Assembly: GCA_016192075.1 (NCBI GenBank)
Contig: JACPUU010000012.1
Coordinates: forward strand, 558,001-622,000
Direction of reading: 5' to 3'
DNA: 64,000 bases
Origin: Bacteroidota bacterium
GTDB lineage: Bacteria > Bacteroidota > Bacteroidia > Flavobacteriales_D > Crocinitomicaceae
The notes under the pieces: generated by a model
The model's input: the letters and a program-made list of their open reading frames with translations, nothing else
What the model was told of the DNA's origin: nothing
The model's database searches: none
Shown here: piece by piece, positions 1 through 64,000 of the stretch
Numbering within the stretch: position 1 is the first letter of the stretch
Layout of the letters: each line of letters opens with the position of its first letter
Position numbers and translations under genes: made by a program

Positions 1-72
1 GTGATCGTAGAACAATTTGTTCAAAAATCCGATGTTGGACAGTTTTTCATCATCAGAGTGTGCGTGAGCCAT
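1..72 (-). CDS. Partial gene, N-terminal 24 codons only, unknown
   Basis: The minus strand opens with ATG at 72 and stays open to the window edge, giving a 24-residue start (MAHAHSDDEKLSNIGFLNKL and four more residues). A TAnnTTTG promoter box lies about 22 bases upstream, which supports this start. The residue content is hydrophilic with no signal peptide. Too little is present to name a family. Confidence 0.55.
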   Translation of the reverse strand, partial: MAHAHSDDEKLSNIGFLNKLFYDH

Positions 73-94
73 AGCTTTAAGTTTTAGTTAAACT

Positions 95-102
95 CAAAAT
101 TA
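95..102 (-). promoter_or_regulatory. Bacteroidota -7 box (TAATTTTG) for the leftward gene at the window edge
   Basis: On the minus strand the octamer TAATTTTG matches the Bacteroidota housekeeping consensus TAnnTTTG exactly, 22 bases before the ATG at 72. No clear TTG -33 element was found at the usual distance. The rest of 73-290 is AT-rich and otherwise holds the ECF-like promoter of the rightward operon. Confidence 0.45.
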
Positions 103-227
103 GAGTAGAGCCACAGAAAAAAAAATGATCTGAATAATGCTGAAACATGACAAAAGTCATATTTTGAAAATTCACCCGTTTTTTCACCGACATATTTAAC
201 AGGTTAAAACTATTTAGTACAAAAAGC

Positions 228-251
228 AACCTCTTTTTGCCTTTAATCGTC
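228..251 (+). promoter_or_regulatory. ECF-sigma-like promoter (GCAACC-N16-CGTC) of the adhesin operon
   Basis: AACC at 228-231 and CGTC at 248-251 are separated by exactly 16 bases, and the distance to the ATG at 291 leaves a leader of roughly 30 bases. The geometry matches the TTCCAACC-N15/16-CATC elements near the ECF sigma gene at 56 kb, but the -10 differs (CGTC instead of CATC). An AACC-type -35 and a CGTC-type -10 are familiar for ECF sigma factors. The assignment is inferred from sequence and spacing only. Confidence 0.4.
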
Positions 252-290
252 TTCCTTTTAATTTTACCGATAAAGTAACAAATTCGTTCT

Positions 291-662
291 ATGAAACTTA
301 CCCTGAAAAAAATGAGCAAGGTTATACTTGCAGCTGGTTTTGTCCTTTTGAGTACCACTTCATTTGGTCAGACACAATGGCCTGATAACTATGGTCAGGG
401 AACAATCAATACCGATTATTGTGTTACAATAGACACCACCAAACCTTTGGAAGAATTTTACAGGATTGACATTTCACATTTGAATTTTGCCTCTGAAGCA
501 GACGCTCAAAAGGTGTTTGGCGCCATTTCAAATAACCGGTTAACGTACAAAGTTGACTTTACCAACCAGGTTGCTTACCTGAAAGTACATGCTGACCGCA
601 CCCAACATCCGCAGGATGTAATATGGTGGAATAATTACATTGACAGTCTTTGTAAAAACTAA
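291..662 (+). CDS. Small secreted protein, unknown function
   Basis: 123 residues starting with a signal peptide: basic n-region (MKLTLKKMSK), hydrophobic core and a cleavage-like SFGQ motif near residue 27. The mature part is about 95 residues, rich in aromatic and polar residues, and has no motif I recognise. It ends 12 bases before the ATG of the large T9SS protein, so the two are very probably co-transcribed. A role as an accessory or partner of that adhesin-like protein is inferred from position only. Confidence 0.75.
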   Translation: MKLTLKKMSKVILAAGFVLLSTTSFGQTQWPDNYGQGTINTDYCVTIDTTKPLEEFYRIDISHLNFASEADAQKVFGAISNNRLTYKVDFTNQVAYLKVHADRTQHPQDVIWWNNYIDSLCKN

Positions 663-674
663 TCGATAGCAGTC

Positions 675-3600
675 ATGACAAACTCTAAGTTATTGACCCG
701 GTTTACGTTAGCGTTTTCACTTGCTTTACCGGGAGGGTCTCTGTTTGCCCAATTAACCGGCACCGGAGCCTATTTTATGGGAAACGTGGCTGAAATTGCC
801 ATTCACAACAATGGTCATGAGGGTACCGCAGACATTGCCGGCTCACATTCACGCTCAGATCAGTGGGATGCTTCCGTTTACTTTGGGTTTGTTGCCAATC
901 CGCAAAACGATGGCTGGGGTAATTACGACGGCGATTTTTTTACACCTGGTTCACCTGAAAATGGTTTTGGTATTGAAGTAAACGGAATGAATTATTCCAA
1001 CAACTCATCCTATTACAATGAAATTCCAGGTTCACTGTCAAACTATGTTGTTGACGGAAACTGCCTTTCTGTTGACTGGAATGGAACAGTTGCAGGTGTG
1101 GGTGTAGCCATTACGTATAAATTTATTACTACTGAACTCTACTATACAACCGAGGTAACACTAACCAACAATACCGGTGCTGCTTTGACTGATCTTTATT
1201 TCTACCGCAATTTTGACCCTGACAACAATGTCAGCATCAGCTTTGACTATACCACGCAGAATACCATTGTGGCACAACCTACACCGGCTTGCCCTAAAGC
1301 ACTGGTATCAGCAACCTCCAGCAATCCATGGCTTTCATACGTTGGTATTGCCGCAATTGGTCAGCAATTCCGCGTTGCACACGGCGGTTTTGCCAACCGT
1401 GATGCTTCAGATATCTGGAACGGTGCCTGGCCATTAACCGGTGTATTGGGCGCCAGTGTTTTTATGGATGAGGCCATTGCAATGGCTTATAAAATAACCT
1501 CATTGCCGGCTGGTGCATCTGAAACATTTGAATTTGTAATCGTTCTGGACGACACACAGGTTGATGAAGCATTTGCGCAGCTTTATGAATTTAACTTTAC
1601 GGGTTATACCGGCACAGGCAGCGTTTGCAGCCCGGTGATGGATACGGCTTACCTGCCTTGTCCCGGCGCTTCTATTGTCCTGGATGTTACCGGCCCGGGA
1701 GTTACAGATTATAACTGGGCATGGTCGCCTGGTACAGGTCTGAGCTCAACTACCGGATATTCTGTAACTGCCACACCGGCTACTTCAACGCTTTATACAG
1801 TAACCGGAACACCAATCAACCCTTGTCTGTCAATGACCATTGTCAAAGAAATTTATGTGAATGTAGGTGTTGGACCATTGGTTCAGATTACGCCGCCTGC
1901 ACCTGTTTGCGGACCATTTGACTTAACTACGCTGGTTGTTACAGATGCCAACAACATTCCCGGTACCACTACCACATTTCACTCCGCTATTCCTGCCAAT
2001 GCTACTGATATGACCAATCTCTGGCCGGGCACAACCATGGTTAGCGGTGATGTTGTTTATGTTATGATTGCTGATCCGGTTGGCGGCTGTTTTGATTACG
2101 AGCAGGTTATTGTAAACTTCTCTGGTGGAACCACAGCCGGCCCTGATAATACCTCTACCCTGTGTAATACGACCGGATCAACCATTGACCTGAATACCTT
2201 GCTCGGTGGCGGTATTGACCCGGGTACCTGGGCTGAGACCACTTCATCCGGACAATTCAATGCCGGTACCGGTGTATTTGACGCTTCAGGTCTTGCAGCA
2301 GGTAACTATACGTTCGATTATTCAACGACTGTTGTAGCTCCGTGCCTGCCTGATATTGCAACAATGACCATTACTGTGAATCAAAACGCACTTGCCGGTG
2401 CAGACAATAACGCATCGCTCTGCAACACGACCGGTACTATGCTTGATTTGAACACACTGCTTTCAGGTAATAACGGTACAGGCACCTGGGCTGAAACATC
2501 ATCGTCCGGGCAATTCGATGCGACTACGGGTATATTTACCGCAGGCGGCCTTGTTGCCGGAACCTATACCTTTACCTATACAGTCAGTGGCATTGCACCA
2601 TGTACATCGGATATAGCCGACTTTACCGTTACGGTTGAACAAGAGGCCGCGGCAGGTGCTGATAACTCGGCTACACTGTGCAGCATTGCGGGCTCAACAC
2701 TGGATTTAAACACCTTACTTTCTGGCAATAACGCAACCGGTGCCTGGGCTGAAACAACCACCAGCGGACAATTTAATACAGTTACCGGTGTATTCGACGC
2801 ATCAGGTTTAACTGCAGGGGTCTACAATTTCACCTATACTGTACCTGCTGTTGCACCATGCATTCCGGATGTTGCTGATTTCTCAGTTACCGTTACAGAT
2901 TTACCAAATGCAGGTGCTGATAATACAACATCGCTTTGCAACACACCAGGTACAACACTGACCGTTTCAACATTGTTGAGTGGTGCAGACCCGGGAGGCG
3001 TATGGGCTGAATCTTCTGCCATACCATCCGGACAATTTACACCGGGCACAGCCGTGTTAGATGTTGCCAATACTGCAGCAGGTACGTATACCTTTACGTA
3101 TACCATTGCTCCTGCCGGACCATGTGCAGGTGACCAGGCCGTATTTACCGTAACCATTGCCCAATATGCAAATGCAGGTTCAGACAATGCTACAGCGGTT
3201 TGTAATGCACCCGGATCAACCATTAATCTTAACACCTTGTTGTCAGGTAACAACGGAACCGGCACCTGGGTTGAAACCACTTCTTCTGGTCAGTTTAATA
3301 CCGTAACCGGTGTCTTCACATCGGCTGGTTTAACACCCGGAACATATACATTCACATACACTGTTGGAGCTACGGCACCTTGTACACCAGATGCAGCCAG
3401 TTTCTCAGTAGTGGTCATTGACTTACCTACAGCTGGTGCTGATAATGCTTCAACGCTTTGTAATACGGCTGGTTCAGCACTTAATTTAAACACACTGTTA
3501 AACGGAAACAACGTTTCAGGCGTATGGGCAGAAACAACCTCTTCAGGCCAGTTTAATACTGCTACAGGTATACTTACAAGTGCCGGACTGTCAACAGGTG

Positions 3601-4706
3601 TATACACGTTTACTTACTCAGTACCTGCAATTGGAGCATGTCCAGGGGATCAGGCCGTATTTACCATTACCATTAATTCTGAACCGGTTCTGAACGATCT
3701 GACAGACCAATCACATTGTGATTCGTATGTATTACCTGCCATTTCAGGTTCAATGCTTACCGGTAACCAGGCTTACTACACGGGCCCTAACGGCACCGGA
3801 ACACAACTGAACCCGGGAGCCCTGATTACCACCTCTACCCTGCTTTATATCTACGATGAAACCGGAACGGTACCAAATTGTTCCGATGAAGAAACCGTGA
3901 ACATAACCATCAACACTACGCCAGTGGTTTCGTTTGTAGCAGATACGTTGGTTGGTTGTGCTCCTTTCGTTGTAAACTTTACCAATACAACACCTGTTCC
4001 TACACACAACTGTGTGTGGAATTTTGGTGATGGATTTGGCCAGTTGTGTGACAGTATTGAACATACATACATGAATCCCGGTGTGTACACCGTTACATTA
4101 ACCGTTCAGGGTGATGGCGGATGTCCTGCATCAACTACTTATACAAACTACATCACCGTTGTTGAACCACCGGTAGCCAATTTCGTATTCTCACCGCAAA
4201 TACCAGACATTTACAATTCAGAAGTTACATTTACCAACCTGTCTGATTTTGCAAGCAGCTACGAATGGACATTTGGTGATGGCGTAACCTCTACCGATTC
4301 AAATGCGGTACATGTTTATCCACAAATCGGAAATGCCGATTACCTGGCAACCCTGTATGCTTACAATACACTGGGTTGTATGGACAGCATGACTCAGCTT
4401 ATTACCGTTTGGGATGTTTTAACATTCTACATTCCAAATTCATTTACACCTGATGGCGATGAATTCAACCAGACTTTCCAGCCTGTATTTACATCAGGCG
4501 TTGATCCGTTTGATTTCCATATGACCATTTTCAACCGCTGGGGTGAAATTATGTTTGAAACCTATAATTTCGATTACGGATGGAACGGAACTTACGGCGA
4601 CCGCGGCCTGGTAGAAGAAGGTGTTTATATCTGGCAAATTGAATTTAAAGAAACCATGTCTGATAAACGGCATACACACCGCGGACATGTGACCATTTTA
4701 AAATAA
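675..4706 (+). CDS. Large secreted adhesin-like protein with Ig-like repeats, PKD domains and T9SS type B sorting domain
   Basis: 1343 residues. A signal peptide (residues 1-26, ending LFAQ) is followed by a non-repetitive N-terminal region (about 27-310), a linker rich in Thr/Gly/Pro, then six tandem repeats of about 86 residues (488-1005). Each repeat starts AGxDN, carries LCNT and a PC motif, and contains the W(A/V)ETxSSGQF core; the paired Cys suggest one disulfide per repeat. Two PKD-like domains follow (about 1082-1250; NFGDG and TFGDG motifs), then a C-terminal domain (about 1250-1343) with SFTPDGDEFN and FNRWGE, typical of the gliding-motility-associated/CHU_C type B T9SS signal. Expected to be exported by the type IX system and held at the cell surface. 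Ligand unknown. Confidence 0.93.
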   Translation: MTNSKLLTRFTLAFSLALPGGSLFAQLTGTGAYFMGNVAEIAIHNNGHEGTADIAGSHSRSDQWDASVYFGFVANPQNDGWGNYDGDFFTPGSPENGFGIEVNGMNYSNNSSYYNEIPGSLSNYVVDGNCLSVDWNGTVAGVGVAITYKFITTELYYTTEVTLTNNTGAALTDLYFYRNFDPDNNVSISFDYTTQNTIVAQPTPACPKALVSATSSNPWLSYVGIAAIGQQFRVAHGGFANRDASDIWNGAWPLTGVLGASVFMDEAIAMAYKITSLPAGASETFEFVIVLDDTQVDEAFAQLYEFNFTGYTGTGSVCSPVMDTAYLPCPGASIVLDVTGPGVTDYNWAWSPGTGLSSTTGYSVTATPATSTLYTVTGTPINPCLSMTIVKEIYVNVGVGPLVQITPPAPVCGPFDLTTLVVTDANNIPGTTTTFHSAIPANATDMTNLWPGTTMVSGDVVYVMIADPVGGCFDYEQVIVNFSGGTTAGPDNTSTLCNTTGSTIDLNTLLGGGIDPGTWAETTSSGQFNAGTGVFDASGLAAGNYTFDYSTTVVAPCLPDIATMTITVNQNALAGADNNASLCNTTGTMLDLNTLLSGNNGTGTWAETSSSGQFDATTGIFTAGGLVAGTYTFTYTVSGIAPCTSDIADFTVTVEQEAAAGADNSATLCSIAGSTLDLNTLLSGNNATGAWAETTTSGQFNTVTGVFDASGLTAGVYNFTYTVPAVAPCIPDVADFSVTVTDLPNAGADNTTSLCNTPGTTLTVSTLLSGADPGGVWAESSAIPSGQFTPGTAVLDVANTAAGTYTFTYTIAPAGPCAGDQAVFTVTIAQYANAGSDNATAVCNAPGSTINLNTLLSGNNGTGTWVETTSSGQFNTVTGVFTSAGLTPGTYTFTYTVGATAPCTPDAASFSVVVIDLPTAGADNASTLCNTAGSALNLNTLLNGNNVSGVWAETTSSGQFNTATGILTSAGLSTGVYTFTYSVPAIGACPGDQAVFTITINSEPVLNDLTDQSHCDSYVLPAISGSMLTGNQAYYTGPNGTGTQLNPGALITTSTLLYIYDETGTVPNCSDEETVNITINTTPVVSFVADTLVGCAPFVVNFTNTTPVPTHNCVWNFGDGFGQLCDSIEHTYMNPGVYTVTLTVQGDGGCPASTTYTNYITVVEPPVANFVFSPQIPDIYNSEVTFTNLSDFASSYEWTFGDGVTSTDSNAVHVYPQIGNADYLATLYAYNTLGCMDSMTQLITVWDVLTFYIPNSFTPDGDEFNQTFQPVFTSGVDPFDFHMTIFNRWGEIMFETYNFDYGWNGTYGDRGLVEEGVYIWQIEFKETMSDKRHTHRGHVTILK
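2136..3689 (+). repeat. Six tandem ~258-bp (86-residue) coding repeats
   Basis: The repeats are diverged at the DNA level but clear in protein: each begins A-G-x-D-N, then (L/V)C(N/S)xxGS, LNTLLSGNN, W-x-E-T, SGQF, TYTFTY and a PC-x-x-D motif. Repeat 4 is the most divergent (WAESS with an extra IP before SGQF). They explain the long antisense open frames in this stretch. Confidence 0.9.
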
Positions 4707-4730
4707 TCTGATAAATCAACCTAATGCTAA

Positions 4731-4764
4731 AAATCCCGTCAGCTAAAACTGGCGGGATTTTTTT
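4731..4764 (+). terminator. Intrinsic terminator of the adhesin operon
   Basis: A 12-bp stem (AAATCCCGTCAG / CTGGCGGGATTT, one G-U pair) with a 6-base loop is followed by a run of seven T. It lies 25 bases after the stop codon at 4706. The remaining bases to 4937 show no gene. Confidence 0.9.
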
Positions 4765-4937
4765 ATCCACCACCAGATCATAGGACTATTTGTGCGCTTC
4801 TGTTTGCAGGGAATAATTAACCTAAACCGCCCGCAGCAAAAATTAAAACAAAACGGCACATAAAAAGCCACTCCTCCTCTCTCCGGTCATCGAAATTGAT
4901 GGGGTAATTCAGCGCGGCTTTCAGGTAAATGAAATGA

Positions 4938-5816
4938 TTATCTCAAAAGTTTCTTGATTTTTCGTTTCGATATGGGAGATACAACAACGGCATTTAATTG
5001 CAATGCTTCTTTATCTGCATCATTAAGCGATCTGCCAAATTGATTCAACCAGAAGTCAAGCTTTGGCGGCCAACATGATACGGTTGTACTTTCTTCAGAT
5101 TCAATAATCATAATCACAAAATCTGCATTCACTTTAAACGTGTGACTGATTGACAGCAGGTCACCTGTAATTGTTTTCAACTTGTATGAATGAATGATTG
5201 CGTGCACTTCTGAATCTTCTACTTTTTTACGGTCATCTCCGCTGTGAATGGCGTACTGATGATAGCCCGTAAATGAAATGGGAATATAAGATTCAGGATA
5301 CATTGCGTAGTCTGCAATAAAGGTTCTTATTTTATGCTCAACCATGTCTTTCTGAATTTTTTCAAGTCTTTTTTTCTCAATCATTCCATACATTTCATAA
5401 GCAATATCCGAAATCCGTTCTTTTGGAAAATCTCCCGGCTGCTTTTGATAGATTCCAATTTTATGTTTGTTTCTGAGCAGCTGCATGTGCTGATCTGTGA
5501 GACTGTCCGGAAAGTTTGAGCAAATTAATTCAAAACAATAAAGCTTAATCACATCTCCACTGTTCCTATAAAGACTGTCAAGCGTTCTGAAATCAAGGTT
5601 TCTCATAACACCGTATGCAGTTACCATCCGGTGTTCTTCTGCTGAAAGCGGACTGCGGATACTTTCTATAAAACATTCACAGGCATTTAGTGTATTAACT
5701 GCCTGTATCAGTGAAACAGCAGGCTTTTGCCGAACCAACAAAGTGTCTGACTGCGCGTTGGTGGTTAATGAGACTATGAGAAAAACAACAAAAACAAAAA
5801 AATGTTTAAAAGGCAT
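4938..5816 (-). CDS. Secreted protein, unknown function
   Basis: 292 residues with a clear signal peptide (MPFKHFFVFVVFLIVSLTTNAQ). The mature part is mixed alpha/beta in composition with few Cys. A basic C-terminus (KRKIKKLLR) ends the protein. No catalytic motif is recognisable. It lies downstream of citrate synthase but is separated from it by an intrinsic terminator at 5842-5871, so it probably has its own promoter or is expressed by read-through. The function cannot be inferred. Confidence 0.75.
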   Translation of the reverse strand: MPFKHFFVFVVFLIVSLTTNAQSDTLLVRQKPAVSLIQAVNTLNACECFIESIRSPLSAEEHRMVTAYGVMRNLDFRTLDSLYRNSGDVIKLYCFELICSNFPDSLTDQHMQLLRNKHKIGIYQKQPGDFPKERISDIAYEMYGMIEKKRLEKIQKDMVEHKIRTFIADYAMYPESYIPISFTGYHQYAIHSGDDRKKVEDSEVHAIIHSYKLKTITGDLLSISHTFKVNADFVIMIIESEESTTVSCWPPKLDFWLNQFGRSLNDADKEALQLNAVVVSPISKRKIKKLLR

Positions 5817-5841
5817 CTGGAAAATTTTGAATGGAGGTTTG

Positions 5842-5871
5842 CAAAAAAAAATCCCGGCCTAAAGCCGGGAT
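5842..5871 (-). terminator. Intrinsic terminator of gltA
   Basis: On the minus strand the 8-bp stem ATCCCGGC / GCCGGGAT with a 5-base loop is followed by nine consecutive T. It starts eight bases after the gltA stop codon. Confidence 0.92.
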
Positions 5872-5879
5872 CTCAGTTG

Positions 5880-7166
5880 TTATTTTCGTTTATCAAGCGG
5901 GATGTAAGCCCGGTCCGTTTTACCAACATAAATCTGGCGCGGACGACCAATTGGTTCATTGCCCTGGCGCATTTCTTTCCACTGCGCAATCCAACCCGGC
6001 AGACGGCCCAATGCAAACATAACGGTAAACATTTCTGTTGGAATACCCAGTGCGCGGTAAATAATACCGGAATAGAAATCTACGTTTGGATAAAGGTTTC
6101 TTGATTTGAAATACTCATCTTCCAGCGCAACTTTCTCCAGTTTTTTAGCAATTTCAAGAATCGGATCATTTACACCCAATGCTGCCAGAACTTCATCTGC
6201 CGCTTTTTTAATGATTTTTGCACGCGGATCGAAGTTTTTATAAACGCGGTGACCAAAGCCCATCAAACGGAACGGATCATCTTTGTCTTTTGCTTTCAAT
6301 ACGTATTTATCCACATCACCGCCGTCAGCGCGAATTGCTTCCAGCATCTCAATCACCTCCTGGTTTGCACCACCGTGCAATGGTCCCCAAAGTGCAGATA
6401 CACCTGCAGAAATGGAAGCAAATAATCCGGCATGAGAAGATCCGACAATACGTACGGTTGAAGTGGAACAGTTTTGTTCGTGATCAGCGTGAAGAATTAA
6501 TAATTTATCCAACGCATCTACCACAACCGGGTTGATTTTATATTCCTGTGTTGGAATGGCAAACATCAAGCGCAGAAAATTTTCTACGTATCCTTTTGAG
6601 TTATCGTAATAATTTAACGGGAAACCAACTTTGGTGCGGTAAACCCATGAGCATAACACCACAAATTTGCCAATTGTCTTACAAACGGCATGATACATGT
6701 CGTTTTCAGATTTTACATCAACCGGTTTCGGGTTAAAAGCGGTTAGTGCACTGGTAAGTGCAGATAACACTCCCATTGGGTGAGCAGAAGCCGGGAAACC
6801 ATCAATGATGTCCTTCATCTCCTCATTAACCAATGTGTAAAGGCGAATGTCGTCTTCAAATTTCTGCAATTGCGCTTTGGTAGGCAGTTCTCCAAAAACC
6901 AACAGAAAACATACTTCAAGAAAACCGGCATGTTCAGCCAATGACTCAATGGAGTAACCTCTGTAATGTAAAACTCCAAGTTCACCATCTAAAAAGGTAA
7001 TGGCACTTTCACAGGCCCCTGTATTCTTGTATCCGCGATCCATGGTAATGTACCCTGTCAGATCACGCAGTTTTGAAATATCTATTGCTTTTTCATTCTC
7101 TGTCCCTGTAATGACGGGTAATTCGATGGTCTTATCTCCCAAAACGATTTTTGCTACTTCGCTCAT
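5880..7166 (-). CDS. gltA: Citrate synthase (type II)
   Basis: 428 residues, the usual length of bacterial hexameric type citrate synthase. It condenses acetyl-CoA and oxaloacetate to citrate, the entry step of the TCA cycle, in the cytoplasm. The catalytic residues are present: His264 in GPLHGGAN, His306 in GFGHRVYK and Asp363 in NVDFYSG. The N-terminal beta region typical of the long type II enzymes (residues 1-55) is also there. Monocistronic: a strong terminator follows, and a 21-bp palindrome at 7233-7253 lies 67 bases upstream of the start and could be an operator. Confidence 0.98.
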   Translation of the reverse strand: MSEVAKIVLGDKTIELPVITGTENEKAIDISKLRDLTGYITMDRGYKNTGACESAITFLDGELGVLHYRGYSIESLAEHAGFLEVCFLLVFGELPTKAQLQKFEDDIRLYTLVNEEMKDIIDGFPASAHPMGVLSALTSALTAFNPKPVDVKSENDMYHAVCKTIGKFVVLCSWVYRTKVGFPLNYYDNSKGYVENFLRLMFAIPTQEYKINPVVVDALDKLLILHADHEQNCSTSTVRIVGSSHAGLFASISAGVSALWGPLHGGANQEVIEMLEAIRADGGDVDKYVLKAKDKDDPFRLMGFGHRVYKNFDPRAKIIKKAADEVLAALGVNDPILEIAKKLEKVALEDEYFKSRNLYPNVDFYSGIIYRALGIPTEMFTVMFALGRLPGWIAQWKEMRQGNEPIGRPRQIYVGKTDRAYIPLDKRK

Positions 7167-7232
7167 TGTGTTATTGATTTAAATTGCTGAGATGTGTTAT
7201 TGATCTTACATTTTCGACACTAATATAGTGGC

Positions 7233-7253
7233 TTTGTAAAAGCCTTTTACAAA
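7233..7253. promoter_or_regulatory. Perfect 21-bp palindrome upstream of gltA, candidate operator
   Basis: TTTGTAAAAG-c-CTTTTACAAA: two perfect 10-base arms around one central base. It is in the 254-bp region between gltA (leftward, start 7166) and a rightward small gene (7421). The symmetry and position suggest a homodimeric regulator binding site; the regulator is not identifiable. Nothing else was recognised in this intergenic region. Confidence 0.55.
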
Positions 7254-7420
7254 AACCTGAACTTTTTTTAGCGGGGAATGCAGCCACAACTGGTTCTACC
7301 CGTCAAGACGTTAAATATTAGTTAATTGATCGGGCGGCTGATTCATTTACCCTAAATTCACTCTCATCAGGGAAAATCTGTGCCTTGGTGCGCTGTCTTT
7401 CAAAACCTAAAAAAATACCT

Positions 7421-7807
7421 ATGCGTTTATTCTTTTTGACAACAGCCCTGGTTGGAATCACCCTGGCTATTTTACTTTCTGCTAAACATAAAGGAATCTC
7501 TCAGGCCCCGGGGGCGTCAGTGCAAACAGCCATGTGCACCCCGGTTCAGCAACCGGCTGATACCGCTCAAAAACCTTGTAGCACTCTTGATTTTGCGTTC
7601 ACCGGGTATAGCGGTAATGCTATCAATACTGAGAAGAGAATCTGTTGTAACAGTACAGTTAACGGATTGCCTCTTTTTACCCACGGTGAACTAAAACATC
7701 ACCTTTGCGCACTTGAAGTGAGGCGAAATGCCAAAGAAATTAAGGACCGGGAATTTGTTTTTTCAGAATGGGTTGCCGAAACGCCGGAAGTGCCCCTGTG
7801 TCAGTAA
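7421..7807 (+). CDS. Small exported or membrane-anchored Cys-containing protein
   Basis: 128 residues from the ATG at 7421 (an upstream in-frame TTG at 7385 is less likely, because it precedes the hydrophobic segment with unrelated residues). The start MRLFFLTTALVGITLAILLS is a signal peptide or anchor. The mature part contains seven Cys (for example MCTP, KPCSTL, RICCNS, HHLCAL, PLCQ at the C-terminus), which suggests disulfides. No family recognised. The neighbouring genes are transcribed in the opposite direction. Confidence 0.6.
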   Translation: MRLFFLTTALVGITLAILLSAKHKGISQAPGASVQTAMCTPVQQPADTAQKPCSTLDFAFTGYSGNAINTEKRICCNSTVNGLPLFTHGELKHHLCALEVRRNAKEIKDREFVFSEWVAETPEVPLCQ

Positions 7808-7873
7808 AATCAACATAAACAAAAGTTCTATTAAACAGATGTCTCCCTTTCTGAAAAATAAGGAGAACTGGCA

Positions 7874-8395
7874 CTACTTTTCAACGTAACCATTCAGAAT
7901 CTGCAACAATTCCGACGGTTTTTGAAAACCAACAATAGTACCAAGTTTGGCTTCTTTTTTAGAGAGCACCACAAATGACGGAAAACTCATTTTGCCCCCA
8001 AGCAGGTTTACAGCAAGTTCGTTGTATCCTTTTCCATTAAACATTTTGTATTCATACAACACTTCTTTGTAAGCAATGGGATCTTTTGATTCTGCATTCA
8101 TTTTAACGGCATAGAAATGCTCAGACATGTAAGCAACTACGCCTGAATCCTGAAAGGTAGACTGATCCATTTTTTTGCACCAGCCGCACCAGTCTGTATA
8201 AACATCAATGAAAAATAGTTTTTTGTCTTCTTTATTGCGGTCGGCTGCTGTTTCCAGGTCAAGCCATTCAATAGCCGCAACTGTATTATCAGCAAGAGCA
8301 GCAGCTGTTAAGTGTTTACTGAATTGGCTGGCACTGCCTGCAAACGAGAAGGCTGCCCCAAGTGAAAACAAACTGATCAGGACTGCACGTTTCAT
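7874..8395 (-). CDS. Exported thioredoxin-fold protein (DUF255/thioredoxin_7-like)
   Basis: 173 residues. A signal peptide (about residues 1-20, FSFAGSAS) is followed by a thioredoxin-like domain with the redox motif W-C-G-W-C-K-K (Cys70 and Cys73) in the context DVYTDWCGWCKK, and a conserved cis-Pro region (SFPSFVVL). Such proteins act as periplasmic thiol-disulfide oxidoreductases. It starts 11 bases after the stop of the DPP-IV gene and is therefore probably its operon partner. The substrate is unknown. Confidence 0.88.
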   Translation of the reverse strand: MKRAVLISLFSLGAAFSFAGSASQFSKHLTAAALADNTVAAIEWLDLETAADRNKEDKKLFFIDVYTDWCGWCKKMDQSTFQDSGVVAYMSEHFYAVKMNAESKDPIAYKEVLYEYKMFNGKGYNELAVNLLGGKMSFPSFVVLSKKEAKLGTIVGFQKPSELLQILNGYVEK

Positions 8396-8406
8396 ACCAT
8401 GTGGGT

Positions 8407-10563
8407 TTATAAATTGGCTACTGTAAAGTTCAGCATTTTATTAAACAGGTGCAAACGGGTATAGCCTCCGTAAATACCATGGTTTTTATTGGTGTAGATA
8501 AACATATCAAAGTCTTTGTTTTTTTCAACCAGGGCATCAATCATTTCCATTGAATTCTGCACGTGCACATTGTCATCACCGGAACCATGCACCAGCAGGT
8601 ATTTGCCCTTGAGTTTATCTACGTGGTTAATGGGTGAATTATCATCATAACCACTGGCATTTTCCTGCGGGGTGCGCATAAAACGCTCGGTGTAAATATT
8701 ATCATACCAGCGCCAGTTGGTAACCGGTGCCACTGCAATTCCCATTTTAAACACATCTGCCCCTTTGGTCATACAAAGTGATGTCATGTAACCACCGTAA
8801 CTCCACCCCATAACACCAATGCGTGCAGCATCTACATAAGGCCAGGTGCCTACCTGTTTTGCTACCGCAATCATATCTTCTGTTTCAAGCTTACCCAACT
8901 GCAGGTAAGTACATTTTTTAAACGCTGCCCCGCGATACATGGTGCCGCGCGTGTCTACTGAAATGACAATGTATCCTTTTTGTACCAGCAACTGGTGATA
9001 AAGCTGGGTGCTTCCGCCCCACTGGTCAATGACTGTATTGTGGCCCGGGCCGTTGTAGATATCAAAGTAAACCGGGTATTTTTTGGTGTTGTCAAAATTG
9101 GTGGGTTTCATGATAAATGCATTCAGTTCATGCTCTACTCCCTTGATGGTAATGAATTCAGTTTGTGCAAGGTCATATTCATTTAATTTGGCCTTCAGGG
9201 CGGCATTGTCTTTCAGCATTTCAACCTGTTTGCCATCTGCGGTATGAACGCTGATTTCATAGGGTTGATTAATGGTTGAATAGGTGTTCATGTAATATTT
9301 CATACCGGTACTGAATTCAGCTTCATTGTGCCCTTTTTTAGCTGAGAGCATTTTTTTACCGCTGCCATCCGTTTTAACGGCATAAAGTGACTGATACATG
9401 GGCCCCTCTTCAGCCGAATGATAATAGATGGTGCCACTGTTTTCATCAATTCCAAGCAGGTCAATCACATCCCAGTTTCCGCTGGTAATTTGTTTTTCCT
9501 CCCCTGAAAAGGCAACGAGGTAAATGTGTTTGTATCCGTCTTTTTCACTGGTGCGCAAAAAAGAATTGCCGTCTTTCAGAAAAATAAGGTTGTTGTCTAC
9601 TTCTACATACGTATCACTTTTGTCAGTATATACAGGTTTACCGGTAATATCGCCTGATCCGCTGCAATCAGCAAGTGCGTAGGTGAGTTCACTTTGATGC
9701 CGGTTCATAACCAGGTAAATGAGTTTATTGTCATCGTTGGTCCATTTCATGCGGGGAATGTATTCGTAAGTGCCGTAATTGACCGGGCGCGTTTTTTTAT
9801 CAGCCAGGGAGTAAACAAAAAGTCCCAGTTTGGAATTGTCTTCACCGGCTTTTGGATATTTAAATGTATAGGGTTCAGGATAGGTGCCCCCTTTATAATA
9901 ATCCATGGTAAAATCTTTCACGGCACTTTCATCAAACCTCAGAAAAGCAATTTTTGTGCTGTTAGGTGACCAGTAAAAAGCTTTGGTTACTTCAAACTCT
10001 TCTTCATACACCCAGTCTGTTGAGCCATTGATAACGGCATTTTGTTTACCATCCGTAGTTACCTGGGTCAGGCTGTTATCTGCCAGGTTGCGGATGTAAA
10101 GGTTGTTTTCAAAAACAAAGGCTACTTTAGAACCATCGGGTGAAAAATCAGCCAGCATCTGGGGGCCTTTATCATAGAGCTGCGTAACTTTTTTGGTTTT
10201 AAGATCAACCACATAATATTCGGCTTTATAACTGCGGCGGTAAATGTAATTTACGCTGGTGGCCAGTAACACCTGTGACTCGTCAGCATTAAACGAGTAG
10301 TCGTCAATCGAAATTCCGGTCAGCTCATTTCCATCCAGAATGGTAGCTACTACTTTTGAAAAATTCTTGTAGCTGTACTTTATAATTTTATTGTCTTCCA
10401 GCGCTGAAAAATGCTCGCCATCATTCATGGAGGCGACAGAATAAACATACTCTGGTGCAAACTCCCGGCTTGCCCAAATCAACTGGTTTGAAAGCTGTTT
10501 TTTCTGCGCTACGGCAGGTGTAACTGAAAGAACTAAAAATAGAAGTGCAAGATAGCTGCGCAT
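8407..10563 (-). CDS. Dipeptidyl-peptidase IV (serine peptidase family S9B)
   Basis: 718 residues with a signal peptide (ends VAQ). The N-terminal beta-propeller (about 25-460) contains the double-Glu motif in DWVYEEEF that binds the substrate amino terminus in DPP-IV. The C-terminal alpha/beta hydrolase domain has the nucleophile Ser588 in GWSYGGY, the acid in HGSGDDNVH (about 663) and His695 in NKNHGIYGG. It should remove X-Pro (or X-Ala) dipeptides from peptides in the periplasm or at the surface. Likely first gene of an operon with the thioredoxin-fold protein. A TACCTTAG box (10589-10596), one mismatch from TAnnTTTG, lies 26 bases upstream. Confidence 0.96.
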   Translation of the reverse strand: MRSYLALLFLVLSVTPAVAQKKQLSNQLIWASREFAPEYVYSVASMNDGEHFSALEDNKIIKYSYKNFSKVVATILDGNELTGISIDDYSFNADESQVLLATSVNYIYRRSYKAEYYVVDLKTKKVTQLYDKGPQMLADFSPDGSKVAFVFENNLYIRNLADNSLTQVTTDGKQNAVINGSTDWVYEEEFEVTKAFYWSPNSTKIAFLRFDESAVKDFTMDYYKGGTYPEPYTFKYPKAGEDNSKLGLFVYSLADKKTRPVNYGTYEYIPRMKWTNDDNKLIYLVMNRHQSELTYALADCSGSGDITGKPVYTDKSDTYVEVDNNLIFLKDGNSFLRTSEKDGYKHIYLVAFSGEEKQITSGNWDVIDLLGIDENSGTIYYHSAEEGPMYQSLYAVKTDGSGKKMLSAKKGHNEAEFSTGMKYYMNTYSTINQPYEISVHTADGKQVEMLKDNAALKAKLNEYDLAQTEFITIKGVEHELNAFIMKPTNFDNTKKYPVYFDIYNGPGHNTVIDQWGGSTQLYHQLLVQKGYIVISVDTRGTMYRGAAFKKCTYLQLGKLETEDMIAVAKQVGTWPYVDAARIGVMGWSYGGYMTSLCMTKGADVFKMGIAVAPVTNWRWYDNIYTERFMRTPQENASGYDDNSPINHVDKLKGKYLLVHGSGDDNVHVQNSMEMIDALVEKNKDFDMFIYTNKNHGIYGGYTRLHLFNKMLNFTVANL

Positions 10564-10698
10564 AGGTTACTGCTGTTGGTTCAGGTGGCTAAGGTATCAA
10601 TAATTCTGCCAGCATTTAATGAATTGGTACATAGCTGTTAATTCATTGATAAGCGGTTCTCAGACTAAAAAAGAGTACCTTGGAATAAAATTGATGTT

Positions 10699-11268
10699 AT
10701 GAAAACAGCTGCCGTTATTTTTCTAACCCTGTTTGGTTTACAGCCCCTGTCAGGCTATACCCTGAGTATTGATAATGGCATCAGTGCTTTTAAGATAGAT
10801 GCCAAAATAAGTGCACTTCAAAAGTACCTGGTTAAAACAGCTTATAAGGATTTGTGGAATTATTCGGGAACTGATTTTAAGGCTGATTATGGAATTACAT
10901 CGGGCTGGTTGATTGACCTGCCGGCGGCCGGCTTAACCAAGGCTTTTGGCGCACCTCCCCTGCGGGCAGAAGTTTATTTTGACGGTGAAACGGATGCCGC
11001 AGGGAATGTCAGTAATGAAGATGTGTTTCAATTTACCTTTTATTACGATAAAAAAGAAAGCAAATCAATTTCAAATGACCTGATCAATGGTCTTTTCAAC
11101 ATTTACGGTGATGGAGAAATGATGGTACACCCTGAAACGGGAGATGTAATTACCATTACCTGGTTTAGTGAAACGACACTGCTGACCTTTTCACTGGGAA
11201 TTGACTTTGAAACAGGTGAAGAACTGGATTACCTCACCATTGACTTTTCACAGGCTTACGGGGGCTAA
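10699..11268 (+). CDS. Secreted protein, unknown function
   Basis: 189 residues with a signal peptide (MKTAAVIFLTLFGLQPLSGY). The mature part is acidic and beta-rich, with alternating short strands (for example VFQFTFYYDKK, DVITITWFSETT). No motif or family recognised. It is divergent from the DPP-IV gene; a near-consensus TACCTTGG box lies at 10676-10683. Its stop is seven bases from the stop of the converging EVE gene. Confidence 0.75.
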   Translation: MKTAAVIFLTLFGLQPLSGYTLSIDNGISAFKIDAKISALQKYLVKTAYKDLWNYSGTDFKADYGITSGWLIDLPAAGLTKAFGAPPLRAEVYFDGETDAAGNVSNEDVFQFTFYYDKKESKSISNDLINGLFNIYGDGEMMVHPETGDVITITWFSETTLLTFSLGIDFETGEELDYLTIDFSQAYGG

Positions 11269-11275
11269 AACCCAA

Positions 11276-11677
11276 TCAGCTGCCCATTTTCACAATGTGG
11301 TCAAACTCCGTTTTTTCAAGCGGCATTACAGAGAGGCGTGCCTGTTTGATCAGGTAAATATTCTGGAGTTTTTTCTCTTCGCGAATCTGAGTCAGCGGCA
11401 CTGCTTTCTTCAATGCTTTTACCGGCTTCAGATCAACGGCACTCCAGTCCTCATCTGTAGTAGGGTCCTGGTAAGCTTCTTTGGTAACTTCGGCAATGCC
11501 CATTACCTGTAAGCCCTCCATGCTGTGATAAAACAAAACCTGGTCGCCCTTTTTCATTTCACGCAGGTTTTTGCGGCCGGGGTAGCTTCTTACACCATCC
11601 CAGGATGCTGTTCCTTCTTTGACAAACCGCTCCCATGAAAACGTAAACGGTTCAGATTTGACAAGCCAGTATTTCAT
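11276..11677 (-). CDS. EVE domain-containing protein
   Basis: 133 residues, essentially one EVE domain (PUA-like fold). It starts MKYWLVKSEP and contains WDGVRSYPGRKNLREM and GDQVLFYHS, the signature of the family. EVE domains are related to YTH/PUA modules that read modified bases, so binding of modified RNA or DNA is plausible but unproven here. It follows the TfoX-like gene by 36 bases and may share its transcript. Confidence 0.93.
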   Translation of the reverse strand: MKYWLVKSEPFTFSWERFVKEGTASWDGVRSYPGRKNLREMKKGDQVLFYHSMEGLQVMGIAEVTKEAYQDPTTDEDWSAVDLKPVKALKKAVPLTQIREEKKLQNIYLIKQARLSVMPLEKTEFDHIVKMGS

Positions 11678-11713
11678 AAAAATTGGTTAATTGATTCAAT
11701 TACATCTATGCTT

Positions 11714-12025
11714 TTAAGCCGATGCGGCAACATAGTTAAACGCTGCTTTGGCAAAACCCGGCCACTTTTTTGCATAAGCCACCGGCAGCTGCACCCACTC
11801 TTTCATGGCGCGGCCCTTGCCTGATGGATCAAATGCAGCGGCACCATCAAGACTTAGCGCATCAGCATGCTGATCACCCTGCAATTTAAAGACACAACAG
11901 CCGTTAAAAAGAGACATAAAAGCTTTGCCTTTTACTTTGAAGCAAGGTTTGCCAAACATTTGACTCTCTTCAGCACCTTTGATTGATCTGCCTATTTCTA
12001 AATACCGTTTTTCTGATTCAGACAT
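11714..12025 (-). CDS. TfoX N-terminal domain-like/YjbR-like small protein
   Basis: 103 residues. The motif MFGKPCFKVKGKAF near residue 24 followed by a short beta hairpin (FNGCCVFKL) and a helical end with W-V-Q-L-P resembles the TfoX N-terminal domain (or the related MmcQ/YjbR fold). These are small single-domain proteins of poorly known role in Bacteroidota. Family assignment is from memory of the motif and is moderately sure. Confidence 0.65.
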   Translation of the reverse strand: MSESEKRYLEIGRSIKGAEESQMFGKPCFKVKGKAFMSLFNGCCVFKLQGDQHADALSLDGAAAFDPSGKGRAMKEWVQLPVAYAKKWPGFAKAAFNYVAASA

Positions 12026-12066
12026 GAATTAACGCTTTTTGCACAATAACGACGTGAATTTCGTTG

Positions 12067-12074
12067 TATTTTTG
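12067..12074 (+). promoter_or_regulatory. Bacteroidota -7 box (TATTTTTG) for the lipoprotein gene
   Basis: Exact TAnnTTTG match 17 bases upstream of the ATG at 12092. A TTG at 12039-12041 is 25 bases upstream, slightly long for the -33 element. The position favours ATG 12092 over the in-frame GTG at 12086. Confidence 0.5.
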
Positions 12075-12091
12075 AATAAAAACAAGTGGTT

Positions 12092-13171
12092 ATGAATTAT
12101 CCGGCCCGAATTTGTGGTACAGTTCTTTTTGCTATAGTACTAACCGCCTGCCGGCATGATCCTGAAATGCTGAACCAGCCCCCGCCTGTTGATACCAATA
12201 CCTACATAGCTGACACAGCTGCGGTTACAGGCTACGCTATACTGGAAAAACTACCGGGCATCTGGCACGGGCCGGTTACCTCATCCACTGCATTGGGCAG
12301 TTACCAGGAATGGATTGTGGATTTCAGACCCATTTCTGCGGCGCAAATCAGTGCCAAAAATGAGCTGGATTCACTGAATGATATTTTTATGAGTTTTTTT
12401 ATTGCCAAATATGACAGCACTTTTATGCTATTTTTCAGAAACGGCGGAGGCTTTGCAGGCAATGTGCGCAACTCGTACATGCGCATTGACAGTGTGTATG
12501 AAAGTGCTTCCCTGTCTTTTTACCGGTTTGTAGACCCCATTTCAGGCGGCAACCGGGTTGATACCGATATTACCTTTAAAGATGACAGCCTGATCATGCA
12601 CGTGCACACCAATGTTTACAACACGCTCAGCGCACCTGTTACACACATGATCTGGCGGGCGCAGCTAAAAGACACTACCTCCACCCAAAACGCTATTGCT
12701 CAATTTAACTATCCGCAAAAGGTCATGGTGAAAGATTTCAGCACCACCTTTGACGGTTTGTCAGAAGCGGTATTTTATTCGGCTGCGGCAGATCCCTATC
12801 CTGAGCAGGACCAGCCTTACCTGGGGCAAAGCAATGTAAACGTAAACATTACCGCACCGGCCAGCATTGATCCGGCTAAAAAAGTGCTGCTGATTATTAC
12901 CACACAACCACTTTTTGATGGCTTTTCTTTCCAGGCTCAGAACCTGAAGTACCGGTCACGGTATGTTTTTGTCGGAGCCGCAAATCCAACAGGTTATGCC
13001 TTTAATTACATGCACCCGGGTTCTTACTTTGTCAATGCCATTTATGACAGCAATGGTGATTTTAATTTCTCAAGCGGTGATTATATGAATGGCAGTTTTG
13101 ATGTACCGTTTACACTTGCAGCAGAAAGCACTGTGAGCGTTGGTGTTACTATTAATTTACTGATTCCCTGA
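12092..13171 (+). CDS. Lipoprotein, unknown function
   Basis: 359 residues from the ATG at 12092. The signal sequence ends in a lipobox (VLTAC, Cys at about residue 19), so the protein should be lipidated. The N-terminal half looks beta-rich and acidic; the C-terminal half (about 250-359) has NVNITAPASIDPAKKVLL and SNGDFNFSSGDY, beta-sandwich-like. No enzyme motif. It converges on the TPR gene, and a bidirectional terminator separates them. Confidence 0.8.
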   Translation: MNYPARICGTVLFAIVLTACRHDPEMLNQPPPVDTNTYIADTAAVTGYAILEKLPGIWHGPVTSSTALGSYQEWIVDFRPISAAQISAKNELDSLNDIFMSFFIAKYDSTFMLFFRNGGGFAGNVRNSYMRIDSVYESASLSFYRFVDPISGGNRVDTDITFKDDSLIMHVHTNVYNTLSAPVTHMIWRAQLKDTTSTQNAIAQFNYPQKVMVKDFSTTFDGLSEAVFYSAAADPYPEQDQPYLGQSNVNVNITAPASIDPAKKVLLIITTQPLFDGFSFQAQNLKYRSRYVFVGAANPTGYAFNYMHPGSYFVNAIYDSNGDFNFSSGDYMNGSFDVPFTLAAESTVSVGVTINLLIP

Positions 13172-13176
13172 AAACA

Positions 13177-13207
13177 AAAAAGGTCCGCCAGTGTTGGCAG
13201 ACCTTTT
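13177..13207. terminator. Bidirectional intrinsic terminator
   Basis: AAAAAGGTCCGCCA and TGGCAGACCTTTT pair with one mismatch around the loop GTGT, with A-run on the left and T-run on the right. It lies between convergent genes ending at 13171 (+) and 13234 (-) and can serve both. Confidence 0.85.
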
Positions 13208-13233
13208 CACTATTTTTTTTAGTTGAAGCAGAA

Positions 13234-14442
13234 CTATTGTCCGGCTTTTACCTCTTCAATTCGTTTTTTGATCTCCAGGAATTTCTCGGTGTTTCCAACT
13301 TTACCGTAAGCCTGTTTCAAAGCTTCCAGTACAATCAAATCTTTTGGATTTTCAACAGCTGCCTGCTCCAGAAATGGAAGGGCCTTATTGAAATACACCT
13401 TTGATTCTTCAATCATTGGATCGTATTTTTGCTGGTATTCAGGTGTACCAAAAGTCAGTTTATTGGCCTCGGTTACCAGGTCAGCCCCTTTGTTGAAGTA
13501 TAAACTTCCAAGTGCAAAACCGGCATTTTTATCACCTAAGCCCTGTGCTTTTATGTAATTGGTTTCAGCGTTTGCAAAATCGCCCATGTTTTCATAAATG
13601 GTTCCTGCGGTATAAATCAGAACCGGATTGTTTGGGTCCAGTGCAATAGCATCGTTCAAAATCTGCACAGCTTCAGGCTTGCGGTCTGTATCAATGTAGA
13701 AATTGATCAGCTCAATCATAATGTCTTTGTTTTTTGGATTTTTAGCAACCTGCGCTTTCAGCATGGTTTCTACTTCATCCTTTTTGCCTTGTTTCAACAT
13801 GGACTGAGACAGGTAGTAAACGCTTGAACCGGTTTGATACCCCCACTCTACAGTTTTCGAAAATGCTTCTTCGGCTTCTTTCCAATTGTCAAGTTTAAAA
13901 GCAGCAATGCCCCCGTAGAAATAATAGGCTGAATCTTTCAGGCCCATTGCTTCGCCAAACGTTGCTGCCCCCATAAGACCAGCCATAGCTTCTTCATATT
14001 TACCTTCTTCATAGCTGGTAATTCCCATGTTGGCAAACTGGCTTCTGTAAAAACCGCAATACTCATCAATCTGTTCAGCATACATCTTTTTTGGATCGTT
14101 TGCTTTTGAATCTTCAAAGGCTTTGAATCCTTTTTCAACGGACTGTTCCGGATCAATGGCTTTTAAAGTGGCATCACCTGAAATGGCCGCACAAATTGGA
14201 ATTTCTACATAAATAAATCCAAGGTACATTAGTGTTTTAGGGTCATTTTTGGTATCCACATGTACTGCTGAAAGATCAATGTAGGTTTTTGCTTCAATCA
14301 GATCTTTGGCAGCCTGCTCAGCATCTGTATACTTTGCCTGTTCATACGATTTGTATGCCATGGCAGCATTGGTCGTATTTGTTTTTTGTGCAAACGTCAG
14401 TGCAGAACCAGCGAGTGCTACAAGGGTGAAAAACTTTTTCAT
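13234..14442 (-). CDS. TPR-repeat periplasmic protein
   Basis: 402 residues from the ATG at 14442; a longer frame to 14514 exists, but MKKFFTLVALAGSALTFAQ at 14442 is a typical signal peptide with an AQ cleavage site. At least six TPR-like helix pairs are visible, for example AAFKLDNWKEAEEAFSKTVE and the stretch DPNNPVLIYTAGTIYENMGD. Predicted to be a periplasmic scaffold or assembly protein. It lies 146 bases downstream of gyrA on the same strand. Confidence 0.88.
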   Translation of the reverse strand: MKKFFTLVALAGSALTFAQKTNTTNAAMAYKSYEQAKYTDAEQAAKDLIEAKTYIDLSAVHVDTKNDPKTLMYLGFIYVEIPICAAISGDATLKAIDPEQSVEKGFKAFEDSKANDPKKMYAEQIDEYCGFYRSQFANMGITSYEEGKYEEAMAGLMGAATFGEAMGLKDSAYYFYGGIAAFKLDNWKEAEEAFSKTVEWGYQTGSSVYYLSQSMLKQGKKDEVETMLKAQVAKNPKNKDIMIELINFYIDTDRKPEAVQILNDAIALDPNNPVLIYTAGTIYENMGDFANAETNYIKAQGLGDKNAGFALGSLYFNKGADLVTEANKLTFGTPEYQQKYDPMIEESKVYFNKALPFLEQAAVENPKDLIVLEALKQAYGKVGNTEKFLEIKKRIEEVKAGQ

Positions 14443-14588
14443 TCGGTTGTAATTTTTATACGTTTTATGTGGTTTGATGCAGATTTCAATGTAAATCCAC
14501 ACGAAACAATTCAATTATTATGCCATTCCGCTCAGCAGAACAAAATTAAGCGATTCCGCGAAATGAACAACGAAAGGCTGCAAATGAT

Positions 14589-17111
14589 CTATTCTTCCTC
14601 GTTTTTGGCTGAGTTATCCGGTGTTTCTACCGGTGCAACAGCATCGTCTCCGGCAACGGCCTCTTCATCACGGTCGCGGAATACCTTTGCAACAGCAGCA
14701 ATTTCATCATCGCCGCGAAGGCTGATGAGTTTAACGCCCTGTGTTGCTCTACCCATTACACGCAATGAATCTACGTGCATACGAATGGTGATTCCGTTTT
14801 TAGTGATAATCATCAAATCGTCATCGTCTGTGACATCTTTAATGGAGATCAAAGCACCTGTTTTTTCAGTAACATTGACTGTTTTAACCCCTTTACCACC
14901 GCGGTTGGTGATGCGGTAATCTGCTACTGCTGACCGTTTTCCGTTTCCACGCTCGGTAACCACCAATACGTGGGCCCCTTCGTTTTCAACGCAGATCATT
15001 CCAATAACTTCATCTTTTTCGTTTGCCAGCCTTACACCGCGAACACCAGAGGCGGTGCGGCCCATGAAGCGTACTTTTTGCTCGTTAAAGCGGATTGCTT
15101 TACCTGAGCGGAGTGCCATCATGATTTCGTTGGTTCCATTGGTCAGTTTAGCCTCCAGCAATACATCACCGTCTTTTACATTAATGGCATTGATACCATT
15201 GGTTCTTGGACGTGAATAAGCTTCAAGCTTGGTCTTTTTGATGGTACCTTTTTTAGTACACATAATAATGTACTTGTCTTTCAGGTATTCTTCATTTTTA
15301 ATATCACCGGCATTGATAAATGCTTTGATTGAATCGTCCGGTTCAATGTTAATGAGGTTTTGGAGGGCGCGTCCCTTGGTGTTTTTTGCGCCTTCAGGCA
15401 CTTCAAATACGCGCATCCAGAAACATTTTCCTTTTTCTGTGAAAATTAACAGCCAGTTGTGATTGGTTGCCACAAACAGGTGTTCCAGGAAGTCTTTATC
15501 ACGTGTGGCTGAGCCTTTAGAACCCACACCACCGCGTGACTGAACACGGTATTCACTGAGTGATGTACGTTTGATGTAACCGGCATGTGAAATGGTAACA
15601 ACTACCTGCTCATCAGGAATAAGATCTTCAATCTTCATCTCATTGGCTGAGTACTCAATCACTGAACGACGCTCATCACCGTATTTGTCTTTAATATAAA
15701 GAAGTTCGTCTTTGATAATTTGCATACGGCGCGGTTCACTTGCCAGAATATCTTTCAGGTCGGCAATACGTGCCAACAAATCCTGATACTCAGCACGTAA
15801 TTTATCCTGTTCAAGACCAGTTAACTGGCGCAGACGCATTTCAACAATGGCGCGTGACTGCAAATCACTCAGTTTAAAGCGCTCCATGAGGTTTTCACGG
15901 GCCTCATCAGGTGATTTGGAAGCACGAATGATTTTAATAACCTCATCAATGTTGTCTGACGCAATGATCAAACCTTCCAGAATGTGCGCGCGCTCTTCAG
16001 CCTTGCGCAGTTCAAATTTGGTTCTGCGAATAACTACCTCATGCCGGTGTTCCACAAAATGGTGGATCATATCTTTCAGGTTCAGCATCATTGGGCGGCC
16101 ACCCACCAATGCAATGTTGTTTACTGAAAATGAAGTTTGTAAAGCAGTATACTTAAACAATTTATTCAAAACAACATTTGGAATTGCATCACGGCGTAAC
16201 TCGTAAACAATGCGCATTCCATCACGATCTGACTCATCGCGGATATCGGTAATACCATCTATCTTTTTGTCATTCACCAATTCAGCTGTTTTTTTGATCA
16301 TTTCAGCTTTATTGATCTGGTATGGTATTTCTGTGATAATGATTGCCTCTTTGCCTTCACGAATCTCTTCGAACGATGCTTTGGCACGAATGATAACCCG
16401 CCCTCTGCCGGTTTCAAATGCCTCTTTTACACCTTCATACCCGTAAATAATACCTCCGGTAGGGAAATCAGGCGCTTTAATATAATGCATGAGCTCTGAA
16501 ATCTCAATATCGCGGTTATCAATATAGGCCACAATTCCCATAACCACTTCTGTCAGGTTGTGAGGTGGCATGTTGGTGGCCATACCTACCGCAATTCCGC
16601 TTGCGCCGTTTACCAGCAGGTTTGGAATTTTGGTTGGCAGAACAGTAGGCTCTTCGAGTGAATCGTCAAAATTGGGTGCAAAATCAACTGTTTCTTTGTC
16701 CAGATCTTCCAGCATTTCTTCTGCTATTTTCTGGAGGCGTGACTCAGTGTAACGCATGGCAGCAGGACTGTCACCATCAACCGAACCAAAGTTACCCTGC
16801 CCGTCTACCAGCGGATAACGCAATGACCAGGGTTGTGCCATACGCACCATGGTGTCATAAACAGAGGCATCCCCGTGAGGGTGATATTTACCTAAAACAT
16901 CCCCGACAATACGGGCTGACTTTTTATACGGACGGTTTGAAAAAACCCCCAAATCCTGCATGCCAAAAAGTACCCTGCGGTGAACCGGTTTAAAACCGTC
17001 TCTTACATCAGGTAATGCACGCGATACGATCACCGACATTGAATAATCAATGTAGGCTGATCTCATTTCCTCATCCAGGTTGATTTTAATGATTTTTTCC
17101 CCGTCTGCCAT
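14589..17111 (-). CDS. gyrA: DNA gyrase subunit A
   Basis: 840 residues. It forms the DNA-breaking and rejoining half of gyrase (A2B2), which introduces negative supercoils. The active-site Tyr lies in AAMRYTESR. The C-terminal beta-pinwheel contains [13 protein letters not shown] and [13 protein letters not shown], GyrA-box-like blade motifs that support gyrase over topoisomerase IV. The QRDR reads [11 protein letters not shown]: the residue equivalent to E. coli Ser83 is Ala82 and the Asp87 equivalent is Asp86. The C-terminus is acidic ([10 protein letters not shown]). No gyrB in this window. Confidence 0.97.
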
Positions 17112-17253
17112 AAGTCAATTTCGTTTAAAAAATTACAAGCGCCGAAAGTACTCAATATCTATTGAAAGTGCAGTATGACAAAGTGGCGACTTATTAACAA
17201 AAACAGGGGCAAAATTTGGCGTTATTAACAATGGGAACAGAATTTGATTATTG

Positions 17254-17261
17254 TACCTTTG
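17254..17261 (+). promoter_or_regulatory. Candidate -7 box (TACCTTTG) in the gyrA-clpC intergenic region
   Basis: Exact TAnnTTTG match 225 bases before the clpC start, directly followed by an 11-codon frame (ATG 17264 to TAG). If used, clpC has a long 5' leader. The rest of the 375-bp intergenic region is AT-rich; an imperfect AT palindrome (ATATAA-n5-TTATAT) lies at about 17446-17462. No other gene seen. Confidence 0.4.
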
Positions 17262-17486
17262 AAAATGCAAGTGTTTTCAAATTATTTCGGAAAAAATTAG
17301 TTACTTGCATGGCTTATTTTTCATACCTTTCAGAGCAATTTGAAGAAACGAAAAAGTGATTTTGCGATACGCTGATTTAGACAAAACTAAAACGTACTTA
17401 AAAATCAGGACAGATTAAAGACAGATAAAAAGTAACAAATTGGCATATAAAATTGTTATATATGTCATACAAGACAAAGAGGAATT

Positions 17487-20036
17487 ATGGATGCAAATTT
17501 TTCGGCAAGAGCAAAAGACGTTCTCTCATTCAGTCGTGAAGAAGCGCTGCGCTTAGGAAATGATTACCTGGGAGTAGAACATTTGCTGCTTGGAATTCTT
17601 CGCGAAGGTGAAGGACTTGCCATTAAACTATTACTGGAATTCCAGGTAGACCTGGGCCAGATTCGCCTTGAACTGGAAAAAGCCTTAAAAGAAACCCGTG
17701 TAAAAAGTATTTCGGGCAACAACATTCCTCTTGTAAGACAAGCAGAAAAAGTGTTGAAAATTACTTACCTCGAGGCCAAATTATTTAAAAGTACCAAAGT
17801 AGGAACAGAGCATATTCTCCTTGCGATTCTTCGGGAGGAGAATAATATTGCAACGCGCATATTAAATAAGTATGGCGTAATTTATGAAAACGTAAAAGAA
17901 GAACTAGAAGCAATGATTGAAGAACAAAACTATCCCAAGTCTGAATTCCCAGGAAGTTCATCGGAAGGCGAAGGTGAAAATGAAGGCGGCGGAACCAATT
18001 ACGGAAGCGGACAACGCAAATCCGGCGAATCAAAATCAAAAACACCGGTACTTGATAACTTTGGCCGTGATTTAACAGCCATGGCTGAGCAGAATAAGCT
18101 TGACCCTATCGTTGGCCGGCAGAATGAAATTGAACGTGTATCACAGATTCTTTCACGCAGAAAGAAAAACAACCCAATCCTGATTGGTGAGCCGGGTGTA
18201 GGTAAATCAGCCATTGCAGAAGGTCTTGCACTGCGCATTGTACAACGTAAAGTATCACGTGTTCTTTTTGGAAAACGTATTATTTCACTGGATCTTGCCT
18301 CACTGGTTGCCGGTACAAAATACCGCGGACAGTTTGAAGAGCGTATGAAAGCGGTCATGAATGAGCTTGAAAAATCACGTGACATTATTCTTTTTATTGA
18401 TGAAATTCACACCATTATTGGCGCCGGCGGTGCTTCAGGTTCACTGGATGCATCCAACATGTTCAAACCGGCACTGGCCCGGGGTGAAATACAGGTAATT
18501 GGTGCAACCACGCTGGATGAGTTCAGACAATATGTAGAAAAAGACGGAGCCCTGGAGCGCCGTTTCCAGAAAGTGCTGGTTGAACCAACCACCATTGCTG
18601 AATCCATTGAAATTCTAAACAATATCAAAGAGCGTTATGAAGAGCATCACAGTGTGAATTATACACCTGAAGCCATTGACGCCTGCGTTAAACTGACAGA
18701 ACGGTATATGTCTGACAGAAACCTGCCTGACAAAGCCATTGACGCCATGGACGAAGTAGGTTCACGCGTTCACATCACCAACATTACCGTACCAAAAGAA
18801 ATTCTTGATCTTGAAAAGAAAATTGAAGATGTAAAAGTTGAAAAAGGAGATGTGATTAAATCACAGCAGTATGAAAAAGCTGCTGAACTGAGAGATCGTG
18901 AAAAAAACCTGCAGGACGAACTGGAAGCCGCTCAAAAACGCTGGGAAGACAATACCAAAGCACACCGTATTACCGTTACAGAAGACAATGTAGCTGAAGT
19001 GGTATCAATGATGACCGGCATTCCGCTGCAGAAAGTTTCTGAATCAGAAACCGGTAAAATCATGCACATGGCTGATGCCATCAAAGGCAAAGTTATTGGG
19101 CAGGACGAAGCCGTAGCGAAAGTGGTAAAAGCCATTCAGCGTAACCGTGCCGGACTGAAAGACCCGAACAAACCAATCGGATCATTTTTCTTTCTGGGGC
19201 CTACAGGTGTGGGAAAAACCCAGCTTGCAAAGGTTTTAGCCAAAACCATGTTTGACTCTGAAGAAGCGCTGATACGCATTGACATGAGTGAGTATATGGA
19301 AAAATTCTCTGTGTCACGCCTTGTCGGAGCGCCTCCGGGATACGTTGGATACGAAGAAGGTGGCCAGCTCACTGAAAAAGTACGCCGTAAACCTTATTCG
19401 ATCATTCTTTTGGATGAGATTGAAAAAGCGCATCCGGATGTATTCAACATGCTGCTGCAGGTATTGGACGATGGTCACATGACCGATGGTTTGGGTCGTA
19501 AAATTGACTTCAAAAACACCATCATTATCATGACATCCAATATTGGTGTTCGTCAGTTGCAGGATTTTGGAACAGGGGTTGGTTTTGGAACGGCTTCTAA
19601 AAAAGATAACAAGGAAGAAGATTCAACCAAAGTCATTCACAATGCGTTGAAAAAAGCATTCTCACCTGAGTTTTTGAACCGTATTGATGACATGATTGTC
19701 TTTAATTCACTCACAAAAGCAAATATTCATGAGATCATTGACATTGAGTTGGCTAAACTCCAGCACAGAGTTAAAGATCTGGGATATGAGTTTAAAATTT
19801 CAGACGAAGCAAAAGATTATATCTCAGACAAAGGATACGATGAAAAATTTGGTGCACGTCCATTAAACCGGGCAATTCAAAAATACATCGAAGATCCGCT
19901 GGCGGAAGAAATTATCAATGCCAGCCTTGAAAGCGGTGATACCATTGCCATTAATTTTGACAAAGAAAAACAGGAAGTTAAAATCAATGTTGAAAAAGGT
20001 AAAACCTCTAAAAAGAAAGAGAAAAAATCAGAATAA
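17487..20036 (+). CDS. clpC: ATP-dependent Clp protease ATP-binding subunit ClpC
   Basis: 849 residues. Domain order: double Clp-N repeat (about 1-150), a Gly/Ser/Glu-rich linker (155-185), AAA+ module 1 with Walker A GEPGVGKS (about 234), a coiled middle domain with a UVR-like segment ([13 protein letters not shown]), AAA+ module 2 with Walker A GPTGVGKT (about 571), and the C-terminal D2-small domain ending in a Lys-rich tail. The middle domain is short, as in ClpC rather than ClpB. It unfolds substrates for ClpP or disaggregates proteins. AGAGGA lies just before the ATG as a ribosome binding site. Monocistronic. Confidence 0.96.
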
Positions 20037-20093
20037 AACCAAAGTCCGGTATGCTTTGAATAAATAATTCCGGCGTTGTTTTTTATACATTCA

Positions 20094-20125
20094 AAAAGAG
20101 GAGTTCAAAATTGAACTCCTCTTTT
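20094..20125. terminator. Bidirectional intrinsic terminator
   Basis: A 15-bp perfect stem AAAAGAGGAGTTCAA / TTGAACTCCTCTTTT with an AA loop. It lies between clpC (+, ends 20036) and the leftward gene ending at 20129, and has A/T flanks suitable for both directions. Confidence 0.92.
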
Positions 20126-20128
20126 AGT

Positions 20129-20578
20129 TTAGTTTTGTTTATACTTCACTCGAATGGCTGACCGGGTGGCAATTTCAGCATCCGGCCAAAAATCAGCAAT
20201 CAGGGTTTGAAACTGTTCATCTGAATCAGAATAACCCTGGGCATGAATAAAATAAACAGAGGGTGCTGTCAGTTTTTTCTGACGCCAGACCATGTTGACT
20301 GAAATAGCCAGGTTAGGATCATAATCAGTAACAGCATCGGTTAACGTATCAACGATTTCATAATAAGTTTCCATCATTTTTAACGTATCAATGGCAAAGA
20401 GGAGTTGCCCGTTGAAATAGCTGTGCATTTCTTCCAGGGTAAATTCACTGACCAGTGTTTTTGTCAGGAATAGCTTAGCTTTCTTGTGCTCTTCTTCGTT
20501 CTGCGCTTTAGCTGATTGGTAATAAAGCGCATACCACACAAAAGGAGATTCCATGTTGGTGAATTGCTGTTTTTCCAT
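20129..20578 (-). CDS. Hypothetical cytoplasmic protein
   Basis: 149 residues without a signal peptide or membrane segment. It appears alpha-helical at the N-terminus (ESPFVWYALYYQSAKAQNEE) with a beta-rich C-terminal third (VNMVWRQKKLTAPSVYFIHA). No family recognised. It stands alone between clpC and the desaturase operon on the minus strand. Confidence 0.7.
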   Translation of the reverse strand: MEKQQFTNMESPFVWYALYYQSAKAQNEEEHKKAKLFLTKTLVSEFTLEEMHSYFNGQLLFAIDTLKMMETYYEIVDTLTDAVTDYDPNLAISVNMVWRQKKLTAPSVYFIHAQGYSDSDEQFQTLIADFWPDAEIATRSAIRVKYKQN

Positions 20579-20716
20579 AGCTATGTTTTACAGCAAGTTA
20601 CAAAAAAACGAGGACTTAAACAGTATTTAACCAAATGATTTTCAAGGGAAATACGGTTAAAACGGTTGAAATTTCTGTGAATTTTTGCTGATGTTATTAA
20701 CAACTGCTTTAAGGAC

Positions 20717-21499
20717 TTAAAATGTTGATCGTTTTTTCAATCCGGGTAATGCCTGATCAATACGTTTTGCCAAAGCCGGCAATTTGATTGTCGGAACCGC
20801 AGGAAACAAATGATGCTCCATATGATAAAACATATTCATTGTTATACGGTTTTTCCATAAACTGCGCTGTGTACGTGCCAATAGTGGATCGTCAGATGTA
20901 TCGTGATGAACGGTCCATACTGCAAAAAACGCAGTCATAAACTCAGCTGCTACCATCACAAGAATGTGGTAAATGAGAAAATCAAGCCGAAAGAAAAATG
21001 CTGTTATTATGAATATCAGTATAGCAACTAATTCTATCCATGTATTTAACCGATAACTCCAATTTGCATAACGCAACGTTTTTACATGAATCTGAAAAAT
21101 GTGGACAGGGCCATAGCACAGAGCTTTAAACCATTTCATACATGCAACTTTGCCTTCATAATCATTTTCTTTCAAACAGAATTTATGGTGACGCAAATGA
21201 TTGTATTTGACAGCATGAGTAGCGGCCATCATTAAAACACTGTTACTAAACAGAACAAACCATGTCACTCGTTTTCCAACGCCCAAAGCATTGTGAAACC
21301 CATTATGAACCTGCCTGAGAGCTGCCAGAAAGAAAAAGAATGAAAACGGCAATGCCAGTAAATAATACTGATAATAAGCCAGCATTAGCGAAATTCCAAG
21401 CCAGGGAACCGTTACGTTCCCTTCTACAAAACACTCCCACCGGGTGAGCCTGGTTAAATCTTTCCACACCACCCTTTTTACAATTTCTACCTGTGTCAT
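20717..21499 (-). CDS. Membrane fatty acid desaturase
   Basis: 260 residues with several membrane segments. The three His boxes of membrane di-iron desaturases are present: HNGFH (65-69), HLRHH (101-105) and HMEHH (226-230), plus an extra VHHD at about 197-200. It should introduce a double bond or hydroxyl into acyl or related lipid chains at the inner membrane. It is the last gene of a four-gene leftward operon, five bases after the TIGR01777 gene, under the predicted GbsR-type operator at 23232. Substrate not deducible. Confidence 0.92.
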   Translation of the reverse strand: MTQVEIVKRVVWKDLTRLTRWECFVEGNVTVPWLGISLMLAYYQYYLLALPFSFFFFLAALRQVHNGFHNALGVGKRVTWFVLFSNSVLMMAATHAVKYNHLRHHKFCLKENDYEGKVACMKWFKALCYGPVHIFQIHVKTLRYANWSYRLNTWIELVAILIFIITAFFFRLDFLIYHILVMVAAEFMTAFFAVWTVHHDTSDDPLLARTQRSLWKNRITMNMFYHMEHHLFPAVPTIKLPALAKRIDQALPGLKKRSTF

Positions 21500-21504
21500 T
21501 TTGC

Positions 21505-22419
21505 TTAGTTTTTAGTACAAACTATATGCTCAATTGCCGGTTTCAACGTTGCATACCTGAATTCAAATCCTTCGCTGACCAGTTTTGCTGGTATCACGTT
21601 CCGGCTCTTGAGTATTAACTCTGTTTCTGTTTGAATGATGCGTGCGCCAAATTCAAGCATGCATTTGGGCATTGGCAATCCAAAAGGTGCTTTTACCGCC
21701 TGACGAATGGTTTTCATGAGTTCTTTGTTGCTGACCGGTGTAGGTGCAGCCATGTTTACCGGTCCTTTCAGGTTGTCGTGCTCAATAATAAATTGAATAG
21801 CCCGTGCAAAATCATCTTCATGAACCCAGCTGAAAAACTGGTTGCCCTTACCCTGCCTGCCCCCCAGCCCCAGGCGCGCCAGATTTACCAGCGGTTTAAC
21901 GGCACCGCCTGTTTTACCCAACACAATCGAAATGCGCGCAGCAACCTGCCGGGTGTGTGGCAGCCTGAAATCAAAAAAGCACTTTTCCCACGCGGTGCAA
22001 ACATCCACTGAAAAACCGGTGCCAATTTCTCCTGAGGCTTCATCCATCTGCTTATCTTCAGAATGTCTGTAAATGGTTGCAGAAGCGCTGTTGATCCAGA
22101 TTTTTGGCGGATTCTGGCATTGCAGCAGCGCATTGCCCAAAACGGTGGTTGCATCAACACGTGAAGCCAGAATTTCTTTTTTGTTCTTTTCAGTGTACCG
22201 GCAATCAACTGATCGGCCAACCAGGTTCAGGAGCACATCGGCATCTTCAAGAATTGATTTCCAGGGTCCCTCGTTTTTTGCATCCCAGTTTTCATACCGT
22301 ATTCCCTGATCTGTGCGGCTTTTACCGCGACTCAGAATAATGACTTCATGCTGATTTGCAAAGTGGCGGCATAGGACCTTTCCCAGGAAACCGTTTCCGC
22401 CGGCTATAATAATTTTCAT
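21505..22419 (-). CDS. TIGR01777-family NAD(P)-dependent oxidoreductase/epimerase (SulA-like)
   Basis: 304 residues. An N-terminal Rossmann motif GGNGFLGKVL is followed by the extended SDR-like domain (WINSASATIY, SWVHEDDFARAIQF, GPVNMAAPTPV), then a C-terminal DUF1731-like segment (FGLPMPKCMLEFGARI). This domain order is characteristic of TIGR01777. The reaction is unknown for most members. In the operon it lies between the small membrane proteins and the desaturase, which hints at lipid or quinone modification. Confidence 0.92.
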   Translation of the reverse strand: MKIIIAGGNGFLGKVLCRHFANQHEVIILSRGKSRTDQGIRYENWDAKNEGPWKSILEDADVLLNLVGRSVDCRYTEKNKKEILASRVDATTVLGNALLQCQNPPKIWINSASATIYRHSEDKQMDEASGEIGTGFSVDVCTAWEKCFFDFRLPHTRQVAARISIVLGKTGGAVKPLVNLARLGLGGRQGKGNQFFSWVHEDDFARAIQFIIEHDNLKGPVNMAAPTPVSNKELMKTIRQAVKAPFGLPMPKCMLEFGARIIQTETELILKSRNVIPAKLVSEGFEFRYATLKPAIEHIVCTKN

Positions 22420-22439
22420 AAACCTGTTTTTAGTTTTGG

Positions 22440-22838
22440 TTATTCTGCATTTGGTAATATCATTCTTTCCAGGTTCTCCCGGTTTTGGGCTTCTCTCGCT
22501 TTCCGTTTACCGCGAAAGAAAAAACAGAGGTTCAGCAGGAGCATAATTCCCAGGTAAATGGAAAAACCACCCAGTTTATAACTCAATGCTTCAATCAATC
22601 CCTGGTAGCCCTGCAGGTTATTAATCTCCAGGATAAGCAAGGCAAACCCTATATTCAGCAGGTAAAATCCAACCTCAAAAAGTTTAGTGGTTGCCAGTGC
22701 AATCTCCTCACGGCCCCTGAAAATATCCAACATAAAAATTTTACTGTTTTTGAAAAGTATATGAGCCACGTAAAGGGTTAAACCAATGGCAATTGGCAAG
22801 TAAACAAGATACGCTTTAATAATCCATGATGATTCCAT
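22440..22838 (-). CDS. Small multi-pass membrane protein
   Basis: 132 residues, three or four membrane segments (for example AYLVYLPIAIGLTLYVAHIL, FYLLNIGFALLIL, IYLGIMLLLNLCFFF). It resembles the adjacent upstream 121-residue protein in length, segment spacing and the motif (F/Y)YLLN(I/L)G(F/Y), so the two are probably paralogues from a duplication. Ten bases separate the pair and 20 bases precede the TIGR01777 gene. Function unknown; possibly a two-component membrane complex. Confidence 0.8.
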   Translation of the reverse strand: MESSWIIKAYLVYLPIAIGLTLYVAHILFKNSKIFMLDIFRGREEIALATTKLFEVGFYLLNIGFALLILEINNLQGYQGLIEALSYKLGGFSIYLGIMLLLNLCFFFRGKRKAREAQNRENLERMILPNAE

Positions 22839-22848
22839 AATCGTAATT

Positions 22849-23214
22849 TTAGTTAGACATTGTCGTGTTTGTATGCCTCTGTTTTCTGCTGAAAAGAAGC
22901 AACCAGAAAAGATTTAAATAGTGCATAAGCGCCAGAAACAGAATGAGTGTGCCAGCTTTAAAAAAGAGCGTGCTGCACATTTGTTCAACGGTTTCTACTG
23001 GACTCCAGAAAGCAATATTCATGACCACATACCCCAGGTTGAGCAAATAATAGCCTGCCAGCAGGAGCTTGTTAATGGAAGCTACCAGGTGCGGGTCCTG
23101 CGGCAGCAGCATGTGAATATAAACCGCTCCGTTTTTATAAAATACCCGGCCCAGGTGAACCGTTATGATACTCATTGCAGTCAGAAAAAGAAGATAGGCG
23201 ATCAGGTTATACAT
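22849..23214 (-). CDS. Small multi-pass membrane protein, paralogue of its downstream neighbour
   Basis: 121 residues with about three membrane segments and the motif GYYLLNLGYVV shared with the downstream protein. The C-terminal segment LALMHYLNLFWLLLFSRKQR matches the partner's LLLNLCFFFRGKRK. First gene of the operon; its start lies 18 bases from the predicted regulator site at 23232-23253. No known family recognised. Confidence 0.8.
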   Translation of the reverse strand: MYNLIAYLLFLTAMSIITVHLGRVFYKNGAVYIHMLLPQDPHLVASINKLLLAGYYLLNLGYVVMNIAFWSPVETVEQMCSTLFFKAGTLILFLALMHYLNLFWLLLFSRKQRHTNTTMSN

Positions 23215-23231
23215 ATTTTTTATATTTCTAA

Positions 23232-23253
23232 ACTTTCAATATTTTTTGAAAGT
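23232..23253. promoter_or_regulatory. Predicted GbsR-type operator 1 (ACTTTCA-N8-TGAAAGT)
   Basis: ACTTTCA (23232-23238) and TGAAAGT (23247-23253) are perfect inverted repeats eight bases apart, immediately upstream of the membrane-protein/desaturase operon. The same half sites and spacing recur at 23844-23865 upstream of the regulator gene. Confidence 0.75.
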
Positions 23254-23316
23254 ATGAAGCAAATTTTTTTAGCGTTTCCTGTTCAGGTTATGGTATTTAA
23301 ATTTCTTATAAAATGC

Positions 23317-23817
23317 TTATTTGACGAGTTTCAGCAGGGTTTTATAAAACCAGTGTTCATCAGAGCGTATGAACTTGTCTACCACCCCGTCTGCCTTGGA
23401 AGTAAAGTCCGTCAGTTCACCTATCATGCGTTTAAACTCTTTGGTTTCGGCATCGGTTCCACTGGTGTTTTTAAGTTCATCAAAAACCCGCAGCATGGGT
23501 TCTATCTCCCGTTTTCTGCGTTCGCGCGCAATCTGGCGGGCCACTGCCCAGATATCTTTGTCTGCCACAAAAAACTCACGGCGCTCCCCTATCTTATTTT
23601 CTTTTGTTACAATGCCCCAGTCAATAAGCGCTCTTAAATTCATGTTCACATTGCCGCGTGACACCTGCAACTGTTCCATTATATCTTCGGTTGATACAGG
23701 CTCGGTTGATACAAGCAGCAATGCGTGAATCTGGGCCATGGTGCGGTTAATACCCCAGCTTGAGCCCAGCGCTCCCCACGATTGTACAAATTTCTGTCTG
23801 GCTTCTTCTAAATGCAT
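23317..23817 (-). CDS. GbsR/MarR-family transcriptional regulator
   Basis: 166 residues. A winged helix-turn-helix occupies about residues 25-90 (QIHALLLVSTEPVSTEDIMEQL, SRGNVNMNLRALIDWG, a wing with GERREFF). The order and length match GbsR-type MarR regulators. The helical C-terminal part (95-166) should mediate dimerisation and perhaps sensing. Identical inverted repeats upstream of this gene and of the following operon argue that it represses both. The ligand is unknown. The divergent CDF transporter gene starts 129 bases away and shares the intergenic region. Confidence 0.92.
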   Translation of the reverse strand: MHLEEARQKFVQSWGALGSSWGINRTMAQIHALLLVSTEPVSTEDIMEQLQVSRGNVNMNLRALIDWGIVTKENKIGERREFFVADKDIWAVARQIARERRKREIEPMLRVFDELKNTSGTDAETKEFKRMIGELTDFTSKADGVVDKFIRSDEHWFYKTLLKLVK

Positions 23818-23842
23818 GTATCAAATGTAAACACTATTTCTG

Positions 23843-23866
23843 AACTTTCAAATATTTCTGAAAGTT
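23843..23866. promoter_or_regulatory. Predicted GbsR-type operator 2 (AACTTTCA-N8-TGAAAGTT)
   Basis: Perfect 8-base inverted repeats with an 8-base spacer, 26 bases upstream of the regulator start at 23817. Same architecture as operator 1, which suggests autoregulation. It also sits about 70 bases upstream of the -7 box of the divergent CDF gene. Confidence 0.75.
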
Positions 23867-23933
23867 TATTTTCAACCACCCATTTCATACTTCCTGAATC
23901 TGACTATTCATACCTGAAATCAGAAGAACGTTG

Positions 23934-23941
23934 TATCTTTG
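23934..23941 (+). promoter_or_regulatory. Bacteroidota -7 box (TATCTTTG) abutting the CDF start codon
   Basis: Exact TAnnTTTG match ending four bases before the ATG at 23946. This would give a leaderless or nearly leaderless mRNA, unless translation starts at the in-frame ATG at 23982. Confidence 0.5.
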
Positions 23942-23945
23942 ATTT

Positions 23946-24938
23946 ATGTCTGCTCAAACCGACTTCACGCAACATAAACGGATGCTCAGCATTATATTGG
24001 TGGTGGGTATATTGCTGTTTTTTCTGAAAATATGGCTGTATTGGATTACGCAATCAAACGCCATTCTTTCGGACGCGCTGGAGAGCACGGTCAATGTATT
24101 TGCGGGCGCCTTTGCGCTTTACAGCCTGATTCTTGCCAACAAACCTTCCGATAAAAAACACCCGTACGGCCATGGTAAAATAGAATTCCTCTCAGCCAGT
24201 ATTGAAGGCGCTTTGATCATTGCAGCAGGACTAATCATTATTGTCAAATCCATTTACAACTTTTACAATCCGGCTCCCATTGAGTCACTTGAGTTAGGTA
24301 TTATTTTTACGTTACTTTCCGGTGGTGTTAACCTGCTGATGGGACTTTTACTGATCAACCGCGGTAAAAAAGTACGCTCCCTGCTGATGCGGGCCAGCGG
24401 TAAACACCTGATGTCTGATGCTTACACTTCGGCTGGTTTAATTATTGGCCTGGTCATTATTCACTTCACTGATTTGCTGTGGTTAGACGGTGTGGTAGCT
24501 ATTGTTTTTGGCGGAATCATCATTTATTCGGGCTACCAGATTCTGAGCGAATCCATTGACGGCATTATGGATGGCGCTGATTTTGAAACACTCGATAAAC
24601 TGGTCAATCACCTTCAAACGGTCAGAAAAGAGGACTGGATAGACATTCACAAAATGCGCATGATCAAATACGGCACATTTCTTCATTTTGATTGCCACGT
24701 AACGGTTCCGCGTTTTTATACCATTGAAGAGGGCCACGCGGTTATCGATAAAATAGAAGAAGAAATTGCGGCTACTTTCAACAACCAGGCTGAAGTGTTC
24801 ATTCATGTAGACGCCTGCATTCCAGCCTCATGCAAACACTGCCGGATGGAAAGCTGCGCTGTACGCGCTGTTCCACGAACTGAAGATTATTTCTGGAAAC
24901 TGGATACGGTGCTGGAGAATAAGAAGTACGGACTTTAA
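23946..24938 (+). CDS. Cation diffusion facilitator (CDF) family transporter
   Basis: 330 residues with six predicted membrane segments (starting at about residue 13) and the family signature HPYGHGKIEFLSAS between segments 2 and 3. Segment 5 carries HLMSDA (HxxxD metal ligands). In segment 2 the usual DxxxD position reads ExxxN (ALESTVNV), so metal specificity may differ from FieF-type exporters. The cytoplasmic C-terminal domain ends with CIPASCKHCRMESC, a cluster of four Cys likely to bind metal. Probably exports divalent cations by proton antiport. The start at 23946 is favoured by N-terminal length, but 23982 fits the promoter better. Confidence 0.93.
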   Translation: MSAQTDFTQHKRMLSIILVVGILLFFLKIWLYWITQSNAILSDALESTVNVFAGAFALYSLILANKPSDKKHPYGHGKIEFLSASIEGALIIAAGLIIIVKSIYNFYNPAPIESLELGIIFTLLSGGVNLLMGLLLINRGKKVRSLLMRASGKHLMSDAYTSAGLIIGLVIIHFTDLLWLDGVVAIVFGGIIIYSGYQILSESIDGIMDGADFETLDKLVNHLQTVRKEDWIDIHKMRMIKYGTFLHFDCHVTVPRFYTIEEGHAVIDKIEEEIAATFNNQAEVFIHVDACIPASCKHCRMESCAVRAVPRTEDYFWKLDTVLENKKYGL

Positions 24939-25050
24939 GTCAGCAAGAGTCTGGTGCAAGAGCAACAGTACCTGGCAGGAAAAGTTTTGACCCGGTATTT
25001 CACAGGGGCGTGAAGATAATATAGCCATCAAGGATTTTTGGCCGCTATGC

Positions 25051-25081
25051 AAACAAAAGACTGCTGTTAAAATTGCAGTCT
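25051..25081 (-). terminator. Intrinsic terminator of the YCF48-like lipoprotein gene
   Basis: On the minus strand AGACTGC and GCAGTCT pair across a 10-base loop, followed by TTTGTTT. It begins 14 bases after the stop at 25095. The remaining bases back to the CDF stop (24938) hold nothing recognisable. Confidence 0.7.
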
Positions 25082-25094
25082 GGTCTTGCTGTTT

Positions 25095-26129
25095 TCAAAA
25101 CTTATACCTCAAAACCTCCAAAACCCCATCTCTGCCTGCAAATGCAACAAAATCCTGGTTTATGGCAATGCTGTAATAATTACGTTCAAAAAGCAGGTGC
25201 CAGTGCAGGCCTTTGTCCAGGGTAAAATAGGTTCCCTGGTCGCCAGTGGCAAAAAGACAGGTGCCGTTTTCGTTGCCGTTAATGCACGATGAATAGCCTC
25301 CCAGGCCTTTACTGCGATTGATCCAGGTGTTGCCGCCGTCAGCGGTATAGTAGCAGATTTGCTTTTTGTAAGTAGTCTGCTCCCAACTGCCACCAATGAT
25401 CATTCCCTCGGTTTCAGACCAGAAATAGATGGAATAGATACCATAGCTGTCACCTGATTTAAGCGGTGTGTTTTTGGTTACCCAGGTTTTTCCCTGATCG
25501 TAACTGCAAAAAAGACGGGCTGTATCGGCCATGCCGGTTGCAAAATACACGGTTGAATCACCCAGGCATTGTATACCTGTTCCGCTGGCGGCAAAGCCAG
25601 CTTCTTTCTCCAGTACTGAGGGAAAAATTTCAGGTGTAAATGCTTTCCAGCTGCGACCGGCATCGGTTGTTTTTACCAGGAAAAACTTGTCATTCACCGG
25701 ATCTCCGTAAGCAATTCCGTTCTGCTCATCCCAAAAATCAAAGCCATCCAGAAAAACACCTGCAGAATCAAACACAGTGGCCTGTTCACCGTTAAATCCA
25801 AGAACGTACAATTTGGCAGTATCACCTGAACTCAGCAAGGCAATGGTACCGTTATTGAAAAGGTGAATGTCACGAATGTCAGCAGCCCCCTGAAGGGCCG
25901 GTTGTTCAATCAATTCACCTCCAAAGTATTTACCGCAGAAAACACCACGGGGTCCGGCCACAATAACGGCATCCTGGTTGACAAATGTAACTGCCCTGCC
26001 GTGTAAACCTTCTTTGGAATAACCGTGGTAAATGGTTGCGTATTGCAGATTTTCTGACGTTTTACAGGCTGTCAGTAACAAAGCTAAGAATGGTATTAAA
26101 AGGCTAGAAAAGTTTGGCCTGAGAGTCAT
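25095..26129 (-). CDS. YCF48-like beta-propeller lipoprotein
   Basis: 344 residues with a lipoprotein signal (LLLTAC, Cys about residue 22). The body shows repeated YCF48/BNR-type blades: DAGRSWKAFTPE, DQGKTWVTKNTP, DGGNTWINRSKG and KGLHWHLLF, each followed by strands. Such propellers act in protein assembly or binding; the photosystem II assembly link of the family does not apply here. Its ATG lies 26 bases inside the 3' end of parC, so the two are translationally coupled. Confidence 0.88.
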   Translation of the reverse strand: MTLRPNFSSLLIPFLALLLTACKTSENLQYATIYHGYSKEGLHGRAVTFVNQDAVIVAGPRGVFCGKYFGGELIEQPALQGAADIRDIHLFNNGTIALLSSGDTAKLYVLGFNGEQATVFDSAGVFLDGFDFWDEQNGIAYGDPVNDKFFLVKTTDAGRSWKAFTPEIFPSVLEKEAGFAASGTGIQCLGDSTVYFATGMADTARLFCSYDQGKTWVTKNTPLKSGDSYGIYSIYFWSETEGMIIGGSWEQTTYKKQICYYTADGGNTWINRSKGLGGYSSCINGNENGTCLFATGDQGTYFTLDKGLHWHLLFERNYYSIAINQDFVAFAGRDGVLEVLRYKF

Positions 26130-28890
26130 CCTTCTTTCCTTTTTTCAATGCCCCAAGTCTTTTTTTGAGCGGTACAGCGCTGAGTGATTTGCCTACCGGT
26201 TTTTTGGCCGGCACAACAACTTCTTCTTTAGCTGGTTTTTTACCTTTTTTAAGTGGTTTCAGTGTTTTTTCATCTACTTCTTCTTCTTCCACATCAAATA
26301 AAACACCTTCTGTTTCCAGTATTTCTTCTTCCTCATCTTCAGGCCACGGCTCAGTACCAGCAATGGGATGCGTGAGTGTTACTTCTTTCACCTTGAATTT
26401 GGTAAGGTGATTGCCCACCGCTTTCATGCCCTTTACTTCAATGAATTTATCCAGCTTCACTTTTTTGTCTGCAAGATCTTTGGTTTCTTTCAAACGCTTG
26501 TTAAAACTGATCAGCACCTCTGGCTTAAACGCCGTGGTTACCACATCCAGTCTGGAACCTTCAGACTCGCCGATAAACGATATTTTTTTGTCTGATTTTG
26601 TTTCAACCAGGAACCGTTTTACAAAATGGCTGTCTTTTTCAGGGTCATAATACACGCATGAAATAGGATGTTCAGGGTGCCACTTTTCAATGTGAATCAG
26701 GTGATCACCAAACCGGGTTTCAATGTCAAAATTATGCAGTTGCAGTTCACCGGTAGCATAAAGGGTCAGTATTTTGTCATCGCCTTTAAATGATCCCAGC
26801 AGGGTTCCGCGCCCGTCAACATTAAGCCGCTGAACAACATCATCCCACCAGATTTTGCGGGCAGCCAGTGTTGAGTCGCCCACTTCTTTCTGGGTTACTT
26901 TCTGAATAATTTCTTTGGTTACCCGATTACCGGCAGAAGATCTGTTTTTAATAATCAGTGATCCAAAATCCACGTCAAAACGAACCCGTTTCAGGTGCGG
27001 ACGTGGTTTCAGGTGTACGGTTACAATTTCACGCTCACCGTTTGGATGGCACGAGAAATAATAGACCTCTGAGTTTTTAGTACCCTTGGTTATAAAATAT
27101 TCCTTGTCACGCGTAATGCTGTTTACAAAGAACCGTTTCATCATGGTAGCACCGTCTTTTCCGTCGCGGTACATCAGGTGATAAATGGTGCGTTTGTCAC
27201 CACTTTTCCAGATAGCAGCGTGCATGATGTCTTTGCCAACGAATTTCTTTTCGGCAATTTTGCTCACCATCATGGTGCCGTTTTTAAAGAATACGATGAC
27301 ATCATCAATATCACTGCATTCAGCAATAGGCTCTTTGCCTTTAAGGCCCCACCCCACAAAACCTTCATCCAGGTCAACATACAGTTTGCGGTTGGCAACA
27401 ATTACTTTTTTGGCTGAGATGACATCAAAGATTTTAATCTCTGTTTTACGTTCACGCCCTTCGCCAAAGCGTTTTTTCAGATCTTTAAAATATTCAATGG
27501 CATATTCCACCAGGTTTGCCAGGTGGTATTTGATTTTTTTGAGTTCAGTCTCCAGTTCTTTAATCAGTAAATCTGCTTTGTCTGCATCGTGTTTGGTAAT
27601 GCGGCGCATGCGCAGCTCCATCAGTTTTTTTACGTCGTCATCCGTAACGGGGCGTTTGAGTTTTTTCAGATGCGGTTTCAGCAATTTATGCGTCACCTCA
27701 ATAGCCTGCTCGTAGGTTTTACCATCGAACTTAACGTAAATTTTATTTTCAATGAAGATTTTTTCCAGCGATGCAAAGTGCCATTCTTCTTCCAGCTCTG
27801 CCTTGCGAATCTCCAACTCACGCTTAAGCAGAGCAAGGGTATGATTGGTATTGATTTTTAAAATTTCATTGACACTCAGAAAAGCCGGTTTGTTATCAAT
27901 GATTACCGATGTATTTGGTGAAATGGACATTTCACAATCGGTAAATGCATACAAGGCATCTATTGTTTTGTCAGGCGAAACACCCGGGGCAAGTGAAATA
28001 ATAATTTCTACAACAGCCGCTGTATTGTCTTCAATTTTTTTGATTTTGATTTTTCCTTTGTCATTTGCCTTGAGAATGGAATCAATCAGTGAAGAGGTAG
28101 TTGCCCCAAACGGAATTTCGGTAATCTTAAGTGTTTTAGTGTCTTCTTTGAGGATTTTAGCACGAACACGAACTTTCCCCCCCCTTTGGCCCTCGTTGTA
28201 ATGTGAAAAATCAGCCATGCCGCCATTCTGAAAATCAGGCAGAATGTTGGTTTTTTTGCCGCGTAACACATCAATGGATGCATCTATCAATTCAATAAAA
28301 TTGTGCGGCAGTACTTTACAGGCCATTCCCACTGCAATACCCTCAGCTCCCTGTGCAAGCAGCAACGGAAACTTAACAGGTAACAGCACAGGCTCCCTGT
28401 TTCTGCCGTCATACGACGGAATCCAATCGGTTGTTTTTGGATTAAAAACAACATGGCTGGCAAATTTAGAAAGCCGGGCCTCAATATAACGCGGGGCAGC
28501 GGCGGAGTCACCGGTAAGGGTATTTCCCCAGTTACCCTGCATGTCAATGAGCAGGTCTTTTTGTCCCAATTGTACCAGTGCGTCACCAATAGATGCATCA
28601 CCGTGCGGGTGATATTTCATGGTGTTACCAATGATGTTGGCCACTTTGTTGTAGCGGCCATCATCCAGCTCTTTCATGGAGTGCAATATTCTGCGCTGAA
28701 CCGGTTTTAACCCATCCATCAAAGCTGGTACGGCACGCTCCAGAATAACATACGATGCATAATCCAGGAACCACTCACGGTACATACCCGAGAGCGGAAC
28801 TATACTTCCGTCTTTATCTCCGGATCCGTTCATACCGGAATTTGGATCAAAACTTAAATTACTGGTATTATCTTCAATCTCGTCTGCCAT
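26104..28890 (-). CDS. parC: DNA topoisomerase IV subunit A
   Basis: 928 residues. The breakage-reunion domain starts at about residue 30 (YASYVILERAVPALMDGLKP), contains [19 protein letters not shown] and the active Tyr in APRYIEAR, then a long coiled section and a beta C-terminal domain with a Lys-rich disordered tail (about 860-928). The GDASIGDALVQLGQKDLL region is typical of Bacteroidota ParC rather than GyrA, and gyrA is present separately at 14.6 kb. With ParE it decatenates daughter chromosomes. ParE is 7 kb upstream on the same strand rather than adjacent. Confidence 0.95.
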   Translation of the reverse strand: MADEIEDNTSNLSFDPNSGMNGSGDKDGSIVPLSGMYREWFLDYASYVILERAVPALMDGLKPVQRRILHSMKELDDGRYNKVANIIGNTMKYHPHGDASIGDALVQLGQKDLLIDMQGNWGNTLTGDSAAAPRYIEARLSKFASHVVFNPKTTDWIPSYDGRNREPVLLPVKFPLLLAQGAEGIAVGMACKVLPHNFIELIDASIDVLRGKKTNILPDFQNGGMADFSHYNEGQRGGKVRVRAKILKEDTKTLKITEIPFGATTSSLIDSILKANDKGKIKIKKIEDNTAAVVEIIISLAPGVSPDKTIDALYAFTDCEMSISPNTSVIIDNKPAFLSVNEILKINTNHTLALLKRELEIRKAELEEEWHFASLEKIFIENKIYVKFDGKTYEQAIEVTHKLLKPHLKKLKRPVTDDDVKKLMELRMRRITKHDADKADLLIKELETELKKIKYHLANLVEYAIEYFKDLKKRFGEGRERKTEIKIFDVISAKKVIVANRKLYVDLDEGFVGWGLKGKEPIAECSDIDDVIVFFKNGTMMVSKIAEKKFVGKDIMHAAIWKSGDKRTIYHLMYRDGKDGATMMKRFFVNSITRDKEYFITKGTKNSEVYYFSCHPNGEREIVTVHLKPRPHLKRVRFDVDFGSLIIKNRSSAGNRVTKEIIQKVTQKEVGDSTLAARKIWWDDVVQRLNVDGRGTLLGSFKGDDKILTLYATGELQLHNFDIETRFGDHLIHIEKWHPEHPISCVYYDPEKDSHFVKRFLVETKSDKKISFIGESEGSRLDVVTTAFKPEVLISFNKRLKETKDLADKKVKLDKFIEVKGMKAVGNHLTKFKVKEVTLTHPIAGTEPWPEDEEEEILETEGVLFDVEEEEVDEKTLKPLKKGKKPAKEEVVVPAKKPVGKSLSAVPLKKRLGALKKGKKDDSQAKLF

Positions 28891-28981
28891 AAAAGTCTGA
28901 CCTGCAAAAATAAGCAGAACTTCATGATTTAGCTGGTTTTAGAAAGGCTTTTTTATTAACACGCCGGTTTTATTATTTCGC

Positions 28982-28989
28982 TAATTTTG
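28982..28989 (+). promoter_or_regulatory. Bacteroidota -7 box (TAATTTTG) for the GT87-like gene
   Basis: Exact TAnnTTTG match 16 bases before the ATG at 29006, in the divergent region between parC and this gene. No clear -33 TTG. Confidence 0.5.
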
Positions 28990-29005
28990 CCTGGTTTCCA
29001 TACAC

Positions 29006-30181
29006 ATGACACTATTTAGGCCTTATCCATTTTTACTGATTTGTCTTGGCTTTTGCGGGCTGATGTTTTTTATAGAAACCCGGAATGGTGCTTTTCTGCT
29101 GAACGATTTTAAGGTCTATTATGAGGCCAGCAAGGCTTTTATAAATAACGGACAGCCTTACGGTCAGGCTTTTGGCCTCTCTTCGGGCTTTTTTAAATAT
29201 TCGCCTGCAACGCTGCTGGTTTTTGCCCCTTACACGGTCTTTAGCTTTGAAACGGCGCGGGTATTGCACTTCATTTTGATTGCGACCATGGCCTTTTTTG
29301 TTTTCAAAGGCTGTCTTGAACTAAGTCAAAAATACGCCCCGGCACTTACCAGGCCCCGAGACGTTGTTTTTTTAAGTCTCTTACTGCTATTCAGCATTGT
29401 TCACCTGACGCGCGAACTGCACATGGGAAATATGAACCTGGCGCTGATTCTTCTGAGTTTGCTTGCATTAAAGGCTGTTTTGGCTGAAAAAACGCTTTCT
29501 GCAGCTGCCCTGCTGGCCCTCTTATTCCTGGTAAAACCCTATTTTGCCATTCTGCTTCTACCCTTGCTTGCAGCCCGTAAATGGCGGCTTTTGCTTTTTA
29601 TTGCCGCCGGTATGGTGTTGATTTCAATGCTGCCGGTGCTGCTGGTGGGTTTTGAAACAAACATGGAGCTTCACCGGGCCTGGATAGAAACCATGAAATC
29701 TCATAACACGGGTATGTTCAGTGAGCACACCTTTTCTTCCATCGTCAGTTCTTATTCCGGTATACGACTGGCTGCCGTGTGGCAATATGTATTCATTGGT
29801 GCAGCGGGACTGATCTATGGCGCGTTCCGTTTTAAGTACCTGGCTGGCCGCAGCGTATATACGGTTCATACCTTTATTAGCGATGCCTTTGTTTTAACGG
29901 CCCTCATTCCAAACCTGGTTATTACTGACAGCCAGCATTTTCTGTTTTCAATTCCACTGATTGGTTTAATTCTGAAACACCTGGCTGAGAAGCCCGGTTA
30001 TTGGAAGATTGCGGTGTTTGGAATACTGTTCTTTTTTTACGGGGCTAATTCAAATGATTTGCTTGGCAACCCGTTATCAAACCTATTTGATACCTATTCT
30101 ACAATTGGAGTTGCCAACCTGGGAATGGTGGCCTTTTTCTTTTTTCTGCAGCACAAAAGTGCACTATTCAGAATTGGCTGA
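29006..30181 (+). CDS. Multi-pass membrane protein, GT87/DUF2029-like glycosyltransferase
   Basis: 391 residues with about nine to ten membrane segments. The first periplasmic loop has NDFKVYYEASKAF (an acidic motif just after segment 1) and GLSSGFFKYSPATLL, a pattern seen in polyprenyl-phosphate-sugar-dependent glycosyltransferases of the GT87/DUF2029 group. It probably transfers a sugar at the outer face of the inner membrane. Acceptor unknown. Its TGA is immediately followed by the TAA of the converging TPR gene, with no spacer. Confidence 0.8.
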   Translation: MTLFRPYPFLLICLGFCGLMFFIETRNGAFLLNDFKVYYEASKAFINNGQPYGQAFGLSSGFFKYSPATLLVFAPYTVFSFETARVLHFILIATMAFFVFKGCLELSQKYAPALTRPRDVVFLSLLLLFSIVHLTRELHMGNMNLALILLSLLALKAVLAEKTLSAAALLALLFLVKPYFAILLLPLLAARKWRLLLFIAAGMVLISMLPVLLVGFETNMELHRAWIETMKSHNTGMFSEHTFSSIVSSYSGIRLAAVWQYVFIGAAGLIYGAFRFKYLAGRSVYTVHTFISDAFVLTALIPNLVITDSQHFLFSIPLIGLILKHLAEKPGYWKIAVFGILFFFYGANSNDLLGNPLSNLFDTYSTIGVANLGMVAFFFFLQHKSALFRIG

Positions 30182-31324
30182 TTATGATTTTTTTTTCGTC
30201 GGTCTGCCGGCGATCAGAATAATAACAAAAACCGGCAGCATAATCAAAAGCACTTGTAAAAAACCGTTCATTTTAGCTTTTGGAGCCGTTGCAGTTTCTT
30301 CTTTTTCGGTTTCTGTTGCCCCGGTTGCCACCTCTACCGGTTTCAATGATTTTTGCAATGAATCGTAAGCCTTTGTGTATTCATCGGCTTTTGCCAGGCT
30401 ATCCATAGCCGTGTAAACAGAAACCAATGCCAGGTAATTATCACCGGTTTCTTTCAGCAGTTTATTGGCCTCAGCAATTTCTAATCCTTTCAGCGCATGC
30501 TGTTCAGCCCGCTTCAAATCCTTTTTATAAATATAGAGGTGTGCCATTTCAGAATGAGTGTAAGCAACCCAGCGGTTATCATCTGTCCGTTCAAATTTTT
30601 TAAGGGCAATACGATAGTATTTTAGCGATTGTCCGGGATCATCAATCAGGTAATAATAACGGGCAATGGCAATCATTGAGGCATTGCTGGTTGCCGTAAA
30701 ATCATGAGTACGCTCCAGCGCAAGCACTTCAGCATAGGCATCAATTGCGGCAGCGGTATCTCCACTTTCTTCATACAGGCCGCCCATGTAAGCATTCAAA
30801 TCTGCCTGGTATGCATAGTCACCCAATTCAACAGCAATTTCCATGGCTTTTTTATTATACTCCTGCGCCATTGGCAGATTTTTGCCTGAGCGCTGAATGT
30901 AGCTGAATCCTCTCAAAATAAGCATCTCTGATTTACGGTCTTTCAATGACTGCGCAAGCGGATAAGCCTCGTTGTAATACCGGTTGGCCGCACCAAAATC
31001 CATCACGTATCCCAGGTTTAACTGAGCCAATGCCATACAAGCCTTCAGGAGACCCTCATTGTATTTTAATTTTTTAGCCAGATCATAGGCCAGGTTTGAA
31101 TATTCCAGCGAGCGTGTATAGTCCAGCTGAAGATACTCAAGAGACAGGCTGTTATAAACATCAACCTTTGCCGGATCTTCAGTATCTGTCATCAACTGCA
31201 TAATCAGCGAGTCAATGGTTGCGTTGGTGGTATCCTGCGAAAAAGAAACGAACGAACAGCTTAGTGATAAGACAATCAAAAAACTTCTGAGACAATTTGA
31301 CATTGAGGACTTTGCGTGCTTCAT
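30182..31324 (-). CDS. TPR-repeat protein with C-terminal membrane anchor
   Basis: 380 residues. A signal peptide ends near residue 30 (SFVSFSQ), about seven TPR-like helix pairs fill 40-300 (for example YNEGLLKACMALAQLNLGYV and PGQSLKYYRIALKKFERTDD), followed by a Thr/Glu-rich linker and a membrane segment (LLIMLPVFVIILIA) with a basic end. The arrangement resembles sensor or scaffold TPR proteins of Bacteroidota that lack a kinase. An in-frame ATG at 31303 would give a shorter signal peptide and a normal leader, because a TACCTTTG box ends only seven bases from the ATG at 31324. Confidence 0.85.
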   Translation of the reverse strand: MKHAKSSMSNCLRSFLIVLSLSCSFVSFSQDTTNATIDSLIMQLMTDTEDPAKVDVYNSLSLEYLQLDYTRSLEYSNLAYDLAKKLKYNEGLLKACMALAQLNLGYVMDFGAANRYYNEAYPLAQSLKDRKSEMLILRGFSYIQRSGKNLPMAQEYNKKAMEIAVELGDYAYQADLNAYMGGLYEESGDTAAAIDAYAEVLALERTHDFTATSNASMIAIARYYYLIDDPGQSLKYYRIALKKFERTDDNRWVAYTHSEMAHLYIYKKDLKRAEQHALKGLEIAEANKLLKETGDNYLALVSVYTAMDSLAKADEYTKAYDSLQKSLKPVEVATGATETEKEETATAPKAKMNGFLQVLLIMLPVFVIILIAGRPTKKKS

Positions 31325-31331
31325 TCGCTAA

Positions 31332-31339
31332 CAAAGGTA
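31332..31339 (-). promoter_or_regulatory. Bacteroidota -7 box (TACCTTTG) abutting the TPR gene start
   Basis: Exact TAnnTTTG match on the minus strand, seven bases before the ATG at 31324. Confidence 0.5.
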
Positions 31340-31475
31340 GATTATATTCCAATTCCCGTTACGTGATTCAAAAAAAAATACGGCAGCGGGTATGCTTTTT
31401 CGACGTCGGCAGAAAAAAGTTCGATAAATTTTAAATTCCCGGCTCACGCTCAGCCTGTTTCAAACAACGTGGCAT

Positions 31476-31483
31476 TACCTTTG
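31476..31483 (+). promoter_or_regulatory. Bacteroidota -7 box (TACCTTTG) for the 31.5-kb gene
   Basis: Exact TAnnTTTG match 47 bases before the ATG at 31531. The region 31325-31530 otherwise holds only the divergent promoter of the TPR gene. Confidence 0.5.
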
Positions 31484-31530
31484 TTAATCTGAAATAATAA
31501 TTGTAATTTTAACCAAAACCAAATAGCCTT

Positions 31531-32013
31531 ATGAGAACTCTATTATTGATATCGTATTGCCTTGTTGCATTCAGCTTATCAGCCCAAACAAAATTCAACA
31601 CCGGAGACACCGAACTGGATAGTGATTTAAGTTCAATCAATACCAGCGCAAAACTTGATTTGCCAGCTTTTAATGCTGATTTGACGGCCACCTTTGGCGT
31701 AAGTTCTAAAAACATTGACTACATGACTTCAATTAAAATGGAACCGGCTGAGATGTACTTTGCGCTGGAATTGGCCCTGGCCATTGGTAAACCCATTGAA
31801 TCAGTTATTGATACCTACGAAGCCAACCGAGACAAAGGCTGGGGTTACATTGCACAGCAAATGGGAATTAAACCCGGCTCTCCTGAATTTCATGCCCTGA
31901 AAGGGAAATCAAAAACAAAAAAAGAAAACGCATCCAAATCGTCTGTAAACTCAGGCAATGGAAATGGAAATGGTAACGGCAATGGAAACAGCAGCGCCCG
32001 CAAGAAAAAATAA
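31531..32013 (+). CDS. Small secreted protein with Gly-Asn repeat tail
   Basis: 160 residues with a signal peptide (MRTLLLISYCLVAFSLSAQ). The middle (about 30-125) is acidic and helical (MEPAEMYFALELALAIGKP, YIAQQMGIKPGSPEFHALKG). The C-terminal 35 residues are low-complexity: Lys/Ser, then five Gly-Asn dipeptides and a basic end (SSARKKK). The (GGAAAT)-like DNA repeat encoding the tail is prone to slippage. A perfect terminator follows 29 bases after the stop. Function unknown. Confidence 0.8.
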   Translation: MRTLLLISYCLVAFSLSAQTKFNTGDTELDSDLSSINTSAKLDLPAFNADLTATFGVSSKNIDYMTSIKMEPAEMYFALELALAIGKPIESVIDTYEANRDKGWGYIAQQMGIKPGSPEFHALKGKSKTKKENASKSSVNSGNGNGNGNGNGNSSARKKK

Positions 32014-32017
32014 AACC

Positions 32018-32737
32018 GTGATTCCATACTACAGACTTATAAAAAATGCCAGCGTATTTGCGCTGGCATTTTGTTTTTACAGTACTTATACAACCGGGCA
32101 AACCAGCAATCAAAACCCGCTTGTAAAAGAGGTGCGCAATTCCTGTGAACCACCTGAAGGAATATTCATGGATTTAAATAATCCGGAATGGAATTATATC
32201 TGGTATCAACCGCTCGATTCTACTTTCAGAAGCGAAATTAAAAAAGTACGTTTCAAAAGTGAAAACCTGAAGACAAGCAAAGGATTCAGCGATTTTTTGA
32301 CTATTGCAGCACCTAAAGAAACGGGCAATGCTAAACTTAGTGTCAAAGTTATTACCAAAAACAAATCGAAGTTCATCTTCGTCAAAAACTATACGGTTGT
32401 TGAGTTACCGGAACTCACCGTTGAGATAGCCGTGACCGATCCTGCATCTAAATTTATGTGGCTTAATTTAATTGAAACCGGCACCGGACAAAATGTAACC
32501 GGTTCATTTAACCTGTGCAAAATAGAATTCGAACTGGCAGGTAAAGACGGAAAAATCAAGGAGTACGGAATTTCCTGCAAAGGCGATGAATTTTTCCCAA
32601 GCGTTACATTACATAACCTGCCATCATTGTTTGAATTGAATGATATTTTGAGACTGAACATGGTTGTTATGCACCACGAATATGACCTCCCTGTTTATAT
32701 TCAAAAAGAATTAATTATCGAAAACCTCTGGAATTAA
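32018..32737 (+). CDS. Secreted protein, unknown function; terminator hairpin inside its signal-peptide codons
   Basis: 239 residues if started at the GTG at 32018, four bases after the previous stop: MIPYYRLIKNASVFALAFCF followed by YSTYTTGQ reads as a signal peptide. An in-frame ATG at 31958 lies within the repeat tail of the previous gene and gives an unlikely N-terminus. The mature part is beta-rich (for example FIFVKNYTVVELPELTVEIA, SFNLCKIEFELA). The codons for residues 9-20 form a perfect intrinsic terminator (32043-32078). The stop overlaps the stop of the converging gene by four bases (ATTAAC). Confidence 0.7.
   Translation: MIPYYRLIKNASVFALAFCFYSTYTTGQTSNQNPLVKEVRNSCEPPEGIFMDLNNPEWNYIWYQPLDSTFRSEIKKVRFKSENLKTSKGFSDFLTIAAPKETGNAKLSVKVITKNKSKFIFVKNYTVVELPELTVEIAVTDPASKFMWLNLIETGTGQNVTGSFNLCKIEFELAGKDGKIKEYGISCKGDEFFPSVTLHNLPSLFELNDILRLNMVVMHHEYDLPVYIQKELIIENLWN
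32043..32078 (+). terminator. Intrinsic terminator within the 5' coding part of the 32.0-kb gene
   Basis: AAAATGCCAGCG / CGCTGGCATTTT form a perfect 12-bp stem with a 6-base loop (TATTTG), followed by GTTTTTA. It begins 29 bases after the stop of the upstream gene, the normal place for its terminator, but is also read as codons of the downstream signal peptide. Confidence 0.85.
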
Positions 32738-34467
32738 CGCACCACCTGCACCCAACTGATCAGCCGTTGGGTAAGATCTGTTGTTTCGAAAACGTAAAAA
32801 TAGGTGCCTTCAATAAGCTGATTTCCTGAAAAATCAGTACCACTCCACACCACCGTTTCATTGTCATAATTGGTGTATGAATTAATAAGATCACCCCAGC
32901 GGTTATAAATTTTCAGTGAATTTTCAGTACCGGTTATACCGTGTAGATACAGGTAATCATTTTTACCATCACTGTTTGGTGAAATTGCTGTTACAGCAGC
33001 ATAACAATCAGCAACCAATACTTCTACCGAATCAAGCGCATTGCAGTATTCTGATTTAACCATCACATAATAATTCTGACTGTTCAGCGGAGCTACCGTT
33101 TGAACGGGGTTAAGTGAATCACCGGGAATGTTGAGCCACTGATAACTCAAGCCGCCATTTGCATTTATTTCAACTGAATCTCCGGCGCAGATTGTATGCG
33201 GGCCACTGGTAACAGCCGGGTTTGTGACTACCTCAATGTACTTATTGGAAATGTTGTTTGCATCAACCGAATCGCCTGATATCACACAGGTAAAATAACC
33301 ACTATGATCAACCGAAGCAAGGCCCAGGTTTATGTCCAGGTATGACCCGCCGGTTAAAAAACCGGTCCAGTGATAATAATGAAACGGTGTTGAGCCGTCG
33401 AGCAGAATAAAATCAGCATCCTGAATTGGGCCAGGGCCATAGTTCTGAATGGTTATAATCACATCGGTGTCAACGCCTGAACAAAGTGTATCAAGCCCAT
33501 GATACTCATAGACAAACAAGTCATTGGCAGCATAGGCCGATTTGAGAATAAGACCCGAATAACCTGAAATCCACCCGGTACCGTCAGACACCATGTCAAC
33601 TGCTTTCAGATCAAGTGAGACTACCGAATTCATGCTCCATGACATACCGCCATCCTGTGTTGTGAGCAGCGTACCGTTATTGCCCACAGCTACCCCAATG
33701 GCCGGGTTCAAAAAATCAATATCCAGTATAGCACCCGGAGAAGTGGAAGTACCCACAGTCCAGTTAGCACCGCCATCAAGGGTTTGATGCACATACCCGC
33801 CACTGCCCGCAATAACCACTTCACTCATCGACTTGGCATGCAAACAATAAATATCAGATGCCGATAAGGGTGCAACCTGTGTCCAGGTAATGCCACCATC
33901 TGTAGAAAAACCCAGGTAAGCACTTACACCACAAATCCATCCTTCGTTTGGATTTATAAAATGAACATCGTACATGGTACCTCCAAAGGGGCTGAAAGGA
34001 ATCCAGGTGAGACCTCCGTCAATGGTTCTGAAATTGTCTAAAAAACCTAAAATCCACCCGTGATCTGCATCCACAAAATGAATTTCGTATAAATGACTTG
34101 ACGTGCCGCTTGGCTGCGGAGCAACATCCCAGGTTATTCCACCATCAACGGATTTCAAAAGTGTTTCATTGTCACCCACAATCCAACCGGTGGTTGCTGA
34201 ACTGAAACAGACACTGTGTAAATCAACCGATACCGGCGAGGTTTGCTGCACCCAGGTAGCACCGCCGTCAGTCGTGTTCAAAATGACACCACCCTGCCCC
34301 ACTGCCCAACCTTTGCTAAGATCTTTAAAAAAAATATCCGCAATAAACTCTGCTGTAAGTCCTGAATTCTGAGTATTCCACGTAAACTGGGAGTTGCCGT
34401 ACACAGACACCAGCAATGCAATTGCAAGCAACATTTTTTTTACCGGTGACTGGTGTTTTGTGAACAT
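32734..34467 (-). CDS. Secreted YCF48-like propeller protein with T9SS type B sorting domain
   Basis: 577 residues. A signal peptide (about 1-27, ends GNSQ) is followed by YCF48/BNR-type blades (TTDGGATWVQQT, SVDGGITWDVAP, STDGGITWTQVA, TLDGGANWTVGT, TQDGGMSWSMN) over about 28-315. A beta-sandwich region with PKD/Ig-like strands follows, and the C-terminal ~85 residues (TAISPNSDGKNDYLYL, KIYNRWGDLI) are a CHU_C-type type B T9SS signal. Predicted to be surface-exposed. Start at 34467 keeps two Lys in the n-region; 34434 is the alternative. Confidence 0.9.
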   Translation of the reverse strand: MFTKHQSPVKKMLLAIALLVSVYGNSQFTWNTQNSGLTAEFIADIFFKDLSKGWAVGQGGVILNTTDGGATWVQQTSPVSVDLHSVCFSSATTGWIVGDNETLLKSVDGGITWDVAPQPSGTSSHLYEIHFVDADHGWILGFLDNFRTIDGGLTWIPFSPFGGTMYDVHFINPNEGWICGVSAYLGFSTDGGITWTQVAPLSASDIYCLHAKSMSEVVIAGSGGYVHQTLDGGANWTVGTSTSPGAILDIDFLNPAIGVAVGNNGTLLTTQDGGMSWSMNSVVSLDLKAVDMVSDGTGWISGYSGLILKSAYAANDLFVYEYHGLDTLCSGVDTDVIITIQNYGPGPIQDADFILLDGSTPFHYYHWTGFLTGGSYLDINLGLASVDHSGYFTCVISGDSVDANNISNKYIEVVTNPAVTSGPHTICAGDSVEINANGGLSYQWLNIPGDSLNPVQTVAPLNSQNYYVMVKSEYCNALDSVEVLVADCYAAVTAISPNSDGKNDYLYLHGITGTENSLKIYNRWGDLINSYTNYDNETVVWSGTDFSGNQLIEGTYFYVFETTDLTQRLISWVQVVR

Positions 34468-34522
34468 GAAACGGGTGTTAAAAATAGAAAATTATCTGAC
34501 TGTTAGAACGTTTGTCTATAGG

Positions 34523-34945
34523 TCAGGGTTGGGTACAAAGGGTAAACCGGTTGATGGTTGTATCTTCATCCTGCAAATAAATGCCGGCTTCAAGGCAGTA
34601 TTCATTGGAGGTTTCAGGCGCAGCATCGTAAAAAAAAGTATAATCACCGCTGGTGTTTAAATACGAATTAAATAAAACCTCTTGCTGATTATTAACCCTG
34701 CACGTGATGTAAATAAGGTACGATTGTAAACCAGGCGCATTTTCTTCAGGCAGCACGGCCTTAATCATAACCCGCGGAAAGCCGAAATCATTGTAATAAC
34801 TATAGGCGTCATCAATGTAAAACCAACAGTCACCGGCATATTCTTTATCAAAGATATTGGTATTCAACGTATCTACCCCTTCTATCTTTTTAAGACACGA
34901 ACTGGTAACCAAACCAAGTGCTATGACAACAATCCAGTATTTCAT
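34523..34945 (-). CDS. Small lipoprotein, unknown function
   Basis: 140 residues from the ATG at 34945. The longer open frame to 35128 lies inside the upstream gene and lacks a signal; from 34945 the protein starts MKYWIVVIALGLVTSSC, a lipoprotein signal with Cys at residue 17. The body is acidic and beta-rich with two Cys. ATGA overlap with the stop of the upstream gene shows translational coupling. Third gene of the parE operon. Confidence 0.8.
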   Translation of the reverse strand: MKYWIVVIALGLVTSSCLKKIEGVDTLNTNIFDKEYAGDCWFYIDDAYSYYNDFGFPRVMIKAVLPEENAPGLQSYLIYITCRVNNQQEVLFNSYLNTSGDYTFFYDAAPETSNEYCLEAGIYLQDEDTTINRFTLCTQP

Positions 34946-35679
34946 CCAATGCGGTAAATAAACTGAAAGCCACCAGGGCCAATATAAAAACTGGATCTTG
35001 TTTCGAACGGGCTGGACCTGGAATAGGTTGGCTCTTCGTTGTCTGACCTGAATTTTAAACCCGTGTAAAGGGATGTTGCAATGCCAACCAGCGTAAGGCC
35101 GCCTGAAACATAATAGCCATAACGGCAAATGGTGTACTTGCGGTTATTACTTTCTATGGATGCTTTCAGCAATGCAATTTCACTAGCCTGTGGTGTAAGT
35201 GCATATTCATTGATATCTGCCGTTATTTGCCTTTTTAAATCATACCCGTTCAACATAAAAACACCGGCGGTAATGCCCATTGAAAGTGTCAGCGAAACGG
35301 GCAGGGTGACTGATTTATGAAATTTTTGCCGGTAATTGTGATAACTCTGCTCATAGGCCATGTAGGCTGTGGAACGGTCAAGTTTAACATACAGTTCAAC
35401 CGTAGTGTCAGGCACAACCATAAATTCAACCTCTTTAACATCGTAGCCGTAAGACCAGATTTCAGCCTTATGTGGCCCCGCTGTCAATGTATCTTTGTAG
35501 CGTTTTATCAGTAAGGTGTCATCAACCAGAATTTCAAAATAACCGTTTTGGTTGTCTACCAGAAATTTTACAACACCGGTGTTTTGTGCAGCTGTATTTG
35601 CCGGACACAGAAACAACAAAGCACACCAGCAAAGTGCTGTCAGAATAACGAAACGACCCGGGGTTACTTTATGCTTCAT
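34942..35679 (-). CDS. PEGA-like domain membrane protein
   Basis: 245 residues with a signal peptide (ends NTAAQ). Residues about 35-100 read as a PEGA-like beta domain (GYFEILVDDTLLIKRYKDTL, GPHKAEIWSYGYD), followed by a helical region and two membrane segments (VTLPVSLTLSMGITAGVFML, YGYYVSGGLTLVGIATSLY). The start ATG directly follows the parE stop TAA with no spacer. A role in the envelope is likely, but no specific function can be assigned. Confidence 0.78.
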   Translation of the reverse strand: MKHKVTPGRFVILTALCWCALLFLCPANTAAQNTGVVKFLVDNQNGYFEILVDDTLLIKRYKDTLTAGPHKAEIWSYGYDVKEVEFMVVPDTTVELYVKLDRSTAYMAYEQSYHNYRQKFHKSVTLPVSLTLSMGITAGVFMLNGYDLKRQITADINEYALTPQASEIALLKASIESNNRKYTICRYGYYVSGGLTLVGIATSLYTGLKFRSDNEEPTYSRSSPFETRSSFYIGPGGFQFIYRIG

Positions 35680-37524
35680 TTAAATAACGGCTTCTTCTAC
35701 TTTGAGGTTATCGATGATAAATTCCTGCCGGGCCGGCGTGTTTTTACCCATGTAATATTCCAGTACATCTTCAATTTTGGCGTCTTTACCAATCATAACC
35801 GGGTCAAGGCGAATCTCCGGACCAATGAAATTTTTAAACTCATCGGGTGAAATTTCTCCCAATCCTTTGAATCGGGTAATCTCCGGATTCTTGCCCAGCT
35901 TTTCAATGGCATTGACACGCTCTTCTTCTGAATAACAGTAAATGGTTTCTTTTTTATTCCGTACCCTGAAAAGCGGCGTTTGTAAAATATACACGTGCCC
36001 TTTGCGCACCAGGTCAGGAAAAAACTGCAGAAAAAAGGTGAGCAGCAGCAACCGAATGTGCATCCCATCCACATCGGCATCGGTAGCTATTACTACATTG
36101 TTATAACGCAGGTCTTCAATACCATCTTCAATGTTCAGCGCCGCCTGAAGTAAATTAAACTCCTCATTTTCATACACCACTTTTTTGGTTAAACCAAAGG
36201 CGTTAAGTGGTTTTCCACGCAAACTGAATACCGCCTGTGTATTTACATCACGTGATTTGGTAATTGAACCGCTTGCTGAATCACCCTCGGTAATAAAAAT
36301 GGTTGTTTCTTCAGCCCGGTCAATTTTTGGATCATTCAGATGTAACCGGCAATCACGCAGTTTTTTGTTGTGAAGATTCGCTTTTTTGGCGCGTTCACGG
36401 GCCAGTTTCTGAATACCTGAAAGCTCTTTGCGTTCACGCTCTGATTCACGGATTTTTTTCTCCAGCGTATCGGCAATCTCCGGGTGTTTATGCAGGAAAT
36501 TATCCAGCTTTTCTTTCAGAAAATCCATGATAAAAGCACGAATGGATTTTCCGTTTGGTTCAATTTCCTGCGAACCTAATTTGGTTTTGGTCTGTGATTC
36601 AAAAACAGGCTCAATTACTTTAATGGAAATAGCTGCCACAATGGATTGGCGAATATCAACCGCTTCGTAATTTTTACCGTAAAAATCTTTGATTACTTTG
36701 GCTACAGCTTCTCTGAAAGCCGATAAATGCGTACCACCCTGGGTGGTGTGCTGACCGTTAACAAAGGAATAATAATTTTCACCGTATGAACGGATGTGTG
36801 TAAAAGCTATTTCAATGTCTTCCCCTTCCAGGTGAATGATCGGATACATGGGTTCACTCTCCATGTTATCTTCCAGCAAATCTTTCAGCCCGTTTTCTGA
36901 AAAAAACTTTTCATTGTTAAAATGAATGGTCAGTCCGCGGTTCAGGTAACAATAATTCCAGAATAATTTCTGGAGGTATGGAACTTTAAAATTGAAATTT
37001 TTAAAAATAGAACCGTCCGGAATAAACTCAATGAATGTGCCGTCTTTTTCAGTGGACTTAGCTACTTTTTCATCTTTGAGCAGTTCTCCTTTTGCAAAAA
37101 CGGCCTTTTTACGTTGTCCGTCACGGTATGATTCTACCAGAAAATGGTCACTCAGCGCATTTACAGCTTTGGTACCCACCCCGTTTAATCCGACAGATTT
37201 TTTAAATGCTTTGGAATCGTATTTACCGCCGGTGTTGATTTTAGAAACGCAGTCAATTACTTTTCCAAGCGGAATTCCACGGCCATAGTCACGTACCGTA
37301 GTTACACCATCTTTAATTTTAACATCTATTTTGCGGCCGTTTCCCATGACAAATTCGTCAATGGAGTTGTCAACCACCTCTTTCACCAGCACATAAATAC
37401 CGTCATCGGGTGCACCGCCGTCGCCGAGTTTACCGATGTACATACCCGGTCTCATCCGGATATGCTCTTTCCAGTCAAGCGACCGGATATTTTCTTCAGT
37501 ATAAGAAACCTTTTGCTGCGCCAT
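35680..37524 (-). CDS. parE: DNA topoisomerase IV subunit B
   Basis: 614 residues from the ATG at 37524. That start is chosen over the frame-opening ATG at 37551 because GGGAGG lies six bases before it and [18 protein letters not shown] is the family N-terminus. GHKL ATPase motifs are visible ([31 protein letters not shown]), then the transducer domain and the TOPRIM motifs EGDSASG and DADVDGMHI. The ~615-residue length without the gyrase insertion fits ParE rather than GyrB. It heads an operon with a PEGA-like protein and a lipoprotein instead of with parC. Confidence 0.95.
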
Positions 37525-37685
37525 AAATTCCTCCCAATTCTTAAAAGGCAAATTTAATCGGAATTCCCGAGATTTAAAGCCCGTTGCCGGAAGAGAATAT
37601 TAACATTCAGCCGTTTGTGAAGCACAATCTTTGCTGTGGTAAAATAATCCGGGGTTTACGGCGTTCCCTATACCGGTTGAATTTG

Positions 37686-37693
37686 TACTTTTG
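37686..37693 (+). promoter_or_regulatory. Bacteroidota -7 box (TACTTTTG) abutting the TonB-receptor start
   Basis: Exact TAnnTTTG match seven bases before a TTG codon at 37701 that opens a perfect signal peptide. If used, it rules out the ATG at 37584, which lies upstream of the box. Confidence 0.5.
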
Positions 37694-37700
37694 CGCCACC

Positions 37701-40355
37701 TTGAAAAAACTCCTGCCCCTCATATTATTTCTGTTTGTACCAGGCTTATTTGCCCAAACGGTGCTTGTAACAGGCCGGGTTGTCAATGACAAGGGGTTGC
37801 CGCTCCAGAACGCAACGGTTAAAATTGACGGGCTCAGGGAAACGTTTTTAACCAATACCAACGGAAATTTTGAGTTTGAGGTAGCGGCAAATGCAGTTTA
37901 TACGATCCGTATTAATTTTGCAGGCCATTATGCCTACAGAAATGATTTTGCGGCGTTTTATGAACCAATAAGCCTTGGTGTTATTGAACTTGCTGAAAAA
38001 ACGCTGGGTGTTATTGATATCACGTATGTTAAAACGCCGGATGGCTTTGACGGTTTTCCACCAGTGCAGATAAACCGCCTGGCAACCGCAACCGGCAATT
38101 TTGAAGATTTGATTAAATCAGTCGGCATTGGTGTTTCTTCAAGCAACGAGCTGTCTTCAAATTACAACGTACGCGGCGGTAATTACGATGAAAATGATGT
38201 TTATGTAAACGGTATACAGATTTATCGTCCCTTTATTGTACGCGCGGGCCAGCAGGAAGGGTTGAGTTTCATTCATGGAGAATTTGTCGAAAATATTTTC
38301 TTTTCAGCCGGCGGTTTTGATGCCAATTACGGTGATGTTCTCTCCTCTGTTCTTGACGTGCGTTACCGTGAACCCAACAGTTTTGGCGGATCAGCCCAGG
38401 CAAGCCTGATGGGCGGACAGGCACATGTGGAGGGGCTTTACAACGGCCGCCTTGGCAACTACATTCTGGGTGCCCGTTACCGGGCCAATTCATACCTGCT
38501 CAACAGCCTGCCCACACAAGGTGACTACAATCCAACCTTTTTTGACGTGCAGGGTATTACCAATTATTACCTGGATTATGACAATGAATCAGCCTACAAA
38601 AAGCTGTTTCTGCTGGGGCATTTCGCGTCCAACAATTTCCGGTTTGTACCCACTTCACGAACCACGTCGTGGGGAACGGTCAATGAAGCCTACCAGCTGC
38701 GCGTTTTTTTTGAAGGACAGGAAGAGACAAAGTTCAACACCTTTACGCTGGCTGGCGGTTATGAATGGAAAATCAACAAAAACTTTCAGATGAATTTTGG
38801 AAGTTCTGTTTTTCATTCGGTCGAAAGTGAACATTTTGATGTTTTGGGTGAATACTGGATCAATGAACTTGAAACAGATCCATCGAAAGAAGAATTTGGA
38901 GATTCTACCAGCAACATTGGCGTGGGTGCTTTTCTGGATCATGCCCGCAATGACCTGGATGTTTGGATAGGCTCTGTATTCTACGACGGAAAATATGAAT
39001 TCAAACCGGTACCGGGATCAGGTAAACGATCAAACCGGTTTGGTGAAATGAACTGGGGAGTAAAAGGGCAATATGAAAATTTCAGCGATGTGCTCAGTGA
39101 ATGGCACCTGATTGATTCGGCCGGCTATTCCATTCCACAGGGTGACCCAAATACGGTTGAATTAAAAGATGTCATCAAACAGCAAAATACGGTAGAATCA
39201 TACCGTTTTTCAGGCCACTATCAGTACACCCAGAATTTTGTACACAAAAAAGATGTGGTGCTTGATCTGAAACGCAGGGTAAAAACAGATTCTCTTCGTT
39301 ATTTAATCGAATTTCACGATACCCTTGAATCAAGCCCGGCCAGACTTTCACTGACATTGGGCGTACGCAGCGGATACCGCACCTACAATGACGAGTCGTG
39401 GATTACTCCAAGAGCGTCACTAACCTACAATCCACGTATCTATTTTATTACCGATGATACCACCCTGGTGCGCAGAAACGTAAAACTGCGTGCCTCCAGC
39501 GGCTTGTACTATCAGCCTCCGCTTTACCGCACCATGCGCTACCTGGACGGAACCATTCACCCCGATGTGGTTTCACAGAAATCATGGCACAATGTGTTAT
39601 CTGCCGATATCTATTTCAGAATGTGGGACCGCGATTTTAAATTTATTGCTGAAGCGTATTACAAGTATATGTGGGACGTTGTTCCTTACGAAATTGACAA
39701 TGTACGTATCCGGTATTATGCTGAAAATAATGCCGTAGCTTATGCCACCGGCTTTGACATGAAAATTAACGGCCAGTTTGTAGAAGGGGTAGAATCATTC
39801 TTCAGGGTTGGAATTTTAAAAACCATGGAAGAAATTGAAAACGATGATTACTACATTTATATCAATTCAGACGGTGATACCCTTTTACCAGGATACACCT
39901 TTAACCAGGACATTGTAGACTCTATTCACCAGGAACCGGGATGGATTCCGCGCCCAACAGATCAGCTGCTTACATTTACCCTCTTTTTTCAGGATAAAAT
40001 GCCGAAATATGAAAACTTTAAAGTTTCAGCAAACCTTAATTTCGGAACACCCCTGCCCTACGGCCCGCCGTCGTATGAACGCTATAAAGACATTCTGCGA
40101 ACCAAATCATACCTGCGCCTTGATTTAGGTTTTATGTATGACCTGGTGAATGAAGAAACCAAAATCAAAAAACCAAACAGCAAATTCCAGCAAACCTTTA
40201 ACCAGTTTACAATAAGCCTGGATGCGTTTAACTTACTTGGAATTAAAAATGTTGTGTCATACCAGTGGCTGCAGGATATTGCAGGGCGCTACTATTCAAT
40301 TCCAAATCACCTGACCGGGCGCCGGCTAAACCTGCGTCTTATTGTTACTTTCTGA
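37701..40355 (+). CDS. TonB-dependent outer membrane receptor with N-terminal carboxypeptidase-like domain
   Basis: 884 residues if started at TTG 37701 (LKKLLPLILFLFVPGLFAQ, an ideal signal peptide); the frame is open back to an ATG at 37584, which would add 39 unrelated residues. After the signal comes a CarboxypepD_reg-like domain (about 20-100; VTGRVVNDKGLPLQNATVKI), a plug domain (NVRGGNYDENDVYVNGIQIY) and a beta-barrel ending in Phe (LIVTF). It imports an unknown substrate using TonB energy. No SusD-like partner is adjacent, so it is not a SusCD pair. The next gene begins three bases after the stop. Confidence 0.93.
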   Translation: MKKLLPLILFLFVPGLFAQTVLVTGRVVNDKGLPLQNATVKIDGLRETFLTNTNGNFEFEVAANAVYTIRINFAGHYAYRNDFAAFYEPISLGVIELAEKTLGVIDITYVKTPDGFDGFPPVQINRLATATGNFEDLIKSVGIGVSSSNELSSNYNVRGGNYDENDVYVNGIQIYRPFIVRAGQQEGLSFIHGEFVENIFFSAGGFDANYGDVLSSVLDVRYREPNSFGGSAQASLMGGQAHVEGLYNGRLGNYILGARYRANSYLLNSLPTQGDYNPTFFDVQGITNYYLDYDNESAYKKLFLLGHFASNNFRFVPTSRTTSWGTVNEAYQLRVFFEGQEETKFNTFTLAGGYEWKINKNFQMNFGSSVFHSVESEHFDVLGEYWINELETDPSKEEFGDSTSNIGVGAFLDHARNDLDVWIGSVFYDGKYEFKPVPGSGKRSNRFGEMNWGVKGQYENFSDVLSEWHLIDSAGYSIPQGDPNTVELKDVIKQQNTVESYRFSGHYQYTQNFVHKKDVVLDLKRRVKTDSLRYLIEFHDTLESSPARLSLTLGVRSGYRTYNDESWITPRASLTYNPRIYFITDDTTLVRRNVKLRASSGLYYQPPLYRTMRYLDGTIHPDVVSQKSWHNVLSADIYFRMWDRDFKFIAEAYYKYMWDVVPYEIDNVRIRYYAENNAVAYATGFDMKINGQFVEGVESFFRVGILKTMEEIENDDYYIYINSDGDTLLPGYTFNQDIVDSIHQEPGWIPRPTDQLLTFTLFFQDKMPKYENFKVSANLNFGTPLPYGPPSYERYKDILRTKSYLRLDLGFMYDLVNEETKIKKPNSKFQQTFNQFTISLDAFNLLGIKNVVSYQWLQDIAGRYYSIPNHLTGRRLNLRLIVTF

Positions 40356-40358
40356 TAC

Positions 40359-40970
40359 ATGGCTTTACCAAAACTCAATAAATTATTACTCCAGGGTATT
40401 ACCGCATGCGGAATCACGGATCTGAAACCGTTCCAGGAAAAACTTTTTTCACGTATAAACGGCGGTGCATCTTTGTACCTGCTTGGGGCCGATGGTACTG
40501 GAAAAACAACCGGAATGATGATTTCGGTTTTGCAGCGCCTGAACTATTCACAACCTGATACGCCGCGCGTGATTGTGATGATGAGTAAATCAGAAGATGC
40601 TACCGAACTTTACAACCGTTTTAAAGTAATGGCCCAACACATGGATCTGCAGATTCACCTGGTAACTGAAGAGGGCATTATGGATGAACAAAACATGGCT
40701 ATTTATGCAGGTGCCGATTTGATCATTGGAACCCCGGTGCGGCTCACCAAACTCTATTTTCAGTGTGGTATTAACGTAAACAAAGTCAACCTTCTGGTGC
40801 TGGACAATGCGTTTAAACTGGTTGAAAACCGCCAGTTGGTAGAACTTGACAGGTTCACAGACAGCCTTTCAAAATTTCAGAGTATTGTTATTGAAACTGA
40901 ACTGAATCCACGCTTGCAGAAAGCCTGTGCTAAATTTATACCGTACGCGCAGGAATTGTTGGCAGAGTAA
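40359..40970 (+). CDS. Degenerate single-domain DEAD-box-derived protein
   Basis: 203 residues covering only the first RecA-like domain of a DEAD-box helicase. Walker A is present (GADGTGKTTG, about residue 39), and so is the GTPVRL motif (Ib-like). Motif II, normally DEAD, reads LDNAF, so the catalytic Glu is missing, and motif III (SAT) is replaced by ETE. There is no second RecA domain: miaA follows in the opposite direction. It may bind ATP or RNA without helicase activity. The stop and the TonB-receptor stop are three bases from their neighbours, suggesting co-transcription with the receptor. Confidence 0.8.
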   Translation: MALPKLNKLLLQGITACGITDLKPFQEKLFSRINGGASLYLLGADGTGKTTGMMISVLQRLNYSQPDTPRVIVMMSKSEDATELYNRFKVMAQHMDLQIHLVTEEGIMDEQNMAIYAGADLIIGTPVRLTKLYFQCGINVNKVNLLVLDNAFKLVENRQLVELDRFTDSLSKFQSIVIETELNPRLQKACAKFIPYAQELLAE

Positions 40971-40980
40971 GGATGACATG

Positions 40981-41922
40981 CTAACCCCGGACTCTTTTCA
41001 GATAGATTTCCTTTACCATTTGAACACGTTCAGCCAAAGGCAAATTCACATCAATCCAATGAATGACATACCCGTCTGCTTCCATTTTCCGGAACCAGGT
41101 CATTTGCCTTTTTGCGAATTGGTGAATGGCTATATTCAGCCCCTCAAACAATTCTTTTTTTGAAATTTCATTTTTGAGATACAGGCCCAGCCATTTATAT
41201 TCAAGGCCGTAATACTCCAGGTCATCAAAAGTGATGTGATGCTTCAATAAATTTTCGACCTCTTCATACAACCCGTTATTGAGACGTTCACTCAACCGCC
41301 GGGTAATTTTTTCACGCCGGGCTTCACGGCTAATGTCCATACCTATGATTACTTCATTGAATCCAGGATTTTCCAACGGTTTCCAATCTGGATTTGCTTT
41401 CAGAAAACGACCAATTTCAATGGCGCGGATTTTGCGGTGCCAGGTTTGAATACCCAGTTTTGAAGTAATTGCTGGTGGCAGCGCTTCAATTTCTTTTTCA
41501 ATTTCAGCCAGTGGAACCGTTTTCATAAACTCATACAAAGCAGGATCAGATGCGATACCCAAAAATGAATTGCCCCGCAAGGCGGTTTCAAGGTAAAGGC
41601 CGCTTCCACCGCATAAAACGGGTAAATGGTTCCGCTGTCTGATCTCTTTAAAAACGTTCAGAAAATCTTCCTGAAATTCGGCAATGTTATACCGGTAACC
41701 GGGATCTTTAATATCAATCAGGTGATACGGCAGCTGCTTTCCGTTAACCACATATTCTGACAAATCTTTACCCGTTCCAATATCCATAAACCGGTAAATC
41801 TGCCGGGAATCACCGCTGATAATTTCACCATTCATTTCAGCTGCAACGGCGCATGCCAGCTGCGTTTTGCCAGAAGCAGTAGGACCGAGAATTACCAGTA
41901 TGGGAGATTTATCAGGTTGCAC
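40981..41922 (-). CDS. miaA: tRNA dimethylallyltransferase
   Basis: 313 residues, normal length. It transfers a dimethylallyl group to N6 of A37 in tRNAs that read UNN codons. The P-loop GPTASGKTQLA is near residue 12; SGDSRQIYRFMDIGTG and GGSGLYLETALRG are family motifs. It follows aroE by 32 bases, so the two genes are probably co-transcribed. Confidence 0.97.
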   Translation of the reverse strand: MQPDKSPILVILGPTASGKTQLACAVAAEMNGEIISGDSRQIYRFMDIGTGKDLSEYVVNGKQLPYHLIDIKDPGYRYNIAEFQEDFLNVFKEIRQRNHLPVLCGGSGLYLETALRGNSFLGIASDPALYEFMKTVPLAEIEKEIEALPPAITSKLGIQTWHRKIRAIEIGRFLKANPDWKPLENPGFNEVIIGMDISREARREKITRRLSERLNNGLYEEVENLLKHHITFDDLEYYGLEYKWLGLYLKNEISKKELFEGLNIAIHQFAKRQMTWFRKMEADGYVIHWIDVNLPLAERVQMVKEIYLKRVRG

Positions 41923-41954
41923 CTGGCAAAGATAACAATTGTCTACGGAGGATG

Positions 41955-42686
41955 TTAGCTATTCCAGATCTGCCATGATTTTTCAGCCTGCTGATGAAGC
42001 ATGGTTTGTCCGTTAATGACATTGGCACCAAACGACTTTGCCTTTTTCATAAAAAGTGTCTCAGCAGGGTTGTAGATTAAATCAACGGCCAGGTTGCGGT
42101 CTGTCATAAATTCATACGGTATTTCAGGCGCACTGTCAATATTGGGAAACATGCCCACAGGTGTTGTATTTACAATAATTCCGCATGAACGAATCATGGT
42201 TTCATTAACCTCGTTGTATGAAAAGTCATTTTCATTCTGCGGGTTCCGGCTCACAAAAAAAACAGACAAACCAAGTTCTTTCAAAACATATTCAACCGCC
42301 CTTGAAGCGCCGCCCTTACCAAGTATCAATGCGCGTTCATGATGTGACTCCAGAAACGGTTTGATCATTTGCTGAAAACCAAAAACGTCAGTATTGTACC
42401 CGGTTGTCTTTCCGTTTTTCAGATAAATACAATTTACCGCACCCACAGCTTTAGCCACATCATCCAGTTCATGCAGGTATGGAATCACCGCCTGTTTGTA
42501 GGGAATTGTTACATTCAACCCTACCAGGCCGGGTTGCTTAAACACCGCTTCTACCTCACCAATATCAGCCAGTTCATAGTTGTTGTAAACAGCATCTACC
42601 TGCAGTTCACCGAACTTTTTTTCAAAGAATTTTTTTGAAAAGGAGTGTCCCAGTTTTTGACCGATCAGACCGTATTTTTTTGTCAT
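41955..42686 (-). CDS. aroE: Shikimate dehydrogenase
   Basis: 243 residues, slightly shorter than the E. coli enzyme. It reduces 3-dehydroshikimate with NADPH in aromatic amino acid biosynthesis. The substrate site is visible in GHSFSKKFF and the NVTIPYKQAV motif (catalytic Lys), the NADP-binding region is LGKGGASRAVEYVL, and NTTPVGMFP closes the active site. The first gene of a likely aroE-miaA unit, preceded by the ilvE terminator. Confidence 0.96.
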   Translation of the reverse strand: MTKKYGLIGQKLGHSFSKKFFEKKFGELQVDAVYNNYELADIGEVEAVFKQPGLVGLNVTIPYKQAVIPYLHELDDVAKAVGAVNCIYLKNGKTTGYNTDVFGFQQMIKPFLESHHERALILGKGGASRAVEYVLKELGLSVFFVSRNPQNENDFSYNEVNETMIRSCGIIVNTTPVGMFPNIDSAPEIPYEFMTDRNLAVDLIYNPAETLFMKKAKSFGANVINGQTMLHQQAEKSWQIWNS

Positions 42687-42698
42687 GGATATTCTATA

Positions 42699-42734
42699 AA
42701 AAAGGGGATCTGTTGTGCAACAAATCCCCTTTTT
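42699..42734 (-). terminator. Intrinsic terminator of ilvE
   Basis: Inverted repeat AAAAAGGGGAT / ATCCCCTTTTT with an inner TGTTG/CAACA extension and one mismatch; on the minus strand the stem is followed by T6. It sits 17 bases after the ilvE stop. Confidence 0.88.
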
Positions 42735-42751
42735 GTTAAAACTGATTCAAC

Positions 42752-43822
42752 TCAGATACGCATTAACCAGTTGAATTTATCTTCAATTTTGCCTGCTTTG
42801 TAATCTGAAATGTAGGTAGCAATTTTATGTGACAATGTTCTGGACTCCATTGAAGGCAGCGCATATTCTTTGTCCTCATAGCCAATTGCCACAATGGGAG
42901 CAATGGTTGCAGCTGTGCCGGCACCAAACGCATCCTGAAGTGTTCCGTTTTCAATGGCAGCCATTACTTCGGCTACTGAAATATCACGCTCCTCTACTTT
43001 TACGCCCCAGTCTTTTGCTATTTCAATAACACTGCGTTTAGTAATTCCTTTCAAAATGGTATCACGTTCTTCAGACGGTGTAATCAGTACATCATTGATA
43101 ATAAACATGATGTTCATGGTACCTGATTCTTCAATCAAAGTATGGGTTTTGGCATCTGTCCAGAGCAACTGGCGGTATCCTTTTTCCTGGCCTAATTTAG
43201 CCGGGTAAAGTGATGCCCCGTAATTACCTGCATTTTTTGCGCGGCCCACACCACCTTCGGCAGCACGGGTATAATGCGTTTCAATTTTTACCTTTACCGG
43301 TTCAGAATAGTAAGAGCCTACCGGTGAATTAATGATCATGAATTTGTATTTTTCAGATGGGCGAATGCCCACATAATCATCTGTAGCAAACAGGAACGGA
43401 CGAATATAAAGCGACGTTCCGGGTTTGGTAGGTACCCATTCCCGATCCAGCTCAATTAAGGCACGAATACCTTCCAGAAAGATTTCTTCAGATACCGGAA
43501 CCATACACATGCGTTCAGCAGATTCTTTAAAGCGTTTGGCATTCATGTCCGGACGAAATACCACTACTTCTCCTTTTTCATTACGCTGCGCTTTTAGTCC
43601 TTCAAAAATAGACTGTCCATAATGAAGCGCTGATGTTGCCGGATGAATCTCAATATTACCAAATGGAACAATCTGGGGTTCGCCCCATTTTCCATCGGCA
43701 TAATCCATGACCATCATGTGATCTGCAAAATATTTTCCAAAAGGCAAATTGTCAAAGTCAATTGTCTTAATCCGTGAAGACTGAGTCTTTGTAACCTTTA
43801 TATTTACGGTACCTGTTGACAT
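42752..43822 (-). CDS. ilvE: Branched-chain amino acid aminotransferase
   Basis: 356 residues, the long type (fold type IV PLP enzyme, BCAT group II). It transaminates valine, leucine and isoleucine with 2-oxoglutarate. Visible motifs: FEGLKAQRNEKGEV, IRPFLFATDD, the PLP-lysine region GGVGRAKNAGNYGASLYPAK, LLWTDAKTHTLIEESGTMN and FGAGTAATIAPI. Monocistronic, with its own promoter and terminator. Leucine-isoleucine biosynthetic genes are not adjacent. Confidence 0.97.
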   Translation of the reverse strand: MSTGTVNIKVTKTQSSRIKTIDFDNLPFGKYFADHMMVMDYADGKWGEPQIVPFGNIEIHPATSALHYGQSIFEGLKAQRNEKGEVVVFRPDMNAKRFKESAERMCMVPVSEEIFLEGIRALIELDREWVPTKPGTSLYIRPFLFATDDYVGIRPSEKYKFMIINSPVGSYYSEPVKVKIETHYTRAAEGGVGRAKNAGNYGASLYPAKLGQEKGYRQLLWTDAKTHTLIEESGTMNIMFIINDVLITPSEERDTILKGITKRSVIEIAKDWGVKVEERDISVAEVMAAIENGTLQDAFGAGTAATIAPIVAIGYEDKEYALPSMESRTLSHKIATYISDYKAGKIEDKFNWLMRI

Positions 43823-43841
43823 AATTCTGGTTTGTTCTTTG

Positions 43842-43873
43842 CGAATATAAGTATTAATATTTCGTTAATTCAA
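43842..43873 (-). promoter_or_regulatory. Probable ilvE promoter (TTG-N21-TATATTCG)
   Basis: On the minus strand a TTG at 43871-43873 is 21 bases from TATATTCG (43842-43849), one mismatch from TAnnTTTG. The box lies 20 bases before the ATG. The 178-bp region up to recQ also contains a TAATTTAG box (43922-43929) for recQ. Confidence 0.4.
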
Positions 43874-44000
43874 TCGAAAAGTCAATTAAAAATGAAAAGT
43901 TTTCCAATCCCTTTTCTTCGTTAATTTAGCAAATCCGGCCTAAATTAACCGGTGACATCTTGATTTAATTTCAAATAACCTGGAAGAAGCAGTTGAAATA

Positions 44001-45890
44001 TTGTTCAAATATTGGGGTTACAAGGCTTTTCGTGACAGGCAACAGGATATTGTCAAAAACGTACTGGACGGTAAAGACACACTGGCACTGCTGCCTACCG
44101 GGGGTGGAAAGTCTATTTGTTACCAGGTACCGGCCCTTGTAAAACCTGGTTTGTGTCTGGTGGTATCACCGCTTATTGCCCTGATGCATGACCAGGTAGA
44201 AAACCTGAAAAAGCGCGGAATAAAGGCCATTGCCATTACCTCTGGCATGTCGAAAAAACAAATTGACATTCAGCTGGACAATGCTATTTACGGCGACACC
44301 AAATTATTATATGTATCCCCTGAACGGCTTAAAACTACACTATTTATAGCGCGGTTTCAGAAAATGAATGTAAACCTGATTGCAATAGACGAAGCTCATT
44401 GCATTTCTCAATGGGGCTATGATTTCAGGCCTGCGTATCTTGAAATAGCTGAATTGCGGAAACTAAAACCCAATATTCCGCTGCTTGCCCTCACCGCTAC
44501 AGCTACTGAACAGGTGGTTACAGACATTCAGGAGAAACTGCTTTTTGTAAATGGGGCTGTTATTCGCAAATCATTTTTCAGACCCAACCTCACCTATTCT
44601 GCTTTTTTAGTACCCAACAAACGAAACAGGATTGAAGAATACCTGCGGCAGCATAATGGGTCGGGTATTATTTACTGTGCTACCCGCAAAGGTGTTAAAG
44701 AGCTGGCATCATACCTGCTGAGCAAAAATTGCTCCATTGACTACTATCATGCCGGGCTTGATTTTGATGAGCGCCGGCAAAAGCAGGAAAACTGGCTCTC
44801 TGAAAAAACACGCGTTATTGTAAGTACCAATGCATTTGGAATGGGCATTGACAAACCCAATGTACGTTTTGTGCTGCACTACGATATTCCTGAAACCATT
44901 GAAGCGTATTTTCAGGAGGCAGGCCGCGCCGGCCGTGATGAAAAACCGGCAGAAGCGCACCTCTACTTTGATGAGCATGACATTACCGCGCTCATTGAAA
45001 AAGTCAACACCAAATTTCCACCGGTTGAAAAAATAAAAAGTATTTACAACGCCCTTGGAAACCACTTTCAACTTGCCTTTGGCGCCGGAAAAGAAGAGCG
45101 TTACCCCATCGAAATTAACGCCTTTTGCAACAAATACAACTTTCAGTTGCTTGAAGTATACAACGCTCTCAAATTCCTTGAAACAACCGGATACCTTGAA
45201 CTTTCTGAAGGAACCTATACACCTGCAAAACTGAAAATAACCGCAACCCAGATTCAGTTGTACCAGGAACAGGTGAAAGATAAAAACATGAACACGTTGA
45301 TTCAGTTTATTCTTCGGTCACACATGGGGGTGTTTGATGAGTATGTAAACATCAACGAATTTATCATTGGCCAAAAAATCAAACTCACCAAAAAAGAGGT
45401 GGTTGAAAAATTAAATTACCTGCAAAAATTAGAGCTTATTGATTACGTGCCGCAATCAGATGAGCCCCATGTTACCTACCTGACAGAGCGGCTTCCGGAT
45501 TCAAACCTGAGTTTTTCTCCACGCTTTTACAAAGACCGCAAAGACCTGGCTTTTGAAAAGATGAAGGCCATGATTCGTTACCTTGAATCAGATGAATGTA
45601 AATCCGTTGTACTGCTGCGTTATTTTGGCGAGGAAGAAACAGCAGATTGTGGTTTTTGTTCATCGTGTATACTCAAAAAAATGAACAGCGGATTATCCGG
45701 ATTACTGAAAAAATTAGATTCATTTATTGCGGCTGAATTTACCCGGGAGGACACCATTGAAACCGCAAAAATCATTGATCATTTTAATACAGAAAATCGC
45801 AGTGAGGTGTTGCATTGTTTACGCCAACTGGCTGATTTAAATAAGATTCAGATAGATGCCACGGGGCAAAAGATTTCGAAGTTGAGATAG
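44001..45890 (+). CDS. recQ: ATP-dependent DNA helicase RecQ
   Basis: 629 residues from TTG 44001. The family N-terminus probably begins further upstream: the frame continues as LEEAVEIL before FKYWGYKAFRDRQ, but no ATG or GTG exists before the stop at 43953, only ATT 43968 or CTG 43980. Helicase motifs are complete: LPTGGGKS, DEAHCISQWGYDFRP, TATAT, FGMGIDKPNVRF and QEAGRAGRDEKPA. The RQC zinc-binding region is seen as a Cys set (CKSVVLLRYFGEE..CGFCSSC). No HRDC domain follows; a short C-terminal wing-like end (residues 590-629) is partly duplicated downstream. Confidence 0.94.
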   Translation: MFKYWGYKAFRDRQQDIVKNVLDGKDTLALLPTGGGKSICYQVPALVKPGLCLVVSPLIALMHDQVENLKKRGIKAIAITSGMSKKQIDIQLDNAIYGDTKLLYVSPERLKTTLFIARFQKMNVNLIAIDEAHCISQWGYDFRPAYLEIAELRKLKPNIPLLALTATATEQVVTDIQEKLLFVNGAVIRKSFFRPNLTYSAFLVPNKRNRIEEYLRQHNGSGIIYCATRKGVKELASYLLSKNCSIDYYHAGLDFDERRQKQENWLSEKTRVIVSTNAFGMGIDKPNVRFVLHYDIPETIEAYFQEAGRAGRDEKPAEAHLYFDEHDITALIEKVNTKFPPVEKIKSIYNALGNHFQLAFGAGKEERYPIEINAFCNKYNFQLLEVYNALKFLETTGYLELSEGTYTPAKLKITATQIQLYQEQVKDKNMNTLIQFILRSHMGVFDEYVNINEFIIGQKIKLTKKEVVEKLNYLQKLELIDYVPQSDEPHVTYLTERLPDSNLSFSPRFYKDRKDLAFEKMKAMIRYLESDECKSVVLLRYFGEEETADCGFCSSCILKKMNSGLSGLLKKLDSFIAAEFTREDTIETAKIIDHFNTENRSEVLHCLRQLADLNKIQIDATGQKISKLR

Positions 45891-46267
45891 TTTTTCCCGC
45901 AGATTGTCGCAGAAAATGGCGCGGATTGTCGCTGATCCTGGATTGGAACACAAAAAAATCATTTGATCATTTTAATACGGAAAACCGCAGTGAGGTGTTG
46001 CTTTGTTTGCGTCAACTGGGGCTAATTAAAATAAGATTCAGATAGATGCCACGGGGCAAAAGATTTCGAAATTGGGATAGTTTTTCCCGCAGATTGTCGC
46101 AGAAAATGGCGCGGATTGTCGCTGATCCTGGATTGGATCACAAAAAAATCATTGATCATTTTAATACAGAAAACCGCAGTGAGGTGTTGCATTGTTTACG
46201 CCAACTGGCTGATTTAAATAAGATTCAGATAGATGCCACGGGGCAAAGAATTTCGAAATTGAGATAA
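45767..46267 (+). repeat. Three tandem copies of the recQ 3' end with intervening spacers (decayed)
   Basis: The last ~39 codons of recQ and 60-65 bases after the stop are repeated with a period of 190 and then 187 bases (stops at 45890, 46080, 46267). Copy 2 (45953-46080) has frameshifting insertions. Copy 3 (46142-46267) is intact and encodes the recQ tail with a single Lys-to-Arg change. The spacer contains GCAGATTGTCGCAGA and related CGCAGATT-type words. The segment from 46268 to 46378 shows one more such word (GGACGCAGATTTACCCAGAT) and nothing else. Confidence 0.9.
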
Positions 46268-46378
46268 TTTTTCCTGCTGATTCCGCCAGGGCGGACGCAG
46301 ATTTACCCAGATCACAGAGAGTTATTTTTGGCATTTTTAATGCTGTAGGAAAAAACGTCAACTTAGTCTGAAAAACAA

Positions 46379-46747
46379 CTAAAAATTTTCATTGTACAAC
46401 GTAAACGTACAAACCTGTTTGCGGTGCTTTTTATCACCACTCACATCAGAAAACCAGTTAGACTCACGACTCACCGGTTTTTCACAGATGGAGTCTTTGG
46501 CGTTAACGATATAGAGCGTATCTCCCATCCACTGACAAACTTCACTCTCCTGTTCCTTGTCCAGAATCTCATACGAATAAACCATTGCTTTCTGCGCAGG
46601 TGCAATCACATAAATAGTATCTTCAAAATCAGGGTTCCAGGCAAAAATGGTATCGTCAGATGCATTGGAAATCCACCGTTCATGCAACATATTTTTGCGG
46701 CAGGAAACCAGCGCAACAGCAAACAGCATGAACAGGAGTAAACGCAT
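46379..46747 (-). CDS. Small lipoprotein, unknown function
   Basis: 122 residues with a lipoprotein signal (MRLLLFMLFAVALVSC, Cys at residue 16). The mature part is about 105 residues with several Trp and three Cys. It starts five bases after the pepD stop and is thus co-transcribed with it. No motif recognised. Confidence 0.75.
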   Translation of the reverse strand: MRLLLFMLFAVALVSCRKNMLHERWISNASDDTIFAWNPDFEDTIYVIAPAQKAMVYSYEILDKEQESEVCQWMGDTLYIVNAKDSICEKPVSRESNWFSDVSGDKKHRKQVCTFTLYNENF

Positions 46748-46752
46748 CCGGC

Positions 46753-48213
46753 TTAATTTTTTGCCGGAATATTTTCCAGTACTTTGGTAAGGAACTGCCA
46801 GAATTTCTGAACCGATTTGATGTTCACTTTTTCATCCGGCGAATGCGGATTACGAATAGTTGGTCCAAATGAAATCATATCACAGTTTGGCAAATGTTCA
46901 CCCAAAATACCGCACTCCAAACCGGCGTGACAGGCTTTTACTTTTGGTTGGTCATTAAAAAGTGATACGTATTGTTTTTCGAGCACTTTCAGAATTTTTG
47001 AATCAGGGTTTGGCGCCCAGCCCGGATAAGCACCATCCTGAACAACTTTGGCACCAATCAATTCATAGGTCAGGCGTATGGCATTTGCAATATCTTCTTT
47101 ACCGGTTTCAACCATGCTGCGCTGAAGTGATTGCGTGGTAAACTGTTTTTCTTTAACAATTACCTTAGCCAGTGAAGAAGAAGTTTCTACCAGGCCCGGT
47201 ATGTTTTCACTCATTTTCCAAACCGCGTTAGGCGTGGTATAAATAACGCGAATAATTTTTTCCTGGTCGGCTTTTGAAATCATGGCTGCCGGATTTATTT
47301 TATTCTCTGTCACCACAAATTTCAGATCAGGCTCAGTAACATTATATTCATGCTTAATAATTGCTGCATAAGCATTCACACAGTTAACCAGTGCCGTTTT
47401 CTGATTGGTTGCAACAACAACCTGGGCAACACTTTCACGCGGAATGGCATTTCGAAGACTGCCGCCGTTCAGTTCGGTCAAACGTACATCAGCCACTTGC
47501 GTTCCGGCATAAAGAATGCGGTTCATCAGCAGGTTTGCATTGCCGCGTCCCAGGTTAATGTCCATGCCCGAATGGCCGCCTTTTAAACCGCTAAGTGTGA
47601 ACGTCAGTGAAACAAAATCAGCAGGTACATTTTCTTCAGCATAGGTATAGAATGTATTGGTATCAATACCTCCGGCACAACCTACTGAAAACTCATCATC
47701 GTCTTCAGTATCCAGGTTCAGCAGTATTTTACCGGATAATTTGGAACCATCCAGCAGTTTTGCACCGGTCATTCCGGTTTCTTCATCAATGGTAAACAAG
47801 GCCTCCAGGGCCGGGTGCGGATAATCATTGGAAGCCAGTAAAGACATGGCAGCAGCAACTCCCATTCCATTGTCTGCCCCCAGCGTAGTGCCTTTTGCTT
47901 TTACCCATTCCCCGTCAATAAATGACTGAATGCCTTGTGTTGAAAAGTCAAAATCGGTGGTTGCATTTTTCTGATGCACCATGTCAATGTGCGTTTGAAG
48001 AATAACCGTTTCACGATTCTCAAATCCTTTTGCAGCAGGCTTTTTAATAATGACATTGCCAATTTTATCAACAATTGTTTCAAGCCCCAGACCTTTTCCA
48101 AAATCAACCATAAACTGCCTGATTTTTTCTTCTTTTTTGGATGGACGCGGAACCGCATTTAAATCTTCAAAATGGTTCCATACTAATTTGGGTTCAAGAT
48201 TTCTGACGCTCAT
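46753..48213 (-). CDS. pepD: Aminoacyl-histidine dipeptidase (peptidase family M20, PepD type)
   Basis: 486 residues, the full length of PepD (Xaa-His dipeptidase). Metal ligands of the M20 fold are visible: QTHIDMVHQK, GADNGMGVAAA, IDEETGMTGA (catalytic and ligand Glu), DTEDDDEF and the final His in KACHAGLECG. The lid domain sits between about 185 and 370. Hydrolyses dipeptides with C-terminal histidine or related peptides in the cytoplasm. A TAATTTAG box (48232-48239) lies 19 bases before the start. Confidence 0.96.
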   Translation of the reverse strand: MSVRNLEPKLVWNHFEDLNAVPRPSKKEEKIRQFMVDFGKGLGLETIVDKIGNVIIKKPAAKGFENRETVILQTHIDMVHQKNATTDFDFSTQGIQSFIDGEWVKAKGTTLGADNGMGVAAAMSLLASNDYPHPALEALFTIDEETGMTGAKLLDGSKLSGKILLNLDTEDDDEFSVGCAGGIDTNTFYTYAEENVPADFVSLTFTLSGLKGGHSGMDINLGRGNANLLMNRILYAGTQVADVRLTELNGGSLRNAIPRESVAQVVVATNQKTALVNCVNAYAAIIKHEYNVTEPDLKFVVTENKINPAAMISKADQEKIIRVIYTTPNAVWKMSENIPGLVETSSSLAKVIVKEKQFTTQSLQRSMVETGKEDIANAIRLTYELIGAKVVQDGAYPGWAPNPDSKILKVLEKQYVSLFNDQPKVKACHAGLECGILGEHLPNCDMISFGPTIRNPHSPDEKVNIKSVQKFWQFLTKVLENIPAKN

Positions 48214-48358
48214 GTGCTGCTAATTTTTGTGCTAAATTAGTGTATTTACCCCAAAACCATGGAACGCCTCTTTATTATTGATTCAACTATTTCATTTAAA
48301 CCTGATAATCTGTCGGTTTGCGCAGGCTCTGCAATAAAAAAAACGTGTCTAAAAAGGA

Positions 48359-48384
48359 AAAGGGATGTCCGGAGACATCCCTTT
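48359..48384 (-). terminator. Intrinsic terminator of the 48.4-kb lipoprotein gene
   Basis: A perfect 11-bp stem AAAGGGATGTC / GACATCCCTTT with loop CGGA. On the minus strand it lies about 29 bases after the stop at 48413 and is followed by TTTCCTTTTT. Confidence 0.88.
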
Positions 48385-48412
48385 AAAACTAATCAATAAC
48401 CCAAACAATTGA

Positions 48413-48865
48413 TTAGTTGTGAGCCAGGTGAAACTCGTGTGTGGCACCTCCATTTATAAATTCGTACCACAATTCATCTTTTGTCAGTTTCAGCAGTGTG
48501 TATTCAGATGCCGAAACCGAAGAATACTCATTGGAAAGTTCAAAACTTCCGGGACCGGAAATTTTAATAAGTGCATTATCACTTTCCAGTGACCAGGTGC
48601 CGGAAGCGGTTTTTAAATCTCCGCTTGAATCAGTAAAGGATCTGCCATAAGTGCCATCTTCACTGTACGTTTCTTTGTAATTTGTAATAATAAGGCTTGA
48701 AGTCATTTCGGCGCCGTTTAAATAGTACGACTGCAAACTCCAGTCTCCAACCAGGTTATCATCGGCTTTTCGTTTTGTACCGCCGTCTTCATACTTTTCG
48801 CAGGAATTCATGCTTAACAACACCGTTGTCATAAGCAGCATTAAACCTAAACCTTTTCTTTTCAT
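48413..48865 (-). CDS. Lipocalin-like lipoprotein
   Basis: 150 residues from the ATG at 48865, chosen because the promoter element at 48884-48911 excludes the longer frame to 48919. The signal ends LLSMNSC (lipobox-like). The body looks like a small beta-barrel of the lipocalin-like type: LVGDWSLQSYYLNGAEM, then short strands, SGTWSLESDNALIKIS and LTKDELWYEF near the end. Probably a monocistronic member of the ECF sigma regulon described at 56 kb. Function unknown; ligand binding is only inferred. Confidence 0.85.
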   Translation of the reverse strand: MKRKGLGLMLLMTTVLLSMNSCEKYEDGGTKRKADDNLVGDWSLQSYYLNGAEMTSSLIITNYKETYSEDGTYGRSFTDSSGDLKTASGTWSLESDNALIKISGPGSFELSNEYSSVSASEYTLLKLTKDELWYEFINGGATHEFHLAHN

Positions 48866-48883
48866 AGCGTGATTTTCTCTATG

Positions 48884-48911
48884 GATGAATGGAAATACAG
48901 AAAGGTTGGAA
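48884..48911 (-). promoter_or_regulatory. ECF-type promoter A (TTCCAACC-N16-CATC)
   Basis: Minus strand: TTCCAACC at 48911-48904, 16 bases, CATC at 48887-48884; a run of nine T lies upstream. The -10 is 18 bases from the ATG at 48865, giving a leader of about 12 bases. The element recurs at 54436-54463 and 57214-57240. Confidence 0.7.
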
Positions 48912-48972
48912 TTTTTCAAAAAAAAATTCTTTATCCTTAAAAAAACACTGATAAACAGTTAGTTAAAATTAA

Positions 48973-49656
48973 TTATTCTGGTACCGAAGGTTGGTCTTTT
49001 CTCTTTTTAGCCGTTAATTTATAATTCAGGGTAAGCCCAAAAATATGATCGACAGATGGCTTTTTGACATAAATTTCACGCTGATACATATAATACACTG
49101 CCAGGCTTAAATTCTTTGTAAAACTCCATTCAAATCCCAAACTGTAACGCGTATTTCTGAACTCATTTTTGCCAAAAAGAAAAAAAAGTTCATACGAGAG
49201 ATAAGGATCCAGGCGTTTACTCAGGTTGTAATCAAGGGTAATTTTATTGCGCAGGTATGATTCAGAATTCCCTGAATTTCTGTTTCGGGAATACTGAAAC
49301 TTGATTCTATATGAAAGCGCAAGCGGAAACCCTTTTTTACTCCAACTATAGGTTGCACCTAAACTTATCCGGTTAATATCATTTTGCAGCGGCCTGAGCG
49401 TATACCGGTATTCACTGAAAAAAGCAATGGATTTATTGAGATCGTATTTTACGCCGGCTTCTGCAATGGCTGCATTTAATGTTTTGATAGTGTCTGAAAA
49501 ACGGAATTCAGGAGACAGGTTCATGCTCCATTTTTTATTCAGTTTTACTTTGACATTTGCACCGGCCCAAAGCTGAATATCTGAATTTTGCTGACCAAAG
49601 GTATTCACCTGAAATAAAATCAGAAAAAGTGCCGGAAGTAGTTTACCAAATCTCAT
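48973..49656 (-). CDS. Outer membrane beta-barrel protein, DUF2490-like
   Basis: 227 residues with a signal peptide (ends NTFGQ). The start QNSDIQLWAGANVKVKLNKK, LNKSIAFFSEYRYTLRPL and repeated amphipathic strands ending in Tyr/Phe (YSLGFEWSFTKNLSLAVYYM) match DUF2490 barrels of Bacteroidota. Likely in the outer membrane, role unknown. It follows porP on the same strand but a hairpin separates them. Confidence 0.85.
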   Translation of the reverse strand: MRFGKLLPALFLILFQVNTFGQQNSDIQLWAGANVKVKLNKKWSMNLSPEFRFSDTIKTLNAAIAEAGVKYDLNKSIAFFSEYRYTLRPLQNDINRISLGATYSWSKKGFPLALSYRIKFQYSRNRNSGNSESYLRNKITLDYNLSKRLDPYLSYELFFLFGKNEFRNTRYSLGFEWSFTKNLSLAVYYMYQREIYVKKPSVDHIFGLTLNYKLTAKKRKDQPSVPE

Positions 49657-49687
49657 AAAAACAGATATACAGTGATGATGCTGATTG

Positions 49688-49731
49688 AAATTGAATCACC
49701 CGATCATTTGACTGACCGGGCAATTCAATTT
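49688..49731 (-). terminator. Long hairpin downstream of the PorP/SprF-like gene
   Basis: Arms AAATTGAATCACCCG (49688-49702) and CGGGCAATTCAATTT (49717-49731). In minus-strand RNA all 15 positions pair (two as G-U); on the plus strand those two would be mismatches, so the structure fits a leftward transcript. No clear T-run follows, so termination is probable but not certain. Confidence 0.5.
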
Positions 49732-49774
49732 ACGTATTAACCTGAAATCAGGTTTTTCAATCAGCCGCAAGTAC

Positions 49775-50770
49775 TTAAAGTATGCTTGGCGCAGAATTTA
49801 CGCCTTTCCGGTTAGCCATATTCAACTTATAGGCAAGAGTAATTTCATGCGCATTAATGCTGGTTACCTGGTTTGTCAGGTTGGCATTTACAATATCGTA
49901 ACTGTAGGCAAACATAAACGATTTGTGGTCAAAAGAAAGCATTGCCGCCATGGCATCACTGGTCCGGTACCACATGCCTAATCTCATTTTTGAAGATTCA
50001 CCCAAATGGTAATCAAGGTACAAACCAACGGCCAGGCTTTGATTGTTAGCCTGGTAAATATAATTCACATTGGGTGTAAAATCCAGTTTGGAATCAGCTC
50101 CTTTTATTTTAACCCCTGTTTGAAAACCAAATGACATGGGCAGTGTTCCCTGTCCGTCAACAAACGTTTCATTTGGCTTATTCAGGTGATAGGATGAAAA
50201 TCCGGCATAAGCATTCAGCTTTGAATCAGCATCGTTCATGTACCACATTATTCCAAATCCCATATCTGCATAGCCGAGTTTGTTGCGGGTAATGTTTGCA
50301 CTGGTAGCATTGGATGCGTTGTAAGCCCCCAACACATATTGGTCATCAAAGGTAAGTGAAGACTGGTCCAGCGATTTTTGAACATAGCCTCCAAGCATTG
50401 AAAAACTCAGAAAACCTGATTCACTTACTTTCAGATTATAACCAACAGAAAGTGAAAAATCCATTTTGGTGAAGGCGCCTGCTTTATCATTCAGAAACCC
50501 AAGACCAAAATCCATTTTTTGATTCTGGTCTTTAAAATACAATGGAAAAGCTGCTGTAAATGACGCTGTATTGAACCCATTCTGAACAGTGGTCCATTGC
50601 GTTCTGTAATTCAAAATGGTTTTGAAATCTGTATTCATTCCCAACACTGCAGGATTAACCTTTAACGGGTTGCTGTAAAAATACTGGGTATATTTAAGAT
50701 CCTGTGAAAGCGCAGCACCTTGTAAATACAGCAGCCCAACTAGTAGTATACTTTTTATTAACGTTTTCAT
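49775..50770 (-). CDS. PorP/SprF-family type IX secretion membrane protein
   Basis: 331 residues. Signal peptide (ends GAALSQ), then the family start DLKYTQYFYSNPLKVNPAVLG and an outer membrane barrel with repeated motifs (GFNTASFTAAFPLYF, LDFTPNVNYIYQANNQSLAV). PorP/SprF proteins anchor or assist secretion of T9SS type B substrates such as SprB. The gene lies 15 bases downstream of a gene for a type B CTD protein, the expected pairing. Confidence 0.95.
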   Translation of the reverse strand: MKTLIKSILLVGLLYLQGAALSQDLKYTQYFYSNPLKVNPAVLGMNTDFKTILNYRTQWTTVQNGFNTASFTAAFPLYFKDQNQKMDFGLGFLNDKAGAFTKMDFSLSVGYNLKVSESGFLSFSMLGGYVQKSLDQSSLTFDDQYVLGAYNASNATSANITRNKLGYADMGFGIMWYMNDADSKLNAYAGFSSYHLNKPNETFVDGQGTLPMSFGFQTGVKIKGADSKLDFTPNVNYIYQANNQSLAVGLYLDYHLGESSKMRLGMWYRTSDAMAAMLSFDHKSFMFAYSYDIVNANLTNQVTSINAHEITLAYKLNMANRKGVNSAPSIL

Positions 50771-50785
50771 ATCCGCTGATTTTTT

Positions 50786-52345
50786 TTATCTGATTAAATT
50801 GACAAGTCCTGATTCATGAAGTTCTGTTCCGTCTGAGAGTATACCTTGTATATCATACAAATAGGCTCCTTCAGGCAAATCTTCACGGGTTATTTGCCTG
50901 GTACCATCCCAACCACTGCTGAGACTCGACGAATAGAATATCAGCTCACCGTGCCGGTTATAAATTCTGAACTGGAAGTCCGTAATACCATCTCCTCTCA
51001 CATACAACACATTGTTTGTTGCGGCTGAAGGTGTAAATGCATTTGGAATCCAATACGAAGGTGTAATAACAATTACGTCTACGGTGTCACTGTTGATACA
51101 GCCGTAAACATCTGTAACGGTAACGGTATAGGTGGTGCTGGTTTCGGGAGAGGCCAACGGATTATAAATACCACTGCTGGAAAGTTCATAGTCCGGTGTC
51201 CATTCATACTGAATGCCTCCGGTTGCAACCAATTGTGCTGTTTCTCCGGTTGTAATGGAATCATCCAAACCGGCGTATGCATCTGGCAGCTGATTAACCA
51301 CCACGGTTACCTCATCTGTTTCAGACGGGCAGCCATAGTCATTTGATACGTTCAATACATAGGTTATGGTGCTGTCAGGTTTTACCACCGGGTTTGATGC
51401 CGTTGTATCAGAAATTCCATTGGCCATATTCCACGCATAAAGCTGCGATTCAATAAACCCGTTTCCAATCTGAACGGAATCGTTTCTGCAAATTGTCACG
51501 TCTGCACCGGCATTGGCAATGATTGGCTGCAACATGGTAATTTGAACTGAATCTGTATTTGAACAGCCTGTCAGCGTGTCCAAAAGAAAAACAGTAATGT
51601 TGGTGATTTCTGCCACTGGTGATACTACCGGGTTTGAAACGGACGGATCTGCAATCACTAACGAACCGGAAGGGCTCCAGGCATACACTACATCCGGCAA
51701 AGCAGCCGAACCTATCTGCACACTGGCATTGGGGCAAATTACGGTATCAGTGCCTGCATCAGCAACGGGTAATGATTCAATTGAAATAGTTTGCGTTGTA
51801 GTTACCTGGCACAAACCATTATCAATTGTAAGGGTAACCGTTTTTGTACCTGCGGTAGAATAGGTTACACCTTGTGGGTTTTGAACGCTCGAACTTTGCG
51901 GTGATGCCCCTACACCAAAATCCCACTGGTATGAAATGGCCGTGGTACCGGTGTATGTGAAATCCACGGCTGATGATACGCATTGCGGTGCCGTAGATGT
52001 AAAGCTCACGTTTGGTGATGCAACCACATCAAAATTCCGGTTCTGAACATCGTTACACCCAATTGATGGTTTACTGATTGTCAACGTAACATTTTTATTG
52101 CCTAATGTGGAATATATAACCGGCGGCGGATTTGCACCCACGTAATTAGCCGGTGTTGCACCAGCACCAAAATTCCAGGTATAGGTATATGAACCGTCGT
52201 TTGGAGGATCTGAAATGTTGGCAAATGCCTGGGGCTGCCCGATGCATATTGGATCAAAGGCCTCCTGAAAATCTGCATTACACTGGGAAAAAGATACCAG
52301 CGCACCGCATGAATGTGTGAGTAGAATAATAAGCAGTTTTTTCAT
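50786..52345 (-). CDS. Secreted PKD-domain protein with T9SS type B sorting domain
   Basis: 519 residues from the ATG at 52345 (MKKLLIILLTHSCGALVSFS signal; the ORF extends eight residues further). Two PKD-like domains lie N-terminally (YTWNFGAGATP, YQWDFGVGASP), then Ig-like repeats with ADAGTDTVICPNASVQIG, ANAGADVTICRNDSVQIG and YAGLDDSI. The C-terminal domain has WIPNAFTPSAATN and FRIYNRHGELIF, a CHU_C type B signal. Predicted to be secreted by T9SS with the PorP/SprF protein encoded just downstream. Confidence 0.93.
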   Translation of the reverse strand: MKKLLIILLTHSCGALVSFSQCNADFQEAFDPICIGQPQAFANISDPPNDGSYTYTWNFGAGATPANYVGANPPPVIYSTLGNKNVTLTISKPSIGCNDVQNRNFDVVASPNVSFTSTAPQCVSSAVDFTYTGTTAISYQWDFGVGASPQSSSVQNPQGVTYSTAGTKTVTLTIDNGLCQVTTTQTISIESLPVADAGTDTVICPNASVQIGSAALPDVVYAWSPSGSLVIADPSVSNPVVSPVAEITNITVFLLDTLTGCSNTDSVQITMLQPIIANAGADVTICRNDSVQIGNGFIESQLYAWNMANGISDTTASNPVVKPDSTITYVLNVSNDYGCPSETDEVTVVVNQLPDAYAGLDDSITTGETAQLVATGGIQYEWTPDYELSSSGIYNPLASPETSTTYTVTVTDVYGCINSDTVDVIVITPSYWIPNAFTPSAATNNVLYVRGDGITDFQFRIYNRHGELIFYSSSLSSGWDGTRQITREDLPEGAYLYDIQGILSDGTELHESGLVNLIR

Positions 52346-52380
52346 AATTGTAGTTTTTAGTAGACACAAATCAATCCCTG

Positions 52381-52405
52381 CCGGGACTTTTTTTCAAAGT
52401 CCCGG
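52381..52405. terminator. Hairpin between two T9SS genes
   Basis: A perfect 10-bp stem CCGGGACTTT / AAAGTCCCGG with loop TTTTC. It is 49 bases past the stop of the 52454 gene (minus). There is no T-run on the minus strand, so it is either a rho-independent-like terminator of low efficiency or a transcript-stability hairpin. Confidence 0.45.
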
Positions 52406-52453
52406 TTTGGAATTTTTAACTTTTGTAAAGAATTGGTATATGCCGCTAACCGG

Positions 52454-53689
52454 CTATTTTTTGACCAGTTTTTTGGTCACTGAATTTGCATTTTCATCTG
52501 ATATTTTGAGCAGGTAAATACCATTTGCCCAAATTTCTGTATTCAATACCAGCTGACTGATGTTTTGAGAATTCCATGATTCAATGACACGGCCTTCAAT
52601 GTCTGTCAGTGTAAATGAATAGGTGCCGTTTACAGGCAAATAAACTGTGACATTTTCCACAAATGGATTCGGGCTGACAGCAACGTTGAGATTGTCTGAA
52701 TTTTCAGTCAACCCGTTTGGCGGTGGTGGTGGTGCAATGCCATATACAAACACAACACCGGCAGCTCCACAAAACCAACCCAGCTCTTCATTAATCATGG
52801 TGATTGAAAAAATATCTTCAGGCGTTCCACTGGTTTCAGGGGCCCAGGTCACTCCGGCATCTATTGTTTTAATAACAGTACCGGCTGTACCTACAGCCCA
52901 GCCCATGGTATCATTTACAAATTCAACATCAAATAAATCTTCTGGTGTATTGCTGGTTTGCACATTCCAGTTCAGACCCCAGTCATTGGTGAAAACAATG
53001 GCACCGGCCTTTCCAACAGCCCAACCGGTTGAATCATTAATAAACCAGATTGATTCAAGGTCTTCAGGGGTGTTGCTTGTTTGATTTACCCAGGTGTTTC
53101 CTGAGTCAGAAGAATGTGCAATGTTTCCGGCACGGCCGGCAATGTAACCGTTTGCCGGTGTTGTAAAATGAACCCCGCGCAAATGGTCTCCGGTGCTGGC
53201 ACTTATGTCAACCCAGCTTGTACCGCCATCTGTTGTTCTAACCACATAATCATTCCGGCCGCAGGCATAACCAATCGTTGGTGTTACAAATTTTATATCT
53301 TCAAAACGCTCAGGGAAAGGTGTGCTTTCAACCCAGGTATTTCCACCGTTTATTGTTTTGAGAATAAACCCGTTCCCTGACATGGCATTTTCACCGGCCA
53401 GGTACCCGATAGCAGTTGACACAAAAAAACTGCCCTTGCTCAGATAGACAGGTGAACCCATGGAAAGAAAACTCCAATCAGAGCCTTGTGTAACCGTTTT
53501 GAACTGGCTGCCATACACAAAACCTCCAAAGATATCAGAAGAGTCACCGTACATGTAAACCGTTGAAGAACTGGCTGCATAAATGGTGTTAAAATCATTT
53601 TGTGACATTGAATTCTGGGGCCACCATTGTTGACTGCTGGCCTGCAATGCACCAAATGAAAAAAGAGAGAGTAGTAGTTGTTTTTTCAT
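52454..53689 (-). CDS. Secreted YCF48-like propeller protein with T9SS type A sorting domain
   Basis: 411 residues. Signal peptide (ends ASSQQ). YCF48/BNR-like blades are seen in TINGGNTWVESTP, TTDGGTSWVDIS, SSDSGNTWVNQT, TNDWGLNWNVQT and TIDAGVTWAPET, each linked to a motif such as SIWFINDSTGWAVGKAGAIV. The C-terminal 80 residues (VAVSPNPFVENVTVYL, FTLTDIEGRVIESW, ANGIYLLKI, ending KKLVKK) are a type A T9SS signal (TIGR04183-like). Likely a secreted or cell-surface protein. Confidence 0.92.
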   Translation of the reverse strand: MKKQLLLSLFSFGALQASSQQWWPQNSMSQNDFNTIYAASSSTVYMYGDSSDIFGGFVYGSQFKTVTQGSDWSFLSMGSPVYLSKGSFFVSTAIGYLAGENAMSGNGFILKTINGGNTWVESTPFPERFEDIKFVTPTIGYACGRNDYVVRTTDGGTSWVDISASTGDHLRGVHFTTPANGYIAGRAGNIAHSSDSGNTWVNQTSNTPEDLESIWFINDSTGWAVGKAGAIVFTNDWGLNWNVQTSNTPEDLFDVEFVNDTMGWAVGTAGTVIKTIDAGVTWAPETSGTPEDIFSITMINEELGWFCGAAGVVFVYGIAPPPPPNGLTENSDNLNVAVSPNPFVENVTVYLPVNGTYSFTLTDIEGRVIESWNSQNISQLVLNTEIWANGIYLLKISDENANSVTKKLVKK

Positions 53690-53748
53690 AGTGTAGTTGT
53701 TTTTTATTTAGTTATTGATTCAAGCGTAAGAGAGTAATTTTTTTGTTC

Positions 53749-53784
53749 AAAAGAGAGGGCCAAAAGCTATGCTCCCTCTCTTTT
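53749..53784 (-). terminator. Intrinsic terminator of the 53.8-kb lipoprotein gene
   Basis: AAAAGAGAGGG (53749-53759) and CCCTCTCTTTT (53774-53784) pair perfectly across a 14-base loop. On the minus strand the stem begins 16 bases after the stop at 53800 and ends in a short T-run. Confidence 0.85.
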
Positions 53785-53799
53785 TATCAGATTGAACGA

Positions 53800-54417
53800 T
53801 TATTTTTTTTCAAAATTCAAAAGTGATGAGCGCGTGTACATGTCACCGTTATTATAGGTATTGTGAATGTCTACAATTATGGAAAGTTCTTTTCCGGTTA
53901 ACCGGTCAAGCTGAAATGATAAATCGGCCGAAACGGCTGTACCACCGTAAGTGTCAATTTGACCATCATTGGTCTCAGTTATCGTAATAACAACAGTTTC
54001 TTTTTTCTTCAGCTCCTGTGTTTTGCTTTTGCCTCCCCAATACCAGAACCCTTTATCGATGTCTGAATTTCCGTCTTCAATTTGAGTAAGGCTGAATGAA
54101 CCGTCTTTTTCAAATGTATATTCCAGGGTATATGAAACTGTAAACGGTGCATTTGTTACCGTGCCGGAAACGTCCTGAAATGACGTAACAGAAGTATATG
54201 CGCTTCCATCATAGGTTATTGTTTCTGTCCAGGTTTCCTGATTGCCGGCATCATAATCCATGGTGGTTTCTTCACCACTCACCAGCTTCCAGGTAGCAAC
54301 CAATCGGACAGTTCTTGACTTCAGGCTTAAGGCAGGATCATTCTCTCCTTTTTTGCAGGAGACGATTGTCATTGTTCCAAAAATCAGCAGCGCGGCTGCC
54401 AGTACAGATTTTTTCAT
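53800..54417 (-). CDS. Lipocalin-like lipoprotein
   Basis: 205 residues from the ATG at 54417 (MKKSVLAAALLIFGTMTIVSC, lipobox Cys at residue 21; ATG 54423 adds two residues). Beta-rich body with VRLVATWKLVSGEE, TYDGSAYTSVTSF, YTLEYTFEKDGSFS and DKGFWYWGGKSKTQEL, the strand pattern of lipocalin-like lipoproteins of Bacteroidota. It has the promoter element TTCCAACC-N16-CATC, as does the 48.4-kb gene, and is downstream of the ECF sigma operon. Function unknown. Confidence 0.85.
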   Translation of the reverse strand: MKKSVLAAALLIFGTMTIVSCKKGENDPALSLKSRTVRLVATWKLVSGEETTMDYDAGNQETWTETITYDGSAYTSVTSFQDVSGTVTNAPFTVSYTLEYTFEKDGSFSLTQIEDGNSDIDKGFWYWGGKSKTQELKKKETVVITITETNDGQIDTYGGTAVSADLSFQLDRLTGKELSIIVDIHNTYNNGDMYTRSSLLNFEKK

Positions 54418-54435
54418 AATCATTCTTTTTCTCAG

Positions 54436-54463
54436 GATGAATGAAAGAATGAAATGGTTGGAA
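54436..54463 (-). promoter_or_regulatory. ECF-type promoter B (TTCCAACC-N16-CATC)
   Basis: Minus strand: TTCCAACC at 54463-54456, 16 bases, CATC at 54439-54436, preceded by a 10-T tract. The -10 lies 19 bases before the ATG at 54417. Same spacing as promoter A. Confidence 0.7.
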
Positions 54464-54620
54464 TAAATTCAAAAAAAAAATAGTGCAAAAGTGTGACGAC
54501 GCTAAAACATCACCCGTTAAAACCGATACTACAACGAACGAATAAAATGGTTGGAACAAATTCAAAAAAAATAGTGCTAAAGTATGCCGATGCTAAAACA
54601 TCACCCGTTAAAACCGATAC
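54451..54620 (-). repeat. Tandem duplication (91-93 bp) of a gene 3' end plus ECF promoter -35
   Basis: Copy 1 is about 54451-54529 and copy 2 about 54544-54620. Both contain GGTTGGAA, an A-tract, TAGTGC and CTAAAACATCACCCGTTAAAACCGATAC-type sequence (plus strand reading). Copy 2 includes the last codons of the upstream gene; copy 1 has the same codons out of frame. Copy 2 keeps TTCCAACC (54556-54549) but has no CATC at the right distance, so only copy 1 forms a full promoter. Confidence 0.88.
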
Positions 54621-55939
54621 CGGAACGAGCAATACACCCCTGTAAGGTAGGTGTTGGTGTAGTTGAATTTTTTTGCCGCAAGCGAAGAGCTGGTTGCAAT
54701 ATTGGTAAACCCGGCATCTGATTGCAGGCCATACTCAAAAACAAACGAACCAAATGTGTGTTGCGAACCTATTGCTGCAGTAATACCCCCATCAAAACGT
54801 TCAAAAACCTGGTTTGCCAACAGTTCTTTATCTTCATAAAGTTCACTTTTGGTTGCAAGCGCCATAAAAATACCGCCTTTAAAAACAAATGCCTGTGTAT
54901 TTGAAAACAGTTCAGGCAATGTATACCTGTAAACCAGTTTGTATTTTTGCTGACGAAGTACCACCAGGTTGGTACAAATAGTTCCCGCTTCAAAATGATC
55001 ATAACGCTGGTTCATGACTGACAAAAAATCAACGTGCAAACCAACACCATGATTTTCAGAAAAGTTTACATACGCACTGGCACCCGCATGATACCCCATT
55101 GAAAATTTATTGTCTACCAGTGAAAACCTGTTTAACCCGTCTCTTACATCATTGTTAAAAATCCAGGTATTATCAACTCCTGCCACAAGGCCCAATTCAA
55201 AACGGTTAAATACCGGAACATCTCGTTCAATATGCTGAGGCAATTCTGAAAAAAGATACGCCGGTTGTATTGGACAAACCAACTGCGGTGGAAACTTGAT
55301 CATGAATTCATTTTCTACCGGCTTATGTTCGGTCAGAACATCAACTGCTTTAAGCCCGGTTTCATCCGGTCCGGCCACACTATCAACAATAGTGTTTGAA
55401 GGAATAAATGCCTCTGAAAAACCACCGTCAGTCTGTTTTTTTTCAGTATTAACAACGAGTCGGGTTTCACCAGACTCATTTAATTGTATTTCAGAATTAG
55501 TTGCGGTAAAAGGTACAACGGGTTCTGCCGTATGATGAATTGGAATCTTTGAATTGCGTTGAGCCGCATTAAATTTTGCTGCAACATAATCTGTACCGGA
55601 CCCGTCCGCCGGATAAAATTTCCAGAACGAAATTCCGGCCATCAGAACAACTGCCAAACCAGAAAAATACAGCCAAAAAAACCGGCGCTTGCGTTTATCA
55701 AGCGCAGCTGAAATATTCAGCCAGACATCATCAATAATCAATTGCTTTTTGACACCCTGCCAGGCTGATACCGGTGCCTTTTTGCTCTCAGCGCTGAAAG
55801 CACCCGCAACGGCCTGTTCAGTATCATCCAATGAAAGATTATGCGCAAGGCCAGACCATACCGATTCAGGTGCTTTTCGCTGAACCTGTGAAAAACCGTT
55901 TTTAATGGGGTCAGTATGTAAGGGATTCTGATCAGCCAT
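54608..55939 (-). CDS. Putative anti-sigma factor fused to an outer membrane-like beta-barrel
   Basis: 443 residues. The N-terminal ~80 residues are cytoplasmic-like and contain two copies of KAP-x-S-x-W-x-G (KAPESVWSGLAHNL and KAPVSAWQGVKKQL). A single membrane segment follows (RRFFWLYFSGLAVVLMAGIS, about 85-104), then a periplasmic linker and a C-terminal region (about 245-443) of amphipathic strands ending SFRYRF, as in outer membrane barrels. It overlaps the sigma gene by eight bases, the usual place for an anti-sigma factor. A sigma-binding role is inferred from position and topology. Confidence 0.65.
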   Translation of the reverse strand: MADQNPLHTDPIKNGFSQVQRKAPESVWSGLAHNLSLDDTEQAVAGAFSAESKKAPVSAWQGVKKQLIIDDVWLNISAALDKRKRRFFWLYFSGLAVVLMAGISFWKFYPADGSGTDYVAAKFNAAQRNSKIPIHHTAEPVVPFTATNSEIQLNESGETRLVVNTEKKQTDGGFSEAFIPSNTIVDSVAGPDETGLKAVDVLTEHKPVENEFMIKFPPQLVCPIQPAYLFSELPQHIERDVPVFNRFELGLVAGVDNTWIFNNDVRDGLNRFSLVDNKFSMGYHAGASAYVNFSENHGVGLHVDFLSVMNQRYDHFEAGTICTNLVVLRQQKYKLVYRYTLPELFSNTQAFVFKGGIFMALATKSELYEDKELLANQVFERFDGGITAAIGSQHTFGSFVFEYGLQSDAGFTNIATSSSLAAKKFNYTNTYLTGVYCSFRYRF

Positions 55940-56477
55940 TTTTTGCAGTTTGAATCATGGACCTGAGCAATGTTTTAGCACGGTTTAATTGTGATTTTGA
56001 AGTGCCCACCGAAATATTCAGCGCACTCGAAATTTCCTGGTGGCCATAGCCTTCCAGCGAATAGAGTTTTAATACCATTCTGGCTTTGGCAGGCAGTTCA
56101 TTAACGTATTTGACAATGTCAACCGGTTCAACTTCATTCAGGTAATCAACGGATGTGTCTGCCTCTTCTTTTGCAAACTCATCCACTACCTCCAGGTGGC
56201 GTACTTTTTTCCGGTAGTTTTCCAGCGCGGTATTCACCACAATCCGCCGGATCCATCCGCCTAATGATCTTGTACGGTCATGGCTGGCAAGATTTCTGAA
56301 GACTTTAATAAATCCCTCTTGTAAAATATCAGCCGCCTCATCATCGTTGTCACTGTAATTACAGGCAACAGTGTACATGGCATCAGCATATTTCCGATAC
56401 AGCATCTCCTGAAAAAGCCGTTTGTTTCCAAGTGCTCCTTCAACCAATTCATCATCACTGTAATCGTTATAATTCAT
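55932..56477 (-). CDS. ECF-type RNA polymerase sigma factor
   Basis: 181 residues. Region 2 is seen from about 25 to 90 (ADAMYTVACNYSDNDDEAAD and ILQEGFIKVFRNLASHDRTR, then GGWIRRIVVNTALENYRKK), region 4 from about 120 to 175 (LPAKARMVLKLYSLEGYGHQ followed by EISSALNISVGTSKSQLNRAK). Group IV sigma factors of this type direct RNA polymerase to stress or envelope promoters. It lies between a lipoprotein gene (nine bases upstream) and the putative anti-sigma gene (8-base overlap). The operon promoter has TTCCAACC-N15-CATC, so autoregulation is likely. Confidence 0.95.
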   Translation of the reverse strand: MNYNDYSDDELVEGALGNKRLFQEMLYRKYADAMYTVACNYSDNDDEAADILQEGFIKVFRNLASHDRTRSLGGWIRRIVVNTALENYRKKVRHLEVVDEFAKEEADTSVDYLNEVEPVDIVKYVNELPAKARMVLKLYSLEGYGHQEISSALNISVGTSKSQLNRAKTLLRSMIQTAKNG

Positions 56478-56486
56478 GCTGAAACA

Positions 56487-57164
56487 TTACTGATAATTAA
56501 ACAGAATCACGACTGCTTCATCAACACGGTCAAGTACCATGTTGTAAATTTCTTCATTCACATCTTTACTGATTAGCAGCGTGTTTACACCCTCAATGTC
56601 TGTTAAGTCAGCATCATCAAAACTTGAGGCCGGCACCGGTTCAAACCAGTAAGCCGGGTCAAGAATAATTTTGGCCGGACTGTAAATATCTTTATCCAGT
56701 ACAATGTCAGCGCCGTCTTCTGCCTCAGCACGCGCTTCAAACGACTGGGTGTTTTCAATTTCAAACCTTACCGGAACGCTGCCCCCGCCGGAAAAAGAAT
56801 AGTTGCCGGTAACCACCAGGCTTACCTCCGTTAAATCATCACTTGTTTTAAAACGAATGTCCAGTCTTTTATAAATACCCTGGGGAATCACAAAATCCAT
56901 TGCCTCAATTTTCATGGTTTCATCAAACGGAATAGTCAGCCCATCCTGAAAATCTTTGGTAAAAAATACGTCGTCACCTTTTTGGCGCTCACCGTCAAAC
57001 TCAAAATATTCCAGTACAATTTCTCCCCCGGTAAATGTCAGCTGCCCGTCAATTGAAGACGTTTCAGTAATGTCCATGTAGAACCCAACCTCGGTTGGTT
57101 CTTTCCATTTTTTGCAGGAGATCAGCGTAGCAACAGCCAGTACCAGGATAACTTTATTTCTCAT
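56487..57164 (-). CDS. Lipoprotein of the ECF sigma operon, unknown function
   Basis: 225 residues from the ATG at 57164 (MRNKVILVLAVATLISC, lipobox Cys at residue 17); frames open to 57200 add 12 residues without signal features. The body is acidic and beta-rich (DGQLTFTGGEIVLEYFEFDG, GIYKRLDIRFKTSDD, SLVVTGNYSFSG), vaguely like DUF4382-type lipoproteins. It is the first gene of the operon with the sigma factor and the putative anti-sigma protein. A sensing or load role is possible but unproven. Confidence 0.8.
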   Translation of the reverse strand: MRNKVILVLAVATLISCKKWKEPTEVGFYMDITETSSIDGQLTFTGGEIVLEYFEFDGERQKGDDVFFTKDFQDGLTIPFDETMKIEAMDFVIPQGIYKRLDIRFKTSDDLTEVSLVVTGNYSFSGGGSVPVRFEIENTQSFEARAEAEDGADIVLDKDIYSPAKIILDPAYWFEPVPASSFDDADLTDIEGVNTLLISKDVNEEIYNMVLDRVDEAVVILFNYQ

Positions 57165-57213
57165 AACGTGTTTTGAATGTAAGGCCATTACAGCAACCAT
57201 TCGCTATAATTAA

Positions 57214-57240
57214 GATGCCTAAATGTACAAATGGTTGGAA
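57214..57240 (-). promoter_or_regulatory. ECF-type promoter C (TTCCAACC-N15-CATC) of the sigma operon
   Basis: Minus strand: TTCCAACC at 57240-57233, 15 bases, CATC at 57217-57214 (CATCTTAA). A-T tracts lie just upstream. It precedes the lipoprotein-sigma-anti-sigma operon. Confidence 0.7.
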
Positions 57241-57297
57241 TTTTTTTGAAAAAAAATCGCAACAAACTAAAAACCAACAAACAAAACAGCCTGAAAC

Positions 57298-57825
57298 CTA
57301 TAGAACCTTCTCATAAAAATCAAACACACAGGGCACCAGAATACCTGCGGCCCGGTCAGGAAATTCTGCTGCAAAATCAACTGTTTTGAGGTATTTATAC
57401 CCTAGTTGCTGATACCAGTTGTGCAGTGTGGTTTTGATTGGCAACTCAAAATCACGGGGTCTTAAAATTTCAATTTTGATGTGCGTGCCGTTTTTCTTTT
57501 TAACCTCTTCTTCCACCCGGCTGATCAGCGCCCTTCCAACACCTTTGCGGCTGAATGTAAAATCAGCACCAAATAACCCGAAACTATAACATGTCTCAGA
57601 AATGCGGTAATACCGCAACCCGCCCACCGGTTGATCATTTATAAATGCTGCCAGAACCTGATCGGCCGTAATGTAGTTACGAAAATCAGACGCAGAGACA
57701 CGTACGTAATTTTTGCCCCACATTTCAGCTTCAGTATCAGCATAGGCTTTGACAATAATTGCATAAAGCTGCTGAAACTCTTTTTCTGAAAGTACTTTTT
57801 GTTTGGCTGAATAAACCTGAATCAT
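57298..57825 (-). CDS. GNAT-family N-acetyltransferase
   Basis: 175 residues with the GNAT fold. Motif A, which binds acetyl-CoA pyrophosphate, reads FGADFTFSRKGVGRALISRV (R-K-G-V-G-R-A), and the N-terminal part has QVLAAFINDQPVGGLRYYR. The C-terminal motif includes WYQQLGYKYLKTVDF. Acetyl transfer to an amine or N-terminus is expected; the substrate is not deducible. It follows ndh on the same strand by 61 bases. Confidence 0.88.
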   Translation of the reverse strand: MIQVYSAKQKVLSEKEFQQLYAIIVKAYADTEAEMWGKNYVRVSASDFRNYITADQVLAAFINDQPVGGLRYYRISETCYSFGLFGADFTFSRKGVGRALISRVEEEVKKKNGTHIKIEILRPRDFELPIKTTLHNWYQQLGYKYLKTVDFAAEFPDRAAGILVPCVFDFYEKVL

Positions 57826-57886
57826 GGTTGTAGAAAAACTGAAATAAACAGCGCCGGCAGACTTTGCAGAAGCCTTGCCGGGAAAA

Positions 57887-59218
57887 CTATTTCACCGTAT
57901 GTTTTGCTTCAAATTCTTTACGGCGCTTACGCTTTTCCTCCTGCAGATCAAATTGTGTAATGATAAGGCGCATACCGCGGTCAGAATTAAAATAGTTCTT
58001 AATCCAGTTAAACATGGTCACTACTTTATTGCGGAAACCAACCAGTGAAAGCAGGTGAATGACCATCCAGATAAACCAGGCAACGGCCCCCCCTATTTTC
58101 AAACGCCCCATTTCAACCAGCGCCTTATTTTTACCTACGGTAGCCATGGCTCCCTTGTCTTTGTATTTAAAGGGTTTGAGTGGTTTTTTAGAACAAATTT
58201 TATTCACCAGGTTTTTACCCAGCAGCTTACCCTGCTGCATGGCAGCCGGTGCTACCTGCGGATGTCCGTTAGGGTAATCTTTGCTTTGCATACACGCCAC
58301 ATCACCTATTGCAAAAACATCCTGCATGCCCTTAACCTGGTTGAATTCATCTACCTGAATACGATCACCGCGGCCAACTGACTCTTTTGGCAAACCCTTT
58401 ACCGGGTTGCCGGTTACACCTGCTGTCCAGATCAATGTTTTGGCAATGATATCCTGCCCGGTATCAGTTTGAACGTAATCACCAAAATAATCCAGCACGC
58501 GGGTATTCAAAACCACTGTTACCCCTAATTTTTCAAGGTATTTTTTTGCTTTTAACGATGATTTTTCAGACAGCATCGGCAACACGCGGTCACCACTTTG
58601 AACAAGGTATATGTTCATTTTAGAAAGATCAAGCTCAGGATAATCTTTTGGAAAAACGCTGCGCTTTAACTCACCCAATGATCCGGCCAGCTCAACGCCT
58701 GTGGGTCCTGCACCGGCAATAACCACATTCATCATTCCCTGCTTTTTACGCTCATTATTGATGAGCAAGGCATGTTCAAAATTCTGCAGCAGCATGGTTC
58801 TCAAATCAAGTGATTCAAGAATGCTCTTCATGGGCATGGCTGAAATGGTGAGCCCTTCATTTCCAAAATAATTTGTTTTTGCCCCCGTGGCTATAACCAG
58901 GTAATCATATTCCAGGGTGTCATTTCCAAATTCAATTATTTTTTTTTCATGATCAACATGCGTCACTTCGCCAAGCCGAAAAAAAACATTCTTTGACTTA
59001 TTGAAAATTTTACGAATGGGGTACGCTATCGATTCTGCCTCCAGGGCCGATGTAGCCACCTGGTACATGAGCGGTTGAAACGTGTGGTAATTGTTTTTGT
59101 CAACAATAACCACCTGCACCTCTTTATTCTTAAACATTTTGGCCAGCTGAATGCCACCAAAACCGCCGCCTATTATAACAATACGCGCCTTCTTTTTATT
59201 AGGAATCTCAATGAGCAT
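57887..59218 (-). CDS. ndh: Type II NADH dehydrogenase (NDH-2)
   Basis: 443 residues. FAD-binding Rossmann motif GGGFGGIQLAK at about residue 17, the second dinucleotide motif AGAGPTGVELAG at about 167-178 for NADH, ATGAKTNYFGNEGL, and a C-terminal domain with GDVACMQS (FAD/quinone) and a hydrophobic helix (GGAVAWFIWMVIHLLSLVG). The enzyme transfers electrons from NADH to quinone without proton pumping, on the inner face of the membrane. Probably heads an operon with the GNAT gene. Confidence 0.95.
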   Translation of the reverse strand: MLIEIPNKKKARIVIIGGGFGGIQLAKMFKNKEVQVVIVDKNNYHTFQPLMYQVATSALEAESIAYPIRKIFNKSKNVFFRLGEVTHVDHEKKIIEFGNDTLEYDYLVIATGAKTNYFGNEGLTISAMPMKSILESLDLRTMLLQNFEHALLINNERKKQGMMNVVIAGAGPTGVELAGSLGELKRSVFPKDYPELDLSKMNIYLVQSGDRVLPMLSEKSSLKAKKYLEKLGVTVVLNTRVLDYFGDYVQTDTGQDIIAKTLIWTAGVTGNPVKGLPKESVGRGDRIQVDEFNQVKGMQDVFAIGDVACMQSKDYPNGHPQVAPAAMQQGKLLGKNLVNKICSKKPLKPFKYKDKGAMATVGKNKALVEMGRLKIGGAVAWFIWMVIHLLSLVGFRNKVVTMFNWIKNYFNSDRGMRLIITQFDLQEEKRKRRKEFEAKHTVK

Positions 59219-59488
59219 GGGGTAGGAATTTGGGTATGAATATAGTTAAAAATGAGAAACATAGTACCCGGGCTGTTTTCAGGGGTATACAAGGCAATTG
59301 GCTGACAAAAATGTTAATTGCGCAGCTACCTGGTGATCGAATAAGCTACTCCATAATCACAAATCTACCCGACATGGTTAAAAACAACTGTTAATTTAAA
59401 TGCTGAAAAAAAACAATCATTCACACAGTGTCAAACTATTGTAACACATCATAAAAAAACAACGGTTCTTTCTGCAAATCAGGCCATC

Positions 59489-59518
59489 GTAGTTTCTGCA
59501 ACACCTTGCAGGAACTAC
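59489..59518 (+). other. Perfect 13-bp hairpin in a 552-bp intergenic region
   Basis: Arms 59489-59501 and 59506-59518 with loop CACC; 13 pairs, one of them T-G. On the plus strand this is a wobble pair, whereas on the minus strand it would be a mismatch, so a rightward RNA is favoured. No long T-run follows (CTATTTTATC). The surrounding region 59219-59770, between ndh and the helical-repeat gene, is AT-rich; no gene larger than 12 codons, tRNA or clear promoter was seen in it. Confidence 0.6.
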
Positions 59519-59770
59519 CTATTTTATCACGAATTCTAAACTAACATTACCGGGTTAATACGATTTAACTATGCACAAAAAAATGATCCTGTTTTGCGGC
59601 TATTGACTTTGCTGTTTTGTTGGCATAGATTAGACATACGCTTAACAAGGAGGTAATTTATTGCAGGTAGTTTTACTAATGATTGTTTCGTTGAATGAAT
59701 GCTTACGGTTGAAGCCTGTTCTGCGGCAATCTGTATTTCTAAACCCAAAACTGTTTAATACCTTATTTAT

Positions 59771-61318
59771 ATGAGTGCTATTCCATTCAATGATTTAAAA
59801 ATTATCATCAGCCAGCTATCAAAACAAGAAATAAGTTCAGCACGTAAATTTTTGGTTGCATTTGATTCAGACAGTCATAAATGCAACAACAAAAATCACA
59901 AACTTTTTGAATTTTTGATTGAAAATCCTTTGTCAAATTATGCTTTGGCGCGCCAGTTTGAAGGCGGCCGAACCGATAAAAAATCATTTGATCAGATTTG
60001 CCGGAGACTTAAAGACCGTATTGCTGAATCACTGATTCTGGACGTCAACATTCGCAGGACAGACGCACAGGACACCTGCCTGGTGCAAAAATTATACATT
60101 CGTAAAAAATTGTTGATTGCATCGGTACTTATGGAAAGGGGAGCTGAAAATGAAGCTTTTTCCATTTGCCACAAAATACTTAAACAAGCCAAAGAATATG
60201 AACTTTACAGTGAGGTTCAGGAAGCTCTTTACTGGATGAGAAATGAACCGGGTTTGCAAAGTGCCGCCGATTCATTTGACAATTTGAGTAAAGAACTGGA
60301 ATTTTACCGGTACTGTGATTATGCATTATACAGGGCCCGTGAGCTCTACTGTTCGTGCATTGCAAACAAACCTGAATATACAGTCAGGCCGATAGATATA
60401 CGATCACTTAAGCACGCCAGGGGCGAACTTGCGCTGATGTATAAGGACACGCATTCTGCCACAATTGCCTATTATTATTACCTGGTTGAAATCAGGTACA
60501 ATTTTGTGGCCGGTAATTTTCAGGCGTGTTGCAACACAGGTATTAAACTGACACAGCTGGTTGGCTCACATCCGGTTTTAAAAACAGAAATCCGCCTGGG
60601 ATCAGCGTATGTTGAACTGGCCCGGGCTTACCGGAAACTGAAAGATTATACACTTTCACTCGCATATACCCGCAAAGCAATTGAATTTTTGCCGCAGGAG
60701 AGTTATTATTTTGAAGTGGCCAAAGAAACCGAATTTAAGGCACTCTATTATTTAGACCGGAAAGAAGAAGCGAGCAATTCACTGAAAAAATTGCTGGAGA
60801 TTACCAATCGTAAAAAAAATCCATGGAAATACTGGAAACGCTTATTTTACCTGGCTTGCCTGAATTTTTCACAAGAAAATTATACCGATACCATTAAAGT
60901 AATGGAGCGCATTGGCAAACTAAAAACCGATCACCAGGAGCATTGGAATATTGGCCGGCGAATTGTAACCATTCTATGCAAAATTGAAATGAACGAGTTT
61001 GATGATGCAGACAAAAACATTGAATCGTTACGCAAGTACCTTCAACGAAATATAAATACAAATGAATTTGAAACCTTTTACAAAAATGTAGCTAAAATGC
61101 TGGTTCAACTATCCAACAGAAGTTACATTTTCAGCGATATTAAAAACATTCTGTCGTATCATTTTGGAGACGAACGGGACTTGCACCAGGAGAACTTATC
61201 ACCGGACATGAAGCTATTTGTAGCATGGTTTAACGCAAAATTGCCCGCAACTACCATTCAGCCAGAAGCCGAAATTGCCAACCTGGGCAATGCTGTGCAG
61301 CTTGATTCGGTGGCGTGA
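59771..61318 (+). CDS. Large helical-repeat (TPR-like) cytoplasmic protein
   Basis: 515 residues without a signal peptide. It appears almost wholly alpha-helical, with pairs such as AFSICHKILKQAKEYELYSE, TKIRLGSAYVELARAYRKLK-type spacing, KLKDYTLSLAYTRKAIEFL and KEEASNSLKKLLEITNRKK, which read as degenerate TPRs from about 100 to 420. The N-terminal part (about 1-95) may be a separate domain (SQLSKQEISSARKFLVAF). Probably a protein-interaction scaffold; no specific family recognised. ATG is preceded by a long AT-rich region. Confidence 0.8.
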   Translation: MSAIPFNDLKIIISQLSKQEISSARKFLVAFDSDSHKCNNKNHKLFEFLIENPLSNYALARQFEGGRTDKKSFDQICRRLKDRIAESLILDVNIRRTDAQDTCLVQKLYIRKKLLIASVLMERGAENEAFSICHKILKQAKEYELYSEVQEALYWMRNEPGLQSAADSFDNLSKELEFYRYCDYALYRARELYCSCIANKPEYTVRPIDIRSLKHARGELALMYKDTHSATIAYYYYLVEIRYNFVAGNFQACCNTGIKLTQLVGSHPVLKTEIRLGSAYVELARAYRKLKDYTLSLAYTRKAIEFLPQESYYFEVAKETEFKALYYLDRKEEASNSLKKLLEITNRKKNPWKYWKRLFYLACLNFSQENYTDTIKVMERIGKLKTDHQEHWNIGRRIVTILCKIEMNEFDDADKNIESLRKYLQRNINTNEFETFYKNVAKMLVQLSNRSYIFSDIKNILSYHFGDERDLHQENLSPDMKLFVAWFNAKLPATTIQPEAEIANLGNAVQLDSVA

Positions 61319-61489
61319 ATGGAAGCACCTTTTGGTTTAACGGTGTTGCGCCATTACAATCCATACATGTCGTCAATGGTTTATTATGCAGTATACGCTA
61401 CTAAAATACCTTTATCTGAAAAAGTGCGTTTTCCACCACTGCATCCAGATCAAAAAAATCGTATTCAAAATTGCAACTGGCCCTTATAA
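61319..61489 (+). CDS. Possible 56-codon small ORF directly following the helical-repeat gene
   Basis: The ATG at 61319 immediately follows the stop TGA of the previous gene. The frame stays open for 56 codons (MEAPFGLTVLRHYNPYMSSM, then 36 residues ending NWPL) and has few rare codons. Translational coupling by the TGA-ATG junction is possible. No homologue can be named; it may be an accidental frame in a degraded region. Confidence 0.35.
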   Translation: MEAPFGLTVLRHYNPYMSSMVYYAVYATKIPLSEKVRFPPLHPDQKNRIQNCNWPL

Positions 61490-61531
61490 TCGGAGCTGCA
61501 AAAAATTCTCCAAATGCTTATTGATTGCTTA

Positions 61532-61948
61532 TCATAGCCCAACAAGCACGCTATTATTTTCAATCCGATAATCCCCTCCACCTTTCCATAACTGCATATA
61601 GTAGGTGAAATTGAAATCAGTTTTTATTAAAGGAGATCCAAGAAACCAAACCAGTGATTTGTTATTCACTAATCCATAGAATGCCTCAAAAAGAGCTCTG
61701 ACCTTTTTTGTGTCAGGGACTCTTTGATCCATAAAATAATCACCCAGAAATTCATTCATTTGATAATGAAGTATATCATCCGGTAAATCCTTAAGATTCT
61801 GTTTAGGTACCACTTCAAACGTATTTATTGCATCTATTGTGGATACTAAATTGCTTTTACCCAACCGTTGACAGAATTCTCTTTTTTCGTGAATGTCTTT
61901 TTTATCTATGAGCGACCTGCAAGAATATGAATGCGACTTCAGGTTTAC
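61532..61948 (-). pseudogene. Gene remnant without a start codon, possible immunity-gene relic
   Basis: A 138-codon open frame begins after a TGA at 61949-61951 and has no ATG, GTG or good TTG near its 5' end; the first possible start is TTG at 61864, deep in well-coded sequence. The protein (MNEFLGDYFMDQRVPDTKKV, FYGLVNNKSLVWFLGSPLIK) looks like a real coding sequence whose N-terminus has been lost. It lies in the toxin-immunity region on the same strand as the toxin, so a decayed immunity gene is plausible. Not assigned to a family. Confidence 0.5.
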
Positions 61949-62019
61949 TCAAAGGCGCATTATTTTTGTTTATGTCACGCCGTAAAATTACCCACAAAAA
62001 AGCTAATAAATCTGGCAAT

Positions 62020-62652
62020 CTAGCGTAATCTGACGTATTTTCCTTTCAGTGAATTTTCTGCTACATAATTGAGCGGTGGGTCATCTGTCTTCATGCACAG
62101 TTCCAGAAAGTCCTTAGTAATGTCAGATGACCAGCCCGCGCAAGCAGCAGCCAAGCCATAACGAGGATCCATCATTCCCCTGGGTCTCACTTCGCCAAAA
62201 TTTCTGCATAGTTCAATGATAGTGCGTTGATTTTCTTCTGCCGGAATCATCTTATCATACCCTAATGCATCAAGAGCGCCTTCTTTGGCTGAATAGGTAC
62301 CCTTGTTTAGAATTTCGATTACCACAGAAACATCATTTAACGATTCCCTGGATAACCTTACTAAAGCAAGTGCCCCTTCACTTTTTATCATTTCATATTC
62401 TGCTTCAGAGAAAACAATTTTTCTAATCAGTTCGGATGCAGCCGTACATCTTTGTAATCCAATCGTTTTTAAGAGTTCCACTTTTGTTTCCCAATGAGAA
62501 AGATCAATCTCAAGCGCTAAACTTTCTATCAGCGCCTTACAGACATCAGGATGCAGAACTGCTCTTAATTTGATCGCTGCCTTTCTTCGCTTTACTGTAG
62601 ATTTGTCTATCAGATTCTCTAGTAACCCGGCTATATTTTCTGGACTTCCCAT
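62020..62652 (-). CDS. HEAT-like repeat protein, probable immunity protein
   Basis: 210 residues, entirely helical, with repeated helix pairs (AAIKLRAVLHPDVCKALIES, HWETKVELLKTIGLQRC and ASELIRKIVFSEAEYEMIK, EGALDALGYD) in the manner of HEAT/ARM repeats. It starts within the 3' end of the preceding small gene (22-base overlap) and lies downstream of a polymorphic toxin gene on the same strand. HEAT-like immunity proteins are known for nuclease toxins; the role here is inferred from context. Confidence 0.7.
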   Translation of the reverse strand: MGSPENIAGLLENLIDKSTVKRRKAAIKLRAVLHPDVCKALIESLALEIDLSHWETKVELLKTIGLQRCTAASELIRKIVFSEAEYEMIKSEGALALVRLSRESLNDVSVVIEILNKGTYSAKEGALDALGYDKMIPAEENQRTIIELCRNFGEVRPRGMMDPRYGLAAACAGWSSDITKDFLELCMKTDDPPLNYVAENSLKGKYVRLR

Positions 62653-62897
62653 TTTTCGGTTGTATTTTTACGGCTTGCAGAGAAGCCCTTCTGTAAATTT
62701 AGTATTTCACGAATTGAACTATCCAATTCAACTATTTGTGACAAAGAGACAATAGCGGCATTATCTTCATCCAATTCTTCATCGCCAAAAAATTGCCAAT
62801 CATCCTCTTCATCGTGAAAGACAAATAGTATTGGCGATTTGTGATCTAAAACACTCATCGTTGTGAAAACGGTCTGATTTTCATTCATAGTTATCAA
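62631..62897 (-). CDS. Small acidic protein, probable immunity protein
   Basis: 88 residues, very acidic (ILFVFHDEEDDWQFFGDEEL), with a pattern of FVxHDxxDxWQF, then I-V-S-L-x-x-I-V-E-x-D-S-S-I and a short Trp-containing end. It resembles a widespread small hypothetical family with the motif THDxxxxWQFL; I recall this family only by motif and cannot name it. It starts two bases after the toxin stop and overlaps the next gene. Acidic partner for a basic nuclease domain is plausible. Confidence 0.65.
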   Translation of the reverse strand: MITMNENQTVFTTMSVLDHKSPILFVFHDEEDDWQFFGDEELDEDNAAIVSLSQIVELDSSIREILNLQKGFSASRKNTTEKWEVQKI

Positions 62898-62899
62898 AG

Positions 62900-64000
62900 T
62901 TAATGATTACTTTTTTTCAAATTCTGAGTTTTTGACAGAACTTGCGCATTTTTGTAAGAATTAGAACCCCCCATAGATTTTGGAGTAACATGATCCACCT
63001 CGGCTTGGCTCATATTTGCTTTTTGACCTGATTTTGATTGTATAGGCTCATCCAAGATACTACCATCTAAATCACTCCTGAGAACACCATCATTATGTTG
63101 CTTATTCCGCTCCAAAATTTTTCTTTTTTGAGCCGGAGTAAATTTTTTGCCCTTACCTACAAACTTACTATCAATTAGATCTGAATAATCTGCAGGTCCT
63201 TTCCATTTTCCAACTTTTTTGCGAGTGACTAATTTAAGAATCTTCTTAATTAACTTTCTAATCCCTCTCGCCCCACCCTGATATAATTTCTGCATTCCCC
63301 TGAAGATCTTTTGAGATGCAGCCACTGTCATTCCTACAAACTTTTTACCGCTTGTGATCATTCCCTTAGCCCAGGCACCCGGTTTGGTAATGAGCTTTAA
63401 GAGAGAGCGGCCAACTTTCATAGTTCCACCTATAATAGCAGTTGGGTTAATAGAGAATTTACCAATACCAACGGCTGAGAGACCGGTCATAAATCCTTCG
63501 ATGTCTTCTTGTGCGCCCTGACCTGCGGCGAGCGTATCTTTAGAATCTTGTGCGGCGCCGGCTTCGGTGGTATGTTTGAGACCTAATAAATAGTTGAATG
63601 CCATAGCAAAGCCCCCTGTCCAGAGCGCCCAATAACCCAGTGTTGCCATCACTGTTTTGAGCCAGATCATAATCGGGAGATTGAGCGGGGCAGAAAATCC
63701 CCAGGTCAGCACAATCATTAATGCGCCTAAGGCCCATACTACTCCAGCAGCAATTACCCCTTTTACAAAAAGCTTAGTGAGGCCTTCGCTGATATCAGCG
63801 CCGCTTGTGAGTAAATTGCCAAGCGGATCTTTTTTCCAGGCTTCGGGATTAAACAGGTTGAATGCCCCGGTTGCAATCTGGCTCACATTGTCTACTAATC
63901 CCGCTTTAATAGAGGTAAGCGTGAACATTTCAAACAAAATGCCCGGCACATCGGCAAACTTAATGTTACTCATTTGGTTCCAGAACGCCTGGCGAGCCAG
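62900..64000 (-). CDS. C-terminal part of a polymorphic toxin with HNH nuclease domain (5' end beyond the window)
   Basis: The frame is open from the stop at 62900 to the window edge; the ATG at 63973 is internal-looking, since LARQAFWNQ precedes it in frame. 366 codons are visible. Two hydrophobic segments (GVIAAGVVWALGALMIVLTW; TVMATLGYWALWTGGFAMAF) occur in the first third, then a basic, Gly/Lys-rich middle and a C-terminal HNH domain with EVDHVTPKSMGGSNSYKNAQ and the final QNLKKSNH. The conserved D-H lies about 30 residues before the end. Contact-dependent or secreted toxins of Bacteroidota have this order: long N-terminal delivery part, C-terminal nuclease. DNA cleavage is expected but not shown. 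Confidence 0.85.
   Translation of the reverse strand: MARQAFWNQMSNIKFADVPGILFEMFTLTSIKAGLVDNVSQIATGAFNLFNPEAWKKDPLGNLLTSGADISEGLTKLFVKGVIAAGVVWALGALMIVLTWGFSAPLNLPIMIWLKTVMATLGYWALWTGGFAMAFNYLLGLKHTTEAGAAQDSKDTLAAGQGAQEDIEGFMTGLSAVGIGKFSINPTAIIGGTMKVGRSLLKLITKPGAWAKGMITSGKKFVGMTVAASQKIFRGMQKLYQGGARGIRKLIKKILKLVTRKKVGKWKGPADYSDLIDSKFVGKGKKFTPAQKRKILERNKQHNDGVLRSDLDGSILDEPIQSKSGQKANMSQAEVDHVTPKSMGGSNSYKNAQVLSKTQNLKKSNH

Follow-up and report, generated by a model that had tools for sequence, protein, structure and literature searches.

A GbsR-type regulator with two predicted operators, one promoter-bearing and one promoterless, in operons of Bacteroidota

The locus comprises five genes, all on the minus strand of the 64-kb stretch of DNA analysed here (the window), in agreement with the original prediction. 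The first in the direction of transcription encodes a 166-residue regulator (23317-23817), assigned to the GbsR type of MarR proteins by PDB profile search and an AlphaFold2 model. It is followed by an open reading frame for a 121-residue membrane protein (MP1, 22849-23214), a second membrane protein of 132 residues with three long predicted helices (MP2, 22440-22838), a 304-residue TIGR01777 family oxidoreductase placed by its NCBIfam score (21505-22419), and a 260-residue protein of the membrane fatty-acid desaturase family placed by its PF00487 score (20717-21499). The inverted repeat ACTTTCA-N8-TGAAAGT occurs as an exact palindrome just twice, as had been predicted: 5' of the regulator gene (operator 1, op1; 23844-23865, minus strand), and between the regulator and MP1, 17 bases before the MP1 ATG (operator 2, op2; 23232-23253, minus strand). 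These had been described as two identical operators, which holds for their arms; the 8-base spacers differ, and so does the context, with a promoter behind op1 and none behind op2. With up to three mismatches allowed, the window contains seven matches against 5.84 expected, so just the two perfect sites stand out. Across the 4,654,694 bases of the source genome they are the sole sites with at most one mismatch (a reversed control pattern gives three), and the motif is thus not frequent elsewhere in that genome. A plasmid search using the locus as query returned no match.

Within the promoter-proximal half of op1 lies the sequence TTTG (23849-23852, minus strand), which fits the -33 consensus and which we take to be the -33 element; the -7 box TACATTTG follows 19 bases after it (23822-23829, minus strand). 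With the -7 box set at -12 to -5, the coordinates given in the part of PMC9723704 available to us, transcription would begin at the regulator ATG, and the regulator mRNA is therefore predicted to be leaderless. Op2 lacks a promoter box, and just 5' of it is a tract devoid of G and C, AAAAAAATTT (23261-23270, minus strand).

By sequence profile and modelled fold, the regulator is a member of the GbsR family within the MarR superfamily. A profile search of the PDB retrieved Mj223 (1ku9) with E 2.4e-24 over positions 3-152, and the AlphaFold2 model (pLDDT 90) has 1ku9 as its best Foldseek match (E 3.9e-9), followed by 5jbr (E 1.2e-8). This single-chain model predicts an N-terminal winged helix-turn-helix joined to a C-terminal helical dimerisation part. 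Membership of the osmostress sub-group (GbsR/OpuAR/OpcR/YvaV/CudC) is not supported: the score against the curated CudC model is 44.8 bits, below the cut-off of 218, and no choline or compatible-solute family was matched among the window neighbours and the representative neighbours scanned.

The pairing of regulator and operators recurs widely. From 113 regulator loci we took for the main counts the 88 chosen by protein similarity, leaving out 25 because they had been picked by the operator pattern itself, which would make the count circular; one further locus (L105), whose regulator is cut by a contig end, was left out of the earlier regulator counts. With at most two mismatches, op1 precedes the regulator in 84/88 protein-chosen loci and op2 follows the regulator stop codon in 73/88, being absent near the stop at this limit in the other 15. 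For all regulator loci the figures are 107/113 for op1, against 5/2,260 shuffled segments, and 85/113 for op2, against 6/2,260; up to three mismatches were accepted for op2 in earlier work, including its base profile, and up to two in later counts. Locus counts are not independent since the loci are related; one locus per 65%-identity cluster gives 28/30 for op1 and 22/30 for op2. The regulator is thus almost certainly paired with both predicted operators across Bacteroidota, and the earlier proposal, a regulator of GbsR type that has operators of its own, is supported. Relatives with the genes but without the inverted repeats, which would have spoken against that proposal, are not the pattern found: elsewhere in the Bacteroidota, genes and predicted operators stay together. 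Where the MP pair has no regulator beside it, 11 of 13 such genomes carry the regulator elsewhere, with a predicted operator at most 80 bases 5' of it in 10 of the 11. A composite pattern of operator plus box finds 15 sites in these 13 genomes together with G424 (n = 14), seven at membrane proteins and five at regulators, and its reversed control finds none. In split loci, then, the regulator and the MP genes each tend to keep a predicted operator.

The difference between the two operators is also conserved. A perfect TANNTTTG -7 box follows op1 in 69/84 protein-chosen loci and in 21/28 cluster representatives, and follows op2 in 0/73 and 0/22 respectively. Conversely, the nine bases from -17 to -9 are free of G and C at 63/73 op2 sites (16/22 representatives) and at 22/84 op1 sites (3/28 representatives), and the tract keeps a fixed distance upstream of op2. 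Twelve further internal operators occur in 10 loci, none with a -7 box within one mismatch, and across 363 kb of operons 92 of 96 operator sites are intergenic. Predicted promoterless copies of the op2 type therefore recur before later genes in some relatives.

Might op2 instead mark another promoter under the regulator's control, recognised either by an alternative sigma factor or through a degenerate -7 box in the tract, with the operator just after the start? Almost every op2 site has T at -10 (98%) and at -9 (100%), the constancy to be expected of a promoter element, and between -15 and -8 17/85 sites differ from TANNTTTG in a single base. The window tract ends in TTTG and comes close to a -7 box, so that a weak start at op2 is conceivable. 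Against this, no perfect TANNTTTG lies between -60 and +44 at any of the 85 sites, G stands at -8 in only 26%, and the tract alternates between runs of A and runs of T. The sigma box TAnnTTG[CT], motif SM5 in the part of PMC9723704 available, occurs near just 1/85. Furthermore, MP genes standing without an adjacent regulator mostly use the ordinary form of operator plus TANNTTTG, a perfect box following the operator in 7/11 loci scanned; the box has therefore gone in precisely those loci in which polymerase reading through the regulator gene could transcribe the MP genes. We consider a second promoter unlikely; having none, op2 probably does not serve as another regulated start.

Two other roles for op2 fare less well. 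The regulator might bridge op1 and op2 into a repression loop of some 570 bases; in favour, the two sites have equal arms and their spacing varies rather little (mostly 560-575 bases). However, the 33 distinct distances show no helical phasing (R 0.11-0.15 at periods 10.4-10.6), the op1-op2 distance tracks the length of the regulator gene, and a loop leaves both the tract and the repeated modules at later genes unexplained; we regard it as improbable. That op2 acts in RNA, as a hairpin before the start codon, is suggested by its being an inverted repeat that lies 0-24 bases 5' of the ATG in most loci, but appears very improbable: the pair 1:20 is complementary in just 11/29 representative op2 sites, the distance from tract to operator is fixed while that to the ATG varies, and op1, whose core is the same, precedes the predicted start and so is absent from the RNA.

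The reading that we favour, by a little over even chances, is that of a single autorepressed transcript that meets two blocks, one at its promoter and the other a roadblock to elongation at op2. The block at the promoter is the strong part of this reading, the roadblock the inferred one. The binding and repression that we infer would run as follows. A GbsR-family repressor would bind ACTTTCA-N8-TGAAAGT and control a single transcript that probably starts at the regulator ATG and carries both the regulator and the genes that follow. Bound at op1, the repressor would cover the -33 element and exclude RNA polymerase from the sole recognisable promoter, and in this way would limit its own synthesis. 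A polymerase that escapes and passes through the regulator gene would be halted before MP1 by a second dimer bound at op2, where the all-A/T stretch would give a weak RNA-DNA hybrid in the stalled complex and favour release, although the tract could serve another purpose than this. The promoterless module is repeated before later genes in some relatives. Both operators would be freed by a ligand, in all likelihood a small hydrophobic or aromatic molecule, and the enzymes, whose role would be to modify some compound associated with the membrane, would then be expressed. More tentatively, and with rather less confidence than in the roadblock itself, the modules of A/T tract, fixed gap, palindrome and start codon may be repressor-dependent terminators within operons: the tract would make the stalled polymerase fall off, and copies at the starts of later genes would let one repressor set the output of each gene in one transcript while also closing the promoter.

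What compound the enzymes might act on is suggested in part by the genes themselves. The oxidoreductase scores 275.7 bits against TIGR01777 (cut-off 207.35) and begins with the nucleotide-binding motif MKIIIAGGNGFLGK; against the model for the thylakoid protein ThyD it reaches 189.3 bits, short of the cut-off of 400. The desaturase scores 53.8 bits against PF00487 in Pfam (cut-off 29.7) and contains HNGFH at 65, HLRHH at 101 and HMEHH at 226, which we take to be the three histidine boxes of membrane fatty-acid desaturases. MP1 and MP2 are paralogues (about 24% identity, tblastn E about 1e-8). MP2 reaches the cut-off of no Pfam or NCBIfam family, its AlphaFold2 model (pLDDT 90) matches no PDB fold below E 1.6, and its profile finds a single match among PDB sequences, at chance level. 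A lipid or hydrophobic-metabolite theme is plausible for the operon. The four-gene unit with a desaturase that had been proposed is not the general arrangement, since operon content varies between lineages: the TIGR01777 protein is common (67/113 regulator operons) and a desaturase of the window's family is rare (6/113), while the MP pair, counted by eye, is present in 9/48 loci found by routes other than MP.

A different function, in quinone or respiratory homeostasis with a quinone or aromatic precursor as ligand rather than in fatty-acid modification, seems to us rather unlikely. The operator does lie before genes for the aminofutalosine synthase MqnE in genus g213 (three genomes), in two genomes of family f115 and in G489; it also precedes a DAHP synthase gene in g213 and, in one genome, the gene of a flavoprotein dehydrogenase. 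Moreover, the GbsR-type CydE controls a cytochrome bd operon (PMC6207618, as far as available). These predicted sites point towards menaquinone in a few lineages. However, the regulators of g213 are just 37-39% identical to that of the window, no match to MqnE at E 1e-100 turns up in the genome of the window, and no quinone-synthesis family reaches its NCBIfam cut-off among the representative operon proteins scanned. MqnE was also rejected as a general regulon member: of 147 genomes with an MqnE match 30 were opened, and 26 of these 30 loci have no operator within four mismatches.

Now that the operon is seen to recur, with a precise operator and a promoter layout, both ligand and function become directly testable in cultured Flavobacterium, F. 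terrigena being one carrier. The nearest mechanistic precedent is Bacillus subtilis, where GbsR and OpcR act on gbsAB, opuB and opuC; in the part of PMC7396694 available, these too are GbsR-type regulators with A/T-rich inverted-repeat operators, GbsR being assigned a roadblock downstream of the start and OpcR occlusion over the -35 region. The B. subtilis targets are osmolyte genes, of which the window system has none, and the operator sequence differs, with a spacer of 8 bases here against the 4 given there for GbsR. Here, one regulator is predicted to apply the two modes together to a single transcript, and internal sites are repeated at later genes. If op2 is a roadblock, a single regulator would thus join two modes of repression that B. 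subtilis divides between two proteins, and the repeated modules would provide a simple gene-by-gene grading of expression inside one operon. By sequence profile and fold, the closest solved structure to the regulator is Mj223, which is archaeal, unlike this Bacteroidota protein. CydE, a GbsR-type repressor of cydAB with sulfate as its reported inducer, is likewise a non-osmolyte branch tied to a membrane enzyme, in its case one that uses quinol, but it is proteobacterial and has a different gene neighbourhood (PMC6207618, in the part available). The same 2018 survey of GbsR proteins, in that part, found no consistent picture in the gene neighbourhoods of the Bacteroidetes members; this group is presumably that of the window-type regulators, for which a recurrent neighbourhood, an operator and a promoter layout are supplied here.

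The operator palindrome ACTTTCA-N8-TGAAAGT occurs exactly twice in the window, as the original prediction stated, ahead of the GbsR-type regulator gene (op1, 23844-23865) and between it and the first membrane-protein gene (op2, 23232-23253). Both copies are exact and, in keeping with the expectation that the motif is not frequent elsewhere, the genome holds no further site at up to one mismatch. The gene placement likewise stands, with every gene on the minus strand. Matches in Pfam and NCBIfam bear out the TIGR01777 protein and the PF00487 desaturase, which has three histidine boxes; the two small membrane proteins, which share about 24% identity, are distantly paralogous and match no Pfam or NCBIfam family above cut-off. 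By sequence profile and predicted fold the regulator is nearest to Mj223, the customary GbsR template, and it falls below the curated NCBIfam score of the choline regulator CudC. A 149-aa ORF without a Pfam or NCBIfam family match follows the desaturase on the same strand (20129-20578). Adjoining op1 is a divergent cation diffusion facilitator gene (23946-24938), of which no relative appears among the 78 loci found with membrane protein 2.

These 78 named loci, obtained with membrane protein 2 as query against genome contigs, come from Flavobacteriales, Cytophagales, Chitinophagales and others; in most of them the regulator lies upstream, flanked by an operator on either side. A broader set of 113 regulator loci, window included, combines them with loci found via the regulator protein and 25 chosen by pattern. 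In this set 107 loci have an operator with at most two mismatches upstream of the regulator and 85 have one near its stop codon; of 2,260 dinucleotide-shuffled segments, 5 and 6 respectively do. Without the pattern-chosen loci, most homologous Bacteroidota loci still keep both operators: 84 of 88 upstream and 73 of 88 behind the regulator. Counts over loci are inflated by relatedness; when each 65%-identity cluster of these 88 is represented by a single locus, they are 28/30 and 22/30. Loci from the same order and family as the window have the operator pair even where the operon genes differ (16 loci; 14 upstream, 10 near the stop).

Patterns alone, with no protein query, recover the same loci. 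A composite of operator and -7 box was found at 37 places in 149 genomes of the class, compared with 4 for the reversed pattern (counted from the listing), and 21 of the 29 composite loci opened carry the regulator or the membrane-protein pair, as do 18 of 24 loci found with the bare exact palindrome. In a sample of 59 genomes from the window's order and family, its own included, the regulator is present in 18 and the composite in 13, nine of these with the regulator; as the control gives 3, an isolated composite hit in this sample may be fortuitous.

Regulator and membrane-protein genes may also lie apart. In 13 genomes the pair lacks an adjacent regulator in the locus examined; eleven of these encode a regulator elsewhere, and for 10 of the 11 separately placed genes an operator lies no more than 80 bases upstream. 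Together with genome G424, these genomes hold 15 composite sites (control 0), seven at the pair, five at the regulator and three elsewhere. The parts are scattered in G424: a membrane-protein pair, two small membrane proteins and a TIGR01777 gene are each near their own palindrome, and a regulator, whose best upstream site is weak (two mismatches, 159 bases away), is on another contig.

Regulator operons vary in gene content. Among the 113 loci, membrane proteins are the most frequent downstream family, in 68, a figure inflated by 65 loci, which comprise the window itself and those retrieved with one of these proteins as query. TIGR01777 is present in 67, a small membrane family in 39, a family without Pfam match (SRPBCC-like by eye) in 32, a DCC1-like family in 26, DUF2071 in 21, a methyltransferase family in nine, and desaturase and MBOAT families in six each, the family names being based on scanning one representative each. 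Of the 48 loci reached by other routes than a membrane protein, 27 have TIGR01777 and nine the pair (counted by eye). These families suggest that a membrane-associated or hydrophobic compound is modified. One operon (L237) has two TIGR01777 genes in tandem; at another locus (L289, 730-1473) an operator precedes DUF2071-like and methyltransferase-like genes, a pair shared, by eye, with the L106 operon.

MqnE (aminofutalosine synthase) and DAHP synthase are steps of menaquinone and chorismate synthesis. An operator and promoter-like box lie upstream of MqnE genes at L159, L161, L269, L282, L294 and L295, in genus g213, two genomes of family f115 and genome G489; both copies scanned exceed the curated cut-off. 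Of 30 MqnE loci opened, four have an operator with at most two mismatches, and the other 26 show five or more. A DAHP synthase gene in three g213 genomes (L266, L267, L268) has an operator with one mismatch ahead of it (NCBIfam 462.8 bits for L266, the single copy scanned). The MqnE loci may form a menaquinone arm of the regulon in a few lineages. Elsewhere, a composite (L284, 1501-1543) lies about 90 bases ahead of a flavoprotein dehydrogenase, NDH-2-like by eye, for which no NCBIfam model passes cut-off.

The two operators differ in context. In regulator loci, the TTG of a -33 element comes from the op1 half-site nearest the promoter, with TANNTTTG usually 13-15 bases beyond op1. In the window the TTTG-19-TACATTTG spacing is exact, the TTTG being read against what we take to be the -33 consensus. 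Many loci share the window's 26-base gap. If the -7 box spans -12 to -5, as PMC9723704 locates it, the predicted start falls on the regulator ATG in the window and likewise in those loci; the same paper gives leaderless mRNAs as only 5.5% in F. psychrophilum.

No perfect -7 box follows op2 in 73 loci not chosen by pattern, or occurs anywhere from -60 to +44 around it in 85. The main rival to the mechanism proposed below is that op2 holds an unconventional promoter. What op2 carries instead of the box is 9-10 A/T bases (an A-run or T-run) at a fixed position upstream: positions -17 to -9 lack G/C at 63 of 73 op2 sites versus 22 of 84 op1 sites. Between op2 and the following ATG the spacing is variable, in most loci anywhere from 0 to about 20 bases, but tract and operator stay the same distance apart, so we assign the tract to the operator. 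Twelve more copies of this promoterless form precede later genes, in 10 loci; where the membrane-protein pair has no upstream regulator, 7 of the 11 loci scanned have an operator of the promoter type. In Tenacibaculum-type loci (L071, L086-L089, L095 and others) the first operon gene's start codon directly abuts op2, and the conserved bases that follow the palindrome thus spell ATGAAA or ATGGAA.

The most economical interpretation is a single transcript that would start at op1, where occlusion of the -33 element would repress it, and that would meet an elongation block at op2. A review (PMC10310618) describes how protein roadblocks lead to stalling, backtracking and termination; we infer that the tract would weaken the RNA-DNA hybrid of a complex stalled at op2. 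The open-access literature searched contained no description of the system, and a passage in PMC6207618 states that gene neighbourhood gives no consistent picture for Bacteroidetes GbsR members; on these two grounds we take it to be undescribed. PMC7396694 assigns -35 occlusion to OpcR and a roadblock to GbsR; the mechanism proposed here would unite these modes, there split between two regulators.

Follow-up and report, generated by a model that had tools for sequence, protein, structure and literature searches.

Three copies of one predicted two-box promoter in a 64,000-nt stretch of DNA from a Bacteroidota bacterium of the family Crocinitomicaceae (hereafter the window) are best explained as sites read by a locally encoded ECF sigma factor, held under a Dma-like anti-sigma factor and released by an outer-membrane signal, an explanation to which we assign a probability of about 0.85. 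Sequence comparison strongly suggests that, through one promoter type, the sigma factor activates the operon encoding it together with two lipoprotein genes close by, here called lipoprotein A and lipoprotein B. At the level of genome comparison, we demonstrate that the sites exist and are conserved, that the -10 box co-varies with the sigma factor, and that the operon is conserved. The elements of the locus are as follows.

57214–57240, minus strand: predicted ECF promoter for the lipoprotein/sigma/anti-sigma operon, TTCCAACC-N15-CATC preceded by A/T-rich sequence
56487–57164, minus strand: first operon gene, 225-aa lipoprotein with a Cys17 lipobox and a beta-rich predicted fold (pLDDT 86)
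55932–56477, minus strand: ECF sigma factor, 181 aa (Sigma70_r2, E 3e-13; Sigma70_r4_2, E 2e-13)
54608–55939, minus strand: anti-sigma candidate, 443 aa, Dma layout, overlapping the sigma gene by 8 nt
~55619–55678, ~55211–55618 and ~54614–55204, minus strand: predicted TM helix, disordered tether and C-terminal beta-barrel of the anti-sigma candidate
54443–54620, minus strand: tandem duplication of 91 bp (1.9 copies at 89% match) that takes in the anti-sigma gene's end and the -35 of the lipoprotein A promoter
54436–54463, minus strand: predicted promoter of lipoprotein A, TTCCAACC-N16-CATC downstream of a T-run
53800–54423, minus strand: lipoprotein A, 207 aa, weakly lipocalin-like
48884–48911, minus strand: predicted promoter of lipoprotein B, TTCCAACC-N16-CATC
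48413–48865, minus strand: lipoprotein B, 150 aa (Lipocalin_4, Pfam E 1.9e-6)
48359–48384, minus strand: intrinsic-terminator-like hairpin 3' of lipoprotein B, 11-bp stem

The pattern TTCCAACC-N15/16-CATC occurs three times in the window, against 0.04 expected from dinucleotide shuffles (sd 0.20; 0 of 100 reached three). This significance comes from the pairing of two boxes at a fixed spacing; TTCCAACC by itself is unremarkable (six occurrences in the window, 3.2 expected). A sequence-only reading of the window had already listed the three minus-strand sites, and its coordinates, strand and spacers proved exact. It had also proposed a genome-wide scan. Our pattern searches of the bacterium's own 4.65-Mb genome returned eight matches to TTCCAACC-N14-17-CATC, and the five outside the window all fall within long ORFs; the three window sites are thus the sole intergenic strict matches, all within 9 kb of the sigma gene. 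At the operon site, 49 nt separate the end of CATC from the likely start codon (ATG, 57164). A T-tract had been described as lying immediately upstream of each site; the T-runs are real, but 5–8 mostly A/T bases (e.g., GAAAAA, GAATTTA or CAAAAAAA) intervene before TTCCAACC. Across 26 related sites, A/T content averaged 0.80 in the 20 nt upstream, compared with 0.67–0.69 farther upstream, and we infer that this A/T-rich stretch resembles an UP-like element.

The operon comprises genes for the 225-aa lipoprotein, the ECF sigma factor and the 443-aa protein, separated by a 9-nt gap and then the 8-nt overlap. The earlier assignment of the third site to the operon of an ECF sigma factor was borne out: the 181-aa protein has regions 2 and 4 only, as in ECF (group 4) sigma factors, and scores 87 bits against TIGR02985, under the cut-off of 126. 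The lipoprotein that opens the operon co-occurs with the sigma factor; it matched no Pfam family and had no convincing structural relative or solid PDB match (best Foldseek E 0.03). Past the operon lie lipoprotein A, T9SS-related genes (Por_Secre_tail, CHU_C, PorP/SprF), a gene for a DUF2490 protein and lipoprotein B. Both lipoproteins had been called lipocalin-like, which holds for B but is not secure for A, as A has no Pfam match and shows weak profile similarity to the lipoprotein B family (hhalign E 1.9e-5), mostly in the signal peptide and first motif. The terminator-like hairpin suggests that lipoprotein B is a single-gene unit. The DUF2490 gene, directly upstream of the lipoprotein B promoter, is without a site of its own.

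We predict that the third operon gene encodes an anti-sigma factor of the Dma ("dual membrane-spanning") layout. The protein had no Pfam match. Its gene adjoins that of the ECF sigma factor, an adjacency kept in relatives, and its predicted structure runs from helices (residues 11–107) through about 135 disordered residues (108–243) to strands (246–442), giving the N-terminal part, TM helix, disordered tether and C-terminal beta-barrel of a Dma protein. The barrel matches OmpA, OprG and OmpW (Foldseek E down to 6e-9). Two F..AP..W repeats lie in the N-terminal helices, a part modeled with low confidence (pLDDT about 45). The anti-sigmas of divergent relatives, by reading, have a similar layout. 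It is from this predicted layout that we place a putative Das/Dma-like system outside Bacteroides, and comparison with relatives supports a regulon that would be autoregulated and mostly local.

In the mechanism we propose, the anti-sigma factor, predicted to span both membranes, would hold the sigma factor at the inner membrane until an outer-membrane signal, acting via barrel and tether, sets it free. Reading the three sites as promoters, the sigma factor would then transcribe its own operon, a positive autoregulation that would renew the anti-sigma factor too, and would also transcribe the neighboring genes for lipoproteins B and A. The outcome would be an altered set of outer-membrane lipoproteins.

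The anti-sigma gene is present in 13 of 150 family genomes, the bacterium's own included, and we found 12 further copies of the operon in 10 family genomes, plus two more named contigs. These relatives belong to Crocinitomicaceae, Fluviicola and Flavobacteriales and keep the lipoprotein–sigma–anti-sigma order, with 14 of the 15 sigma factors in one clade (98/99). A profile search with the first lipoprotein found it in 31 of 240 genomes. Among the 15 orthologous operon leaders, TTCCAACC was the top 8-mer, present in 12 (best shuffle, 5 of 15); two of the remaining leaders carry TTGCAACC or TTACAACC, and the third operon is headed by a lipoprotein B gene with a site. When these 15 core operons were joined by 20 more divergent lipoprotein–sigma pairs, NNNCAACC stood at the promoter position in 35 of 35, so that a conserved -35/-10 promoter before the own operon, as is typical of ECF sigma factors, can be read in every one. 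The divergent operons have -10 boxes of TATC, CGTC, CATC, or CGTT/CGTA at spacing 17.

Such conservation bears on whether the three window sites look alike merely because one stretch was duplicated locally, with no regulation in common. One site does touch the 91-bp tandem duplication, whose upstream copy holds a fourth TTCCAACC (54549–54556, without CATC and absent from the earlier list), and lipoproteins A and B share a distant similarity. However, the flanks of the three sites are otherwise dissimilar, and the boxes recur ahead of the operon in many loci whose flanking sequences are unlike one another; this cross-genus conservation largely refutes duplication as the explanation, and we regard it as barely credible.

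Reading by the local sigma factor draws further support from the -10 box. Across the 15 loci, the two boxes of the 26 listed sites stand 15 or 16 bases apart, and all sites within a locus share one -10 type. The core operons fall into two sets by this box, one with CATC, CGTC or AGTC and one with CGAC (read as CTAC in one case). Over all 35 operons, the third base of the -10 is T where the sigma factor has N or H at position W+7 of region 2 (29/29) and A where it has F or Y (6/6); two of the boxes were placed by eye (L031, spacing 16; L110, spacing 15). We equated W+7 with N88 of Mycobacterium tuberculosis sigma-H by the W-x-x-R-I/V-x-x-N spacing, and Asn82 of the window's sigma factor (codon 56232–56234) aligns with it. 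N88 is reported to form a hydrogen bond with the base that precedes the flipped master nucleotide, and a part in setting specificity in sigma-H has been proposed for it (PMC6411747). Because the F/Y sigmas are close kin, the co-variation represents about one evolutionary switch, and its Fisher p of 6e-7 is therefore overstated. Both sigma types occur in two genomes (G025 and G004), where the sites around either operon bear the -10 of the local sigma factor; genomes of this kind, with two paralogs and different -10 boxes, constitute a natural specificity experiment. Together, the footprint in the operon leaders and the tracking of sigma region 2 by the -10 box support the autoregulation proposed in the sequence-only reading.

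The same co-variation weighs against TTCCAACC being the operator of a conventional transcription factor, with the three genes transcribed by the primary sigma factor. An operator would likewise give a conserved 8-mer before several genes, but here a second box at spacing 15/16 varies with the DNA-reading residue of a sigma factor. Moreover, the primary-sigma box TAnnTTTG is absent within 250 nt of the operon and lipoprotein A starts; one lies 180 nt before lipoprotein B. We judge an operator to be very improbable.

The genome carries about 25 ECF-like loci, a few of these matches being other helix-turn-helix proteins, and several paralogous ECF sigmas might read CAACC-type promoters, which would place the lipoprotein genes under an overlapping or a different sigma factor. 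TTCCAACC-N16-CGTC lies 113 nt upstream of one other of these loci (C5:50552), boxes of a related kind, among them TGGCAACC-N15-CGTC and ACCCAACT-N16-CATC, are found at others, and overlapping ECF regulons have been suggested in Flavobacterium (PMC9723704). Nevertheless, the exact pair is intergenic only in the neighborhood of this sigma gene, and the -10 type follows the local sigma factor in relatives, two-paralog genomes included, which leads us to consider such sharing unlikely and to retain the local sigma factor as the reader of the three sites. Since the -35 is common to C5:50552, the -10 must add specificity. TTCCAACC by itself is not exclusive to this sigma factor, since it also precedes that one other ECF gene. 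A relaxed T-run pattern returned 20 entries in the own genome and 14 in the control. We do not claim its intergenic matches outside the window as targets: they lead to the C5 ECF gene, to a 428-aa lipoprotein on C6 that is followed some 3 kb farther along by a different ECF gene, to no ORF (C2:48905) and to a doubtful case on C7.

The putative regulon of the relatives is likewise local and rich in lipoproteins. The same boxes precede lipoprotein B and DUF2490 proteins (Pfam E 6e-19 and 3e-21) in L034 and L038, and another small lipoprotein in L033, L038 and L039. In one genus, that of L035, L037 and L040, three genomes have them before a non-coding region with a strong terminator at its end. 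These relatives suggest further targets, a candidate small RNA among them; the small RNA pattern had no match in the own genome, and Rfam gave no match in the window region or in relatives. Lipoprotein B orthologs lie close to the sigma operon in three relatives, and the site is missing before one (G004) of the three orthologs with a readable upstream region. Homologs of lipoprotein A are common in the family (96 of 240 genomes), and its promoter was not found at the nine closest homologs read, the closest of which (G041, 51%) has TCCCAACC-N15-CGTT. For these reasons, and as its promoter touches the tandem duplication, we take lipoprotein A to be a probable local addition to the regulon. The earlier proposal of a local regulon of surface lipoproteins thus stands in its locality and its lipoprotein content, but of A and B only B is clearly conserved in it. 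Across 13 genomes, TTCCAACC-N14-17-CRWC was just modestly above its reversed control, which means that the motif by itself does not suffice to define a regulon across the genome.

As a tentative proposal, which we put at somewhat under even odds, Das/Dma-like sigmas of Crocinitomicaceae may each govern a compact local regulon whose promoters evolve in step with a single sigma residue (a -10 T accompanying N/H, a -10 A accompanying F/Y). In one genus the regulon would extend to a new small RNA of ~150–210 nt beside the operon, with a logic like that of sigma-E-dependent small RNAs. The cytoplasmic part of the anti-sigma has tandem F..P..W motifs, which may enable a single molecule to bind two or more sigma factors. 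The discovery of anti-sigmas that span both membranes is recent, and work on them has been done in Bacteroides; a putative related system, with a likely promoter and regulon, can now be placed in another Bacteroidota family. Simple predictions follow, namely which genes respond and which sigma residue pairs with which promoter base.

Dma/Das systems pair a dual membrane-spanning anti-sigma with an ECF21 sigma factor (PMC13088901; Pardue et al., 2024, as cited there). In Bacteroides, Dma anti-sigmas adjoin ECF21 sigmas, which they bind and inhibit, control vesicle output, and consist of an N-terminal binding part, a TM helix, a long disordered tether and a C-terminal barrel; loss of Dma2 in Bacteroides thetaiotaomicron raises expression of its own operon and neighbors and affects some polysaccharide loci (PMC13088901). 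As in those systems, an ECF sigma factor here sits beside an anti-sigma of the same predicted layout, and Dma2 is also part of a three-gene operon (PMC13088901). The present operon differs in that a lipoprotein gene, matching no named family, comes first and the sigma gene precedes that of the anti-sigma, and in belonging to a different Bacteroidota family. The promoter motif is proposed here, and the papers that we consulted gave none for Dma/Das systems. The sites resemble Escherichia coli sigma-E and M. tuberculosis sigma-H promoters in their AAC-containing -35, spacer of about 15–16 and short -10, with the same region 2 residue (N80/N88) tied to a -10 base, but the boxes here are TTCCAACC and CATC and the anti-sigma is predicted to cross both membranes. 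Finally, the SM6 ECF promoters of Flavobacterium psychrophilum, also a member of the Bacteroidota, likewise have a short -10 box and an ECF/anti-sigma operon among their targets, with a CGT -10 and T9SS targets there (PMC9723704) in contrast to CATC and local lipoproteins here.

On stretches of DNA from three relatives, boxes of the promoter type predicted for the window's ECF sigma factor (TTCCAACC-N15-CATC) occur in loci that adjoin the anti-sigma gene on the opposite strand:

L035 7041-7285, + strand, candidate sigma-dependent small RNA (promoter boxes, conserved non-coding stretch, terminator)
L037 1667-1855, + strand, the same
L040 8280-8505, + strand, the same

Downstream of CATC, each carries a conserved non-coding stretch (GTAGTAGC ... 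CCAGTTAACCAA) closed by a strong intrinsic terminator, a sequence arrangement suggesting a candidate small RNA dependent on the sigma factor. The 3 genomes that carry it, out of 240 in the family, belong to one genus, and Rfam gave no match.

Four further features lie in the window's own genome:

Window 54443-54620, 91-bp tandem duplication at the promoter of lipoprotein A, copying the anti-sigma gene 3' end together with that promoter's -35
Window 48973-53689, gene cluster separating the two lipoprotein genes: T9SS-related (Por_Secre_tail protein, CHU_C protein, PorP/SprF), plus one for a DUF2490 protein
C5:51181-51208 (L102, L115), TTCCAACC-N16-CGTC, 113 nt upstream of a different ECF sigma gene
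C6:72714-72753 (L116), TGCAACC-N16-CATC, 55 nt upstream of the gene for a predicted lipoprotein of 428 aa

The C5 sigma gene is a paralog whose site shares the -35 and differs in the -10. The C6 site may belong to another ECF sigma, encoded ~3 kb beyond the lipoprotein.

In the cytoplasmic part of the window anti-sigma (N-terminal 85 residues; gene at 54608-55939), a short motif, F..(A)P..W..L, occurs twice in tandem. Tandem copies also occur in the anti-sigmas of L190, L192, L193 and L209 (apparently three in L209), and possibly represent several sigma-binding sites.
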